DNA of 64,000 bases from contig NZ_BPQV01000012.1 of assembly GCF_022179465.1 (NCBI RefSeq), positions 1-64,000 on the forward strand, read 5' to 3'. Position 1 is the stretch's first letter, and each line of letters begins with the position of its first letter. The position numbers were made by a program, and so were the translations under genes. Under the pieces are notes generated by a model that was given only the letters and a program-made list of their open reading frames with translations, was not told the DNA's origin and made no database searches. Below, one piece after another: positions 1 to 64,000 of this stretch. The stretch is from Methylobacterium organophilum. Lineage in GTDB: Bacteria; Pseudomonadota; Alphaproteobacteria; Rhizobiales; Beijerinckiaceae.

Positions 1-54
1 AATCGTCCCAATGTTGCAGTGCGGCTTCGAACGGGTGAACTTTTCCTTGGCCAT
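1..54 (-). CDS. tuf: Elongation factor Tu, N-terminal fragment
   Basis: The first 18 codons of EF-Tu are present on the minus strand. They begin MAKEKFTRSKPHCNIGTI, and the gene continues past the left edge. EF-Tu is the GTPase that delivers aminoacyl-tRNA to the ribosome. The KPHxNIGTIGH segment that leads into its GTP-binding P-loop is recognisable up to the cut. The ATG complement is at 52-54. The gene follows fusA after a 43-nt gap, the normal rpsL-rpsG-fusA-tuf order, so it is probably the last gene of that operon. Only the start is visible. Confidence 0.93.
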   Translation of the reverse strand, partial: MAKEKFTRSKPHCNIGTI

Positions 55-97
55 CAGAGCCTCCTGAAGTCGAAAGAATGGGTGTTAAGCGAAGAGC

Positions 98-2173
<2,076 letters not shown>

Positions 2174-2200
2174 CGGGGTCTCTCCGGAAAGGGGCGGACG

Positions 2201-2223
2201 GAGCGCCGCCCGGGGCGGCGCTC
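2201..2223 (-). other. GC-rich hairpin between rpsG and fusA
   Basis: GAGCGCCGCC and GGCGGCGCTC form a perfect 10-bp stem with a 3-nt loop in the short gap between rpsG and fusA. No T run follows, so it is more likely a processing or stability element in the polycistronic mRNA than a terminator. Confidence 0.45.
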
Positions 2224-2233
2224 GACGGACGAA

Positions 2234-2731
<498 letters not shown>

Positions 2732-2809
2732 TTAAGCGCCCCGCGCAGGCTGCCTTTCCTCGATCGAGGCCGCAGCATCCTTGCGAGGCCGTGGAAACGT
2801 GTCCGGCCC

Positions 2810-2832
2810 GCCCGAAGAGAATAACTTCGGGC
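2810..2832 (-). other. Hairpin in rpsL-rpsG gap
   Basis: GCCCGAAG and CTTCGGGC pair over a 7-nt A-rich loop directly after rpsL. This is where E. coli S7 binds for translational control of the str operon. The location is suggestive, but there is no proof of the same function. Confidence 0.4.
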
Positions 2833-2839
2833 CAGATCC

Positions 2840-3211
2840 TTACTTCGGACGCTTGGCGCCGTACTTGGAGCGACGCTGCTTGCGGTTCTTGACGCCCTGG
2901 GTGTCGAGCACGCCGCGCAGGATGTGGTAGCGCACGCCCGGAAGGTCCTTCACGCGGCCGCCGCGGATCATGACCACGGAGTGCTCCTGAAGGTTGTGAC
3001 CCTCGCCCGGGATGTAGCCGATCACCTCGAAGCCGTTGGTGAGACGGACCTTGGCGACCTTACGCAGCGCCGAGTTCGGCTTCTTCGGGGTCGTGGTGTA
3101 GACGCGGGTGCAGACGCCACGCTTCTGGGGGCAGGCATTGAGCGCCGGCACCTTGTTGCGAGCCTTCTGAGCCTTGCGCGGCTGCGCGATCAGCTGGTTG
3201 ATCGTCGGCAT
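2840..3211 (-). CDS. rpsL: 30S ribosomal protein S12
   Basis: S12 sits in the decoding centre and monitors codon-anticodon pairing. The 123-residue product has normal length and starts [12 protein letters not shown]. The two streptomycin-contact loops are intact: [13 protein letters not shown] (E. coli Lys43 region) and [11 protein letters not shown] (Lys88 region). Both resistance-associated lysines are present, so the protein looks streptomycin-sensitive. It is the first gene of rpsL-rpsG-fusA-tuf. The 359 nt upstream presumably carry the operon promoter. Confidence 0.98.
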
Positions 3212-3570
3212 TCTCTGCCCTCTTCATCGAACCGCTCTGGGCGGTCCCGTGTCCAAATCGATGCCCCTTGCGGGGCGCCCCGGCCCGATCGGTCCGTCTC
3301 CGGCTCGATCGCAAAACGAATAGCGCCAGAGGCCGGAAGGGCCTTTGGCGAGTGACGAGGCAGAGGACCACGCTTGAATCAAGCGCGTTCTTACCTACCG
3401 ATCTGACGCGATGTCAGTCTTGTGAGCCCCGGCATCGTCACGACGGAGGTGCATGAAGCGAGGCGCTTCGAACCGTCCGCGATCTGCGATCTACCGAAGT
3501 GGCGCGCTTCTACGCGCCCTTGTGCGCAACGTCAACCGTTTCGCAGCAGGAAGTTCTGCTTTCGATCCGG
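3212..3570. other. str operon upstream region with two palindromes
   Basis: This gap before rpsL (minus strand) contains no convincing gene. Two perfect inverted repeats stand out. One is CGCTTGA-A-TCAAGCG at 3371-3385. The other is CTGAC-GCGAT-GTCAG at 3403-3417. They lie about 160-205 nt before rpsL, where promoter and operator sequences would be expected. I could not define a -35/-10 pair with confidence. Confidence 0.35.
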
Positions 3571-4188
3571 TTAATGGCTGCGGGCCAGCGGATCCGGACC
3601 GAAGCGGTTGGGGCCCTGCTGGCCGCGGCGCAGGAAGACCACCACGAGGAGCCAGAGGCTGGTGGCGAGCCAGACGCTCGCCAGAAGGAGGGTCAGTCCA
3701 CCGACGGGCCCCTCGGGCCGGGTCGTGTCCACGGCCAGGCTCACCGCCGCGAACAGAAGCGGAAGCAGCGGCAGGAACATCCACCAGCCCGAACGGTCGA
3801 GGTCGTGGCAGCGCTTGATGCCGACGGCGATGGCGGACCAGGTGGAGACGATGGCGAGGATCTGGCCGAGGATCGGGATCCACCCGAGCACGCCGCCGGC
3901 GATGAGCGGAACCAGGAAACCGTAGAGCCAGTAATCGCCACGGGAGAGTCGACCCTTCGGGCTCAAGTAGAACTGCACCCAGTCCCGCCGGGTCAGGGTC
4001 GAGAGCGGCGTTTCGAGGGCGTAGATCTCGCGGGCTTCCGTCCCGTCGCAGGTGAAATCGACGTCCTGACCTGAGAACGACGCCGGGGATCGCAGATCCG
4101 AACTGCGATAGCTGTAGCGTTGCCCGTCCTGGCCCGAGATCAATCCTTCGCGGGTGGCGTCCGCGACGACGAGAATCTTTCCGCGCAT
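3571..4188 (-). CDS. DUF805 membrane protein
   Basis: This 205-residue protein has an N-terminal part of about 80 residues with no family I recognise, followed by a DUF805 domain from about residue 78. The signature is clear: GRLSRGDYWLYG, then four predicted membrane segments, with IKRCHDLDRSGWW between the second and third. DUF805 proteins are small inner-membrane proteins of unknown function. The N-terminal part includes a run, RYSYRSSDLRSPASFSGQ, resembling a small soluble domain. The gene sits between rpoC and rpsL on the same strand, separating two blocks that are adjacent in many bacteria. The rpoC terminator lies downstream of rpoC, and rpsL is on the far side, so it is likely transcribed separately. 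Confidence 0.85.
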   Translation of the reverse strand: MRGKILVVADATREGLISGQDGQRYSYRSSDLRSPASFSGQDVDFTCDGTEAREIYALETPLSTLTRRDWVQFYLSPKGRLSRGDYWLYGFLVPLIAGGVLGWIPILGQILAIVSTWSAIAVGIKRCHDLDRSGWWMFLPLLPLLFAAVSLAVDTTRPEGPVGGLTLLLASVWLATSLWLLVVVFLRRGQQGPNRFGPDPLARSH

Positions 4189-4320
4189 TGATGACCCCTC
4201 GGACGAATCCGGCCCGTCTTCGTGTCCGATGACGATTCGTCCCGGGATCTTCTAGGCACGTCCCTCTTTCAGGCGGATGAAAATCAAAGGGTCCCCCTCG
4301 CGGGACGAGTCCGACCCGAA

Positions 4321-4350
4321 ACGAAGAAGGGCGGCCCTCTCGGACCGCCC
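4321..4350 (-). terminator. rpoC terminator
   Basis: A 9-bp stem with one G-T wobble (GGGCGGTCC / GGGCCGCCC on the minus strand) and a GAGA loop starts 35 nt after the rpoC stop codon. It is followed by the T-rich TTCTTCGTTT. This fits an intrinsic terminator for the rplJL-rpoBC operon. Confidence 0.75.
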
Positions 4351-4384
4351 TCCCCGTTCTCGTTCAAAGACTAGGCTCGAGCGC

Positions 4385-8593
<4,209 letters not shown>

Positions 8594-8717
8594 GATCCGC
8601 TCCTTGCTGACGGAGCGCCCCGCGCCTGGGCGGCCCCGTGCTGAAACTTCAAGGCGCCGCGCTCTCCTCGAGCGCCGCTGGCCGTCGTCACCGGAGGCTC
8701 CGCCCCTCCCCGCTCGA

Positions 8718-8747
8718 CCGCGGCGGCATCGGGGGATGCCGCCGCGG
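8718..8747 (-). other. 13-bp hairpin between rpoB and rpoC
   Basis: CCGCGGCGGCATC and GATGCCGCCGCGG form a perfect 13-bp stem with a 4-nt loop, 14 nt after the rpoB stop codon. No T run follows on the minus strand. A full terminator here would be lethal, so an mRNA processing or stability role is more likely. Confidence 0.5.
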
Positions 8748-8761
8748 GAGGTGTGTCGCCC

Positions 8762-12892
<4,131 letters not shown>

Positions 12893-13060
12893 GTGACCTC
12901 GCTCCACCATCCCGCGTCCTGGTTGCCCGGGGAAGGCTCTGACGCCTCCCGCACCGGACTGGAAGGCGCGCCCCGCCGGGCCGCCTTCCCCGTCTCAAAA
13001 TCCTGCCCTCGTCTGCGGACCGAACCGGGATCCGCGAGGCCGCCCTCTTTAAGCGACCTT

Positions 13061-13146
13061 AGCCCGCGGGCGAGGCACCCGCGGGCTCCGGTCGCGGAAG
13101 GCCCTAAAGAGCCTTCCGCGCGGCGATGGGCCGGAAGCGGCCCATC
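13061..13146 (-). other. Three consecutive hairpins in rplL-rpoB gap
   Basis: Three perfect stems follow each other between rplL and rpoB. In order of transcription they are 13125-13146 (9 bp, GATGGGCCG), 13093-13120 (10 bp, CGCGGAAGGC) and 13061-13087 (10 bp, AGCCCGCGGG). In E. coli this gap holds a partial terminator and an RNase III site that set the ratio of L7/L12 to RNA polymerase. The same arrangement is inferred here from position and structure only. Confidence 0.6.
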
Positions 13147-13152
13147 TCTGTC

Positions 13153-13533
13153 TTACTTGAGCTCGACCTTGGCGCCGGCCTTCTCGAGCTGGGCCTTGAT
13201 CTTCTCGGCCTCGTCCTTGGCCACCGACTCCTTGATCGGCTTCGGGGCGCCCTCGACGAGGTCCTTGGCCTCCTTGAGGCCGAGGCCGGTGATCGCGCGG
13301 ACCTCCTTGATGACCTCGATCTTCTTGTCGCCGGCCGAAGCCAGGACAACGGTGAACTCGGTCTGCTCCTCGGCGGCGGCGGCAGCGCCACCACCCGCGG
13401 CCGGGCCAGCGGCGACGGCGACGGCGGCAGCGGCGGAAACGCCCCACTTCTCCTCGAGGAGCTTCGCGAGCTCGGCGGCCTCGAGAACGGTCAGGGAGGA
13501 GAGATCCTCGACGATCTTGGCGAGATCAGCCAT
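13153..13533 (-). CDS. rplL: 50S ribosomal protein L7/L12
   Basis: The stalk protein that recruits translational GTPases. The 126-residue product has the expected layout: N-terminal dimerisation helices ([19 protein letters not shown]), an Ala/Gly-rich hinge around residues 38-55, and a C-terminal globular domain with [19 protein letters not shown]. It follows rplJ after 57 nt in the usual rplJ-rplL order and ends just before the hairpin cluster that precedes rpoB. Confidence 0.98.
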
Positions 13534-13590
13534 GTTTCACTTCCTTGGATATATCGGTTTGAACGGATGGGTTTGTAAGGGGGAAACGGC

Positions 13591-14109
13591 TCAGGCCGCT
13601 TCGTCCTTCTTGGCATAGGCCCCGAACACGCGGGCGAGCTTGGCCGCCGGCGCGTTGACGACCTGGGCGACCTTGGTCGCGGGAGCCTGGATGAGGCCCA
13701 CGAGCTTGGCGCGCAGTTCGTCGAGGGACGGGAGCGAGGCGAGGGCCTTCACGCCGTCCGGGTTCAGGGCGGTCGTTCCCATGGCGCCGCCAAGAATCAC
13801 GAGCTTGTCGTTGGTCTTGGCGAAATCCACCGCCACCTTGGCGGCCGCGACCGGGTCGCTCGAATAAGCGAGCAGGGTCGGACCCTTCAGGAGGGGCTTG
13901 ATGGAGGCGACGTCCGTGCCATCGAGAGCGATGCTGGCGAGGCGGTTCTTCGCGACCTTCACGGTGGCGCCGGCCTGCTTCATCTGCGCGCGCAGCTTCT
14001 GCATGTCGGCCACCGTGAGGCCCTTGTAGTGGGCCACGACGACGACGGCGTTCGTGGTGAACACGCCGTTGAGCGTCGAGACGAGATCAGCTTTTGCTGT
14101 CCGGTCCAC
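13591..14109 (-). CDS. rplJ: 50S ribosomal protein L10
   Basis: L10 anchors L7/L12 dimers to 23S rRNA and is the autoregulator of this operon in well-studied bacteria. I place the start at the GTG at 14109 (first residues [10 protein letters not shown] read as M), giving 172 residues, the normal alphaproteobacterial length, with GGAGAG upstream. A longer open frame to 14247 adds 46 residues unlike L10 and would read through the leader. Core motifs are present: [28 protein letters not shown] and [10 protein letters not shown]. The leader upstream is unusually long and structured. Confidence 0.95.
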
Positions 14110-14387
14110 TGGGCTCTCTCCGGTTGGCGGAACCTTGGACAGGTCCGCCGGTTGCACTTGCCGCCCGGAACGGATCTCGGCGTAGAAGCCGAAAACGTCC
14201 TGGACGACGTCTCTCGGCCCTGTCCCCGGGCGCCGCTGACGCGGCATCGCGGGTGAGATGGTTCAAACCGATGCCTCTCCCCGGTGCGTGAGCCCCGAAG
14301 CGAGGTTGCGAGAATTCGGTCTTCCCCGTCTGTGCAGGCTGGCGGATTAAGCCGGTTGCCCGGCGCCTGCAGTCTCGGACAGGACAT

Positions 14388-14457
14388 GGCCGGAAACGGC
14401 GCTCGAAGCGGGTGCTTCGAGACCCTTCCGGCCAAAACCGCCTGGTCGCCCAGGCGG
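14388..14457 (-). promoter_or_regulatory. Structured rplJ leader with terminator-like hairpin
   Basis: Transcribed first is an 8-bp stem CCGCCTGG/CCAGGCGG with a GCGA tetraloop at 14438-14457. TTTT follows immediately (14434-14437), as in an intrinsic terminator, about 60 nt into the predicted transcript. Next comes a two-tier hairpin at 14388-14433, with outer stem GGCCGGAA/TTCCGGCC and inner stem CTCGAAGC/GCTTCGAG. Such a leader could carry attenuation or an L10-L12 binding site. The structure is visible, the function is inferred. Confidence 0.5.
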
Positions 14458-14521
14458 AATCTCGAACGGAAACCGACCGATCGGCCGATCCCTTTCCAAT
14501 GGGTGAATGCGTGGAGCGCGG

Positions 14522-14550
14522 TGTATAGAGGCTAGCAAGCCCCCTGCCAA
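14522..14550 (-). promoter_or_regulatory. Vegetative promoter of rplJL-rpoBC
   Basis: On the minus strand TTGGCA (14545-14550) and TATACA (14522-14527) are separated by exactly 17 nt, close to the sigma-70 consensus. Transcription would start near 14515, giving a leader of about 400 nt before the rplJ GTG at 14109. Confidence 0.7.
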
Positions 14551-14772
14551 GTCCCGTTTCGCGACTTTTCCGCCGCAGGCAACAGGGATCGCACGCGGGA
14601 GGGCAGTTGGGTCGAGCCTCGATCCGCCCGGAGGAAGCGCAGCGTTCCGACGATCCGCGTGCCCTCCCCGGTTTCGGCGGGGTGATTCTCGCCATCATGG
14701 ACCGGAATCCCGGCGAAGTCGAACGGGCTCATCTTCCCAGGCAAACGCCCGCGACCCCGACCGATGCGCCGC

Positions 14773-15015
14773 TCATCCGATCGGCCGCGCCCTGTCGGCC
14801 ATCATCTCGGCCCGCACGTCCTGGAGATAGCCGGTCAGCCGCCGGGCGACCTGCGCATCGGCGCACTGGACCCAGAAGCTCGAGCCCGCGACCTCGGCGC
14901 CGAGATTGCGCAGGATGTCCTCGGCCGGCCCGGCGGCGCCGCGCTCGCAGGCGCTCGCCACGTGGCGCAGGCCCCGGGGTGTGGCGATCACGATGGCGAT
15001 GGTCGCGGGCGGCAT
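14773..15015 (-). CDS. Small hypothetical protein
   Basis: An 80-residue protein starting MPPATIAIVIATPRG at the ATG ending at 15015. The composition looks like a folded alpha/beta protein, for example IAIVIATPRGLRHVASACERG and SSFWVQCADAQVARRLTGYL. It has no signal peptide or membrane segment. I do not recognise the family. The frame continues upstream to 15219, but that part is Arg/Ser/Pro-rich and looks non-coding. It lies between the rplJ promoter and the radical SAM gene, on the same strand as both. Confidence 0.6.
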   Translation of the reverse strand: MPPATIAIVIATPRGLRHVASACERGAAGPAEDILRNLGAEVAGSSFWVQCADAQVARRLTGYLQDVRAEMMADRARPIG

Positions 15016-15170
15016 CACCCGGAGCCTAGAGCCGTGCCCGATCGCATGGCAATCGGGCACGGCGCGAGAGGCTTGTTTTGACGCACGCCCTTTCGCCGAA
15101 TGGGTCGCCCCTTCGGCGCAGAGCGCCCGCCCCGGCGATCGGCCTGCCGCGGCAGAGGGGAGAGGCCGGC

Positions 15171-16814
15171 TCAGGCGGCTTCCCGCTCCGGCGTGAACCG
15201 GCGACGGGTGTTCTCCCACCAGCTCCGCTCGCGTTGCGCCTCCGCCTCCGCCGCCTTGGCCGCGTAGAAGGAGGCGTTGTGCTCGCCGCGCAGGGCCTCA
15301 CGGGTGAAGCGGATCAGGTGGTGGGCGACGAAGCCCATGTTGAACACCGCCTCGATCTGCCCGCGCTTGAGGGCGTAGGCCGCCGCCCGCCAGAACGGCT
15401 TGCGGTAATCGGAGAACAGGCCGACCCGGGTGACGATGTTGAAGCCGAGGATCAGGCCGCGGCGCAGGTTGGTGACGGTGAGCTTGCCCGCCGTCGGCGT
15501 GACGATCCGGTGCGGATAGGTCACGTCGCACTGGTGCTTGAAGCGCTCGAAGATCTTCTCCGGGGCGTAGGCGTGGGCGATGGCCCGGCGCCAGCTCGCT
15601 ACCACGGTGTCGTGGGGGCGCTTGAACAGCACGTTGGATTCGAGGCTCGCGTCGTGCACGAGTCGGCCCTCCTTTTCCAGCCGGTCCCAGAGCGGGGTCT
15701 TGGGCAGGGCCTGGAGCAGGTTGATCGTCAGCACCGGGATCGCGGAGCGGTCGATGAAGTCGATCAGATTCTGCTCGGAGCGGTCGGTGTCGGTGTCGAG
15801 GCCGAGGATGATGCCCGAGGTCACCTCGAGGCCGTAGCTGTTGAGGGTCTCGATCGCCTCGTACATCGGCACGGCGGCGTTGTGGGTCTTGTCGATGCCC
15901 TTGAGCGCGTCGGCCTCCGGCGTCTCGATGCCGACGAAGACGGTCATGAAATTGGCTTGGCGCATCAGCTCGAGGATCTCGGGCTGCTTGGCCATGTTCA
16001 GCGTCGCCTCGCAGGCGAACTGGAGCGGGTAGTTGTTCTTCTTCTGCCACTCGACCAGCACCGGCAGCATCTCCCGCGTCGCCTTGCGGTTGCCGATGAA
16101 GTTGTCGTCGACGAAGTAGACCACCGCCGGGTGGCCCGGCTGGCTGACGATGGCGTCGAGCTCGGCGCAGAGCTGCTCCGGTGTCTTCAGCCGCGGCTGC
16201 CGCCCGTAGAGCTGGGGGATGTCACAGAACTCGCAGCGATAGGGGCAGCCCGAGGAGAATTGCAGCGAGCCGATCAGGTAGCGCTTGAGCGGCACCGCCG
16301 CGTAGGCGGGGGCGGGAAAGTCCGAGAGCCCCAGCCGCTCCTTGGTGTCGAGCACCACCTGCCGGGCCGGGCGGGAGAGGTCGCGGTCGAGGATCTCGAC
16401 CAGTCGGTCGGTGGCGTCGCCGATCTCGCCGACATGCAGGTAGTCGAAGTCCGGATACTTCTCCTGCGCGCCGGAGACCGAGGGACCGCCGAGCACGGCG
16501 ACCTTGCCGGCGGCATGGGCGCGCTTGCCGATGTCGTGGATCTGGCCTTCCTGGATGTGCATGCCGGAGACGAACACCGCGTCGGCCCAGGCGAAGTCCT
16601 CAGGCGTGGCGCGCTTGATGTTCTCGTCGATGAACCGGCACTCCCAGGCCTCCGGCATGTAGGCCGCGATCACCAGCAGGCCCTGGGGCGGCATGAAGGC
16701 CTTGACGCCCCCCATCAGCGGGTAGGCGTGGGAGAAGGTGCCGAAGGACGGCGTATAGGCGGGGAAGACGCAGAGGATGCGTCGCTTGGAAGTGACCGTC
16801 AGGGAGCATCGCAT
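15171..16814 (-). CDS. hpnP: B12-binding radical SAM protein (DUF4070), candidate hopanoid C-2 methylase
   Basis: A 547-residue cobalamin-dependent radical SAM enzyme. The N-terminal half (about residues 10-160) is a B12-binding Rossmann domain with PPQGLLVIAAYMPE and a VAVLGGPSVSG loop. The radical SAM core has the CPYRCEFC cluster motif (Cys-x3-Cys-x2-Cys) near residue 190. The C-terminal part matches DUF4070. The FGTFSHAYPLMGGVKAFMPP region is typical of HpnP, which adds the C-2 methyl to hopanoids and occurs in Methylobacterium. Other DUF4070 paralogues exist, so the exact substrate is inferred from overall resemblance. It stands alone, not next to other hpn genes, as is also known for hpnP elsewhere. 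Confidence 0.65.
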   Translation of the reverse strand: MRCSLTVTSKRRILCVFPAYTPSFGTFSHAYPLMGGVKAFMPPQGLLVIAAYMPEAWECRFIDENIKRATPEDFAWADAVFVSGMHIQEGQIHDIGKRAHAAGKVAVLGGPSVSGAQEKYPDFDYLHVGEIGDATDRLVEILDRDLSRPARQVVLDTKERLGLSDFPAPAYAAVPLKRYLIGSLQFSSGCPYRCEFCDIPQLYGRQPRLKTPEQLCAELDAIVSQPGHPAVVYFVDDNFIGNRKATREMLPVLVEWQKKNNYPLQFACEATLNMAKQPEILELMRQANFMTVFVGIETPEADALKGIDKTHNAAVPMYEAIETLNSYGLEVTSGIILGLDTDTDRSEQNLIDFIDRSAIPVLTINLLQALPKTPLWDRLEKEGRLVHDASLESNVLFKRPHDTVVASWRRAIAHAYAPEKIFERFKHQCDVTYPHRIVTPTAGKLTVTNLRRGLILGFNIVTRVGLFSDYRKPFWRAAAYALKRGQIEAVFNMGFVAHHLIRFTREALRGEHNASFYAAKAAEAEAQRERSWWENTRRRFTPEREAA

Positions 16815-17297
16815 GGGGGCCTATCTAGCACAGGCCTCGCGGAAGGCGCGCCCCTCAAGCATGCGTTTTTGCCGCGCTTTTCACCGCGGCGCGCACCGCC
16901 GCGTGTCGAGACTCACGTCGCGGTCACGCGGCCCGTCACGTCTCGGCGAGGCGCTCCGCGAACAGCACGGTCGTCGCTGGCCGGGCGTCGGCGCGGCTGG
17001 CCTCGACCACCGAGACGATGGCCCTGTCCGGCCTGATCCGGGGCGGGGAGCGGGGCATGGCCAGGCCGCAGCGTTCGTCCACCCGGATCTGTCGCCCGCG
17101 CGACCATGCCGAACCGCGCTGCCCTGCCCGGAGCGCGTGACCTCCGGCAATTGCCGCCCGGATGCGTGTCCCTCGAAGGGCGATGTCCTGGCCTGAGCGA
17201 CAACTATAGCCGTGTCTTTCCTCCGGTCCCGGTCAATGTTTCGTCGAATTCGGCCGTCACAGCCGCGTGATCCATCGATCCTGCGGAGAGTTCCTCG
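16815..17297. other. Long intergenic region, no convincing gene
   Basis: This is the gap between the divergent radical SAM gene and the exported-protein gene. Open frames on both strands are Arg/Pro/Gly-rich and look like GC-rich chance frames. I found no tRNA, strong terminator or clear promoter, apart from a TATAGC near 17208 that could serve as a -10 element for the plus-strand gene. Confidence 0.4.
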
Positions 17298-17663
17298 ATG
17301 CGCAAAGCTTGGCCCGTTCTGGCGTTGGTCGCCGGCCTCACCCTGACCGTTCCAGGCTCCGCCCGCGCCGCCGACGGCACGGCGGTCGGCGTCGGCACGG
17401 GGGCGGTGGCGGGTGCGCTGGTCGGCGGTCCGATCGGTGCGGTGGTCGGGGCCGTGGCCGGCGGCGTGATCGGCTCCCGCTCCGACGGGGCGCGCCCGCG
17501 CCGGCATCGTCGCCCGCGCTATGCCCGACGCGCCCAGGGCGCCGAGCGATTCGGCGGTCCGCGCGTCGCCCAGGCGGCCCCCGCCGCCGCTCCCGCCGCG
17601 CGTCCGCAGGGCGGCCCGGCCACCGAGGTCAGCACACGCCAGGGTTGGCAGGATCCCCGCTGA
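17298..17663 (+). CDS. Exported glycine-zipper protein
   Basis: A 121-residue protein with a Sec signal peptide (MRKAWPVLALVAGLTLTVPG, probable cleavage after ARA at about residue 24). A glycine-zipper hydrophobic stretch follows (VGTGAVAGALVGGPIGAVVG, about residues 32-51). Then comes an Arg-rich, Ala/Pro-rich tail. Proteins of this layout are small envelope or outer-membrane-associated proteins of unknown function. The tail has no recognisable domain. The gene stands alone between the radical SAM gene and the two small cytosolic genes. Confidence 0.75.
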   Translation: MRKAWPVLALVAGLTLTVPGSARAADGTAVGVGTGAVAGALVGGPIGAVVGAVAGGVIGSRSDGARPRRHRRPRYARRAQGAERFGGPRVAQAAPAAAPAARPQGGPATEVSTRQGWQDPR

Positions 17664-17822
17664 GCGCGCGACCGGGCATGGGGGACGACGGGGCCTGCAC
17701 AACCTGTCGCCGGAAGGTCACACTGGCGGGAATCACGTCGCGACACGGACACGGTGCCATTTTCAGGACGGATTGAGGCGCGCAGGATCACCTCATGTGA
17801 GCGACAGCGAACCGAGGTTGCC

Positions 17823-18059
17823 ATGGCCGACTCCGACGCCCGCCGCCAGCCCTCCGCCGCCTATGCCGTTTCCGCTGATCAGGGCGGCCGGCCCGGCCTC
17901 GCCCTCGGGCGGGTCACGAAGGGGGTCGGCACCGCGCTCGGCAAGAGCATCGCCGTCGATCGGGAGGCGCCTCTCCCGGACTCCCTCGCCATCCTCGTCG
18001 AGCGCCTGCAGGCAGGCCCGCTCGGCCAAACGCCCCTCAAGCATCGTCGAGTCGCCTGA
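17823..18059 (+). CDS. Small NepR-like protein
   Basis: A 78-residue protein starting at the ATG at 17823, with GAGG just upstream. An upstream in-frame start at 17754 would give an atypical extension. Its C-terminal half has the spacing of NepR anti-sigma factors: a VGTALGK segment, then APLPD, then LAILVERL. NepR has an IGxxLRK-type helix, then EPVPD exactly as many residues later, then LLxKL. NepR holds the stress sigma factor EcfG inactive until PhyR is phosphorylated. The match is by eye and several NepR residues differ, so this is only a candidate. The stop codon abuts the next start, so the two genes are probably translationally coupled. Confidence 0.6.
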   Translation: MADSDARRQPSAAYAVSADQGGRPGLALGRVTKGVGTALGKSIAVDREAPLPDSLAILVERLQAGPLGQTPLKHRRVA

Positions 18060-18338
18060 ATGTCAAAGGTCGATAGAGTGTCCCAGGCCAACGTCGTCGC
18101 CTTCCCCGCCGTCGCCTCCGAGGCTGTCGCCGACGAGAACGTGGCGTCCGTGATCCAGGTGCTCCAAGACCAGCTTCAGCTCGCCCGCGAGGGCAAGCTG
18201 CGCTCGGTGGCCGTGGTCTCCGTCTCCAACGACGGCAGCGCCATCGGCACGCAATGGTCCTGCACCACCGGCGACGTCGCGAGCCTGATCGGCAAGCTGA
18301 CGGTGCTCGCTCACGACATGATGGCGGCGCGGAACTGA
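18060..18338 (+). CDS. Small hypothetical protein coupled to the NepR-like gene
   Basis: A 92-residue protein whose ATG directly follows the TGA of the preceding gene. It has an N-terminal MSKVDRVSQANVVAFP, a helical middle (VIQVLQDQLQLAREGK) and a beta-rich segment SVAVVSVSNDGSAIGTQW. A final helix reads LIGKLTVLAHDMMAARN. I recognise it as a type of short alphaproteobacterial protein of unknown function, with no catalytic motif. It ends before a hairpin that may act as a terminator ahead of gyrA. Confidence 0.7.
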   Translation: MSKVDRVSQANVVAFPAVASEAVADENVASVIQVLQDQLQLAREGKLRSVAVVSVSNDGSAIGTQWSCTTGDVASLIGKLTVLAHDMMAARN

Positions 18339-18386
18339 CGCTCCGGGAAGCCGCGTCGCGCGCTGCCCGCGCGGCCGCTTCCGGAA

Positions 18387-18409
18387 GCTCCGCGCGCCTT
18401 GCGCGGAGC
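18387..18409 (+). terminator. Hairpin between small-gene pair and gyrA
   Basis: GCTCCGCGC and GCGCGGAGC form a 9-bp stem with a 5-nt loop, 49 nt after the 92-residue gene. There is no T run, so termination is uncertain. Just downstream is the AT-rich TATATTAACC (18421-18430), which may be part of the gyrA promoter. A second hairpin, GTCTGC/GCAGAC at 18458-18477, lies in the gyrA leader. Confidence 0.4.
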
Positions 18410-18517
18410 CCATGCGGGCATATATTAACCGTCTGATATAGCTCGTCTTCTAAGGGGGTCTGCAGCCTTCGGCAGACGCCGCTCCCGCCCCCGACGAGCC
18501 GCGCCCTTCCCCAGGGC

Positions 18518-21268
18518 ATGCGAGACGGAAAGAAGACCTTGGCAGACAACGAAGAAAACGGCACGGGCGCGCCGCCGCCCGCCACCGACATCAAGCCCGT
18601 CTCCATCACCGACGAGATGCGCCGCTCCTATCTCGATTACGCGATGAGCGTGATCGTGAGTCGCGCGCTCCCCGATGCCCGCGACGGCCTGAAGCCCGTC
18701 CATCGGCGCATCCTCTACTCGGCCTTCGAATCCGGGCACCTGCCGGACCGCAAATATGTCAAGTCGGCCCGCATCGTCGGCGACGTGATCGGTCAGTACC
18801 ACCCGCATGGCGACCAATCGATCTACGATGCCTTGGTGCGGATGGCGCAGGACTTCTCCATGCGCCTCATGCTCATCGACGGGCAGGGCAATTTCGGCTC
18901 GGTCGACGGCGATCCGCCCGCCGCCATGCGCTACACCGAATCGCGCCTGGCCAAGCCGGCGACGGCCTTGCTCGCCGACATCGACAAGAACACCGTCGAT
19001 TTCGGGCCCAACTACGACGAATCGCGCGAGGAGCCGACCGTCCTTCCGGCCCGCTTCCCGAACCTCCTCGTCAACGGCGCCGGCGGCATCGCCGTCGGCA
19101 TGGCCACGAACATCCCCCCGCACAATCTCGGCGAATTGGTCGAGGCTTGCCTCGCCCTGATCGAGGATCCGGGTCTCGGCCTCGACGCCCTCCTCGAGAT
19201 CGTGCCCGGCCCCGACTTCCCCACCGGCGGCTCGATCCTCGGCCGTGCCGGCACCCGCCAGGCCTACGCCACCGGCCGCGGCTCCATCATCATGCGGGCG
19301 AAGTCCCATGTGGAGGAGCTGCGCAAGGAGCGCGAGGCGCTGATCTTCACCGAGATCCCGTATCAGGTGAACAAGGCGACGCTGATCGAGAAGATCGCCG
19401 AGCTGGTGAAGGACAAGCGTCTCGAGGGCATCGCGGATCTGCGCGACGAATCGGACCGCGACGGCATGCGCATCGTGGTCGAGCTGAAGCGCGACGCCAT
19501 GGCCGACGTGGTGCTCAACCAGCTCTACCGGTTCACGCCCCTGCAGACCTCCTTCGGCTGCAACATGGTGGCGCTGAACGGCGGCCGCCCCGAGCTGATG
19601 ACCCTGAAGGACCTGCTCCAGGCCTTCGTGGATTTCCGCGAGGAGGTCGTCTCCCGCCGGACCAAGTTCCTGCTCGGCAAGGCCCGCGAGCGCGCCCACG
19701 TCCTCTGCGGCCTCGCCATCGCGGTGGCCAATATCGACGAGGTGATCCGCCTGATCCGGACCTCGCCGGATCCGAACAGCGCCCGCGAGGCGCTGATGGG
19801 CCGCGACTGGCCGGCGGCCGACATCGCCCCGCTGATCGCGCTGGTGGACGATCCCCGCCACCGCGTGGCCGATGACGGCACCTACCGCCTCTCCGAGGTG
19901 CAGGCCCGCGCCATCCTCGACCTGCGCCTGCAGCGCCTGACGGCCCTGGGCCGCGACGAGATCGGCGACGAGCTGAAGAAGCTCGCCGAGGAGATCGCCG
20001 ACTATCTCGACATCCTGCGCTCCCGCGCCCGCATCCAGGGCATCGTGCGCGACGAGCTGATCGAGGTGCGCGACGCCTACGCCACCCCGCGCAAGACCAT
20101 GATCCTCGACTACGATGCGAATGTCGACGACGAGGACCTGATCCAGCGCGAGGACATGGTCGTCACCGTGTCCCATGCCGGCTACGTCAAGCGCGTGCCG
20201 CTCTCGACCTATCGGGCGCAGCGCCGCGGCGGCAAGGGCCGCTCCGGCATGGCGACCCGCGAGGAGGATTTCGTCACCCGCCTCTTCGTGGCCTCGACCC
20301 ACACGCCGGTGCTGTTCTTCTCCGACCAGGGCCAGGCCTACAAGGAGAAGGTCTGGCGCCTGCCGATCGCGGCCCCGAACGCCCGCGGCAAGGCGCTGGT
20401 CAACATCCTGCAGCTCCAGCACCAGGGCGAGCGCATCACCACGATCATGCCGCTGCCGGAGGACGAGGCCTCCTGGGAGACCCTCGACGTGATGTTCGCG
20501 ACCGCGTCGGGCAATGTCCGGCGCAACAAGCTGTCCGACTTCGTGCAGGTGAACCGCAACGGCAAGATCGCGATGAAGCTCGATCCGGGCGACCACATCG
20601 TCCATGTCGAGATCTGCCGGCCGGAGCAGAACGTGCTGCTCACCACCGCCAACGGCCAGTGCATCCGCTTCCCCGTGGAGGACGTGCGCGTCTTCAAGGG
20701 CCGTGATTCCACCGGCGTGCGCGGCATCAACCTCGGCAGCGACGACCGCGTCATCTCCATGACGATCCTCAATCACTTCGAGGCGACGCCGGAGGAGCGC
20801 GCGGGCTACCTGAAGATGCGGCGCGCCGTGATCGGCGACGGTATCGAAGGCGAGGCCGCGGAGAACGGCGAGGCGGAGGAGGCGAGCGCCGCCGCGATCT
20901 CGCCGGAGCGCTACACCGAGATGAGCGCCGCCGAGCAGTTCGTGCTCACCCTGTCCGAGCGCGGCTTCGGCAAGCGCACCTCGTCCTACGAGTACCGGAC
21001 CTCGGGCCGCGGCGGAAAGGGCATCACGGCCATGCGGGTGAACGCCCGCAACGGCAGCCTGGTCGCCTCCTTCCCGGTGGAGCCGAGCGACCAGATCATG
21101 CTCGTCACCAATGCCGGCCAGCTCATCCGCGTGCCGGTGGACGACATCCGCATCGTCGGCCGCGCCTCGCAGGGCGTAACGGTGTTCAACACCGACAAGG
21201 CCGAGCGCGTCGTCTCCGTCGAGCATATCGAGGGCGACGAGGAGGACGGCGAGGAGACCGCCGGCTGA
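18518..21268 (+). CDS. gyrA: DNA gyrase subunit A
   Basis: GyrA cuts and rejoins DNA within the A2B2 gyrase that introduces negative supercoils. It has 916 residues. The catalytic region AAMRYTE (tyrosine nucleophile) is near residue 137. The gyrase-specific GyrA box QRRGGKG near residue 569 distinguishes it from ParC. An acidic tail ([12 protein letters not shown]) closes the protein. In the quinolone-resistance region the order is [12 protein letters not shown], so the position equal to E. coli Ser83 is Gln100. The start is either the ATG at 18518 or the TTG at 18539, which has GGAAAGAAG just before it. Confidence 0.96.
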
Positions 21269-21306
21269 GACCGGGGCCGGGTCCTCGTCCGGGCCGCGTA
21301 TCGGAA

Positions 21307-21340
21307 ACGGCCCCTGCGGGTGCAGGGGCCGTCTTCTTTT
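21307..21340 (+). terminator. gyrA terminator
   Basis: ACGGCCCCTGC and GCAGGGGCCGT form a perfect 11-bp stem with a GGGT loop, followed by CTTCTTTT. This is a classic intrinsic terminator 38 nt after the gyrA stop codon. Confidence 0.9.
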
Positions 21341-21381
21341 GCGGACGGGACGCCGGCGGTCCGGCGCGATAAGCCCGGGCC

Positions 21382-22752
21382 ATGACCGCGAATCCCGAAG
21401 CGCCTGCCCTCCCCGCCGACCTGCCGCGGGACGGCGCCCTCCGCCCGACCAGCCGCCAGGTGCTGCTGCTGGCGCTTCCCGCCACGCTCGCCAACGTGAC
21501 GACGCCGCTCCTCGGCTTCGTCGGGGCGGCGGCGATCGGGCGGCTGGGGGATGCCGCGCTCCTCGGGGCGGTGGCCCTCGGCGCGGTGATCTTCGACGCG
21601 ATCTTCTGGAGCTTCGGCTTCCTGCGCATGGCCACCGCCGGCCTGACCGCGCAGGCGGTGGGCGCCCGGAATCCGGCCGAGATCGACCGGGCGCTGGCCC
21701 GGGCGCTCGCGGTCGGCGTTTGCTGCGGGCTCGTCCTCGTCATGGGTCAGATCCCGCTCGCGGTTCTCGCCTTCCGCATCGCCGGGGCGAGCGCGGCGGT
21801 GACGGCGGGGCTCGCGGTCTATTTCCACATCCGCATCTTCGCCGCGCCCTTCACCCTGGCGAACTACGCCGTGCTCGGCTCGGTGCTGGGGCGCGGCCGC
21901 ACCGATCTCGGCCTCGCCATCCAGGTCGGCATCAACCTCGCCAACATCGTCCTGACGCTGCTCCTGGTGCTCGGCCTCGGCTTCGGCATCGCCGGGGCGG
22001 CCGGGGCCACTTTCCTGGCGGAGGCCGGGGGCACGGCGCTCGGGCTCGCCGTCCTGCATCGCCTCGGCGCCCGCCCCTTCCGGGTGCCCATGGCGGAGGT
22101 GTTCGGCCGGGCCGCCCTGACACGCACGCTCAAGGTGAATGCGGACGTGCTGATCCGGACCCTGGCGCTCGTCGCCGGCATCACCCTGTTCTCGGCCATG
22201 GGCGCGCGGCTCGGCGACGTGACGCTCGCCGCCAATGCCGTGCTCTGGAATCTCTTCCTGATCGGGGGCTTCTTCCTCGACGGCTTCGCCACCGCCGCCG
22301 AGGCTTTGTGCGGCCGGGCCGTGGGGGCCCGGGACCGCGAGGCCTTCGCCGCCGCGTCCCGGCTCTGCCTCCTCTGGTGCCTCGCCTTCGGCGTGGCCGT
22401 CAGCACCCTGGCGCTCGGCGGGGGCGGCGCCTTCATCGACGTGGTGACGACGAGCGAGCCGGTGCGGGCCGATGCCCGCTCGCATCTCCTCGCCGCCGGT
22501 CTCGCGCCCCTCGTGGCCGCCCTGCCCTTCGCCTATGACGGCATCTATATCGGCGCGACCTGGACCCGGGCGATGCGCAACCTGATGCTCGCCGCATTGG
22601 TGGTCTATCTCGTCGCGCTCTTCGCCTTCCAGGCGCTCGGGCTCGGCAATGGCGGCCTCTGGCTCGCCTTCCTGGTCTTCCTCGCCGCCCGCGGCCTCGG
22701 GCAGGCCCTCGCCTTTCCAGGGCTCGCCCGGCGGAGTTTTTCCGGGGGCTGA
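21382..22752 (+). CDS. MATE family efflux transporter
   Basis: A 456-residue inner-membrane protein with about 12 hydrophobic segments in two related halves, the MATE layout. The opening ALPATLANVTTPLLGFVGAA and the following GAVALGAVIFDAIFWSFGFL are typical of the DinF-like branch. MATE proteins export cationic drugs or metabolites using H+ or Na+ gradients. The substrate cannot be told from sequence. It lies after the gyrA terminator on the same strand, so it needs its own promoter in the 41-nt gap or receives read-through. A second, different MATE gene is at 56589-58049. Confidence 0.9.
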   Translation: MTANPEAPALPADLPRDGALRPTSRQVLLLALPATLANVTTPLLGFVGAAAIGRLGDAALLGAVALGAVIFDAIFWSFGFLRMATAGLTAQAVGARNPAEIDRALARALAVGVCCGLVLVMGQIPLAVLAFRIAGASAAVTAGLAVYFHIRIFAAPFTLANYAVLGSVLGRGRTDLGLAIQVGINLANIVLTLLLVLGLGFGIAGAAGATFLAEAGGTALGLAVLHRLGARPFRVPMAEVFGRAALTRTLKVNADVLIRTLALVAGITLFSAMGARLGDVTLAANAVLWNLFLIGGFFLDGFATAAEALCGRAVGARDREAFAAASRLCLLWCLAFGVAVSTLALGGGGAFIDVVTTSEPVRADARSHLLAAGLAPLVAALPFAYDGIYIGATWTRAMRNLMLAALVVYLVALFAFQALGLGNGGLWLAFLVFLAARGLGQALAFPGLARRSFSGG

Positions 22753-22870
22753 AAGCCCGCAGCCTCTGCCGCCTGCCCGTACTCTGGCCAATTGACGTTC
22801 GACCGCGCTGCGCTCGAATGCCCGCGCCGCCCGTCAACGACAGCGTCCGATTCCGCGGAGCGGGCGGGCG

Positions 22871-23410
22871 ATGAGGACTTTTCCAATGAAGACTCGTCTC
22901 TTCCTGCGCTTGGTCTTGCTGGCTGGCCTCGCCGCCTCTGTGGGGGCCACGCCGGGCTGGGCGAAAACCGTGAAGATCCCGGCCACCACCCCGCCGATGG
23001 CCGTGGAGATTCCCGGCGCGTGGACCGCCAGCACCGTCAAGCGCGGTCTCGAGATCAAGAGCGACGACGAGGAGGTCTTTCTCTGGATCGAGACCTACAC
23101 CGAGGCGAATTACGAGACCATCAAGGCCGAACATGGCCGCTATTTCGAGGGCCAGGGCGTCACCGTCACCGGCGAGCCGAAGATCGAGCCCCGGCGCTAC
23201 GCGGGCTACGGTCTCGCTTTCCTCGATCTGCCGGCGATCTGGAAGGGCAAGCCGACGGTGCTGCGCTACATCTTGGTCGAGCCGGACGACAAGGCCAAGC
23301 GCCGGCTGATGATGAGCTACTGGGCCTCCCCGGAAGGCGACCGGACCCATGACGCCGCCATGAACAAGCTCGTGGAGAGCCTCGCCGCTGCTGTGAATGC
23401 CGCAAACTGA
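22871..23410 (+). CDS. Exported hypothetical protein
   Basis: A protein of up to 179 residues with an N-terminal signal peptide (LFLRLVLLAGLAASVG, probable cleavage after GWA near residue 35). The mature domain is mixed alpha/beta: VEIPGAWTASTVKRGLEI, then EVFLWIETYTEANYETIKAE, and a C-terminal helix. No metal or catalytic motif is evident. I do not recognise the family. It probably folds in the periplasm. The start may be 22871 or the internal ATG at 22886, which has AGGA eight bases before it. A terminator for the convergent ssb gene lies downstream. Confidence 0.75.
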   Translation: MRTFPMKTRLFLRLVLLAGLAASVGATPGWAKTVKIPATTPPMAVEIPGAWTASTVKRGLEIKSDDEEVFLWIETYTEANYETIKAEHGRYFEGQGVTVTGEPKIEPRRYAGYGLAFLDLPAIWKGKPTVLRYILVEPDDKAKRRLMMSYWASPEGDRTHDAAMNKLVESLAAAVNAAN

Positions 23411-23469
23411 GCCGCTCCTCGGCGGGGACGGCGATCCCGGTGAGGGCTGTCGGCGCTGGCGGTTCAGGC

Positions 23470-23503
23470 AAAACAAAAGGACCAGGGCCGAAGCCCTGGT
23501 CCT
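23470..23503 (-). terminator. ssb terminator
   Basis: On the minus strand AGGACCAGGGC and GCCCTGGTCCT form a perfect 11-bp stem with a TTCG tetraloop, followed by TTTGTTTTG. This is a strong intrinsic terminator 31 nt after the ssb stop codon. Confidence 0.93.
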
Positions 23504-23534
23504 GCTGCCGTAGACGCTCGTTGTAAGCCTAAGC

Positions 23535-24101
23535 CTAGAACGGGATGTCGTCGTCGAGGTCGTAGTTCGGCTTGCCGCCGCCCCCGCCGGACGGGCGGGA
23601 GCCGCCGCCCGAGGAGCGACCACTGCCGCCGCCCCCGCCGTAATCGCCCCCGCGGTCCCCGCCCCGGCCGCCGCCGTACTCGTCGCGGGAGCCGCCGCGG
23701 CTGATCTGGCCGCCGCTCTCTTCCTCGCCGGCGAAGTCGCCGCCGCCGCCGCGGCCGTCGAGGATCGTCATCTCGCCGCGGAAGCGCTGCAGCACGACCT
23801 CGGTCGTGTACTTCTCGACACCGGAATTGTCGGTCCATTTCCGGGTCTGGAGCTGGCCCTCGATATAGACCTTCGACCCCTTGCGCAGATACTGCTCTGC
23901 CACGCGGGCGAGGTTCTCGTTGTAGATCACGACCGAGTGCCACTCGGTCTTCTCCTTGCGCTCGCCCGACATCTTGTCCTTCCAGGACTCGGACGTCGCC
24001 AGCCGCAGGTTCACCACGGGATCGCCGGAGGCGAGGCGCCGCGTCTCGGGATCGCGCCCGAGATTGCCCACCAGGATCACCTTGTTCACGCTGCCCGCCA
24101 T
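23535..24101 (-). CDS. ssb: Single-stranded DNA-binding protein
   Basis: SSB coats single-stranded DNA during replication, repair and recombination. The protein has 188 residues from [19 protein letters not shown]. An OB-fold fills residues 1-110 (including [20 protein letters not shown]). A Gly/Ser/Arg-rich linker follows, and the acidic tip ends in DDDIPF, which binds partner enzymes. The frame is open to 24212, but the ATG at 24101 has GGAGAG upstream and the family N-terminus. The linker is long and very glycine-rich. Upstream is a LexA-type box overlapping a -35/-10 pair, and holC precedes it on the same strand. Confidence 0.97.
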
Positions 24102-24226
24102 CGCACTCTCTCCTCGCGATCCGATCTCACAGGGGCTGCCGCCCGGAGGCCGACTCATGAGCCTTCCCGGGGCCACCGGCAACGGGTCCAAACGGCGAAT
24201 CCACGGGGACAACCGGCAGCCCGTAA

Positions 24227-24255
24227 GTTCTACTTTTGTTCTCGTTCGGCGACAA
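24227..24255 (-). promoter_or_regulatory. ssb promoter with LexA-type SOS box
   Basis: On the minus strand GAAC-AAAAGTA-GAAC (24227-24241) matches the alphaproteobacterial LexA box GAAC-N7-GAAC (equally GTTC-N7-GTTC). It overlaps the -10 of a candidate promoter, TTGTCG-N17-TAGAAC (24250-24255 and 24227-24232). Binding there would block transcription of ssb, whose start codon is about 125 nt downstream. Confidence 0.7.
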
Positions 24256-24272
24256 GGCCGCGAAGGACGCCT

Positions 24273-24725
24273 TTACGCCTTCTTGTTCCAGCGCCCGTCC
24301 TCGTCCTGCTGCCAATAGGCGACCGCGTGGCCCTGCTCCTTGGCCGCCCGCCACTGCTCCCGGGCACGCAGCAGCGCGTCCTGGTCGTTGCCGTCGAACA
24401 GGATGCAGATGCGGGCATAGGATTCCGCATCCGCCGGCAGGTCCGCCCCCTCCACCAGGAAACGGATCGACGCGCCGTTGGGATTGACGTCCCGCAGGGT
24501 CAGTACCACGGGCTGGCTCCCGGAATCCGGCTCGCGGTCGGTGCCGTGGGGCAGGAAGCTGTCGTCGGAATAGGTCCAGAGGCCGTCGTCGAGGGCCTGC
24601 AGCCGCTCCTCGCTCACGGCCTGGATGGCCGCCTGCCAGCCGCGCTCCAGCGACTTCTCGATCAGGCTCGGCAGCACCTTCTCCAGGGGCTGGCGCTGCA
24701 GGTGGTAGAACAGGATCTCGGTCAC
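24273..24725 (-). CDS. holC: DNA polymerase III subunit chi
   Basis: Chi links the clamp loader of the replicative polymerase to SSB. The 150-residue product fits the family: MTEILFYHLQRQPLEKVLPS at the start, the GWQAAIQ segment, LWTYSDDSFLPHG near residue 50, and PVVLTLRD in the core strand. It lies just upstream of ssb on the same strand, which is biologically apt since chi binds the SSB tail. It follows polA after a 61-nt gap, so polA-holC may be co-transcribed, with ssb having its own regulated promoter. Confidence 0.93.
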   Translation of the reverse strand: MTEILFYHLQRQPLEKVLPSLIEKSLERGWQAAIQAVSEERLQALDDGLWTYSDDSFLPHGTDREPDSGSQPVVLTLRDVNPNGASIRFLVEGADLPADAESYARICILFDGNDQDALLRAREQWRAAKEQGHAVAYWQQDEDGRWNKKA

Positions 24726-24786
24726 GGCGGCGAGGATAGGACGCCAGATGCGCGCGCGCGAGGGCCCGCCTGCTCCTCCGCGCGTC

Positions 24787-27700
24787 TCAATGCGCTTCCT
24801 GCCAGTTTCCGGCGGCCTTGGCCTCCACCACCAGGGGCACGCGCAGGGTCAGGGCCGGCGCCGGCGCCTGCTCCATCACCCGGGCGATCACCGGCAGCGC
24901 CGCCTCGATCTCCTCCTCGGGCGCCTCGAAGACGAGTTCGTCATGCACCTGCAGGAGCATGCGCAGGTTGAGATGCTCCTTGCGCAGGGCGTCCTCCATC
25001 CGGGTCATGGCCCGGCGGATGATGTCGGCCGCGGTGCCCTGGATCGGGGCGTTGATCGCCTGACGCTCCACGCTCGCCCGCTCGCTCGGGTTGTTGGAGC
25101 GGATCTGGGGATAGTGGCAGACCCGGCCGAACAGGGTGGTGACGTAGCCCTTGTCGCGGCAGAGCTTCTTCGTGCCCTCGATATAGTCGCGGATGCCGGG
25201 GAAGCGCTCGAAATACTGCCGGATGAAGGCCGAGGCCTCCTCCCGGCCGATGCCGAGGCGGTCGGCGAGGCCGAAGGCCGAGATGCCGTAGATGATGCCG
25301 AAATTGATGGTCTTGGCCCGCCGGCGCAGGTCCGGCGTCATCTCGGCGAGGGGCACGCCGAACATGGCCGAGGCGGTCGCCGCGTGGATGTCGATGCCGT
25401 CCTCGAAGGCCTGGCGCAACTGCGGGATGTCGGCGATGTGGGCGAGGATGCGCAATTCGATCTGCGAGTAGTCCGCCGAGATCAGCTTGGTGCCCTCGGG
25501 CGCCACGAAGGCCCGGCGGATGCGCCGCCCCTCCTCCGTGCGGATCGGGATGTTCTGCAGGTTCGGGTCCGAGGAGGAGAGCCGGCCGGTGGTGGTGGCA
25601 GCCAGCGCGAAGGAGGTGTGGACGCGGTTCGTCTGCCGGTCGGCATGCTCCTGCAGCGTGTCGGTATAGGTCGATTTCAGCTTCGAGAGCTGGCGCCATT
25701 CCAGGATCTTCCGGGGCAGTGCGTGCCCGGCCTGGGCGAGCTCCTCCAGAAGCGTCGCCGGTGTGGCCCACTGGCCCGAGGGCGTCTTCTTGGCGCCGGG
25801 CAGGCCCATCTTGCCGAAGAGCACGTCGCCGATCTGCTTGGGCGAGGAGACCTGGAAGCGCTCGCCGGCATCCTCCTGGATCTCCTCCTCGAGCCGCGCC
25901 AGGATCTGCGAGAAGTCGCCCGAGAGGCGGCTCAGCATGTCGCGGTCGATGCGGATGCCGTTGGCCTCCATGCGGGCGAGCACGGGCACGAGGGGCCGCT
26001 CCAGGGTCTCGTAGACCGCGACGCGCTTCTCCGCGACGAGGCGCGGCTTCATCATGCGCCACAGGCGCAGGGTCACGTCGGCATCCTCGGCGGCGTAGGC
26101 GGTCGCCTTGTCGAGGGGCACACGGTCGAAGGTGAGCTTGTTGCGCCCGGTGCCGGTCACGTCGGTGAAGGTGATCGGCTGGTGGCCGAGATGCCGGCGG
26201 GCGAGCTCGTCCATGCCGTGCCCGCCCTTTCCGGCATCGAGCACGTAGGAGATCAGCATGGTGTCGTCGAAGGGTCCGACCTCGATGCCGTGGCGCTTCA
26301 GCACCAGCCAGTCGTACTTGATGTTCTGGCCGATCTTCAGGGTGCCCGGATCCTCCAGCAGCGGCTTGAGAGTGGCGATCGCCTGATCGAGGGGGATCTG
26401 GGTGATCGTCTGGTCCGCGGCCTCGCCGTCCTGGGCCGCCTCGCCGAACAGGTCCCCGTCCTTCGTGTCGGGCTTCACGTGGGCGAGGGGGATATAGGCC
26501 GCGCGGCCCGGAGCGGTCGCGAGGGAGACGCCGACGAGGCCGGCGCGGTTGGCGTCGAGGGCGTCCGTCTCGGTATCGACCGCGACGACGCCCGCCTCGA
26601 AGGCCTCCGCGATCCAGGCTTCGAGTTGCGCCAGGGTCGTGATCGTCTCGTAGGCGCTGGTGTCGAAGGGCTTGACCGCCTCCGCCGCCCGGGCCGCGAC
26701 CAAGCCGGCCGGCGTCGGCTCGGTGGCGCGGGGCTTCGGCGCCGCATCCGGCAGGCCGAGATCGGCGAAGGGATCGACCTCTCCGGCCTCCGGGGGCCTG
26801 GCGCTGGCCCCGCGCTCCGGCGCCGCCGCGGTCTCGGGATCGACCGGCACGGAATCCCCGAAGAAGGGCACGGCGTCGCTGCCGCCGGCGGTGTTCTCGT
26901 AGCCGTGGGGCCGGGCGCCGGGCAGCAGCGCCGGGTCGGGCTTCACCGCCTCGGGGTCGACATGCAGCATCTGGGCGATGCGCCGCGTCAGGGTGTTGAA
27001 CTCCATCGCCTTGAGGAAGCCGACGAGCTTCTCGGGGTCGGGCTCCGGCACGCCGAGATCGTCGAGGGGCACCGGCACCGGCACGCCCTCCTCCAGGGCC
27101 ACGAGCTTCCGCGAGAGCCGGGCCTGGTCGAGATTGGCGAGCAGGGTTTCGCGGCGCTTGGGCTGCTTGATCTCGCCGGCCCGCTCCAGCAACTGCTCCA
27201 GGCTGCCATATTCCTTGATGAGGGCGGCGGCAGTCTTGAGCCCGATGCCGGGCACGCCGGGCACGTTGTCCGAGGTGTCGCCGATCAGCGCCAGGGCGTC
27301 GCCGATCTGCTCTGGGCTCAGCCCCTCCCACTTGGCGATGATCGCCTCGCGGTCGAGGTTGCGCTCGGGGCGGTAGCCGGGCTTGCCCTTGGCGCCGGAT
27401 TCGAAGTCGTAGAACCGGATCCGGTCCGAGACGAGCTGCATCAGGTCCTTGTCGGAGGACACGATGATCACCTCGGCGCCCCGGGCTTCCGCCTGCCGGG
27501 CATAGGTCGCGATCAGGTCGTCGGCCTCGTAGCGCTCCAATTCCACCGCGTGCAGGCCGAAGGCGCGCACCGCGTCGCGCATCAGGGGCATCTGCCGCTT
27601 GAGATCGTCGGGCGCGTCCGGGCGGTGGCCCTTGTAGTCGGGGAAAAGCTCCTTGCGGAACGAGCCCTCGGACTTGTCGAAGACGATGCCGAGATGGGTC

Positions 27701-27933
27701 GGCTTCACCCCCGCGGCGCCGTCCTGCAGGAACTGGGCGATCTTGGTGCAGAACAGCCGCACGGCGCCGGTCGGCAGGCCGTCCGAGGGGCGGGTGTTGT
27801 ACTTCTGGTCCTGGTTGATCGACTGGAAATAGGCGCGGAAGATGAAGGACGAGCCGTCCACCAGGATCACGCGGTCATTCGCCCCGACAGGGTCGTGGGC
27901 AGGCTGGGTCTCGACGGTCATCCAGGGGCTCAT
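24787..27933 (-). CDS. polA: DNA polymerase I
   Basis: Repair and primer-removal polymerase of 1048 residues, long for the family. Domains: 5'-3' nuclease (about 15-300, with NDRVILVDGSSFIFRAYFQ, SSDKDLMQ and the GDTSDNVPGVPGIGLKTA loop). A low-complexity Ala/Pro-rich linker follows (about 345-430). Next is a 3'-5' proofreading domain with intact acidic residues (VDTETDALDANR, QNIKYDW, YAAEDAD). Last is the polymerase domain with motif A (SADYSQIELRILAHIA), motif B (KTINFGIIYGISAFG) and motif C (LLQVHDELVFEAP). The start may be 27933 or the Met four codons on, at 27921. The gap to the convergently placed neighbour upstream holds no other gene. Confidence 0.97.
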   Translation of the reverse strand: MSPWMTVETQPAHDPVGANDRVILVDGSSFIFRAYFQSINQDQKYNTRPSDGLPTGAVRLFCTKIAQFLQDGAAGVKPTHLGIVFDKSEGSFRKELFPDYKGHRPDAPDDLKRQMPLMRDAVRAFGLHAVELERYEADDLIATYARQAEARGAEVIIVSSDKDLMQLVSDRIRFYDFESGAKGKPGYRPERNLDREAIIAKWEGLSPEQIGDALALIGDTSDNVPGVPGIGLKTAAALIKEYGSLEQLLERAGEIKQPKRRETLLANLDQARLSRKLVALEEGVPVPVPLDDLGVPEPDPEKLVGFLKAMEFNTLTRRIAQMLHVDPEAVKPDPALLPGARPHGYENTAGGSDAVPFFGDSVPVDPETAAAPERGASARPPEAGEVDPFADLGLPDAAPKPRATEPTPAGLVAARAAEAVKPFDTSAYETITTLAQLEAWIAEAFEAGVVAVDTETDALDANRAGLVGVSLATAPGRAAYIPLAHVKPDTKDGDLFGEAAQDGEAADQTITQIPLDQAIATLKPLLEDPGTLKIGQNIKYDWLVLKRHGIEVGPFDDTMLISYVLDAGKGGHGMDELARRHLGHQPITFTDVTGTGRNKLTFDRVPLDKATAYAAEDADVTLRLWRMMKPRLVAEKRVAVYETLERPLVPVLARMEANGIRIDRDMLSRLSGDFSQILARLEEEIQEDAGERFQVSSPKQIGDVLFGKMGLPGAKKTPSGQWATPATLLEELAQAGHALPRKILEWRQLSKLKSTYTDTLQEHADRQTNRVHTSFALAATTTGRLSSSDPNLQNIPIRTEEGRRIRRAFVAPEGTKLISADYSQIELRILAHIADIPQLRQAFEDGIDIHAATASAMFGVPLAEMTPDLRRRAKTINFGIIYGISAFGLADRLGIGREEASAFIRQYFERFPGIRDYIEGTKKLCRDKGYVTTLFGRVCHYPQIRSNNPSERASVERQAINAPIQGTAADIIRRAMTRMEDALRKEHLNLRMLLQVHDELVFEAPEEEIEAALPVIARVMEQAPAPALTLRVPLVVEAKAAGNWQEAH

Positions 27934-28321
27934 GCGCGGGGACGCCCCTCTCTAAAGCTCCCGACCCCCATCCGCCAATCGTGCCGCCGCGCCGCGCCAG
28001 GGCCCTTCCCCACCAGATCCGGAGAGGGATCGCGCCACCCCATGCCCCGACGTGCGATGGTGCACCGCCCGCGCGCAAACTGGACCGGCCAAGGGAACCC
28101 GCTGAAAGAGCAGCATAAATCGGCCCGGATTCTGCAATCCTGCATGAAATTTCACACGGATTTCCGGATGTCTTGAAGTATATCTATATTGCGCTGCGAC
28201 AAAACGTGCGTTGTCTCCAGATCAGTGGATCCCAGATCATGGTCATCGAAGAGCATGCGGAGGCGTCGGACGGAGATTTCTCTGTTTTTCCCGCTCCGCG
28301 CATCAGATGAGGAATTCCTGG
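27934..28321. other. Divergent intergenic region upstream of polA
   Basis: This region separates polA (minus) from the glycine-repeat exported protein (plus). The polA side is GC-rich, with only a weak TTGGCG-N17-TTAGAG candidate promoter. Around 28174-28190 there is an AT-rich island (TTGAAGTATATCTATATTG), unusual for this genome. It probably contributes to the promoter of the plus-strand gene. No gene seen. Confidence 0.4.
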
Positions 28322-28735
28322 ATGACCAACCGCACCAAGATCACCACCGCGCTCGCCCTGGCCCTCGGCCTCGCCGCCACGCCGAGCCTCGCCCAGTCCC
28401 TCTATTCCGACAGCGCCAGCTATAACCGTGACGGCACGCTCAATGTCTGGGGCGCCCATATCGACCCTGTCTCCCCCCGCGGCGGCGTGCTCGGCGGTGT
28501 CGGCAACGTGGTCGGCGGGACGGTCGGTGCCGTCGGCGGCATCGTGGGCGGGACGGTCGGCGCGGCCGGCACCATCGTCGGCGGCACGGTGGGCGCTGCG
28601 GACGACATCGTGACCGGCTCGATCGGCGGCCCGCGCAACGGCTACACCGACTATTCGGCCCGTGCCGGCAATGCCGAGCAGCTCGACCGCCCGGTGCCGC
28701 AATACGGCCGGGTGAGCGGCGGCCCCCTGCGCTGA
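28322..28735 (+). CDS. Exported protein with 11-residue glycine repeats
   Basis: A 137-residue protein with a Sec signal peptide (ITTALALALGLAATPSLAQ, cleavage after LAQ at residue 25). After a short lead come three near-identical 11-residue repeats, VGGTVGAxxxI, at residues 64-96. Together they form a glycine-zipper stretch that could pack into a membrane or an oligomer. The tail is Gly/Arg/Tyr-rich (NGYTDYSARAGNAEQ). The ATG at 28322 has AGGA eight bases upstream. It is followed by a strong terminator, so it is transcribed alone. Function unknown. Confidence 0.8.
   Translation: MTNRTKITTALALALGLAATPSLAQSLYSDSASYNRDGTLNVWGAHIDPVSPRGGVLGGVGNVVGGTVGAVGGIVGGTVGAAGTIVGGTVGAADDIVTGSIGGPRNGYTDYSARAGNAEQLDRPVPQYGRVSGGPLR
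28511..28609 (+). repeat. Three 33-bp tandem repeats
   Basis: Three consecutive 33-bp units encode VGGTVGAVGGI, VGGTVGAAGTI and VGGTVGAADDI. The units are in frame and differ mainly in the last codons. Copy number could vary between strains by slippage. Confidence 0.85.
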
Positions 28736-28758
28736 ACCCCTTCCCCGAACCATCGGCG

Positions 28759-28791
28759 AAACGGCGGAGCCTCGGCTCCGCCGTTTTCGTT
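28759..28791 (+). terminator. Terminator of glycine-repeat gene
   Basis: AACGGCGGAGC and GCTCCGCCGTT form a perfect 11-bp stem with a CTCG loop, followed by TTCGTTT. An intrinsic terminator 24 nt after the stop codon. The rest of the gap to 29081 shows no gene. Confidence 0.88.
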
Positions 28792-29010
28792 TGCGGCGAA
28801 GCCGGAGCCGCCGCACCGTCGTCCAGGCGCGCTCTGCCCGGCCACGAGAGGGGCGATCGACACCAGCGACCAAGACTTCGGCGGAGCGATTTCTTTATCG
28901 CAGGATAATTTTGAGCGCGATCGATCCCCTTCAGCAGATCTCGCGGCAGCCCGCCATGAATTGTTCCCCGGGCGTCAACGTAAAATCAACGAATTGATGC
29001 AGTGCGGCGC

Positions 29011-29036
29011 GGAACGGATCCGCTTCGCCTCCCGTT
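29011..29036 (+). promoter_or_regulatory. EcfG-type stress promoter
   Basis: GGAAC (29011-29015) and CGTT (29033-29036) are 17 nt apart. This matches the general-stress sigma factor promoter of alphaproteobacteria (GGAAC-N16/17-CGTT). It ends 45 nt before the ATG of the exported protein at 29082, on the same strand. Confidence 0.6.
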
Positions 29037-29081
29037 GAAGGCGCATCGATCACACCATCGCTCAAGCTTCGGGAGGGGACG

Positions 29082-29735
29082 ATGCCGACCCAGACCCGCC
29101 TCCGCCGTCTCGCCCTGGTCATCCTCTCCGGCGCCACCGTGGTCTCGACGGTCGCCGCCGTGCACGCCCAGGAGGGCGGCTTTCTCGAGCAGCTCTTCGG
29201 CGTGCGCCCGGCGCCGCAGCCGGTCGCCCCGGTCCAGCCCGCCTGGGATCCGCGTGCCGCCGCGCCGCAGAGCTACCGGGCGCGCCGCCACATCCGGTCG
29301 AGCGAGCGCCCGCGGGCGCGCTACGTCGCCCTGCCCGCCGATCCCGACAAGATCCTCGGCAAGCAGCCGGTGGATTCGAAGGCGATCGCCGCCAACCCGA
29401 CCGCGGCGATCATGAAGGACGAGACCCTGCGCCCGGGCGACATCGTCGTCCTGCCCACCGGGCCGAAAGTGTTCACGGGGGCGGCTTCCACGGGCAAGCG
29501 CCACCGGGCCGCGGATTTCGAGGATGTCCGCCAGTCTCGCTCCGTCGACAAGAAGACGCGGGCGCTGCTGCTGGCGATGATGGTGCCCCATGGCGCCATG
29601 CCGGCGGCCGAGGCACGGAAATACCTCGCCAAGGCCCGCAAGCTCGCCCCGGCGGAGGACATCGCCCCGCTGGAACGCCAGGCCCGCAACGAGTCAGGCG
29701 CGCGGGTGATCAATGTGTGGAACGCGGCACGCTGA
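29082..29735 (+). CDS. Exported hypothetical protein, possible stress gene
   Basis: A 217-residue protein with a signal peptide (LRRLALVILSGATVVSTVAA, cleavage after HAQ near residue 30). The next 60 residues are Pro/Arg-rich. A better-structured domain follows: ETLRPGDIVVLPTGPKVFTG, then SVDKKTRALLLAMM and a C-terminal helical part. The segment DIVVLPTGPKVFTG has the look of a small beta-barrel strand pair. I do not recognise a named family. It is preceded by an EcfG-type promoter, so it may be a general-stress envelope protein. It converges with the UdgX-fusion gene, 16 nt away. Confidence 0.75.
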   Translation: MPTQTRLRRLALVILSGATVVSTVAAVHAQEGGFLEQLFGVRPAPQPVAPVQPAWDPRAAAPQSYRARRHIRSSERPRARYVALPADPDKILGKQPVDSKAIAANPTAAIMKDETLRPGDIVVLPTGPKVFTGAASTGKRHRAADFEDVRQSRSVDKKTRALLLAMMVPHGAMPAAEARKYLAKARKLAPAEDIAPLERQARNESGARVINVWNAAR

Positions 29736-29751
29736 CGGCAGCCTGCCGCTC

Positions 29752-31230
29752 TCACGCCGCCAGGGAGGCGGCCCGCCGCAAATCCTCGACGAAGGTCGCG
29801 TAGGCCATGGCCTTCGCCTCCTCGTCGGGCAGGCGCAGCAGGTAGGAGGGGTGCACGGTGATATAGCCCTCGTAGGGCTTGCCGAACCGGGCCGGCCCGC
29901 GCGCCCGGGTAATCGGGATCTGCTTGCCGGCCAGAGCCAGCACCGCCGTCGCGCCGAGGGCCACCACCAGCTTCGGGGCGACGAAATCGAGTTCCCGGTC
30001 GAGCCACCAGCGATAATGGCTCACCTCCCCCGCCGTCGGCTTCTCGTGGATGCGCCGCCTGCCGCGCAGGGTGAACTTGAAGTGCTTGACCGCATTCGTG
30101 AGATAGCAGGCGTCCCGGTCGATCCCCGCCTCCTCCAGCGCCCGTGACAGGAGCTGACCCGCCGGCCCGACGAAGGGCCGGCCCTGCCGGTCCTCCTGGT
30201 CGCCCGGCTGCTCGCCGACGAAGGCGATGGGCGCGCCGATCGGGCCTTCCCCGAGCACGGCCTGGGTCGCGCCGGGCACCAGGGGCTCCGAGCGCTTGAT
30301 GATCGCGTTCAGGGCCTCCAGCGAATCCGGTTCCTGCCCGGCCATCGCCGCCACGGCCCGGGCGGGCTCGCGCTTCACGGACATCTGCGGCTCCCTCTCG
30401 ATCATCTCCACGGTGCGGCGGCCGGCCTGCCGAACCAGTTCGGGAATCGCCGCGGTCTCGGGCATGTTCCGCCAGTACTTCCTCGGCATCTCCGCGCGCA
30501 TGGCGCGCAGGTTCGTGCGGGCCGGGTTGAAGGTGCTCTCGTAGTAATCGCGCCAGCCCGCTTCGAAGGGGTCGGAGGCGGGTGCATCCTCGCGTCGCCC
30601 CGGCGGCCCGAAGCGGAGCGCCGTGCCGTCCCAATGCGCCGAGCCCTCCGGCGTCAGGATCGCCCAGTCGAGGGCGCGGAAGCGGTCGACGAAGAAGGGA
30701 GCGGCGGTCTCCAGGATGTGATGCTCCGGCTCGAACCAGGCGACGAAGCGCTCGCGGGTGCTCTCCTCCACCCGGCGGAAGCGCAGGAAGGCGTGCATCT
30801 TGTGCAGGTCGCGGCCGATCGCCTTCCGCATCAGGTGGAGGCGATGGATCAGGGGGTCGCTCGCCACCTCCATCAGCGCCCACTCGCCGCGGCTGACGCG
30901 CCAGATCAGGCTGTAGAGCAGCGCGTAGCGCTCGGGATCGCGGTGGGGCACCACCATCGGGATCAGGTCGGCCACGGCCCGGGGCAGGCGCAGGGGCGCC
31001 CCCTCCCCGGCGACGGCGTCCGAGGCGAACAGGCCGGGTGCGGCCGTTTCCTGCCAGACGACCCGCTCCGGCGGCACTGCGGCGGCGATCAGGCTCCGCG
31101 CGCTGGCCCGGAAGCCGGTGAGATCCGCGCCGGGGGACAGGGCGACGGCGTGAAGGGGGCTGCCGCTGCCGCCCTTCCCTCCTCCGCTGAGGGGAAGGGA
31201 GGCGACGGCCCCGTTCCCATGCGCCCCCAT
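29752..31230 (-). CDS. DUF4130 - UdgX fusion, uracil-DNA-binding family
   Basis: A 492-residue two-domain protein. Residues about 30-270 are a DUF4130 domain (MHAFLRFRRVEE, WFEPEHHILETAAPFFVDRF, then a DYYESTFNPARTNLRAMRAE motif). Residues about 305-485 are a UdgX-type uracil-DNA glycosylase domain with GEQPGDQEDRQGRPFVGPAG, TNAVKHFKF and the RRRIHEKP loop. In UdgX the His of that loop (here His395) forms a covalent bond with the abasic sugar after uracil release. The domain normally carries four cysteines for a 4Fe-4S cluster. This protein has only one cysteine in all (Cys375), and the usual CxxC before ATQxVxGEGP reads KRSE. Its ATG overlaps the stop of the radical SAM gene (TGATG), so the two are co-translated. 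Confidence 0.93.
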   Translation of the reverse strand: MGAHGNGAVASLPLSGGGKGGSGSPLHAVALSPGADLTGFRASARSLIAAAVPPERVVWQETAAPGLFASDAVAGEGAPLRLPRAVADLIPMVVPHRDPERYALLYSLIWRVSRGEWALMEVASDPLIHRLHLMRKAIGRDLHKMHAFLRFRRVEESTRERFVAWFEPEHHILETAAPFFVDRFRALDWAILTPEGSAHWDGTALRFGPPGRREDAPASDPFEAGWRDYYESTFNPARTNLRAMRAEMPRKYWRNMPETAAIPELVRQAGRRTVEMIEREPQMSVKREPARAVAAMAGQEPDSLEALNAIIKRSEPLVPGATQAVLGEGPIGAPIAFVGEQPGDQEDRQGRPFVGPAGQLLSRALEEAGIDRDACYLTNAVKHFKFTLRGRRRIHEKPTAGEVSHYRWWLDRELDFVAPKLVVALGATAVLALAGKQIPITRARGPARFGKPYEGYITVHPSYLLRLPDEEAKAMAYATFVEDLRRAASLAA

Positions 31231-32453
31231 CAGAACAGGCTCAGCTGCTCGGCCGGCTCGGCGAGGCGGGCCCGCAGATCGAGGCGGTCGGTCAGGGCGG
31301 TGGGGCGGTGGTCGGCGGCGACGAGGAACGGACGCGCGCGCTTCAGGCCGGAGCTGAGCCGGGCGACGTCGTCGAGGCGCAGGGTCGCGTGCCGGCGCGC
31401 CTTCAGGATGGCGTCGACCGCCCGCGCCCCGAGGCCCGGCACCCGCAGCAGCATCTCCCGATCGGCCCGGTTCACGTCGACGGGGAAGCGGTGCCGGTTC
31501 TTGAGCGCCCAGGCGAGCTTCGGGTCGATGTCGAGGGCGAGCATCCCGTTCTCGGAGGCTTCCGCCACCTCGCCTGCCGAGAAGGCATAGTACCGGATCA
31601 GCCAATCCGCCTGATAGAGCCGGTGCTCCCGTTGCAGCGGGGGCGCCTTCAGGGGCAGGATCGCGGAGCCCGCCGGGATCGGGCTGAAGGCGGAGTAGTA
31701 GACCCGCTTCAGGCCGAGCTGGTCGTAGAGCTGGGCGCTGCGGCCGATAAATGCGGCGTCCGTGGTCGCATCGGCGCCGACGATCACCTGGGTCGATTGC
31801 CCGGCCGGCGAGAAGCGCCGCTTCTCCGCCTTGGCCTGCACGATCCGCTCGCCGATCTGGGCCATGGCGCCCTGGATGGCGGCGCCGTCCTTCTCCGGGG
31901 CGAGGCGGGTCAGGCTCTCCTCCGTCGGCAGCTCGACATTGATCGAGAGCCGGTCGGCATAGAGGCCCGCCTCCTCGATCAGCCACGGGCTCGCCTCGGG
32001 AATCGACTTCAGGTGGATATAGCCGCGGAAGCCGTGCTGCCGGCGCAGTCTCTTCGCGACCAGGGTCAGCATCTCCATGGTGTGGTCCGGCGAGCGGATG
32101 ATGCCGGAGGAGAGGAACAGCCCCTCGATGTAGTTGCGCTTGTAGAATTCCACCGTGAGCGTCACGACCTCGTCCACGCTGAAGCGGGCGCGGGCGACGT
32201 TCGAGGAGCGCCGGTTGATGCAATAGGCGCAGTCGAACAGGCAGTAATTCGTGAGCAGGATCTTCAGGAGCGAGATGCAGCGGCCGTCCGGGGTATAGGC
32301 GTGGCAGATGCCCGCCCCCATGGTCGAGCCGAGCCCGTCCTTGCCGGCCGCGCGCTTCGGCGCCCCCGACGAGGCACAGGAAGCGTCGTATTTGGCGGCA
32401 TCCGCGAGGATGCGCAGCTTGCGCGCGAGCTTTTCGTCCATGGAACGGACCAT
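31230..32453 (-). CDS. Radical SAM protein linked to UdgX, putative DNA repair
   Basis: A 407-residue radical SAM protein of the family described as putative DNA modification/repair radical SAM proteins found with UdgX-type genes. The N-terminus carries KYDASCASSG and GICHAYTPDGRCISL, both family hallmarks. The 4Fe-4S motif follows as CLFDCAYC at residues 71-78. Near residues 345-365 is a helix-hairpin-helix, LLRVPGLGARAVDAILKAR, a non-specific DNA-binding fold. Together these suggest radical chemistry on DNA or a nucleic-acid-bound substrate. It is the first gene of a two-gene unit with the DUF4130-UdgX fusion. The substrate is unknown. The start may be 32453 or the Met at 32441. Confidence 0.92.
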   Translation of the reverse strand: MVRSMDEKLARKLRILADAAKYDASCASSGAPKRAAGKDGLGSTMGAGICHAYTPDGRCISLLKILLTNYCLFDCAYCINRRSSNVARARFSVDEVVTLTVEFYKRNYIEGLFLSSGIIRSPDHTMEMLTLVAKRLRRQHGFRGYIHLKSIPEASPWLIEEAGLYADRLSINVELPTEESLTRLAPEKDGAAIQGAMAQIGERIVQAKAEKRRFSPAGQSTQVIVGADATTDAAFIGRSAQLYDQLGLKRVYYSAFSPIPAGSAILPLKAPPLQREHRLYQADWLIRYYAFSAGEVAEASENGMLALDIDPKLAWALKNRHRFPVDVNRADREMLLRVPGLGARAVDAILKARRHATLRLDDVARLSSGLKRARPFLVAADHRPTALTDRLDLRARLAEPAEQLSLF

Positions 32454-32500
32454 GAACGAGGTGGCCGCTCAGGCAATGCGGCGCGATGCCCTCGTCACCG

Positions 32501-32537
32501 GAAAATGCGTCCTCCCGGCGCGAAGCCGGGAGGACGC
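32501..32537 (-). terminator. Terminator of osmC-like gene
   Basis: On the minus strand GCGTCCTCCCGGC and GCCGGGAGGACGC form a perfect 13-bp stem with a 5-nt loop, followed by ATTTTC. It begins 7 nt after the osmC-like stop codon and insulates the radical SAM gene downstream. Confidence 0.9.
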
Positions 32538-32544
32538 GCGGGCC

Positions 32545-32976
32545 TCAGCCCTGGACGAGGGTCTTGTCGAGGGTGATCTCGGCAGTGAGCAGCTTCGAGA
32601 TCGGGCAGCCCTTCTCGGCATTGCCGGCCAGTTCGTCGAACTTGGCCTGATCGATGCCGGGGATCGCCGCCGTGAGGGTTAGGGCCGACTTCGTCACCTT
32701 GAAGCCCTTGCCGTCTTGGACCAGCGTGACGACCGCCTTGGTGTCGAGCGACGTCGCCGTGAGACCGGCTTCCTGGAGCTGGAAGGCGAGCGCCATGGTG
32801 AAGCAGCCCGCATGCGCGGCGGCGATCAGCTCCTCCGGGTTGGTGCCGGGCTCGTTCTCGAAGCGGGTGTTGAAGCCGTAGGGGTTGTCCGAGAGCACGC
32901 CGGACTGGGTCGTGATCTTGCCTTTGCCGGTCTTGCCGTCGCCCTCCCAATGGGCGCTCGCGTGGCGGTCGGTCAT
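32545..32976 (-). CDS. OsmC family peroxidase
   Basis: A 143-residue OsmC/Ohr-family protein, a thiol peroxidase that reduces organic hydroperoxides. The two reactive cysteines are in the right places: NPEELIAAAHAGCFTMAL and EKGCPISKLL. The start at 32976 (MTDRHASAHW) has AGGAG seven bases before it and gives family length. The open frame upstream is Arg/Ser-rich noise and overlaps recX. It ends in a strong terminator. The recX stop lies 73 nt upstream on the same strand. Confidence 0.93.
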   Translation of the reverse strand: MTDRHASAHWEGDGKTGKGKITTQSGVLSDNPYGFNTRFENEPGTNPEELIAAAHAGCFTMALAFQLQEAGLTATSLDTKAVVTLVQDGKGFKVTKSALTLTAAIPGIDQAKFDELAGNAEKGCPISKLLTAEITLDKTLVQG

Positions 32977-33049
32977 GGGCGGTCTCCTGAACATCGGGGT
33001 TCGATCGTGCGCAAGCTGGCGCGCGGGGAGACGAAGTCGAGGGGCCGTC

Positions 33050-33622
33050 TCAGCTTTCCGACTCGGGGTCGGCCTCGATGACGTCGCGCGCGAGGCCGAT
33101 GGAGAATCCCGCTCGGGCCATGGCGGCGAGGTCGCGCGCGCGGCGCTCCGCCCGGTCCGCCGCCGGCCGGAAGGGGCCGAGCCGCCGCCGCCGTGCATAG
33201 GCCCGGGCCGCCTCGAGCTCGTGGTCGCGGCTCTCGCCCGCTTCCTCCTCCTCCGCCGCCAGCGTCGCCGCGATCAGGGTGCGGTCGATGCCCTTGGCGG
33301 CGAGCTTGGCGCCGGCGCCCCGGGTGGAGGTGCCCCGGCGGCGCAGAGTCGCGAGGCGGGCGGCGGCGAAGCGCGCATCGTCCACGAGCCCGGCCCGCAC
33401 GGCCCGGGCCACCGTCTCCTCGATCAGCGGCAGATAGGGCTCCGCCTCCTCGCCCCGGGCCCGGGCGCGCTTGTCGACCCGCCGGCGCAGGGTGCGACGG
33501 AGCATCTCGGAGGAGGCGCCGTAGCGCTCGAGGTAGTGCAGGGCGGCCCGCTCCAGCCACTGCGCCGTCACCGGCGGCGCGGTCCTTGCCTGGGGCTCCG
33601 ATGCAACATTCCGTGAGGTCAT
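33050..33622 (-). CDS. recX: RecX-type regulatory protein
   Basis: A 190-residue RecX-family protein, which modulates RecA filaments. Typical features are an N-terminal ALHYLERYGASSEMLRRTL helix pair, LRRRVDKRA, VARAVRAGLVDDARFAAARL near residue 80, and LAAKGIDRTLI. All are the three-helix repeats of the family. It is not adjacent to recA here. It is divergent from the TAXI-type gene, with 44 nt between them. I found no LexA box in that gap. Confidence 0.88.
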   Translation of the reverse strand: MTSRNVASEPQARTAPPVTAQWLERAALHYLERYGASSEMLRRTLRRRVDKRARARGEEAEPYLPLIEETVARAVRAGLVDDARFAAARLATLRRRGTSTRGAGAKLAAKGIDRTLIAATLAAEEEEAGESRDHELEAARAYARRRRLGPFRPAADRAERRARDLAAMARAGFSIGLARDVIEADPESES

Positions 33623-33666
33623 CAGTTCTTCACGATCTGGACAGGTTTCCGATCCATGACGAGAAT

Positions 33667-35130
33667 ATGGTTAGCACGCAGGTTCGCCGGACCCGAACCC
33701 GGCTGGGCTCCGTCCTGATGCGGCGCGAGTGGGTGCTCGTCCTGCTGGCGCTCATCTTTGGCGCCGTGGCGGCCGGAATCGCCTATCTCTCGCGTCCCAC
33801 TACCCTCGCCGTGGCCGTCGGCCCGCGCGACGGGGCGGAGGCGGCGCTGATGGAGGTCTATGCCAAGACGCTGGCGCGCAACCACGAGGACGTGCGCCTC
33901 CAGGTCCATCATTTCGACGACGTCCGCGACAGCGGCGCCGCCCTGCAGGAGAACAAGGCGGATCTGGCCGTCGTCCGTCCGGACGTGCTTCTGCCGGAGA
34001 ACGGCCTGACTCTCGCGGTGCTGCACGACGAGGCGCTGATCGTGGCCGCGCCGGAGGCGAGCGGCATCGAGAACATGGCCGATCTGTCGAAGCGGCGCCT
34101 GGGCGTGGTGGTGCGCCACGCCGCCGACATCCCGTTCCTGACGAACCTTCTCGATTTCTACGATTTCAAGCCGGCGAGCCCCGCCGAGCTCGCCGAGGGC
34201 CGGACGCCGCCCGCCGCCCATGTCGGCCTGGTGCCGCTCAAGGCCGCCGAGGTGAGCGAGGCCCTCTCCACCAAGCGCGTCGATGCCGTCGCGGTCGTCG
34301 CCGCCCCGGCCTCCAAGGCGGCGATCTCCACGGTGCGCGCGGTCGAGGCCGCCTCCCCCGACAAGGCGGTGACCCTGGTGAGCGTGCCGGACGGCAAGGC
34401 GATCATCCAGCGCCTGCCGGAGCTGCAATCGGTCACCATCCCCGCTGGCACCTTCGGCGGCTGGCCGAAGCGGCCGGAGGAGGATGTCGAGACCGTGGGC
34501 GTGTCCTACCGCCTGATGGCCCGGGGCTCGGTGAGCCGCATGGCCGTGGCCTCGGTGGTGCAGCACCTGTTCGAGTGGCGTTCGCGCCTCGCGGCGACCG
34601 CCCCCGTCGCCAATCTGATGAAGGCGCCGGACTACGAGACCACCGTCACTGCGACGAGCGCGCGGCTGCCGAACCATCCGGGCGCGGTCGACTATTTCGA
34701 GCGCGAGCAGCAGACCCTGCTCGAACGCTACGAGGACTGGATCTACCTGATTGCCTTCTTCGGCGGCACCATCGGCTCCGGCTTCGCCTGGCTCGGCCAG
34801 CGCCTCGCCCGCAAGCGGCGGGAGCGGATCGACGTGGTGCTCGACCGCCTGCTCGACATCCTCGGCGAGGCGCGCGCGGCCACCAGCGTGGCGCAGCTCG
34901 ACGCCCTGACCCGCGAGACGGATACGCTGATCGCGGATGTGGTGCGTCAGGCCCGGGAACGCTCGATCGACATCCGCCTGGTCGGTGCGCTGATCCTCGC
35001 GATCGACGCGGTGAACGGCGCGCTCGACGACGGGCGCCGGACGCTGGGCAGCCCGGCCGTCGAGACAGCCGCCGACGCCCGCGCGCGCACGGCACGGCTC
35101 CTGGCGCTCAACCTGTCCGCGGCGGAGTGA
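33667..35130 (+). CDS. Membrane-anchored TAXI-type solute-binding protein
   Basis: A 487-residue protein with an N-terminal membrane anchor (about residues 22-44, WVLVLLALIFGAVAAGIAYL). A periplasmic TAXI-family binding domain follows (about 50-340). A second membrane segment is near 360 (WIYLIAFFGGTIGSGFAWL), and then an Arg-rich helical cytoplasmic tail. TAXI proteins normally are free periplasmic receptors that feed TRAP transporters. Here no TRAP permease gene is nearby, and a C-terminal membrane and cytoplasmic extension is added. It may act as a sensor or signalling receptor rather than a transport subunit. The start at 33667 is the first ATG that leaves room for the anchor. Confidence 0.85.
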   Translation: MVSTQVRRTRTRLGSVLMRREWVLVLLALIFGAVAAGIAYLSRPTTLAVAVGPRDGAEAALMEVYAKTLARNHEDVRLQVHHFDDVRDSGAALQENKADLAVVRPDVLLPENGLTLAVLHDEALIVAAPEASGIENMADLSKRRLGVVVRHAADIPFLTNLLDFYDFKPASPAELAEGRTPPAAHVGLVPLKAAEVSEALSTKRVDAVAVVAAPASKAAISTVRAVEAASPDKAVTLVSVPDGKAIIQRLPELQSVTIPAGTFGGWPKRPEEDVETVGVSYRLMARGSVSRMAVASVVQHLFEWRSRLAATAPVANLMKAPDYETTVTATSARLPNHPGAVDYFEREQQTLLERYEDWIYLIAFFGGTIGSGFAWLGQRLARKRRERIDVVLDRLLDILGEARAATSVAQLDALTRETDTLIADVVRQARERSIDIRLVGALILAIDAVNGALDDGRRTLGSPAVETAADARARTARLLALNLSAAE

Positions 35131-35148
35131 GGAAGACTCGCCCGGCGC

Positions 35149-35691
35149 TCAGCGCGGGGCGAGGATCATGATCATCTGGCGGCCTTCCAGCATCGGCTCG
35201 CTCTCGACCTTGGCGACCTCCTGGGTCTCGCCCTTGACGCGCTCGAGAAGCCTCAGGCCGAGATCCTGATGCGCCATCTCTCGGCCGCGGAAGCGCAGGG
35301 TCACCTTGACCTTGTCGCCTTCCTCGAAGAACCGCTGCATGGCCTTCATCTTCACGTCGTAGTCGTGCTTGTCGATGCCGGGCCGGAGCTTGATCTCCTT
35401 GACCTCGACGGTCTTCTGCCGCTTGCGCGCCTCGTTCTGCTTCTTCTGCTCGTTGAAGCGGAAGCGCCCGTAATCGAGGAACTTGCACACCGGCGGTGCG
35501 GAATTCGGTGCGATCTCGACGAGGTCGAGTCCGACCTCTTCGGCCATGGCGAGGGCGTCGAAGAACGGCACGATCCCACGGTTCTGCCCGTCCTGATCGA
35601 TCAGCTGAACCTCGCGGACACCGCGAATGTCCCGGTTGGCGCGCGGCCCGTCCTTCTGCGGGGCCGGCATGGCTCTCATAGGTCTACGAAT
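35149..35691 (-). CDS. infC: Translation initiation factor IF-3
   Basis: IF-3 binds the 30S subunit, prevents premature 50S joining and checks start-codon pairing. The body is canonical: [17 protein letters not shown] at the N-domain, the linker helix [20 protein letters not shown], and the C-domain [15 protein letters not shown]. The first ATG in frame is 35679, but I prefer the ATT at 35691. AGGAG (35701-35705) lies nine bases before it, and it gives the [12 protein letters not shown] start seen in relatives. An AUU start is the classic basis of IF-3 autoregulation. The usual rpmI-rplT partners are not downstream. The gene converges with the TAXI gene, 18 nt away. Confidence 0.95.
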
Positions 35692-35700
35692 GGCTATGTT

Positions 35701-35705
35701 CTCCT
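35701..35705 (-). promoter_or_regulatory. infC ribosome binding site that selects AUU
   Basis: AGGAG on the minus strand lies 9 nt before the ATT at 35689-35691 and 21 nt before the first ATG at 35679. The spacing suits the ATT and not the ATG. Confidence 0.7.
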
Positions 35706-35768
35706 GAAATAACGACGAAACGGCAGCCTTTGGAGCTGCCTACCTCGGCAAACCCCGGCCACCGTACG

Positions 35769-35786
35769 GCCCGGCCAATGCCGGGC
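35769..35786 (-). other. Hairpin between glycosyltransferase gene and infC
   Basis: GCCCGGC and GCCGGGC form a perfect 7-bp stem with a 4-nt loop. A second short stem, GGCAGC/GCTGCC, lies at 35722-35740 closer to infC. They may end the upstream transcript or structure the infC leader. No T run is present. Confidence 0.35.
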
Positions 35787-35898
35787 GATCGCACCTTGGC
35801 AAAACCTCTCCGCAAGTCAACTCGGCAGCACCACTTTCGGTTCACGAAAAGCCGGTTCTGCGACGGTCTCCGGGAAGGTCAGGCGAAATCGTCACGAA

Positions 35899-37161
35899 TC
35901 ATGCGGGCTCGTGCGGACTCGCGAAACCTGCCGGCCGGCCCTGGCCGAGCAGATGGGAATAGATGGCGAGGGTCGCGGCGGTCATGGTCTCGAGGGAGAA
36001 GTTCGCCTCCACATGCGCGCGGGCGCGCCGGGCCATCGCGTCCCGGGCGCTGGCGCGCAGGGACAAGGCTTCCGCGAGCGCCTCGGCCAGGGCCGCCGGG
36101 TCGCCCGCGGGCACGCGCCAGCCCGTGCGCAGGCCGGGCTCGACGTCGGGGGGGGCGAGCACCGTTTCCGGCACGGCCCCGAGATCGGACACCACCACCG
36201 GTACGCCCAACGCCTGCGCTTCGACCGCGGAGCGGCCGAAGGCCTCCGGCTCGACGGAGGGCACCGCCACCACGGCGGCGGCGCGGAAGGCCGCCGGCAT
36301 GTCGAGGCAATGGCCGACCCGGCGCACCACGCCGTCGAGGCCGCGGGCCGCCACCAGGGCGTCGAGCTCGCGAACATAAGCCTCGCGTCCCTGCGGGTCG
36401 CCGGCCAGCACCACGGTGAAGTCGGGCACGCCCTGCGCGCGCATCCGGGCCGCCGCCTCGATCAGCACCCGCTGTCCCTTCCAGGCGGTGAGCCGGGCGG
36501 CGAGCAGCACCACGCGCTCGTGCGGGGGCACGCCCCAGTGCCGCCGCAGGGCCTCGACCCGGGCCGGCTCGACGGCGGAGGGCGTGAAGAGCGAGAGATC
36601 GGTGCCGCGATGGATCACCGCGATCCGGTCGCCGGCCTGTTCGGGATGGAAGCGCCGGATCAGGTCGGCGGTGTAGTGGGAATTGGCGATGACCACGTCG
36701 CCCCGGGCCATGACCGAGTTGTAGAGCACCTTCACCCCGGTCCGGCCGGAATAGGCGCCGTGATAGGTCGTCACGAAGGGCAGCCCAAGGCGCCGGGCGG
36801 CGCCCAGGGCGACCCAGGCCGGGGCCCGTGAGCGGGCATGGATCAACTGCACCCCCTCCCGCCGGCACAGGCGCATCAGCCGGCGCACGTTCCAGGCCAT
36901 GGCGAGGGGGTTCTTGGAATTGGCCGGGAACGGCAGCCAGACGCCGCCCCGGGTCTGGAGCTCGCCCACGAGCCGCCCGCCCTCGGTGGCGACGAGCGCA
37001 CGGGCGCCCGCCGCGCTGAGGGCCGCGGCGACGTCGACCGTGGTGCGCTCCGCCCCGCCGGCTTCGAGGGCCGGGATGATCTGGAGCACGCTCACGCCGG
37101 CGAGCGGCAGGCCCTCGCTCGGGAAGGCACCGGCAGGCCGGGTCTCGCCGTTCATCGCCAT
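35899..37161 (-). CDS. Glycosyltransferase family 4
   Basis: A 420-residue GT-B glycosyltransferase of family GT4, which transfers a sugar from a nucleotide donor with retention of configuration. N-terminal half: SVLQIIPALEAGGAERTTVD (the glycine-rich GGAER loop) and LIHARSRAPAWVALGAAR. C-terminal half: VVLLAARLTAWKGQ, then the GT4 signature EPEAFGRSAVEAQALGVPVV with the paired glutamates. The likely product is a surface glycan or lipid-linked sugar, but the acceptor is unknown. The start at 37161 (MAMNGETRP) has a weak upstream GGA. The frame is open far upstream, but that part is not protein-like. It is divergent from the hydrolase at 37343. Confidence 0.9.
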   Translation of the reverse strand: MAMNGETRPAGAFPSEGLPLAGVSVLQIIPALEAGGAERTTVDVAAALSAAGARALVATEGGRLVGELQTRGGVWLPFPANSKNPLAMAWNVRRLMRLCRREGVQLIHARSRAPAWVALGAARRLGLPFVTTYHGAYSGRTGVKVLYNSVMARGDVVIANSHYTADLIRRFHPEQAGDRIAVIHRGTDLSLFTPSAVEPARVEALRRHWGVPPHERVVLLAARLTAWKGQRVLIEAAARMRAQGVPDFTVVLAGDPQGREAYVRELDALVAARGLDGVVRRVGHCLDMPAAFRAAAVVAVPSVEPEAFGRSAVEAQALGVPVVVSDLGAVPETVLAPPDVEPGLRTGWRVPAGDPAALAEALAEALSLRASARDAMARRARAHVEANFSLETMTAATLAIYSHLLGQGRPAGFASPHEPA

Positions 37162-37342
37162 CGATCGTCCGTGCTTGTGTGGCTGGCCATCTTCCCTGGA
37201 ACCGGGGTCGTCGCGGCCGCCGGGGCGGGCACGGTGTGGAAGGGACAGGTTGCGCGAGGATCGGCTCCGCGCTTTACGGTTCGGTAAACGAAGCCTCGAC
37301 GCGGTTGCGTCATGGCGGCGAATCGAGAGCAGCGAGCAGGCG

Positions 37343-38146
37343 ATGGCAGAGAGCGGCGCCCGGGACGAGATCCCCGTCGAGATTCTGAAGGTCGAAGGCT
37401 CGCGGGGCACGCGGGACATCGCCGTGCGGGTCCGGCCGGGAGCGGGGGCGCCGGTCGTCTGGCTCGGCGGCTTCCGCTCGGACATGCGCGCCACCAAGGC
37501 GCGGGCGCTCGATGCCTGGGCCGCTTCGCAGGGCCGCCCCCTCGTCCGTTTCGACTATTCCGGCCACGGCGAATCCGGCGGCCGCTTCGCGGAGGGGACG
37601 ATCTCGGATTGGCTCGCCGACGCCGTGGCGGTGCTCGACCGCTTCGCGCCGGAGCGCCCCCTCCTCGTCGGCTCCTCGATGGGCGGCTGGATCGCCTGCC
37701 TCGCTGCCCTGGCGCGCGCGCGGGCGGGCCGCCCCGCTTCCGGCATTGTGCTGATCGCCCCGGCCCTCGATTTCACGGAAGCGCTGATGTGGGAGGCGTT
37801 CCCGCCGGAGGTGCGCCGGCAGCTCGAGACCGAGGGCGTCTGGTACCGCGCGACGGCCTATGCGCCGGAGCCCGACCCGATCCGCATGGCGCTGATCGAG
37901 GACGGGCGCCGGCACCTGCTGCTCGGCGCCCCCCTCGATCCGGGCTGTCCGGTCCATCTTCTTCAGGGGATGCAGGATCCCGACGTCCCCTGGCGGCACG
38001 CTCTTCGGACGGTCGAGCGCCTGCCCGGGGCGGGTACGCTGCTGACGCTGATCGCCGATGGCGATCACCGTCTGTCGCGCCCGCAGGACATCGCGCTGAT
38101 CTGCGAGGCGGTGGAGCGCCTCGCAGGCCGGATCAGTGCAGGCTGA
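37343..38146 (+). CDS. Alpha/beta hydrolase
   Basis: A 267-residue alpha/beta hydrolase with the catalytic set in order: nucleophile serine in GSSMGG (near residue 114), an acid in the QGMQDPDVPW region, and histidine in IADGDHRLSR near the C-terminus. The RFDYSGHGESGG segment is characteristic. The layout resembles the ABHD10/thioesterase-like group. It has no signal peptide, so it should be cytoplasmic. The substrate is not predictable. The start is the ATG at 37343. Its 3' end overlaps the convergent DUF1150 gene by 14 nt. Confidence 0.85.
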   Translation: MAESGARDEIPVEILKVEGSRGTRDIAVRVRPGAGAPVVWLGGFRSDMRATKARALDAWAASQGRPLVRFDYSGHGESGGRFAEGTISDWLADAVAVLDRFAPERPLLVGSSMGGWIACLAALARARAGRPASGIVLIAPALDFTEALMWEAFPPEVRRQLETEGVWYRATAYAPEPDPIRMALIEDGRRHLLLGAPLDPGCPVHLLQGMQDPDVPWRHALRTVERLPGAGTLLTLIADGDHRLSRPQDIALICEAVERLAGRISAG

Positions 38147-38399
38147 CCGGATAGAGATCCTGCGCCACGGCGTTGGCCAGCACCACGTCGCGGGAATCCG
38201 CGAGCATGATCGGGGCGCCGCTCGCCGAGAGCAGGGCGAAGAGGTCGAGGCCGGGGCTGAGCTCGGGCGCCTGGGGGAACAGGCGCTTCACCTCGTCCGA
38301 GCGGACCGGGCGCACATAGGCGATGTGGCCCTCGCCCAGGGCGGCGAGATCGGCGGGCCCGAATTCGACGGGCGGGTTGGTCTGTGCGTTGTTCGTCAT
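38133..38399 (-). CDS. DUF1150 protein
   Basis: An 88-residue protein of the DUF1150 family, found in alphaproteobacteria. The family pattern is almost complete: FGPADLAALGEGHIAYVRPV, then LFPQAPELSPGLDLFALLS, then LADSRDVVLANAVAQ and the terminal PVSLH. The function is unknown. It typically follows a small heat-shock gene, and here hsp20 lies upstream on the same strand, 143 nt away. The start at 38399 gives the family N-terminus. Confidence 0.93.
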   Translation of the reverse strand: MTNNAQTNPPVEFGPADLAALGEGHIAYVRPVRSDEVKRLFPQAPELSPGLDLFALLSASGAPIMLADSRDVVLANAVAQDLYPVSLH

Positions 38400-38542
38400 G
38401 TCGTGCCCTCCTTCAAGGCAGAGCCAGTCTCGGTCACCGCCCCGCGGATGCGGCAGCGGGCCTCGACCGATGAGATGGGTGGCCGGCTGAGGGATTGCGA
38501 GGGGGCGGGCCACCGCCGATGTCGCAGGCGTTCATGCGCCGG

Positions 38543-38971
38543 TCAGTCCCGCGCGGCGATCGCGATCTTGCGGACGATCCGCTCCGGCTCCGGACGGACC
38601 AGGTCGATCGAGAGCAGGCCGTTCGAGAGGTCGGCGCCCAGCACCTCCATCCCGTCGGCGAGCAGGAAGGTGCGTTGGAACTGGCGCGCCGCGATGCCCC
38701 GGTGCAGGAACTGACGCGCCTTGTCGTCGACCTGCCGGCCGCGCACGACGAGCTGGCTCTCCTCCAGGGTCACGTCCAGCTGATCGAGGGTGAAGCCCGC
38801 GACGGCGAGGGTGATTCGCAGCCGCTCCGGCGCGTCGCCGGCCCGGGGGATCCGCTCGATGTTGTAGGGGGGATAGCCGTCGCTGGCGGCTTTCGACACG
38901 CGGTCGAGCGCCTGCTCGATCTCGTCGAAGCCGAGGAGGAACGGGTGACCGAACGGGGAAGGCCGCGTCAT
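38543..38971 (-). CDS. Small heat-shock protein Hsp20
   Basis: A 142-residue alpha-crystallin-type chaperone that binds unfolding proteins in the cytoplasm. An N-terminal arm (MTRPSPFGHPFLLGFDEIEQ) precedes the alpha-crystallin domain (YPPYNIERI, then LAVAGFTLDQLDVTLEESQL). The C-terminal part ends IVRKIAIAARD and has the short IxI-type anchor. The frame is open to 39073, but the Met at 38971 matches relatives. The DUF1150 gene follows. A candidate heat-shock promoter lies about 115 nt upstream. Confidence 0.93.
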   Translation of the reverse strand: MTRPSPFGHPFLLGFDEIEQALDRVSKAASDGYPPYNIERIPRAGDAPERLRITLAVAGFTLDQLDVTLEESQLVVRGRQVDDKARQFLHRGIAARQFQRTFLLADGMEVLGADLSNGLLSIDLVRPEPERIVRKIAIAARD

Positions 38972-39087
38972 CGGGTGCGCAACTCGTGTTTCCGAAGCCC
39001 GCGAGGCGCGGGCCGGCGTGGCGCACGCCCCTGAAGGCACTTCGCGGATCGGGAAGCCCGCGCGATGCGGCACCCCCTCCGTCTAAG

Positions 39088-39120
39088 AGATATGGCCGCC
39101 GCCCTCCGCGCCATCAAGGG
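39088..39120 (-). promoter_or_regulatory. Candidate heat-shock promoter of hsp20
   Basis: On the minus strand CCCTTGATG is followed after about 15 nt by GGCCATATCT. This resembles RpoH-type elements (CTTG near -35, CCATnT near -10). It would give hsp20 a leader of about 110 nt. No clear Shine-Dalgarno is visible before the hsp20 ATG. The match is approximate. Confidence 0.4.
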
Positions 39121-39351
39121 CGCGGCGCCGGCCGTCCCCGTCCCTCTCGCCCGTCCTTTGCTCCTGTTCTGGTCTCTCCTCTCGCCCACGGGCGTTCCCG
39201 GATCCGCGGAGGGCCTGTGAATGCCGAAGCTTTGCCGCCAGGTCTCGAAAAGCGCGGCTTCCTCAGTGGGATGGCGGCGCGAATACCGGTGCAGAAGGAC
39301 AGGTTTGGGATAAAGTGGCAATGTTCGGCTCCAGCGCTCCGCCGAATAACA

Positions 39352-39371
39352 GTTTGGAATTCCTCTATAAT
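39352..39371 (+). promoter_or_regulatory. Possible iron-response box and -10 upstream of exbB operon
   Basis: GTTTGGAATTCCTCTATA (39352-39369) resembles, at 13 of 18 positions as I recall the motif, the Irr-binding ICE element of alphaproteobacteria. It overlaps a TATAAT (39366-39371) that could be a -10. A second candidate promoter, TTGATT-N17-TACTTC, begins near 39385. Iron control of a TonB system would make sense, but this rests on an approximate motif. Confidence 0.35.
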
Positions 39372-39589
39372 TCGGCCGGCGCCTTGATTGACCTTCCTGC
39401 GTCGGATACTTCAGCCGGCACGACGAGATGACGCCTCGGGAGATCGCGGCGTCGTGCGGCCTTGCCTTTTTCGATCGTGGATTGCCGGCCGGCCGGTTTT
39501 CTCGGCCGCGCTCCCGATCGGGTCGTGCCCGTGGCGCGGCGGCAAGCGGGACAGGCGGGCCCGATGGAGGCCGGTCGCTCACCGGGAGG

Positions 39590-40096
39590 ATGGACGTGAG
39601 GCAGGCGTTGGAGGTGGTCGTGCGCGGCATGCGTTCGGTTGGGAAGGGAAAGCGGTCTCTGGTCGCGGGCGCGGCCCTCGCGCTGGCTCTCGTCGGCCCG
39701 GCTCTCGCCCAGGACGCCAAGTCTTCGGACACCAAGGCCGCGGCCGGTCCCGCCCTGAAGATTCAGCTCAACCGCCTCGAGCCCGCCGGCGAGGCCTGCC
39801 GGACCTATCTGGTCGTCGACAATGGCGCCGGTCCGGCCCTCAAGTCGCTCAAGGTCGACCTCTTCGCCTTCGACACCGAGGGCGTCGCGCAGAAGCGCCT
39901 CGCCGTCGAACTCGGGCCGATCCAGGACAAGAAGACCGTGGTGCGGCTGTTCGACTTCCCCGGTCTCGCCTGCCCCAAGATCGGCCGCGTCCTTCTGAAC
40001 GATGTGCTTGCCTGCGAGGGCGGCGAGGCCAGCCGCGAGAGCTGCCTGGAGCGCATCGAGACCGACAGCAAGACCTCCGCCGCCTTCAACCGTTGA
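39590..40096 (+). CDS. Exported protein preceding exbB
   Basis: A 168-residue exported protein. The signal region is KRSLVAGAALALALVGPALAQ (cleavage after ALAQ near residue 41). The mature domain runs LKIQLNRLEPAGEACRTYLV, LKSLKVDLFAFDTEGVAQKR and GPIQDKKTVVRLFDFPGL. It has three or more cysteines that may form disulfides. I know it as a conserved gene upstream of exbB in related genomes, without an assigned function. It may be a periplasmic partner of the TonB system. The start is uncertain: ATG 39590 abuts GGGAGG, while GTG 39596 has that same motif at a six-base spacing and may be the true start. Confidence 0.8.
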   Translation: MDVRQALEVVVRGMRSVGKGKRSLVAGAALALALVGPALAQDAKSSDTKAAAGPALKIQLNRLEPAGEACRTYLVVDNGAGPALKSLKVDLFAFDTEGVAQKRLAVELGPIQDKKTVVRLFDFPGLACPKIGRVLLNDVLACEGGEASRESCLERIETDSKTSAAFNR

Positions 40097-40159
40097 GGGT
40101 CCGGGCGGGCAGCTGACCGCCCCGGGCTTCGCCACAGGATCGATTCGAGGAGTTCGCCC

Positions 40160-40852
<693 letters not shown>

Positions 40853-40966
40853 GCCGCGCCGCCCGCGCGAGGCCCCTAGGGGCTCGATCGAGACCTGAGA
40901 TTTTCGCGGGGCCGCGCCCGTCAGGACGGCGCGCAGCCCGACACCAACCGCCCGGGAGGGCCGACG

Positions 40967-41455
40967 ATGGCAATGGGTTCGATCCGCCAGGAGGGCGGCA
41001 GCGACGAGGACGGCCTCGACGCCACCCCGATGTCGGACATCAACGTCACGCCGATGGTCGACGTGATGCTCGTGCTGCTGATCATCTTCATGGTCGCGGC
41101 CCCGCTGATGACGACGGGCGTGCCGGTGCAGCTGCCGAAGACCACGGCGGCCAAGGTCGCCCAGGCGCAGAAGCCCCTGGAAGTCTCCATCGACAAGGAC
41201 GGCCATCCCTACATCGCCAAGGACGCCTTCACCCCCGAGACGCTGATGCCGCGCCTGCGGGCGCTCAAGGCGGAGAACCCGGACCAGGTCGTGCTGGTCC
41301 GCGGCGACCGGGACGTGCCCTACGGCAAGATCATGGAGGTGATGGGCCTCGTCGGTCAGGCCGGCTTCACCAAGGTCTCGCTGATCGCGCAGTCGCCCGG
41401 CGGCGGCGCGGCGCCTGCCCCCGCTCCCGCCCCTTCCAACGCGCCCGCGCCCTAA
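40967..41455 (+). CDS. exbD: ExbD-type energiser subunit
   Basis: A 162-residue ExbD/TolR protein: a short cytoplasmic N-terminus, one membrane helix ([19 protein letters not shown]) with the essential aspartate in it, then a periplasmic domain with QLPKTTAAK and [19 protein letters not shown]. The tail is an unusual Ala/Pro run. It sits 114 nt after exbB and 4 nt before tonB, so the three genes form an operon. Confidence 0.93.
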
Positions 41456-41459
41456 CGCC

Positions 41460-42506
41460 ATGACCGCTCTGGTTTCGTCGCAGAGCCCGGGCCGGGGGCC
41501 GTCGGGGCTGTTCGCGGCCTTCGTCGTCGCGCTCCTGCTGCACGCGCTCGCCCTGCTCGCGATCACCTTCCTGCATTTCACGCCGCCGGCGCCCCCCGGC
41601 GAGCAGGAGATCACGATCGATCTCGCGCCGCAGATGACGGAGGCCGAGACGCAGGCGCCCGCCGAGCAGGCCCAGTCCGAGGCCGCGCCCGAGACCACCA
41701 AGCCGATCGGCGATCCGATGGAGGCCGCCGAGCCGCCTCCGCCCGAGACTGCCGAGGTGGTGCCGGAGGAGGCGATCGCCGAGCAGCCGCAGGAGGTGAA
41801 GCCTCCGCCCCCGCCCGAGGTGCTGGCCGAGAAGCCGCCGGAGACCGCGCCGCCCCCGCCCGAGGAGCGGATCATCACCTCCCAGGCCCCGGAGGCGGAG
41901 GCTCTGGCGCCTCCGCCGCCGGAGACCGTGGCCAAGCCGCCGGAGCCTCCGAAGCCGATCGAGCCGGCGAAGCCCAAACAGCCCGATCCCGCCAAGATCG
42001 CCGCGGAGCGGGAGGCCCGTCGCAAGGCCGCCCTCGAAGCCAAGCGCGAGAAGGAACGCGAGGAGCGTCGCCTCGAGGCGATCCGCGAGAAGCGCGAAGC
42101 GCAGAAGCGTGAGCGCGAGGCGGCTCGCAAGGCCGCTGCCGCCAGCGCCGGGCAGTCGCAGCGCAACTCCGCTTCCGCCTCGCGCCAGAGTTCGGGTGGC
42201 GCGGCCTCAGCCGGCAGCGATCCGAACGCCATGGCGCAATGGAAGGCCTCGATGGCGGCCACCATCCGCGGCCGCATGAACCGCGAGGCGGCGTCCGGCA
42301 CCTCCGGCGGCGTCGCCACCGTGCGCTTCACCGTGAGCCGGTCTGGTTCCGTGAGCGGGGCTGGGCTGGCGGGCAGCAGCGGCATCGGAGCCATCGACAG
42401 CGCGGCGCTCGCCGCCGTGCGCGGCGCACTGCCGCCGGCCCCCCCCGGCGTGACCCAGTCGAGCCTCTCCGTCACGGTTCCGCTCCGGTTCAGCCCGGGG
42501 CGGTGA
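41460..42506 (+). CDS. tonB: TonB-family energy transducer
   Basis: A 348-residue TonB/TolA-like protein. One N-terminal membrane helix (about 18-40, [20 protein letters not shown]) with the conserved His is followed by a Pro/Glu-rich, then Lys/Glu/Arg-rich periplasmic stretch (about 50-240) that spans the periplasm. The C-terminal domain (about 255-348) includes [18 protein letters not shown] and ends in [11 protein letters not shown], as TonB domains do. It passes energy to outer-membrane receptors for iron chelates or vitamins. No receptor gene is in the window. Confidence 0.9.
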
Positions 42507-42516
42507 CGCGCGGCCC

Positions 42517-43059
42517 GTGACGGTCTTCTTCACGAGCGACACGCATTTCGGCGACACCCGCGCGTTGCGCATCGACAAGCGCCCCTTCGCGAGCCTCGCC
42601 GAGCACGATGCGGTGCTGATCGCCAACTGGAACGAGCGGGTCGGGGCGGCGGACGAGATCTGGCATCTCGGCGACTTCGCCCTCGGGCCGCCGCCGGAGC
42701 GCGTCCGCGCGATCCTCGCCGCGCTGAACGGGCGCAAGCACCTGATCGTGGGCAACAATGACGGCCCGGCGACCCTGGAGGCGCCGGGCTGGGACAGCGT
42801 CGGCCACTATGCGGAGATCACCGTGGACGGCCGCCGCTTCGTGCTCTGCCACTATGCCTTCCGCACCTGGAACGGGACGGGGCGCGGCGCCCTGAACCTG
42901 CATGGCCATTCCCATGGCCGGCTGACCCCGATCCCGCGCCAATACGATGTCGGCGTCGATCCGCAGGGGCTCAGGCCGGTGACCCTCGCCGAGATCCTCG
43001 TCTCGCGCCGGGGACGCCGGGGCATGCCCTCCGCGCCGGGCAAAAACGCGGAACCATAG
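42517..43059 (+). CDS. Calcineurin-like metallophosphoesterase
   Basis: A 180-residue phosphoesterase with the full metal-site set in order: SDTHFGD at residues 7-13, HLGDF near 50, GNNDGP near 79, CHYAF near 112 and GHSHG near 130. The substrate could be a nucleotide or phosphoprotein. The family is broad. The start is a GTG at 42517, 11 nt after tonB, with no strong ribosome binding site, so translation may be coupled to tonB. No signal peptide is seen, so it is cytoplasmic. Confidence 0.9.
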   Translation: MTVFFTSDTHFGDTRALRIDKRPFASLAEHDAVLIANWNERVGAADEIWHLGDFALGPPPERVRAILAALNGRKHLIVGNNDGPATLEAPGWDSVGHYAEITVDGRRFVLCHYAFRTWNGTGRGALNLHGHSHGRLTPIPRQYDVGVDPQGLRPVTLAEILVSRRGRRGMPSAPGKNAEP

Positions 43060-43163
43060 AAGCAGCTTCGCCGTTCAACGGCACATGAACGGGCGATGAT
43101 CGGGGCCAGAAATCTTGGCCGGTCTTGCGCCGTACCTTTCACACGATAGCTTCCGGGTTGCCC

Positions 43164-43490
43164 ATGTCCGGCTCAACTCTGCGTCACGCGATTCTCACCG
43201 CCGCCACGGCTGCGGGACTTCTCGGGACGATGCTCCCTGCCCAGGCCCTGCCGAGCTGTGTCGAGGGACAGCGCCGCCTCCAGGAGGCCAGTGCGCTGCG
43301 CTTCCAGGCCCGCCAGGAGGCCCGCCTGGGTAACCACGACCGCGTCTGCGACACCCTCGACGAGGTCGGCGACCGCTACCACGACGCCCAGGGCGATTTC
43401 GAGGATTGCGGCCAGGACATCGTCTCCATCGATCTGCGGAGCGAATTGCGGGCGTTGCGCGTCGCCAAGCGGGTTAACCGCTGCGACTGA
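43164..43490 (+). CDS. Exported cysteine-containing small protein
   Basis: A 108-residue protein with a Sec signal peptide (LRHAILTAATAAGLLGTMLP, cleavage after AQA near residue 29). The mature part of about 79 residues is charged and helical (EGQRRLQEASALRFQARQEA) and has four cysteines, probably in two disulfides. I do not recognise the family. The start at 43164 is the first ATG. An upstream TTG at 43125 would add residues without signal character. It stands after the metallophosphoesterase on the same strand. Confidence 0.65.
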   Translation: MSGSTLRHAILTAATAAGLLGTMLPAQALPSCVEGQRRLQEASALRFQARQEARLGNHDRVCDTLDEVGDRYHDAQGDFEDCGQDIVSIDLRSELRALRVAKRVNRCD

Positions 43491-43575
43491 CCGGGTGCGC
43501 CGCCACACGCCGATCCGCGGCGTTCGGGCGCATCACTCGACCAACGACGCAACGCCGATTCCTCAGGGGCTCACG

Positions 43576-43704
43576 ATGAACACCAACGCTCAAGCCCAGG
43601 TCGACACCGCCTCCGTCGGCCCCTCCTTCACCGCTGCGCTCTGCGGCTTCCTCGGCAGCACCCTCGCTACCACGATGGTGATGTTCCTGCTCAGCAGCGT
43701 CTGA
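43576..43704 (+). CDS. 42-residue membrane microprotein
   Basis: A very short gene: MNTNAQAQVDTASVG, then a single membrane helix (FTAALCGFLGSTLATTMVMF) and a short LLSSV tail. CAGGGG upstream can serve as a ribosome binding site. It has no homologue that I know. The ATG follows the previous gene by 85 nt. Moderate support only: a hydrophobic helix of the right length can occur by chance. Confidence 0.5.
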   Translation: MNTNAQAQVDTASVGPSFTAALCGFLGSTLATTMVMFLLSSV

Positions 43705-43734
43705 AGCGCCCGAAGGCCGAGCGTCGCGCGTCTT

Positions 43735-43983
43735 TCAGGGGGCGACGTTCCAGAAGCGCCCCCGGGCGAACAGCATCTCCGGATTGCCCACCCGGGCAGT
43801 CGGGGCGGCCTGGGGCGGCGGAGGCGGGCAGCGGGGCGCCACGACCGGCGCCGGTGCCTTGGCCGCTTGGGCCGGCGGGACCAGGCCGAGACGCGACTGA
43901 ACCTCCGGATGGCGCGCGGCCGCGATCGTCGCCACGCAAGCGATGATGCCGCCGGCAAGCATGCCAAGGAAGAAGTTCGTCAT
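43735..43983 (-). CDS. Small membrane-anchored Pro-rich protein
   Basis: An 82-residue protein with an N-terminal membrane helix (NFFLGMLAGGIIACVATIAA) followed by a Pro/Ala-rich tail ending RGRFWNVAP. I chose the ATG at 43983 because it puts the membrane anchor first. A GTG at 44076 would add 31 residues with a cysteine-rich CCTACDADC motif. Neither start has a convincing ribosome binding site. Function unknown. Confidence 0.55.
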   Translation of the reverse strand: MTNFFLGMLAGGIIACVATIAAARHPEVQSRLGLVPPAQAAKAPAPVVAPRCPPPPPQAAPTARVGNPEMLFARGRFWNVAP

Positions 43984-44153
43984 GAACGGCGGGTCCGGAT
44001 CGCAATCTGCGTCGCACGCAGTGCAGCAAATCTCTCGCCCTTCAAGAGGGCGCCATCGTGGCGGATCCTCGCTCACCTTCTTTTAACAGGCGCGTGCCAG
44101 AAAGATCGACGAGCGGGCCTCTGCGCTGCCCGAACGGCGGGGACACCAAATCG

Positions 44154-44534
44154 ATGTCGTATGCGGCCAATGCCTACGCGAAGGTCTCGCGCAGCGCACT
44201 CTCTCCCCGAGAAGCCGAGGCCGCCGTACTTCTCAAGGCCGCTGGCCGGCTCCAGGCCCTGCAGGGCAATGTCGAGCCCGGCTCTGTGGCGCTGAACGAG
44301 GCCCTGATCTTCAACCAGAAGGTCTGGACTGTTCTCGCCTCCGCCGTGGCCGATCCGGCCAATCCCCTGCCCGACGATCTGCGCCAGAACGTCAGCAATC
44401 TCGCCGTCTACGTCTTCCGCACGATCATCGACGCGATGATCGAGCCGAGCGCCCGCAAGCTCGAGACGCTCGTCACCCTCAATCATCACCTCGCCGCCGG
44501 CCTGCAGGGCGATCCCGGTCCGGTGGCCGCCTGA
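44154..44534 (+). CDS. flaF: Flagellar biosynthesis regulator FlaF
   Basis: A 126-residue FlaF protein. The family signature is clear: YAANAYAKVSRSALSPREAE, then NEALIFNQKVWTVLASAVAD and LPDDLRQNVSNLAVYVFRTI. FlaF, with FlbT, controls flagellin production in alphaproteobacteria. The usual neighbours (flagellin genes, flbT) are absent here. The only flagellar-looking neighbour is the convergent FlaG-like gene at 44614-44976. The start at 44154 fits the family N-terminus. Confidence 0.92.
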   Translation: MSYAANAYAKVSRSALSPREAEAAVLLKAAGRLQALQGNVEPGSVALNEALIFNQKVWTVLASAVADPANPLPDDLRQNVSNLAVYVFRTIIDAMIEPSARKLETLVTLNHHLAAGLQGDPGPVAA

Positions 44535-44562
44535 CCGCATCGGTACAGTCCCGGACATGCGA

Positions 44563-44587
44563 AGGGCCGCCCCGGTGGAGCGGCCCT
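44563..44587. terminator. Hairpin between flaF and FlaG-like gene
   Basis: AGGGCCGC and GCGGCCCT form a perfect 8-bp stem with a 9-nt loop, placed between two convergent genes. It could act as a bidirectional terminator. T runs are lacking on both sides. Confidence 0.5.
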
Positions 44588-44613
44588 GAATCCCCGGAAG
44601 AGCGAAGGAGAAG

Positions 44614-44976
44614 CTAGGCGAATTTCGCGATGCGCTGGCCGAGCTGCGCCGCGCCGTCGCGGGCATAGGCACGCGCCCGGAGAACGACCTCGTCGGGGAT
44701 CTGCACCAGCACGTCGCCGGTCGCGGCGTCGGTCACGCGGTAGACGATGGCCTGGCTCTCGGGATCACGCTCGAAGCCGCGCTTCTCCGTGGACGCCGCG
44801 GGAGCGGGATTGGCGGCCGGGGTGTTCTCGGGATTGATCTCGATCGAGACCGCCGGGGCGAGTTGCCGGCTGGTGTTCGGCGTGTCGGACGTGACCTGCG
44901 CCGTGGGGCGCGACTCCGCGGCCGAAGCGACCGAAGGGGTCGGTGCGGGCGTCGAGATCGGCCTTATGGCATCCAT
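44614..44976 (-). CDS. FlaG-like protein
   Basis: A 120-residue protein. The first 65 residues are Pro/Ala/Ser-rich and probably disordered. The C-terminal segment RDPESQAIVYRVTDAATGDV followed by LVQIPDEVVLRARAY resembles the FlaG family (a strand pair ending in IPxE/DxxL). FlaG-type proteins influence filament length or flagellin handling. The match is to the short core only. It converges with flaF, which supports a flagellar role. Confidence 0.65.
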   Translation of the reverse strand: MDAIRPISTPAPTPSVASAAESRPTAQVTSDTPNTSRQLAPAVSIEINPENTPAANPAPAASTEKRGFERDPESQAIVYRVTDAATGDVLVQIPDEVVLRARAYARDGAAQLGQRIAKFA

Positions 44977-45166
44977 GGGATTGCTCCATCCTCATCGAGG
45001 ACTGTGCCCCGATTGAAGCCCCGAGGCGATAAGCGGAATCTTAAGATCGTCGCGTTTTCCGCGCCGCGCTCAGGTCTCGGTTGCGAAAGCGTAAACGTAC
45101 CGAGGCGAATTGTCGGGAAATTCTCTCTTGTGGCAGCTCGGTTGCAGTCCGTGATGCGAGCACAAC

Positions 45167-45199
45167 GAGAAAGGGCCGCCGCTCGGAAGCGGCGGCCCC
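45167..45199 (-). terminator. thiC terminator
   Basis: On the minus strand GGGCCGCCGCT and AGCGGCGGCCC form a perfect 11-bp stem with a TCCG loop, followed by TTTCTCGTT. An intrinsic terminator 26 nt after the thiC stop codon. No further gene is visible between 44977 and 45224. Confidence 0.9.
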
Positions 45200-45224
45200 T
45201 GGCCTCCCGGCCCGCGCCTCGGCG

Positions 45225-47123
<1,899 letters not shown>

Positions 47124-47204
47124 TCACTCCTGGCGTTGGAGGCGACCCGCAGACGACGAACGGTTTGGGCTTTCACAAACACGCGGCCTCTCGCCGCGCG
47201 CAGC

Positions 47205-47300
47205 AGGTTCCCGTCCCTCCGCCGGTACGAGCCGGATCAGGTTCAAGGGTCAGGGCGCCTCGCCCACTCTCAGCCCCCGGATCGGGGCCCCCCTCGGAAC
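47205..47300 (-). promoter_or_regulatory. TPP riboswitch upstream of thiC
   Basis: On the minus strand the conserved THI-box parts occur in order. They are GGGGGCTGAGAG (pyrimidine-binding arm, 47267-47278), ACCCTTGAACCTGATC (47235-47250) and CGGAGGGA (47214-47221). A variable CCGG-CTCGTA-CCGG hairpin lies between the last two. TPP binding would hide the ribosome binding site or favour termination. Confidence 0.93.
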
Positions 47301-47425
47301 GGTTCCAGATTCGGGCCGTGGGCCGTCTTTGTCAACGGCGCGTCACCGGGGCGCCTGTTCTTCTCTCCATTCCCCTGTTTAAGGGGCGACGTTGCTGTCG
47401 CCGCCTCGGGAGCGACCAGGAGAGC

Positions 47426-48265
47426 ATGCGCGTCCTCGGAATTCTCGCCCTCGTCCTGCTTCTGCTCGCGGGCGCGATGATCGGCGCCCTCGTCTTCAAC
47501 CAGCGCCAGCTGATCTATCCGGGCGCGAGTATCCCGCCGCCCTGGAGCGCGCAGCCCGCGGATGTCGAGGCGATCACCATCGGGACCGCCGATGGCGAGC
47601 GGCTGCATGGGCTCTGGCGGGCGCCGCGGCCGGGCTGCGGCGTGGTGCTGAGCTTCCACGGCAACGGCTCCCGCCCGGAGCCGCATGCGGAGCGGTTCTC
47701 GCAAGGCCCCTGGCGCGCGGCGGGCTGGGGCCTGCTCACCCTGGCCTATCGCGGCTATCCCGGCTCCACCGGCCAGCCGAGCGAGGAGGGGCTGATCGAG
47801 GATGGGCGCGCCGCCCTCCGCACGGTCGAGAGCCGGGCGCCGGGCGCGCCGGTCCTGCTCCACGGCCATTCCCTCGGCACGGGCGTGGCCGTGGCCGTGG
47901 CCGGGCAGGCCACGCCGGTCGGGCTGTTCCTCGACGCGCCCTTCGATTCCCTGCTCCATCTCGTGCGGCTGCGCTTCCCCCTCCTGCCCGCCGGTCTGCT
48001 CCTGCGCGATCCCTGGCGCTCGGACCTGCGCATCGCCCGGGGCGAGGCGCCGGTCTGGATCGTGCAGGGGGATGCGGATCCGGTGGTGCCGGCCAAGCTC
48101 GCGGCGGGGCTCGCCCGGGCGGCCGGGGCCCGCGCGCGGCTGGAGGTGATCCCGGGCGATCACGTTTCCATCCTCGGGATGCGCGACCAGGCGGTGGAAG
48201 CCTTCTTCCGCGGGCGAATCGGCGCGGCCTGCGTCCCGGAACCGGCCGCCCTCTCCCATCGCTGA
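47426..48265 (+). CDS. Membrane-anchored alpha/beta hydrolase
   Basis: A 279-residue protein with an N-terminal membrane anchor (VLGILALVLLLLAGAMIGAL) and an alpha/beta hydrolase domain. The catalytic set is visible: nucleophile in GHSLG (near residue 155), acid in QGDADPVVP, and His in PGDHVSILG. The SFHGNGSRPE oxyanion region and AYRGYPGSTG are typical of the bem46-like group. The substrate is unknown. The ATG at 47426 has CCAGGAG upstream. It is divergent from thiC, sharing a 308-nt region with the riboswitch. Confidence 0.88.
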   Translation: MRVLGILALVLLLLAGAMIGALVFNQRQLIYPGASIPPPWSAQPADVEAITIGTADGERLHGLWRAPRPGCGVVLSFHGNGSRPEPHAERFSQGPWRAAGWGLLTLAYRGYPGSTGQPSEEGLIEDGRAALRTVESRAPGAPVLLHGHSLGTGVAVAVAGQATPVGLFLDAPFDSLLHLVRLRFPLLPAGLLLRDPWRSDLRIARGEAPVWIVQGDADPVVPAKLAAGLARAAGARARLEVIPGDHVSILGMRDQAVEAFFRGRIGAACVPEPAALSHR

Positions 48266-48282
48266 TCCACGGAGGCGGCGGC

Positions 48283-48654
48283 ATGGTCGGTCGGCGGGCA
48301 CGGCGTTGGCGCGAGGAGGAGGCGGGCGCGGCCGCACCGGCGGTTTTGCCCGTCTGCCCGCTCTGCGAACGGCCGATCCCGCCGGGGGCGCGGCAGAGCC
48401 TCCACCACCTCACCCCGAAACTGAAGGGCGGCCGGCACGGGGAGACCGTGCGCCTGCACCAGATCTGCCATTCGGCGATCCATGCCCGCTACAGCGAGGC
48501 CGAGATCGCCCGGCGGCTCGCTGACGTGGATTCCCTGCGCGCCGATCCGGAGATCGCCCGGTTCCTGGCCTGGGTGCGCACGAAGCCCGACGACTTCCAC
48601 GCGCCCACCCGCCTGACGCGGGCGCGCAAGGCGTCGCGAATGCCGCACGGTTGA
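48283..48654 (+). CDS. HNH endonuclease-type protein
   Basis: A 123-residue HNH-family protein. CPLCER provides one cysteine pair. HHLTPKLKGGRH and LHQICHSAIHA form the His-rich metal finger, with the catalytic His in SLHHLTPK. The ATG at 48283 has GGAGG upstream. Chromosomal single-domain HNH proteins of this kind are common and mostly uncharacterised. Phage or restriction neighbours are absent. It follows the hydrolase by 17 nt and is probably in the same transcript. Confidence 0.85.
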   Translation: MVGRRARRWREEEAGAAAPAVLPVCPLCERPIPPGARQSLHHLTPKLKGGRHGETVRLHQICHSAIHARYSEAEIARRLADVDSLRADPEIARFLAWVRTKPDDFHAPTRLTRARKASRMPHG

Positions 48655-48775
48655 TTCACCGAATGTTGCGAATGCCGGCGGGTTCCCCGGCCGCCGGGCG
48701 CCTGGAGTAGCCCCCGCTTTACGATTGCCCGTCAGGCTCGCCTCTAGCTCGAACAGACCGACCGGCGAGGCGCCC

Positions 48776-49888
48776 GTGACCGTGATCCCCCTGCCCGTCC
48801 GTCCGGCCCGGCCCGAGGACGCGATGCGGCTCGCCTGGGTCGATGTCGCCAAGGGGCTCTGCATCGTCCTCGTGGTGATGATGCATTCCACCCTCGGCAC
48901 CGGTGAGGCGATGGGGGGCGAGGGCTTTCTGCACACGGTCGTCGTCTTTGCCAAGCCCTTCCGGATCCCGGATTTCTTCCTGCTCTCGGGGCTGTTCCTC
49001 GGCCGGGTGATCGACCGCGACTGGCGCCTCTTCGCCGACCGGCGCGTCGTCCACTTCGCCTATTTCTACGTCCTCTGGGTGGTGATCCAGTCGGCGGTGA
49101 AGGCCGGTCCGATCGTCGCGGGCGCGCAGGGGCTGGACGGGGCCCTCGCCGCCTTCGGGCTGCACCTCGCCTGGGCCCTGGTCGAGCCCTACTCGACCCT
49201 CTGGTTCATCTATCTGCTCGCCGTCTTCTCCGTGGTGACCAAGCTCGCCCATGGGCGGGTGCCCCCGCCTCTCCTGCTCGCCGGAGCGGCCCTGCTGCAG
49301 ATGCTGCCGGGCCACGGCATGCCCTACCTGCTGGAGGAGTTCTGCGGCCGCTACGTCTATTTCGTCGGCGGCTATCTCTTCGCCGAGCGGATCTTCGCCT
49401 TCGCGACCGGAGTGCGCGGACGGCCCGCCATGGCACTGGCAGGGCTTGCCGTATGGGCCTTGGTCGAGACTTTCTTCGCCTTCAGCCCGAGCGGGTTTCC
49501 CGCCTACCCGACGCTGGCGAGCCTGCCCGGTGTGAGCCTCGTTCTCGGCAGCATCGGCGCGCTGGCGATCGTCGCGGTGGCCGCCCTCCTGACCCGGGCC
49601 GGAGGGCCGGTCACGGCCGCGTTCCGGGCCTGCGGCCGGCGCTCGATCGTGATCTACCTCGCCTTCTTCCTGCCGATGGCGCTGAGCCGCACCCTGATCG
49701 TCAAGTCCGGGCTGATCGCCGATATCGGTCTGGTCAGCCTGATCGTGACGGCGGTGGCGGTGGTGACGCCGCTCCTGTTCGAGCGCCTGATCCGCAGGAC
49801 GCCCCTGAATGCCCTGTTCGAGCGCCCTGCCCTGTTCCACATCGCGGGAGCACCGCGGCCGAAGGCGCCGGCCCTCAGGCCGGCCTGA
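48776..49888 (+). CDS. Acyltransferase 3 family membrane protein
   Basis: A 370-residue integral membrane protein of the acyltransferase-3 family. About ten hydrophobic segments are visible. The N-terminal LAWVDVAKGLCIVLVVMMHS contains the family pattern with the conserved His, and FRIPDFFLLSGLFLG contains the RxPxF-type motif. These enzymes acylate sugars of surface polysaccharides or lipids. I place the start at the GTG at 48776, with GCGAGG upstream. The TTG at 48725 is less likely. A 26-bp palindrome spans its stop codon. Confidence 0.88.
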   Translation: MTVIPLPVRPARPEDAMRLAWVDVAKGLCIVLVVMMHSTLGTGEAMGGEGFLHTVVVFAKPFRIPDFFLLSGLFLGRVIDRDWRLFADRRVVHFAYFYVLWVVIQSAVKAGPIVAGAQGLDGALAAFGLHLAWALVEPYSTLWFIYLLAVFSVVTKLAHGRVPPPLLLAGAALLQMLPGHGMPYLLEEFCGRYVYFVGGYLFAERIFAFATGVRGRPAMALAGLAVWALVETFFAFSPSGFPAYPTLASLPGVSLVLGSIGALAIVAVAALLTRAGGPVTAAFRACGRRSIVIYLAFFLPMALSRTLIVKSGLIADIGLVSLIVTAVAVVTPLLFERLIRRTPLNALFERPALFHIAGAPRPKAPALRPA

Positions 49889-49894
49889 GGGCCG
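49869..49894. terminator. 26-bp perfect palindrome over a stop codon
   Basis: The 26 nt from 49869 to 49894 are an uninterrupted palindrome (CGGCCCTCAGGCC and its reverse complement) that spans the TGA of the acyltransferase gene (49886-49888). It can fold into a strong hairpin on either strand and may end transcription from both sides. Confidence 0.6.
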
Positions 49895-50006
49895 TCAGGC
49901 CGGGGCGCGCTCCGACAGGAACCGTCCCATCCGCTCCAGCGCCCGGGCGATGTTCTCGGCGGAAGCAGGCGCCTCGCCACCCTGCCGCCGGGGATCGTGC
50001 GGGCCG
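49895..50006 (-). other. Possible C-terminal remnant of a lost gene
   Basis: After the palindrome, a minus-strand frame reads ...ASAENIARALERMGRFLSERAPA and stops at 49895. This looks like an amphipathic C-terminal helix of a longer enzyme. No start codon lies in frame before the neighbouring gene. It could be a decayed gene end or a chance frame. Confidence 0.25.
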
Positions 50007-50195
50007 TCAGTTCGAGCGCGCGGCGAGGCGGCTCGCGGCAAAGGACAGGGCGCCGCCGACGACGAACAGGATCGCGAAGGTCTTGATCGTGGCGGTGAGC
50101 AGGGCCGGGTCGATGCCCGTATCCGTGAACAGCACCGCGGAGATGGCGCCGATCGGCAGGAGCAGGAGGACCAGAAGCGGCACCAGCGGGTTCAT
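50007..50195 (-). CDS. Small two-helix membrane protein
   Basis: A 62-residue protein with two hydrophobic helices, PLVPLLVLLLLPIGAISAVL and FAILFVVGGALSFAASRL, separated by a short polar loop. The ATG at 50195 has GAGGGAA upstream. It has no family I know. It converges with the acyltransferase gene. Confidence 0.6.
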   Translation of the reverse strand: MNPLVPLLVLLLLPIGAISAVLFTDTGIDPALLTATIKTFAILFVVGGALSFAASRLAARSN

Positions 50196-50387
50196 TGCGT
50201 TCCCTCGCGTTGTGCGGGCCTTCACGCGGGCCCGGATCTTACAGAAAGCGCAGCGGTCTTAGCACCGCCGTTCGGCCGAGGGAAACTCCCGGCCCATCGG
50301 ATTTTGGCCGGGTGCGGCAGGCCGCAACGGGCGGATCATCGCCGTTTCGCGCGACCGATCCCGCATCCGGTCGTGAACGGTCATCGC

Positions 50388-50458
50388 TGCCCAAATTTTG
50401 GGCAAGTCATGAAACTGGGCAGGCGCTCATCGTATTTGCACGCGCGAATACTGTGCAA
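50388..50458. promoter_or_regulatory. Two inverted repeats upstream of a hypothetical gene
   Basis: TGCCCAAA-T-TTTGGGCA (50388-50404) is a perfect 8-1-8 palindrome. TTGCAC-N11-GTGCAA (50436-50458) is a second inverted repeat. Between them and the ATG at 50536 is TTGACCGAATAATAG, which may be a promoter. The first could be an operator or terminator and the second an operator. The remainder of the 340-nt gap shows nothing else. Confidence 0.4.
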
Positions 50459-50535
50459 CTGCTTGACCGAATAATAGGCGTTTCTTAGTTTCTCCGCAGA
50501 GCAGAATAATCGATTTTCGCTCGTGGGGATGCGCG

Positions 50536-51081
50536 ATGACCGATCCGTACGAAATCAAAAATCGCTTCCGTCGTCGCCTGCAGGCGGCCGATGCCCGCAA
50601 GAATCAGCTGCGCCGCAAGCTGCTGGAGGACGGCACCAAGGCGCTGCAGCCGATCATCAGCGTGCTCAGCCTCATGGCGGAGGTGCTGGACGAGGACCGC
50701 AACGCTGCCGGCACCATCTCGGGCCTGACCGTCGACGTGGACAAGGAAGACTTCGTCTGCCTGACCGCGAACCTGCACAACAGCGCCGGTTCCGAGCACA
50801 AGATCGGCATCAAGTACGGTCCGGTCCTTGGCGGCCGCAACTACATCTGCGTCTCGGGGCTCAGCAAGGAATACAGCGAGAAGCTCTTGCCCGAGCTGAA
50901 GAGCGCCGCGCCGAGCCTCGGCCGCTCGGTGGGCAACGAGATCCATTTCGAGGAGGAGCGCAGCGGCGAGATCGCCGAGGTGGTCCGCGACCTCGTCGAG
51001 GATTTCTATGCCGGCCATGTCGAGCCCTGGAGTCGGCCTGCTGCCAGCGACGGCAAGTCCAGGCTGATGCTGGTGCAGTAG
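50536..51081 (+). CDS. Hypothetical protein
   Basis: A 181-residue soluble protein. A basic helical N-terminus (DPYEIKNRFRRRLQAADARK) is followed by an alpha/beta part (VDKEDFVCLTANLHNSAGSE, then IGIKYGPVLGGRNYICVSGL) and an acidic helix (EEERSGEIAEVVRDLVEDFY). No signal peptide, membrane helix or catalytic motif. I do not recognise the family. Its codon use resembles its neighbours. Two inverted repeats precede it. It converges with the histidine kinase gene, 7 nt away. Confidence 0.75.
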   Translation: MTDPYEIKNRFRRRLQAADARKNQLRRKLLEDGTKALQPIISVLSLMAEVLDEDRNAAGTISGLTVDVDKEDFVCLTANLHNSAGSEHKIGIKYGPVLGGRNYICVSGLSKEYSEKLLPELKSAAPSLGRSVGNEIHFEEERSGEIAEVVRDLVEDFYAGHVEPWSRPAASDGKSRLMLVQ

Positions 51082-51088
51082 GGCCCGT

Positions 51089-52486
51089 TCAGGCCGGGAT
51101 CCGCACCGTCGCCCGTAGGCCGCCGAGGGGGCTGTCGTGCAGCAGGATGTCGCCGCCATGGGCGCGGGCGATGTCCCGGGCGATGGCGAGGCCGAGGCCG
51201 GAGCCGCCGGCATCCTGCCGGGCGTCGTCGAGGCGCAGGAACGGCTTGAACACCTCCTCCCGGCTTTCCGGCGGAATGCCGGGGCCGTCGTCGTCGATGG
51301 AGACGAGGAAGGAGCGGTGCTCGGCCTTGCCGCTGATCGCCACGGTCTCGCCGTAGCGCGCGGCATTGGCGGCGAGGTTGAACAGGCAGCGCCGGAAGGC
51401 GTCGGGCCGCACCGTCACCACCGGCCGCCCCTCAAGGTCGACCGCCTCCACATGGGCGCCCAGCCGCTCCACGTCGGTGCGCAGGTCCTCGAGCAGCGCC
51501 CGCATGTCGGTGGGGGCCGCGGTCTCCGCCGAATCGCCCTTGGCGAAGGCGAGATAGGCCTCGAGCATGCGGCTCATCTCGTCCACGTCCCGCTGCAGGT
51601 CCTCCACGTCCGAGCTCTGCTCGACCAAAGCGAGGGAAAGCTTGAAGCGGGTGATGATGGTGCGCAGGTCGTGACTCACGCCGTTGAGCATCATCGTGCG
51701 CTGCTCCATCGCCCGCTCGATGCGCCGCTTCATCTCGATGAAGGCGTGGCCCGCCTGCCGGACCTCCCGGGCGCCCCGGGGCTTGAACTCGATCTCCCGG
51801 CCCTTGCCGAAGCCCTCCGCCACCGCGGCGAGGCGCAGGATCGGCTTGATCTGGTTGCGCAGGAACAGGATCGCGACGCCGAGCAGCACCAGGGACGAGC
51901 CGGTCATCCAGACCAGGAAGATGTGCGAGTTCGAGGCATAGGCCTGGCTGCGCCGCGCCGTGACGCGCAAAACCCCGTCGGGGATCGCGACCCGGATCTC
52001 GATCAGGTTCGAGCGGCCGACCGTGTCGATCCAGAAGGGGCGCCGGATCTGGCGCTTGAGCTCGTCGGAGAGGGCCTCGTCGAGGATCGAGAAGAAGGGC
52101 CGCGGCGCGGGCGGGGGCAGCTTGGCGCCCTTCAGCACGTCGAGGTCGAGGTTGAGCCGCTCCCCGGCGATCCGGGAGAGGGTCTCGACGTCCTTGTCCT
52201 GGGGGTAGCTCTCGTAGATGTCGATCAGCGCGGCGATGTCGGCCGTCACCGCCGCGGAGAGCCGCCGCGTCACCAACTGCCAGTGCCGCTCCATGAAGGT
52301 GTAGGCGATCACCGACTGGAGCAGGACGACGGGGGCGATGATGATGATGAGCGAGCGGGCATAGAGCCCCTTCGGCAGGGCGTCGCCGATCGCCCGGGCG
52401 ATGCGCCGCCACAGCCTGCGCGGTTGCGCGACGGCCCGCCTTGCCTGTTCCGGCAGCGCGGCGAGGGTAGTGCCCGGATCGGGCAT
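51089..52486 (-). CDS. Sensor histidine kinase (EnvZ-like)
   Basis: A 465-residue membrane histidine kinase. Two membrane helices (about 44-66 and 188-208) enclose a periplasmic sensor of about 120 residues. A HAMP linker follows, then the HisKA box SHDLRTIITRFKLSL (His272). The ATPase domain has NLAANAARYG, DDDGPGIP and GGSGLGLAIARDI. The residue after HDLRT is Ile instead of the more usual Pro, a variant seen in this lineage. It is the last gene of marR-ompR-envZ-like and follows the regulator by 10 nt. Ligand unknown. Confidence 0.93.
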   Translation of the reverse strand: MPDPGTTLAALPEQARRAVAQPRRLWRRIARAIGDALPKGLYARSLIIIIAPVVLLQSVIAYTFMERHWQLVTRRLSAAVTADIAALIDIYESYPQDKDVETLSRIAGERLNLDLDVLKGAKLPPPAPRPFFSILDEALSDELKRQIRRPFWIDTVGRSNLIEIRVAIPDGVLRVTARRSQAYASNSHIFLVWMTGSSLVLLGVAILFLRNQIKPILRLAAVAEGFGKGREIEFKPRGAREVRQAGHAFIEMKRRIERAMEQRTMMLNGVSHDLRTIITRFKLSLALVEQSSDVEDLQRDVDEMSRMLEAYLAFAKGDSAETAAPTDMRALLEDLRTDVERLGAHVEAVDLEGRPVVTVRPDAFRRCLFNLAANAARYGETVAISGKAEHRSFLVSIDDDGPGIPPESREEVFKPFLRLDDARQDAGGSGLGLAIARDIARAHGGDILLHDSPLGGLRATVRIPA

Positions 52487-52496
52487 CGCGCGGCCC

Positions 52497-53222
52497 CTAA
52501 TCGATCACGAGACGGTAGCCGACCCCGCGCACGGTCTGCAGGAAGCTCGGATTGGCCGGATCCGGCTCCGTCTTGCGGCGCAGGCGGTTGATCTGCACGT
52601 CGATGGTACGCTCGGCGGCGAGGCCACCGCTGCCCGCCAGCACCTCCCGCTCCACGCTGGCGCCCCGGGCCTGGGCGAGCATGGTCAGGATCTCGCGCTC
52701 GCGGTCGGTGATGCGGATCACCTCCTCGCCCCGCTTCAGCTCGCCCCGGTCGGTGCGGAAGCTGAAGGGGCCGAAGGTGACGGCGACGCCGCCCCCGCGG
52801 GGCGATGGCCCCTCGGCGTTGCGGCGCAGGATGTTGTTGAGCCGCAGGATCAGCTCCCGGGGCTCGAAGGGCTTGGGCAGGTAGTCGTCGGCCCCGATCT
52901 CCAGCCCCATCACCCGGTCGTTGGGGTTGGAGCGGGCGGTGAGCATCAGGATCGGGACCTGGGAGGTCTCACGCACGGAGCGGGCGTAGTCGAAGCCGTT
53001 CTCGCCGGGCATCATCACGTCGAGGACGAGGGCGTCGAACACGAAGCACTGGCTGCGCGCGCGCGCCTCGTCGACATTGGCCGCCGCGGTGACGCGGAAG
53101 CCGTGCTCGCACAGGAAGCGCGAGAGCAGCTCCCGCACCCGGCGGTCGTCGTCGACGACGAGGATATGCGGCGCATGGTCGGGCAGCTCGGCCCGGGCCC
53201 GCACGGCCAGCCCGCCGCTCAT
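52497..53222 (-). CDS. OmpR-family response regulator
   Basis: A 241-residue response regulator. The receiver domain (residues 18-130) has acidic VVDDD, phosphoacceptor Asp68 in [12 protein letters not shown] and the switch lysine in YLPKPFEP. A winged-helix DNA-binding domain fills residues about 145-240 ([14 protein letters not shown] and [16 protein letters not shown]). It is the partner of the kinase just downstream. Its ATG overlaps the stop of the MarR gene by 4 nt, so translation is coupled. Confidence 0.95.
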
Positions 53223-53896
53223 GCCGCCTCTCCCGCGCGGCGCGCCATCAGGCGGCGCACGGCCGCGCGCTCGTCGGGCTCGATCATGCCGAGGAGGAAA
53301 TCCTGCGCCGAGGTGCGCGCATCCGTCCCCTCGGCTTCGGCCTGGCCGGCGAGCGCCTGCACCACGCGCTTCGTCTGCACCCGGCTCAGATCCGCCGCGA
53401 GGTCCCGCCCGGCCCGCGTGCAGAACAGGAGCCGCTGGCGCCGGTCGTTCACGCCGGTCTTCTGCTCGACATAGCCCTGCTCGATCAGGTCCTTCAGGAC
53501 CCGGTTGAGGCTCTGCTTGGTGATCTTCAGGATGTCGAGGAGCTCGGCGATGGTCAGGCCCGGATAGCGGTCCACGAAGTGCAGCACCCGGTGATGCGCC
53601 CGGCCGAAGCCGTATTGCGCCAGGATCCGGTCCGGGTCGCTCACGAAGTCGCGATAGGCGAAGAAGAACAGCTCGATCAGGTCGTCGCTCGCCCGGGACC
53701 CCTCGGCCGGCCCTTCGCAGGCGGGGAGCGCGTCGTGTCGGTCGAAGGCGCGGTCGTCGAAGCTCTGCGCCGCCGCGGCGCTCATCGTCACGTGGCGTGT
53801 CACGTCTTCGGCTGCCTCGATGCTGTCAGGGGCGAGGAAGGGCGGGAGAACCGCCGTCCCGGGCCGGGCCCGGAGATAAGTCAGCGTTGTTGACAT
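53219..53896 (-). CDS. MarR-family transcriptional regulator
   Basis: A 225-residue MarR-type regulator with a winged helix near residues 105-170: [20 protein letters not shown], then [17 protein letters not shown] and the wing [14 protein letters not shown]. The N-terminal 60 residues are an extension of unknown role. The start at 53896 has GAGG seven bases upstream. A later Met at 53788 is possible. It leads the marR-ompR-envZ-like operon and is divergent from ilvE. Inverted repeats just upstream may be its operator. Confidence 0.9.
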
Positions 53897-53923
53897 ATCT
53901 CAGCCTCGTTGATACCCGTCAAC
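53886..53923. promoter_or_regulatory. Candidate MarR operator
   Basis: GTTGATACCCGTCAAC (53908-53923) is an inverted repeat GTTGA-N6-TCAAC. A further GTTGTTGACAT lies at 53886-53896 next to the marR start codon. The site lies between marR and ilvE, where autoregulation by the MarR protein would act. Confidence 0.5.
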
Positions 53924-54015
53924 CCTCCTGCTAGCACCCGCGCCGACGGTCCCGTCGCGACGCCCGCGCTGCGAGGATCCACCCCGAATTCAAATCCGCG
54001 GCGAAGGAGCCGGGC

Positions 54016-54903
54016 ATGTCCATGATTCCGTTCGACGAGCGCGACGGTACCATCTGGTTCGATGGCGCCATGGTGCCGTGGCGGGAGGCGAAGATCCACG
54101 TGCTCAGCCACGGCTTGCACTACGGATCCTCCGTCTTCGAGGGCGAGCGGGCCTATGGCGGTCGCATCTTCAAGAGCCGCGAGCATTCCGAGCGCCTGCG
54201 CCGCTCGGCCCAGCTCCTCGACTTCGAGATCCCCTTCTCCGTCGACGAGATCGAGGCGGCCAAGGCCCTCGTGCTCAAGACGAGCGGCCTGCAGGACGCC
54301 TATCTGCGCCCGGTCGCCTGGCGCGGCTCGGAGATGATGGGCGTCGCCGCCCAGAAGAACACCATCCACCTCGCCATCGCCGCCTGGGAATGGCCGAGCT
54401 ACTTCGACCCGGCCACCAAGATGAAGGGCATCCGCCTCGACATCGCCGATTACCGGCGGCCGGATCCGCGCACGGCGCCCTCCACCTCGAAGGCGGCGGG
54501 CCTGTACATGATCTGCACGATCTCGAAGCACCGGGCCGAGAACAAGGGCTATGCCGATGCCCTGATGCTCGACTGGGAGGACAACGTCGCCGAGTGCACC
54601 GGCGCGAACGTCTTCTTCGTCAAGGACGGCGTGCTGCACACGCCCCAGGCCGATCGCTTCCTCAACGGCCTCACCCGGCAGACCGTGATCGAGCTCGCCC
54701 GCCGCCGCGGCATCGAGGTGATCGAGCGCCGCATCCGCCCGGAGGAGATGACCGGCTTCTCCGAGTGCTTCATCACGGGCTCGGCCGCCGAAGTGACCCC
54801 GGTCGCCGAGATCGGCCCCTACCGCTTCACGCCCGCCGCGCTGACCAAGACGCTGATGGACGACTACCTCGCCGAGGTGCAGCCCCGCGCCGTGGCGGCC
54901 TGA
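54016..54903 (+). CDS. ilvE: Branched-chain amino acid aminotransferase
   Basis: A 295-residue fold-type IV PLP aminotransferase. It interconverts Leu, Ile and Val with their keto acids. The family N-terminus FDGAMVPWREAKIHVLSHGL and LHYGSSVFEGERAYGG are clear. The PLP lysine is in TSKAAGLYM near residue 160, and NVAECTGANVFFVKDG holds the conserved glutamate. The start at 54016 has GAAGGAG upstream. It is divergent from the marR operon, an arrangement common in this order of bacteria, and is followed by a very stable hairpin. Confidence 0.94.
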   Translation: MSMIPFDERDGTIWFDGAMVPWREAKIHVLSHGLHYGSSVFEGERAYGGRIFKSREHSERLRRSAQLLDFEIPFSVDEIEAAKALVLKTSGLQDAYLRPVAWRGSEMMGVAAQKNTIHLAIAAWEWPSYFDPATKMKGIRLDIADYRRPDPRTAPSTSKAAGLYMICTISKHRAENKGYADALMLDWEDNVAECTGANVFFVKDGVLHTPQADRFLNGLTRQTVIELARRRGIEVIERRIRPEEMTGFSECFITGSAAEVTPVAEIGPYRFTPAALTKTLMDDYLAEVQPRAVAA

Positions 54904-54907
54904 ATCG

Positions 54908-54942
54908 TCCGGAGCCCGGCCCAGCCTGGGTCGGGCTCCGGA
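54908..54942 (+). terminator. ilvE terminator hairpin
   Basis: A 16-bp stem (TCCGGAGCCCGGCCCA with its partner, one G-T pair) with a 3-nt loop starts 5 nt after the ilvE stop codon. The stem is very stable, but no T run follows. Its 3' arm overlaps the start of the next gene's promoter. Confidence 0.7.
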
Positions 54943-54965
54943 ACCGCCCCGGGCGCGTCGCGTTT
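54940..54965 (+). promoter_or_regulatory. EcfG-type stress promoter of the DUF3072 gene
   Basis: GGAAC (54940-54944) and CGTTT (54961-54965) are separated by 16 nt, a match to the GGAAC-N16/17-CGTT element of the alphaproteobacterial general stress response. It ends 41 nt before the DUF3072 ATG. Confidence 0.65.
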
Positions 54966-55006
54966 ATGGAACAATCCGTGAACGAAAGCGCCTATCGGGA
55001 GCCGTC

Positions 55007-55246
55007 ATGACCCAGCACAAGCCGGAAGCCGATAACCCCAAGATCGACCCGAGCGACGACTCGAACCGGATCAAGGATCCGGATGCCTGGACCACCGGCG
55101 GCGAGCCGATGACCGGCGCCCAGGCCTCGTACCTCAAGACCCTGTCGGAGCAGGCCGGGGAGCCGAAGGCCTACGCGCCCGATCTCGACAAGGCGGAGGC
55201 GTCGAAGCGCATCGACGCCTTGCGAGAGAAGGCTGGCCTGTCCTGA
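55007..55246 (+). CDS. DUF3072 protein
   Basis: A 79-residue protein of the DUF3072 family: DDSNRIKDPDAWTTGGEPMT, then TGAQASYLKTLSEQAGE, and a C-terminal helix EASKRIDALREKAGL. The family resembles short helical proteins of unknown role, several of them stress-linked. The EcfG-type promoter upstream supports a stress function. A CTGTGC/GCACAG hairpin follows at 55257-55274. It stands alone between ilvE and the pilin gene. Confidence 0.9.
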   Translation: MTQHKPEADNPKIDPSDDSNRIKDPDAWTTGGEPMTGAQASYLKTLSEQAGEPKAYAPDLDKAEASKRIDALREKAGLS

Positions 55247-55256
55247 ACCGCGGCCG

Positions 55257-55274
55257 CTGTGCAGAAAAGCACAG
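55257..55274 (+). terminator. Hairpin after DUF3072 gene
   Basis: CTGTGC and GCACAG form a 6-bp stem with an A-rich 6-nt loop, 10 nt after the stop codon. GGTTTGG follows, so it is a weak terminator at best. Confidence 0.4.
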
Positions 55275-55367
55275 GTTTGGCCTCCGGTTTCGGCGCAAGT
55301 CTTAAGGCTTCTTCAATGCGCCGTTCCTAGAAGCATAGGAAGATCGACGCCTCGGGGGGATCGGCGC

Positions 55368-55586
55368 ATGGTTCCGTCACGCATCCCGCCCCTGGCCCGG
55401 TACGGCCCGGCGCTAAGAACGCTCTCGGCCCGCTTCCGCCAGGATCAGGCCGGCGCCACCGCGATCGAGTACACCCTGATCGCCGTGGTGCTGGCGCTTG
55501 CCGTGTTCGGCTCGATGAGCGGGCTCACCAGCGCGGTGAACACCCTGTTCAACACCGTCAACACCTCCTTCGACGCCGCACGCTGA
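55368..55586 (+). CDS. Flp-family type IVb pilin, orphan
   Basis: A 72-residue pilin precursor of the Flp/Fap class. A short leader is followed by the cleavage motif in QDQAGATAIEYTLIA, with prepilin peptidase cutting after the glycine. The hydrophobic stalk is LIAVVLALAVFGSMSGL. The Glu five residues after the cut is conserved. Flp pilins build the Tad pilus. No cpa/tad genes are in the window, so this is a stand-alone copy. The start at 55368 is the first ATG. Confidence 0.88.
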   Translation: MVPSRIPPLARYGPALRTLSARFRQDQAGATAIEYTLIAVVLALAVFGSMSGLTSAVNTLFNTVNTSFDAAR

Positions 55587-55603
55587 AGGCAGGCTGGCCG
55601 CGA

Positions 55604-56443
55604 TCAATCCTCCGTCGGCGCCGCGCCGCGCGGGGTTTTGGCCGCACGCGGCTTGTCGGACCTGGGCTCCGCCGGTGGCGCCCCCTTGTCCGACCTGCCC
55701 TCCTCCGGCGCCGTGGCGGCGGGGACGGCCTTGTCCACGGGGGGGCGTGTCCAGAAGGCGTCGAAGATCTCCCGCATCGCCTTGACGTTCTGCTCCTGCA
55801 CCTCCGCTCCGGTCTGCATCATCTGCTGGAACACCTCGAGGGAGGCCTCCGACGCGCCCCTCTCCCCCGGTCCTTTCCCCGCCTGGGCCCGAGGGCCCGG
55901 CTGCGCGGCCTTGGCCGCGGGCTTCGGGGCGGGCTTGCGGCCGGGGGGCGGCGCGGGGGCGGGCGCGTCCATCAGGCCGCCGAACCAGGCGGCCCAGGGA
56001 TTGCCCGGCGGGAACAGCGGCGCGGGCTCCGGCGGGGGGGCGGCCCGTGTGCCCGTCTCGCTGTTGAGCATCAGATGGACGAGGGTCGCGACCAGCATGC
56101 CGGCCATCACCGGCATCATCTGCCGCAGGGCCTGGGTGCCGACGCCGCTGCTCGCCGCCGCCTGCTGCAGGATGGCCTGAACCAGCTGGGGCGGCCCGAA
56201 CATCGCGCCGAAGGGAAATTCCGCCTTCCGCGGGCCGGTGCTGCCCGCTCCGCCGCCCAGGCCGAACATCCGGGCCATGCCGGTCGGGTCGTTTCCCGGG
56301 GTGGCCTGGAGGCCCATGGTCAGGGCGGGCAGCAGGGCTTCCATCGCCCGCCGGGTCTGGTCCGGTGAGAGACCGAATTGCTGGCCGAACGCTTGAATCG
56401 CGGCGGGGCTCTGGGCCTGCATCAACTCGAACGGATTGAACAT
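55604..56443 (-). CDS. DUF937-type protein with Pro/Ala-rich tail
   Basis: A 279-residue protein. The N-terminal half matches the DUF937-type pattern (NPFELMQAQSPAAIQAFGQQ, then FGLSPDQTRRAMEALLPALT). A central helix VMAGMLVATLVHLML is followed by a long Pro/Ala/Lys-rich stretch (about 140-200). The segment EVQEQNVKAMREIFDAFW resembles phasins that coat polyhydroxyalkanoate granules. A granule-surface role is a guess. The ATG at 56443 has AGGCGGG upstream, while the longer frame to 56572 is not protein-like. Confidence 0.8.
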   Translation of the reverse strand: MFNPFELMQAQSPAAIQAFGQQFGLSPDQTRRAMEALLPALTMGLQATPGNDPTGMARMFGLGGGAGSTGPRKAEFPFGAMFGPPQLVQAILQQAAASSGVGTQALRQMMPVMAGMLVATLVHLMLNSETGTRAAPPPEPAPLFPPGNPWAAWFGGLMDAPAPAPPPGRKPAPKPAAKAAQPGPRAQAGKGPGERGASEASLEVFQQMMQTGAEVQEQNVKAMREIFDAFWTRPPVDKAVPAATAPEEGRSDKGAPPAEPRSDKPRAAKTPRGAAPTED

Positions 56444-56588
56444 GGGCGGCCCGCCTCTCCGAGAACGGTCCGGAAGCCCGGAACGCGGCTCCTGACACTG
56501 TGCCAAGTCTGTCCCATCGGGTCGCCCGTGACCAGCGGTGGTGATCGCGCCGGGCGATTTTGCCCGGGACATCCTTCTCCGGCGTCTC

Positions 56589-58049
56589 TCAGGCCGCCTC
56601 TCCCGACGCCACGCCGGCGGTCACGCCGCCGGCCGGGGCAACCGCGGGCGCCGGCCCGAGGCTGCTGGCCTCCAGCCGGGCGACGGTCCGGAAGGCGAGG
56701 ACGAGGGCCGTCAGCCCGAAGGCCAGGGAGCCGAAGCCGGTGCCCGCGATCACGCCCTCCGGCCCGAACCAGGCGGCCCCGATCAGGGCGGGCGGCATGG
56801 TCCCGATCGTCGCCCGCCCCCAGTTGAGGCCGGTCGAGGTCAGGGGGAATCCGAGATTGTTGAACGAGGCATTGCCCAGGAACAGGAGACCGTTGAACAG
56901 CCAGATCGCCCCGCTGACGAGGCAGAAGAAGCGGAACAGGTCGGCGGCGACCCCCTGCAGCTCGAACAGCTGGGCCAGGGGTCCCCGGCCGAGCACCAGC
57001 GCCAGCCACACGACGAGGACGTAGAGGCCGGTGACGCCGATGCCGGCCCGCAGCACGCCGCGCATCCGGTCGAAGCGCCGGGCGCCCCAGTTCTGGCCGA
57101 GGATCGGCCCGATCGCCCCCGACATGGCGAAGAGGCCGCAGAAGGCGACCGGGGCGAGCCGGTCGATCACCACGTTGGCCGCCACCGCCGCCGTGCCGAA
57201 GCGGGAGACCGCATGGGCCACGAAGGCGCCCGCCACGGCGGGCGCCAGGTTCGTCAGGATGGCGGGGGCGGCGATGCGGGCGATCAGGCCGGCATCGTCG
57301 AGGACCGCGTGGAGGCGCGCCGGTCCGAGCATGCGGTAGCGGGCGACGCCGCGCCAGCCCACGGCGAGGAAGGTCGCCCGGGCGAGGCAGGTGGTGATCG
57401 CCGCCCCGTCGACCCCGAGGCCCAGGCCGAAGATCAGGAGCGGATCGACCGCGGCGGTGACGATGGCGCCGCCGAGGGTGACCGCCATGGCCTCTCGCGC
57501 CGCGCCGATGGCCCGCAGCAGGCCGGAGAACAGCATCCCCGGCCCCATCAGCAGGTTCGAGGGCAGGGCGATCCAGAGGAAGCGCCGGGCGACGGGCAGG
57601 GTCGCCTCGTCCGCGCCGATCATGCGCAGCAGCGGATCGAGCACGGCGAGCAGGAGGAGGACGAGCAGCCCGGAGGCGATGAGGCCGAGGATGCTGACGG
57701 AGGTCGCGATGCGCCGCGCCCCGACCTCGTCGCTGGCCCCGATCGCCCGGGAGACCAGGGCGCCGGCGGCGATCATCAGGCCGATATTGATCGAGATCGC
57801 GAAGAACTGGACGACGGCGGCGAAGCCCACCCCCGCGGTGAGGTGCGGGTCGCCGAGCTTCGACACGTAGAGGAGGGAGAGCAGGTCGACGAGGAAGATC
57901 GCCATCAGGCCGATCGAGCCCGTGCCGCTCATCACGACGACGTGGCGCAGGATCGAGCCCGAGACGAAGCGGCCGGCCGCGGTGGGCCCCGGCGCGGCCT
58001 CCCCCGTGCGGGCGGCGGGAGAGAGGGGGCGAATCCGGCCGAACAGCAT
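56589..58049 (-). CDS. MATE family efflux transporter (second copy)
   Basis: A 486-residue MATE transporter with about 12 membrane segments. GSIGLMAIFLVDLLSLLYVS and IAAGALVSRAIGA are typical of the NorM-like branch. It differs from the MATE gene after gyrA. An N-terminal Pro/Ala-rich stretch precedes the first helix. The start at 58049 is followed by MLFGRIRPLS. The gene lies between the DUF937 gene and glgA on the same strand. Confidence 0.9.
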   Translation of the reverse strand: MLFGRIRPLSPAARTGEAAPGPTAAGRFVSGSILRHVVVMSGTGSIGLMAIFLVDLLSLLYVSKLGDPHLTAGVGFAAVVQFFAISINIGLMIAAGALVSRAIGASDEVGARRIATSVSILGLIASGLLVLLLLAVLDPLLRMIGADEATLPVARRFLWIALPSNLLMGPGMLFSGLLRAIGAAREAMAVTLGGAIVTAAVDPLLIFGLGLGVDGAAITTCLARATFLAVGWRGVARYRMLGPARLHAVLDDAGLIARIAAPAILTNLAPAVAGAFVAHAVSRFGTAAVAANVVIDRLAPVAFCGLFAMSGAIGPILGQNWGARRFDRMRGVLRAGIGVTGLYVLVVWLALVLGRGPLAQLFELQGVAADLFRFFCLVSGAIWLFNGLLFLGNASFNNLGFPLTSTGLNWGRATIGTMPPALIGAAWFGPEGVIAGTGFGSLAFGLTALVLAFRTVARLEASSLGPAPAVAPAGGVTAGVASGEAA

Positions 58050-58123
58050 GCGCTGAGATGAGCGAGCCCCGCGGGGCGATCAAGCCCCGCGCCGGCCCGG
58101 GCGCCTCGAGTCCGGAGCGCCGC

Positions 58124-59566
58124 TCAGGCCGATTGCCAGCGCCGGGCGGCGTTGTTGCCGAAGGCGCGGGCGTAGAGGTTGCAGTAGTTCTGGGCCGCGC
58201 CTTCCCAGCTGAAGGAGCGCGCCATAGCGCTGCGCCGCATCGTGTTCAGGCGCTTCTTCTGGCCGAAGGTGTCGAGCGCCCGGCGGACCGCGCCGAGGAA
58301 GCCCCGGGGCGAGGGGTCGGCGAAGGTGAAGCCCGTGACCCCGTCCTCCACGGTGTCGTTGAGGCCGCCGGTGCGGCGCACGATCGGCAGGGAGCCGAAG
58401 CGCTGCGCGTACATCTGGGCGAGGCCGCAGGGCTCGAAGCGCGAGGGCATCAGCAGGAAGTCGCTGCCCGCGAACATGCGCCGCGCTTCCGTCTCGCAGA
58501 AGCCGACATGCACGCCGACATGCTCGGGATGGCGCCCGGCAAGCTCCTTGAGCGCGCCCTCGAACCGGCTCTCGCCCTGGCCGATCACCACGAGCTGGCC
58601 GCCCTCGGCGACGATGGTCTCGGCCGCGCCGATGCTCAGGTCGATGCCCTTCTGGTGGACGAGGCGGGAGACGATGGCGAAGAGCGGGCCGCGGGAGACG
58701 GCGAGGCCGAACTGCTTGCGCACCTCGTCGGCATTGGCGGTCTTGCCCTTCCAGTCCTCCGGCTCGAAGCGGATGGCGAGGTGCTGGCAGGTGCGCGGGT
58801 CCCAGCTCTCGTCGATGCCGTTGAGGATGCCCGAGAGCCGCCCCTGCGCGGCGCGGGTGCGCAGAAGCCCGTCGAGGCCGCAGCCATGCTCCGGCGTGGT
58901 GATCTCGCGGGCATAGGTCTCGCTCACCGTCGTGACCTGAGAGGCGTAGTAGAGCCCCGCCTTCAGGAAGGAGAGCTGACCGTAGAACTCCACGCCGTCC
59001 ATCTGGAAGGCGTGCTCGGGCACGCCGATGCGGCCCATCTCCTCGCGGGGGAATAGGCCCTGATAGGCGAGGTTGTGAATGGTGAGCACGCTCGGCAGCC
59101 GGATGCCGCGCCAGGCCATGTAGGCCGGGGCCAGCGCCGTCTGCCAGTCGTTGAGATGCAGGAGGTCGGCGCTCCAGCCCGCGTCGACCCCGCGGGCGAT
59201 CTCCGCGGCGGCGCTGCTCAGCCGGGCGAAGCGCAGGTCGTTGTCCCCGAAATCGCCGTTGGCATCGCCGTAGGGCGAGCCGCCGCGCTCGTAGAGCTCG
59301 CGGTTCAAGAGCACGTAGAGGCCGAGCCCGTCCGCGGTCTCCGCATAGCCGAGATCGCAGGCCGGGACGCCCGCGAAGGCGGGCAGGCGGGCGACATAGG
59401 TGATGTCGCGCAGGCGGTCGAGGACGCGGGGATAGCCCGGGATGAGGACGCGGACGTCATAGTGCCGGCGCAGGGCCCGCGGCAGCGCGCCAGCCACCTC
59501 GCCGAGACCGCCGGTCTTCACGAAATCCGCCATTTCCGGGGTCGCGTAGAGAATCCGCGGCAGCAT
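58124..59566 (-). CDS. glgA: Glycogen synthase
   Basis: GlgA elongates alpha-1,4-glucan from ADP-glucose. From the chosen start (MLPRILYATPEMADFVKTGG) it has 480 residues, the family length, with the ADP-glucose-binding KTGGL at residues 17-21. The C-terminal GT5 catalytic segment follows (LLMPSRFEPCGLAQMYAQRF). The frame is open to 59776. In-frame Met codons at 59665 and 59734 are alternatives. The stress promoter at 59738-59762 would start RNA near 59730, ruling out the longest version. The GH13 gene is upstream on the same strand. An EcfG-type promoter lies between them. Confidence 0.94.
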   Translation of the reverse strand: MLPRILYATPEMADFVKTGGLGEVAGALPRALRRHYDVRVLIPGYPRVLDRLRDITYVARLPAFAGVPACDLGYAETADGLGLYVLLNRELYERGGSPYGDANGDFGDNDLRFARLSSAAAEIARGVDAGWSADLLHLNDWQTALAPAYMAWRGIRLPSVLTIHNLAYQGLFPREEMGRIGVPEHAFQMDGVEFYGQLSFLKAGLYYASQVTTVSETYAREITTPEHGCGLDGLLRTRAAQGRLSGILNGIDESWDPRTCQHLAIRFEPEDWKGKTANADEVRKQFGLAVSRGPLFAIVSRLVHQKGIDLSIGAAETIVAEGGQLVVIGQGESRFEGALKELAGRHPEHVGVHVGFCETEARRMFAGSDFLLMPSRFEPCGLAQMYAQRFGSLPIVRRTGGLNDTVEDGVTGFTFADPSPRGFLGAVRRALDTFGQKKRLNTMRRSAMARSFSWEGAAQNYCNLYARAFGNNAARRWQSA

Positions 59567-59737
59567 GCCCCCTTGGGGGGAGGGTGTCGGCTCTGCTGGG
59601 AAGGGAAAGTCCGCCCGGCTCGAAAGGCCACTCGGGGCAGACCCCGCCAGAGCCGCATAAGCCATCAATCCATCCCCACGCCGCGCTCTTTGCGCTTTGC
59701 TGCGGACGACCTCGCCCACACCCGACGTTGGCATGAC

Positions 59738-59762
59738 AACGCTCCTGCGTGCCCGATGTTCC
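59738..59762 (-). promoter_or_regulatory. EcfG-type stress promoter of glgA
   Basis: On the minus strand GGAAC (59758-59762) and CGTT (59738-59741) are exactly 16 nt apart. This matches the general stress sigma factor promoter GGAAC-N16/17-CGTT. It sits about 170 nt before the preferred glgA start, and 73 nt before the alternative Met at 59665. Confidence 0.65.
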
Positions 59763-59847
59763 GTTGCATCGCACAATTCAGGCCACGTTCAGAAGCCTCC
59801 CGAGGCAGAAAAATCGGCCCTAGGGTCAAAAAAGAATGTGCGCCGCC

Positions 59848-61449
<1,602 letters not shown>

Positions 61450-61878
61450 GCGGTGCCCTCCAGTGGCCTGCCGCCCGCGCCCGCCGGAACCGGGGGATCG
61501 GACCCGCGCGATGCTAGCCCCGCGCGCCCCCCAAGGCGAGCGAGGCGCCGCTTCGCGGAGCGCGCGACACGACAGGATGCGGGTCCGTCATCCCGGCCCG
61601 GCGGCGGCAAGATAGGGCGTTCAGGAAAGTTTCAAGCATGCCCCGGCAGGGTCGATCCGTTGCCGGACGCGCCTAGATGGGCCTGTGTCGGTCGGGATAC
61701 ACTGGGACGGGGAAGGCGCTCCCCGGCGCCGCCGCTCCGTCCCTGTGTCTCGACAACCAGAAGTCCGGAACACACGATGCCGAAGCCGAGAGCCGGAACC
61801 GATGATCGCCAGGAGAAGCGCGCGGGGTCCCGGCCGACAACCGACCGAAGGTCGGCTGCCTTGAAGGGGGACCCGACG
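61450..61878. other. Divergent region between GH13 and glgP
   Basis: 429 nt of GC-rich sequence between divergent genes. No gene is convincing. A short hairpin CCGACC/GGTCGG lies near the glgP ribosome binding site. I searched for GGAAC-N16/17-CGTT here and found GGAAC copies (61767-61771 and 61795-61799) without a partner element. Confidence 0.4.
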
Positions 61879-64000
61879 ATGCTGAACGAGACTCTGTCCG
61901 CGTCTCGGCGGACCGGAGAGGCGGATGCATCCGCCACGCCCGCCCAGGCTCCAGCGAAGCCTGCCCCCGAGAAGGCCACGCCGGCTCCCAAGCCTCAGGC
62001 AAGCGCCGTGCCGAAGGCCGCCCCCTCCCCCGAGCTCGTGGTGGCCTTGCGCGAGGACATCCGCGCCAAGCTGATCTACGCCCTCGGCAAGAGCGTCGAG
62101 GCCGCCCGCGAGCGCGACTGGTTCGCCGCCACGGCGCTGGCCCTGCGCGACCGGATCGTGGATGCCGCCCGCGGCGGCACCGGCGCCCAGGTTCCGGAGA
62201 AGCGGGTCTATTACCTCTCCCTCGAATTCCTCATCGGCCGCCTGCTCTCCGACGCCCTGAACAATCTCGGTCTGGTCGAGGCCACCCGCGCCGCCCTGCG
62301 CGACCTCGGCGTTGATCTCGGCGAGGTCGAGGAGGCGGAGCCGGACGCCGCGCTCGGCAATGGGGGCCTCGGGCGGCTCGCTGCCTGCTTCATGGAGAGC
62401 ATGGCGAGCCTCTCGATCCCGGCCATGGGCTACGGCATCCGCTACGATCACGGCATCTTCCGGCAGTCGCTGGAAGACGGCTGGCAGCGCGAGGCGCCGG
62501 AGACCTGGCTCGCCGAGGGCAATCCCTGGGAATTCGCCCGTCCCGAGGCGACCTACACGATCGGCTTCGGCGGCCACGTCACCATGTCGGCCCATGGCGA
62601 GCACCATATCCGGCGCCACTGGCACCCGGCCGAGACCGTGAACGCGGTCGCCTACGACCTGCCCGTGGTCGGCTGGCGGGGCCGCCACGTGAACACCCTG
62701 CGCCTGTGGAAGGCGGAATCCGACGCCCCCGTCGAGCTCGCCCGCTTCAATGCCGGTGACCATATCGGCGCCGTGGCCGGCCGCGCCCGGGCGGAGGCGA
62801 TCTCCCGCGTGCTCTATCCGAGCGATTCCTCGGCCGAGGGCCAGGAGCTGCGCCTGCGCCAGGAATACTTCTTCACCTCGGCCTCGCTGCAGGACCTGCT
62901 GCGCCGGCACGTCGCAGAGCGCGGGTCGCTCCGCTCCCTGCCGGACCATGCCGCGATCCAGCTCAACGACACCCATCCCGCCATCGCGGTGCCCGAGCTG
63001 ATGCGGCTCCTGATGGAGGAGCACGACTTCTCCTGGGAGGATGCCTGGCACATCACCACGAGCACCCTGAACTACACCAACCACACCCTGCTGCCCGAGG
63101 CGCTGGAGACCTGGCCCGTCGAGCTGATGGAGCGGCTGCTGCCGCGCCACATGCAGATCATCTACCTGATCAACTGGATCCACCTCGAGGAGCAGGCCAA
63201 GCTCGGCCGCAACGAGGCGGAGCATGTCGCCGCGGTCTCTCTGATCGACGAGTCCCACGGCCGCCGGGTGCGCATGGGACCCCTGGCCTTCCACGGCTCG
63301 CACCGGGTCAACGGCGTCTCGGCGCTGCACAGCGCGCTCCTGAAGACGACGGTGTTCAAGGACCTGCATGCGCTCGATCCGGAGCGCATCGTCAACAAGA
63401 CCAACGGCATCACCTTCCGCCGTTGGCTGCACAACGCCAATCCGGAGCTGACGGCGCTCGCCGTCGAGACGGTGGGCGAGCGCGTGCTCGACGATCCGTC
63501 CGCCCTGCGGGGGCTGGAGGCGGTGGCCGAGGATCCCGAGTTCCGCACGCGCTACGCGGCCATGCGCAAGGCCCGCAAGAAGGAGCTCGCCCGCGTCATC
63601 GCCGAGCGCACGGGCATCGCGGTCGATCCGGCCGCCCTGTTCGACGTGCAGATCAAGCGCATCCACGAATACAAGCGCCAGCTCCTGAACATCATCGAGA
63701 CGGTGGCGCTCTACCAGGCGATCAAGATGGCGCCGCTGAAGGACTGGACCCCGCGGGTCAAGATCTTCGCCGGCAAGGCCGCGCCGAGCTACGTCCAGGC
63801 CAAGCTGATCATCAAGCTCGCGAGCGACGTGGCCAAGGTCGTCAACGACGATCCGGACGTGGCCGGCCGGCTCAAGGTGGTGTTCCTGCCCAATTACTCG
63901 GTGAGCCTGGCGGAGAAGATCATCCCGGCGGCGGACCTGTCCGAGCAGATCTCGACGGCCGGCATGGAGGCCTCCGGCACCGGTAACATGAAGCTCGCCC
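61879..64000 (+). CDS. glgP: Glycogen phosphorylase, 3' end missing
   Basis: GlgP releases glucose-1-phosphate from glycogen by phosphorolysis. The visible 707 residues run from MLNETLSASRR to the right edge. A 45-residue Ala/Pro-rich lead precedes the domain. Recognisable parts are VYYLSLEFLIGR near residue 112, GNGGLGRLAACFMESMASL near 158, QLNDTHPAIAVPELMRLL near 360, and TNGITFRRWLHNANP near 510. The window ends in EASGTGNMKLA, which holds the lysine that binds pyridoxal phosphate. AAGGGGGA precedes the ATG at 61879. Confidence 0.95.
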   Translation, partial: MLNETLSASRRTGEADASATPAQAPAKPAPEKATPAPKPQASAVPKAAPSPELVVALREDIRAKLIYALGKSVEAARERDWFAATALALRDRIVDAARGGTGAQVPEKRVYYLSLEFLIGRLLSDALNNLGLVEATRAALRDLGVDLGEVEEAEPDAALGNGGLGRLAACFMESMASLSIPAMGYGIRYDHGIFRQSLEDGWQREAPETWLAEGNPWEFARPEATYTIGFGGHVTMSAHGEHHIRRHWHPAETVNAVAYDLPVVGWRGRHVNTLRLWKAESDAPVELARFNAGDHIGAVAGRARAEAISRVLYPSDSSAEGQELRLRQEYFFTSASLQDLLRRHVAERGSLRSLPDHAAIQLNDTHPAIAVPELMRLLMEEHDFSWEDAWHITTSTLNYTNHTLLPEALETWPVELMERLLPRHMQIIYLINWIHLEEQAKLGRNEAEHVAAVSLIDESHGRRVRMGPLAFHGSHRVNGVSALHSALLKTTVFKDLHALDPERIVNKTNGITFRRWLHNANPELTALAVETVGERVLDDPSALRGLEAVAEDPEFRTRYAAMRKARKKELARVIAERTGIAVDPAALFDVQIKRIHEYKRQLLNIIETVALYQAIKMAPLKDWTPRVKIFAGKAAPSYVQAKLIIKLASDVAKVVNDDPDVAGRLKVVFLPNYSVSLAEKIIPAADLSEQISTAGMEASGTGNMKLA

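Follow-up and report, generated by a model that had tools for sequence, protein, structure and literature searches.

The window, a 64,000-nucleotide stretch of the 5.06 Mb genome of Methylobacterium organophilum, encodes a DUF4130-UdgX fusion protein in which the residues of the uracil pocket and the nucleophilic histidine of the UdgX domain are kept, but all the cysteine ligands of the [4Fe-4S] cluster are missing. Such a loss is atypical for DUF4130-UdgX fusions, which is the new observation reported here; in the rows sampled it is all-or-none and has occurred repeatedly, and no report of a cysteine-less UdgX is among the open-licence papers listed by literature searches. The gene pair formed by the fusion and its radical SAM partner, and its link to the SOS response, were already known, and the TIGR03914, TIGR03915 and TIGR03916 models are named families.

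Organization of the gene pair

Both genes lie on the minus strand of the window (Table 1). An earlier interpretation of this DNA, made from its letters without database searches (the sequence-only reading), had described the ATG of the fusion as overlapping the stop codon of the radical SAM gene and the pair as a recognised family. Translation confirmed the overlap, with the stop and the start having one base of TGATG in common, and the arrangement suggests co-translation of the two genes. In the 166 relatives' loci where both genes were measured, the radical SAM stop lies at most 100 bases from the first aligned DUF4130 residue in 121 cases (80 of 103 loci with cysteines and 41 of 63 without), and more than 400 bases from it in 18. 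Family membership also held, since all three NCBIfam models score above their cut-offs: TIGR03914 (297 bits; cut-off 190) and TIGR03915 (193.5 bits; cut-off 112) against the fusion, and TIGR03916 (542.6 bits; cut-off 343.5) against the radical SAM protein. The Pfam DUF4130 and UDG models likewise exceed the Pfam cut-offs in the fusion, whereas the Pfam Radical_SAM model (PF04055) reaches 28.1 bits, below its cut-off of 29.5, with the more specific TIGR03916 far above its own.

The ATG of the radical SAM gene at 32453 sits within a LexA-type box, and the starts of its relatives line up with the ATG at 32441 (MDEKL...), which is the likely true start. At the N-terminus of the fusion, the first ~25 residues are unconserved, and the pLDDT of the AlphaFold model is 36 for residues 1-10 and 43 for residues 11-20. 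No inverted repeat was found at the 5' end of the fusion gene, and a 60-nt piece from that location matches the genome once.

Table 1. Features of the radical SAM and DUF4130-UdgX gene pair, in window coordinates
Feature	Position	Strand	Basis
Radical SAM gene, TIGR03916 (rSAM_link_UDG), 407 aa	31230..32453	-	Translation, family HMM, relatives' starts
DUF4130-UdgX fusion gene, 492 aa; ATG overlaps radical SAM stop (TGATG)	29752..31230	-	
DUF4130 / TIGR03915 domain, residues 36-259	30454..31125	-	Family HMMs
UdgX / TIGR03914 domain, residues 261-486	29773..30450	-	Family HMM
LexA-type box GTTCATGGTCCGTTC, beginning 16 nt upstream of ATG 32441	32443..32457	-	
KRSE (312-315), in place of the lost CxxC cluster ligands	30286..30297	-	Alignments
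Motif A GEQPGD, residues 339-344	30199..30216	-	Alignment to MsmUdgX
His383 of NAVKHFKF, candidate remaining ligand	30082..30084	-	Conservation (ligand role putative)
R-loop RRRIH (391-395)	30046..30060	-	Alignment to MsmUdgX
His405-Tyr406, with Tyr406 replacing the third cysteine	30013..30018	-	Alignments
Motif B HPSYLLR (460-466)	29833..29853	-	Alignment
Radical SAM CxxxCxxC (Cys71, Cys75, Cys78)	32220..32243	-	Translation, conservation
Three more invariant cysteines of the radical SAM protein (Cys26, Cys50, Cys59)	32277..32378	-	
Helix-hairpin-helix-like segment of the radical SAM protein, residues 324-354, below Pfam cut-off	31392..31484	-	

The UdgX active site is conserved and the cluster ligands are missing

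The sequence-only reading had claimed that the uracil pocket GEQPGDQED and the RRRIH loop are kept, and both are present, the former at residues 339-347. On alignment to MsmUdgX, E340 and Q341 correspond to E52 and Q53, and His395 corresponds to the DNA-binding nucleophile H109 (numbering as given in the available text of PMC10359453). The R-loop differs from the KRRIH of UdgX in its first residue, which is Arg instead of Lys, while the nucleophilic His is kept. Motif B fits the UdgX pattern HPS(S/A)(L/V)(L/V)R in six of seven places, with Tyr instead of Ser/Ala at the fourth, a residue that most cysteine-bearing relatives also have there.

The further claim that the 492-residue protein has a single cysteine and reads KRSE at the CxxC site was confirmed in the translation and the alignments. 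That cysteine, Cys375, lies away from the cluster ligand sites, and the CxxC loop is ~2 residues shorter than in cysteine-bearing relatives. The CxxC region reads ECRGCGLYRDATQ in MsmUdgX and KRSEPLVPGATQ in the window protein, and the third-cysteine region reads VVACRPWL and VSHYRWWL, respectively; the alignment to a characterised UdgX proposed by the sequence-only reading places Tyr406 (HYRWWL) at the third cysteine of MsmUdgX (ACRPWL). Having motif A GEQPG and the R-loop His but none of the 4Fe-4S ligand cysteines, the protein was classed as a UdgX-type variant that lacks the cluster cysteines, and not as a UdgX in the strict sense.

The AlphaFold model of the fusion (mean pLDDT 89.4) has MsmUdgX entries as its 30 best folds, with TM-scores by target length of 0.78-0.90. 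The window protein shares with MsmUdgX (PDB 6ail, 6ajo) its fold, 46-52% identity in the aligned part, motif A GEQPGD, NAVKHFKF, the K/RRRIH loop and, apart from its fourth place, motif B. Unlike MsmUdgX, a 4Fe-4S protein according to the available text of PMC10359453 that carries the CxxC and ACRPWL cysteines, it has none of these; it is also fused to DUF4130, in a unit that has a LexA-type box and a radical SAM gene. A word search of PMC10776899 on cluster and fusion gave nothing that bears on this.

Ligand state across relatives

We compared ligand sites across the loci fetched, omitting reading frames that score below 120 bits to the UdgX query, which removes family-4 UDGs and the partial sequences L028 and L093; one search for relatives covered the best 80 of 581. 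The resulting 213 UdgX-type rows, almost wholly alphaproteobacterial and inclusive of repeat genes, comprise 142 with all three cysteines (the CxxC pair and the third; 116 fused and 26 stand-alone), 70 with none (63 fused and 7 scored as stand-alone) and one frame-shifted, mixed row (L131); the distinct aligned rows number 125 with cysteines and 63 without. The possibility, raised by the sequence-only reading, that all DUF4130-fused members lack the cysteines proved false, as 116 of the 179 fused rows fetched keep them. The window pair matches the TIGR03914/TIGR03915/TIGR03916 pair in passing all three models, and differs from most of its fused members in its missing cluster cysteines. Fusion to DUF4130 was rejected as the cause of the loss on the same count and because the 7 stand-alone-scored rows also lack the cysteines. 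Among these seven rows, L022/L133 and L023/L134 each represent a single gene taken twice, and L135 lies at a contig edge, which leaves four real stand-alone cysteine-less genes (in genomes G004, G140, G390 and G522); a candidate stand-alone gene in genome G299 was discarded as a contig edge.

Conservation of the active site in cysteine-less rows is nearly complete. GEQPGD and both R-loop residues, Arg and His, are each present in 70 of 70 rows, and motif B (HPS/HPA...LR) in 69, the exception (L127) ending early at an in-frame stop; among the 142 cysteine-bearing rows, the R-loop His is absent from one (L109). At the ligand sites, the third position is Tyr in 62 of the 63 distinct cysteine-less rows and Gln in one (L130), and the first-cysteine position is a gap in 60. 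The His of NAVKHFK, which presumably lies where family-4 enzymes have a cysteine, is shared by all 124 distinct cysteine-bearing rows scored for it, and may serve as the fourth cluster ligand.

TIGR03914 scores above its cut-off in all 60 genomes sampled from the genus, in 52 of 199 from the order and in 24 of 289 from the class. Ligand sites were inspected in 24 of the 60 genomes of the genus, and all 24 are cysteine-less. Cysteine-less carriers include Methylobacterium, Microvirga, Enterovirga, one Bosea, Hyphomicrobium, Ancylobacter, Azospirillum, Acidocella, Belnapia and one Sphingomonas, several of them metagenome-assembled genomes. Cysteine-bearing carriers include Bradyrhizobium, Mesorhizobium, Sphingomonas, Novosphingobium, Caulobacter, Brevundimonas, Devosia and another Bosea.

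Evolutionary history of the ligand loss

Because MsmUdgX carries the cysteines and family 4 is a cluster family (PMC5295032, available text), the cysteines are likely to be ancestral. The UdgX tree was inferred from 108 UdgX rows and 4 family-4 rows remaining after thinning, with L127, L093 and L131 left out. With the ligand columns kept, the UdgX tree has two changes of ligand state, and an Acetobacterales trio (L166, L175, L180) joins the main cysteine-less clade with support of 96. With these columns omitted, it has three changes, all three forced by starred branches. Three changes also appear on the DUF4130 tree (three forced), on the radical SAM tree (two forced) and on a tree joining all three parts, where the 24 main-clade rows lie on one side of a branch supported at 100. 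On the joined tree, AU tests rejected holding the main clade together with the Acetobacterales trio (p-AU 0.002) and holding all 28 cysteine-less rows together (p-AU 0.0001), although these groups were named after the trees had been seen. All trees come from quick searches, joining the genes assumes that they have one history, and the joined tree and AU tests used a simpler model for which its tool gives 5 of 71 true clades as wrongly rejected.

A single origin was discarded on the strength of the trees without ligand columns and of both rejected constraints; these trees need three separate ligand losses, which we regard as the apparent history, with the third loss resting on one metagenome-assembled Sphingomonas (L191). 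Tyr replaces the third cysteine in all three loss groups, save for the row with Gln. The four stand-alone genes all group within the main clade, and TIGR03916 finds no match in the genomes that carry them; with a cysteine-less UdgX kept in four genomes that lack the radical SAM gene, the domain seems to outlive its partner.

Within the genus, the UdgX domain is under purifying selection. Median dN/dS is 0.165 for UdgX and 0.275 for DUF4130 (153 pairs from 18 loci), as computed with our own Nei-Gojobori type script, which leaves codon use uncorrected. Decay as an account of the ligand loss was ruled out by these values and by the conservation of the motifs.

A LexA-type box precedes the operon

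The alphaproteobacterial SOS-type repeat (GTTCN7GTTC / GAACN7GAAC) was sought at the promoter and found there (Table 1). Among relatives, 105 of 113 distinct upstream regions, a set to which the window's own region does not belong, carry a LexA-type direct repeat no more than 150 bases ahead of the radical SAM start; of the 4857 control stretches taken from the same loci, each 165 bases long, 17 carry one. The link to DNA damage put forward by the sequence-only reading thus gains support from both the window and its relatives. By group, the box occurs in 37 of 37 cysteine-less, 66 of 73 cysteine-bearing and 2 of 3 other regions, and three of the eight misses (L104, L106 and L109, from another class of the same phylum) show by eye a repeat of the CTGT-N8-ACAG type. 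The window's own box, with the spacer ATGGTCC, is a weak one, and the genome holds 86 occurrences of the motif versus 45 of the reversed control pattern. The ssb gene of the window has the same kind of box ~0.1 kb upstream, and a gene of this kind is listed as an SOS gene in the available text of PMC8565304. Ten reading frames beside strong boxes include gyrA/parC-type, RecO, phage baseplate, transposase and KaiC-type ATPase genes; five gave no match, and neither recA nor lexA is among the ten.

COG4277 is presumably the TIGR03916 protein. The window unit resembles the COG1573-COG4277 operon, in which a UDG and a second gene are under LexA in alphaproteobacteria and other groups; SOS control of this operon is reported for the Bacteroidetes and stated as known for the Verrucomicrobia and Alphaproteobacteria (PMC8565304, available text), and a gene called splB is described as being under LexA in alpha- and beta-proteobacteria (PMC3323433, available text). 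The available parts of these two accounts do not mention cluster loss. The main texts of PMC13384398 on the Caulobacter SOS response and of PMC6473078 on Dinoroseobacter LexA mention neither radical SAM nor uracil, glycosylase or photoproduct. Judging from its box, the operon is probably induced by DNA damage under SOS control.

The radical SAM partner and DUF4130

The radical SAM protein contains the CLFDCAYC motif noted by the sequence-only reading (residues 71-78). The helix-hairpin-helix that was also claimed fared less well: HHH_3 scores 21.1 bits, below the Pfam cut-off of 27, and the assignment is therefore weakly supported. Six cysteines of this protein never vary across 79 cysteine-bearing and 39 cysteine-less pairs, so that it may hold a second cluster; since the partner keeps all six, the pathway as a whole has not abandoned iron-sulfur chemistry.

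The model of the radical SAM protein (pLDDT 81.7) is poor around the cysteines, with values below 50 at residues 44-57 and 69-77, and its top fold matches, all of low similarity, include HydE and viperin. No spore photoproduct lyase fold is among the 50 folds listed, in a comparison where the cluster-binding part is poorly modelled. NCBIfam contains spore photoproduct lyase models, and none of them is among the 14 NCBIfam matches obtained up to E = 1, nor is such an enzyme among the 20 PDB sequence matches. We therefore doubt that the protein is a spore photoproduct lyase, which it resembles in being a radical SAM protein and in that the neighbour of DUF4130 is termed SplB-like in the available text of PMC3765255. 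The same text names DUF4130 as an enzyme with a predicted role in mutagenesis, linked to radical SAM and UDG proteins. The fold comparison of the fusion gave nothing for the DUF4130 part, the 50 matches listed all being glycosylases or a glycosylase-bearing polymerase.

Proposed function and alternative explanations

We consider it reasonably probable, on the conservation described above, that the operon encodes an SOS-induced repair pair whose UdgX half excises uracil and cross-links the abasic site without a [4Fe-4S] cluster. LexA cleavage would free one promoter, from which the radical SAM protein and the fusion would be produced together. The radical SAM protein would act by radical chemistry on a lesion in DNA or on some intermediate, and DUF4130 would couple it to the fused glycosylase. 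With its cross-linking residues conserved, the UdgX domain could then excise uracil or a like base, and His395 could capture the abasic site. The cluster, whose ligands are lost, would have been given up altogether in this lineage; the CxxC loop is shortened, Tyr406, beside His405, is in place of the third cysteine, and the domain would fold cluster-free. In family-4 UDGs, the cluster is reported to aid stability, and changing its cysteines to lower activity by about 40% (PMC5295032, available text), a cost limited enough to make a working cluster-free UdgX plausible; a rival published view, in which glycosylase clusters have a redox, damage-finding role (PMC9266487, available text), implies that cluster loss should carry a cost. 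The kept active site, missing ligands, gene overlap and damage link on which the sequence-only reading built its interpretation stand, and the cluster-free function it proposed is carried forward as a proposal; the repeated, all-or-none loss, the apparent SOS control and the cysteine-less UdgX genes without a radical SAM partner go beyond that reading.

At slightly less than even odds in our estimation, an active, cluster-free, DNA-cross-linking UdgX evolved on three occasions within SOS-induced radical SAM operons, with all cysteines lost together and Tyr in place of the last; the cluster would then be needless for cross-linking or damage finding, or sensing would have moved to the radical SAM partner. 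The role of [4Fe-4S] in DNA glycosylases (loop, stability or redox search) is still disputed (PMC5295032 and PMC9266487, available texts), and repeated ligand loss with an intact active site, alongside cysteine-bearing sisters, provides natural matched pairs for a test of that role. A cluster-free UdgX might also be handier for uracil marking or base editors, as it would need no iron-sulfur assembly, and the pair highlights a radical SAM pathway that seems to be SOS-induced.

Other explanations would dispense with parts of this proposal. The UdgX half might no longer excise uracil and might act as a cluster-less DNA- or lesion-binding scaffold directing the radical SAM protein, as its lost ligands, its fusion to DUF4130 and its pairing with a radical SAM gene could suggest; we think this unlikely, given that motif A and both R-loop residues persist in every cysteine-less row, that UdgX is the more constrained half by dN/dS and that a mere adaptor leaves unexplained the four genomes with a cysteine-less UdgX and no TIGR03916 match. 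Alternatively, His383, His405 and other residues, or a ligand borrowed from the partner, could still let the domain hold a metal or a different cluster. His383 and His405 are each present in 61 of the 63 distinct cysteine-less rows, and the conservation of His383 makes metal binding conceivable, contrary to a cluster-free domain. The two replacements of His383 (Gln in L130, Arg in L191), however, occur in cysteine-less rows, with none in the 124 distinct cysteine-bearing rows, which fits a lapsed ligand role. Besides His405, moreover, the only new Cys, His or Asp in the 28 most-differing columns is an Asp at position 298, present in 40 of the 63 cysteine-less rows and absent from the window protein, and we regard metal binding as distinctly unlikely.

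Returning to SOS-induced repair, its damage-related character could itself be questioned, as the pair might serve DNA modification or work on a different nucleic acid. Neither DUF4130 nor the radical SAM protein has a defined function, and the NCBI name refers to modification/repair. We hold this to be quite unlikely, since the family-wide LexA-type boxes and the published SOS control of the UDG operon (PMC8565304, available text) point to damage.

Cluster cysteines in family-4 UDGs of the class

We assessed 36 ordinary family-4 UDGs of the class (L002, L026, L027, L029-L031 and L268-L297, all from relatives' loci), 30 of which are the best-scoring among 86 genomes, at the four cluster-cysteine positions, as assigned from the Thermus enzyme. 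At these positions, the first and third cysteines are absent in 36/36 sequences; the second and fourth are both kept in 32 and both absent in three, with the remaining one retaining the second alone. These patterns suggest that the ordinary family-4 enzyme of the class may also have given up the cluster, and retention of the second and fourth cysteines as a pair would fit a disulfide.

Variation in the fusion and its locus

The fusion's N-terminal ~25 residues correspond to GC-rich sequence (window 31150-31227) that was not seen at the corresponding junction in loci L151, L158, L163 and L166; other, different inserts occupy the junction in further members of the genus. In relative G580, a fused UdgX-type protein with cysteines (L109) presents, as aligned, GGPNSR at the R-loop instead of KRRIH. 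Relatives G414, G449 and G479 (L058, L061 and L064) retain the UdgX part with DUF4130 absent or broken, reduced in G479 to a remnant containing TGA, and none of the three yielded a match to TIGR03916, the radical SAM family.

The LexA-type box upstream of ssb serves as a positive control for such boxes within the window; no clear gene was found behind the further box, GTTCACGGATTGTTC. In some loci, three of them from named Sphingomonadaceae, a hemerythrin gene separates the radical SAM gene from the fusion, an arrangement checked at four loci.

Features of the window and of hemerythrin-containing loci
Feature	Location	Strand	Remark
LexA-type box	window 24227-24241		upstream of ssb
ssb	window 23535-24212	-	LexA-type box upstream
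LexA-type box	window 54969-54983	-
OsmC-like gene	window 32545-33198		adjoins RecX-like gene
RecX-like gene	window 33050-33622	-	RecX_HTH2 match; upstream of radical SAM/fusion pair
Hemerythrin (PF01814)	L174:3463-3972		between radical SAM gene and fusion
Hemerythrin (PF01814)	L182:3410-3952		same
Hemerythrin (PF01814)	L191:3468-3962		same
Hemerythrin (PF01814)	L100:2227-2772		same
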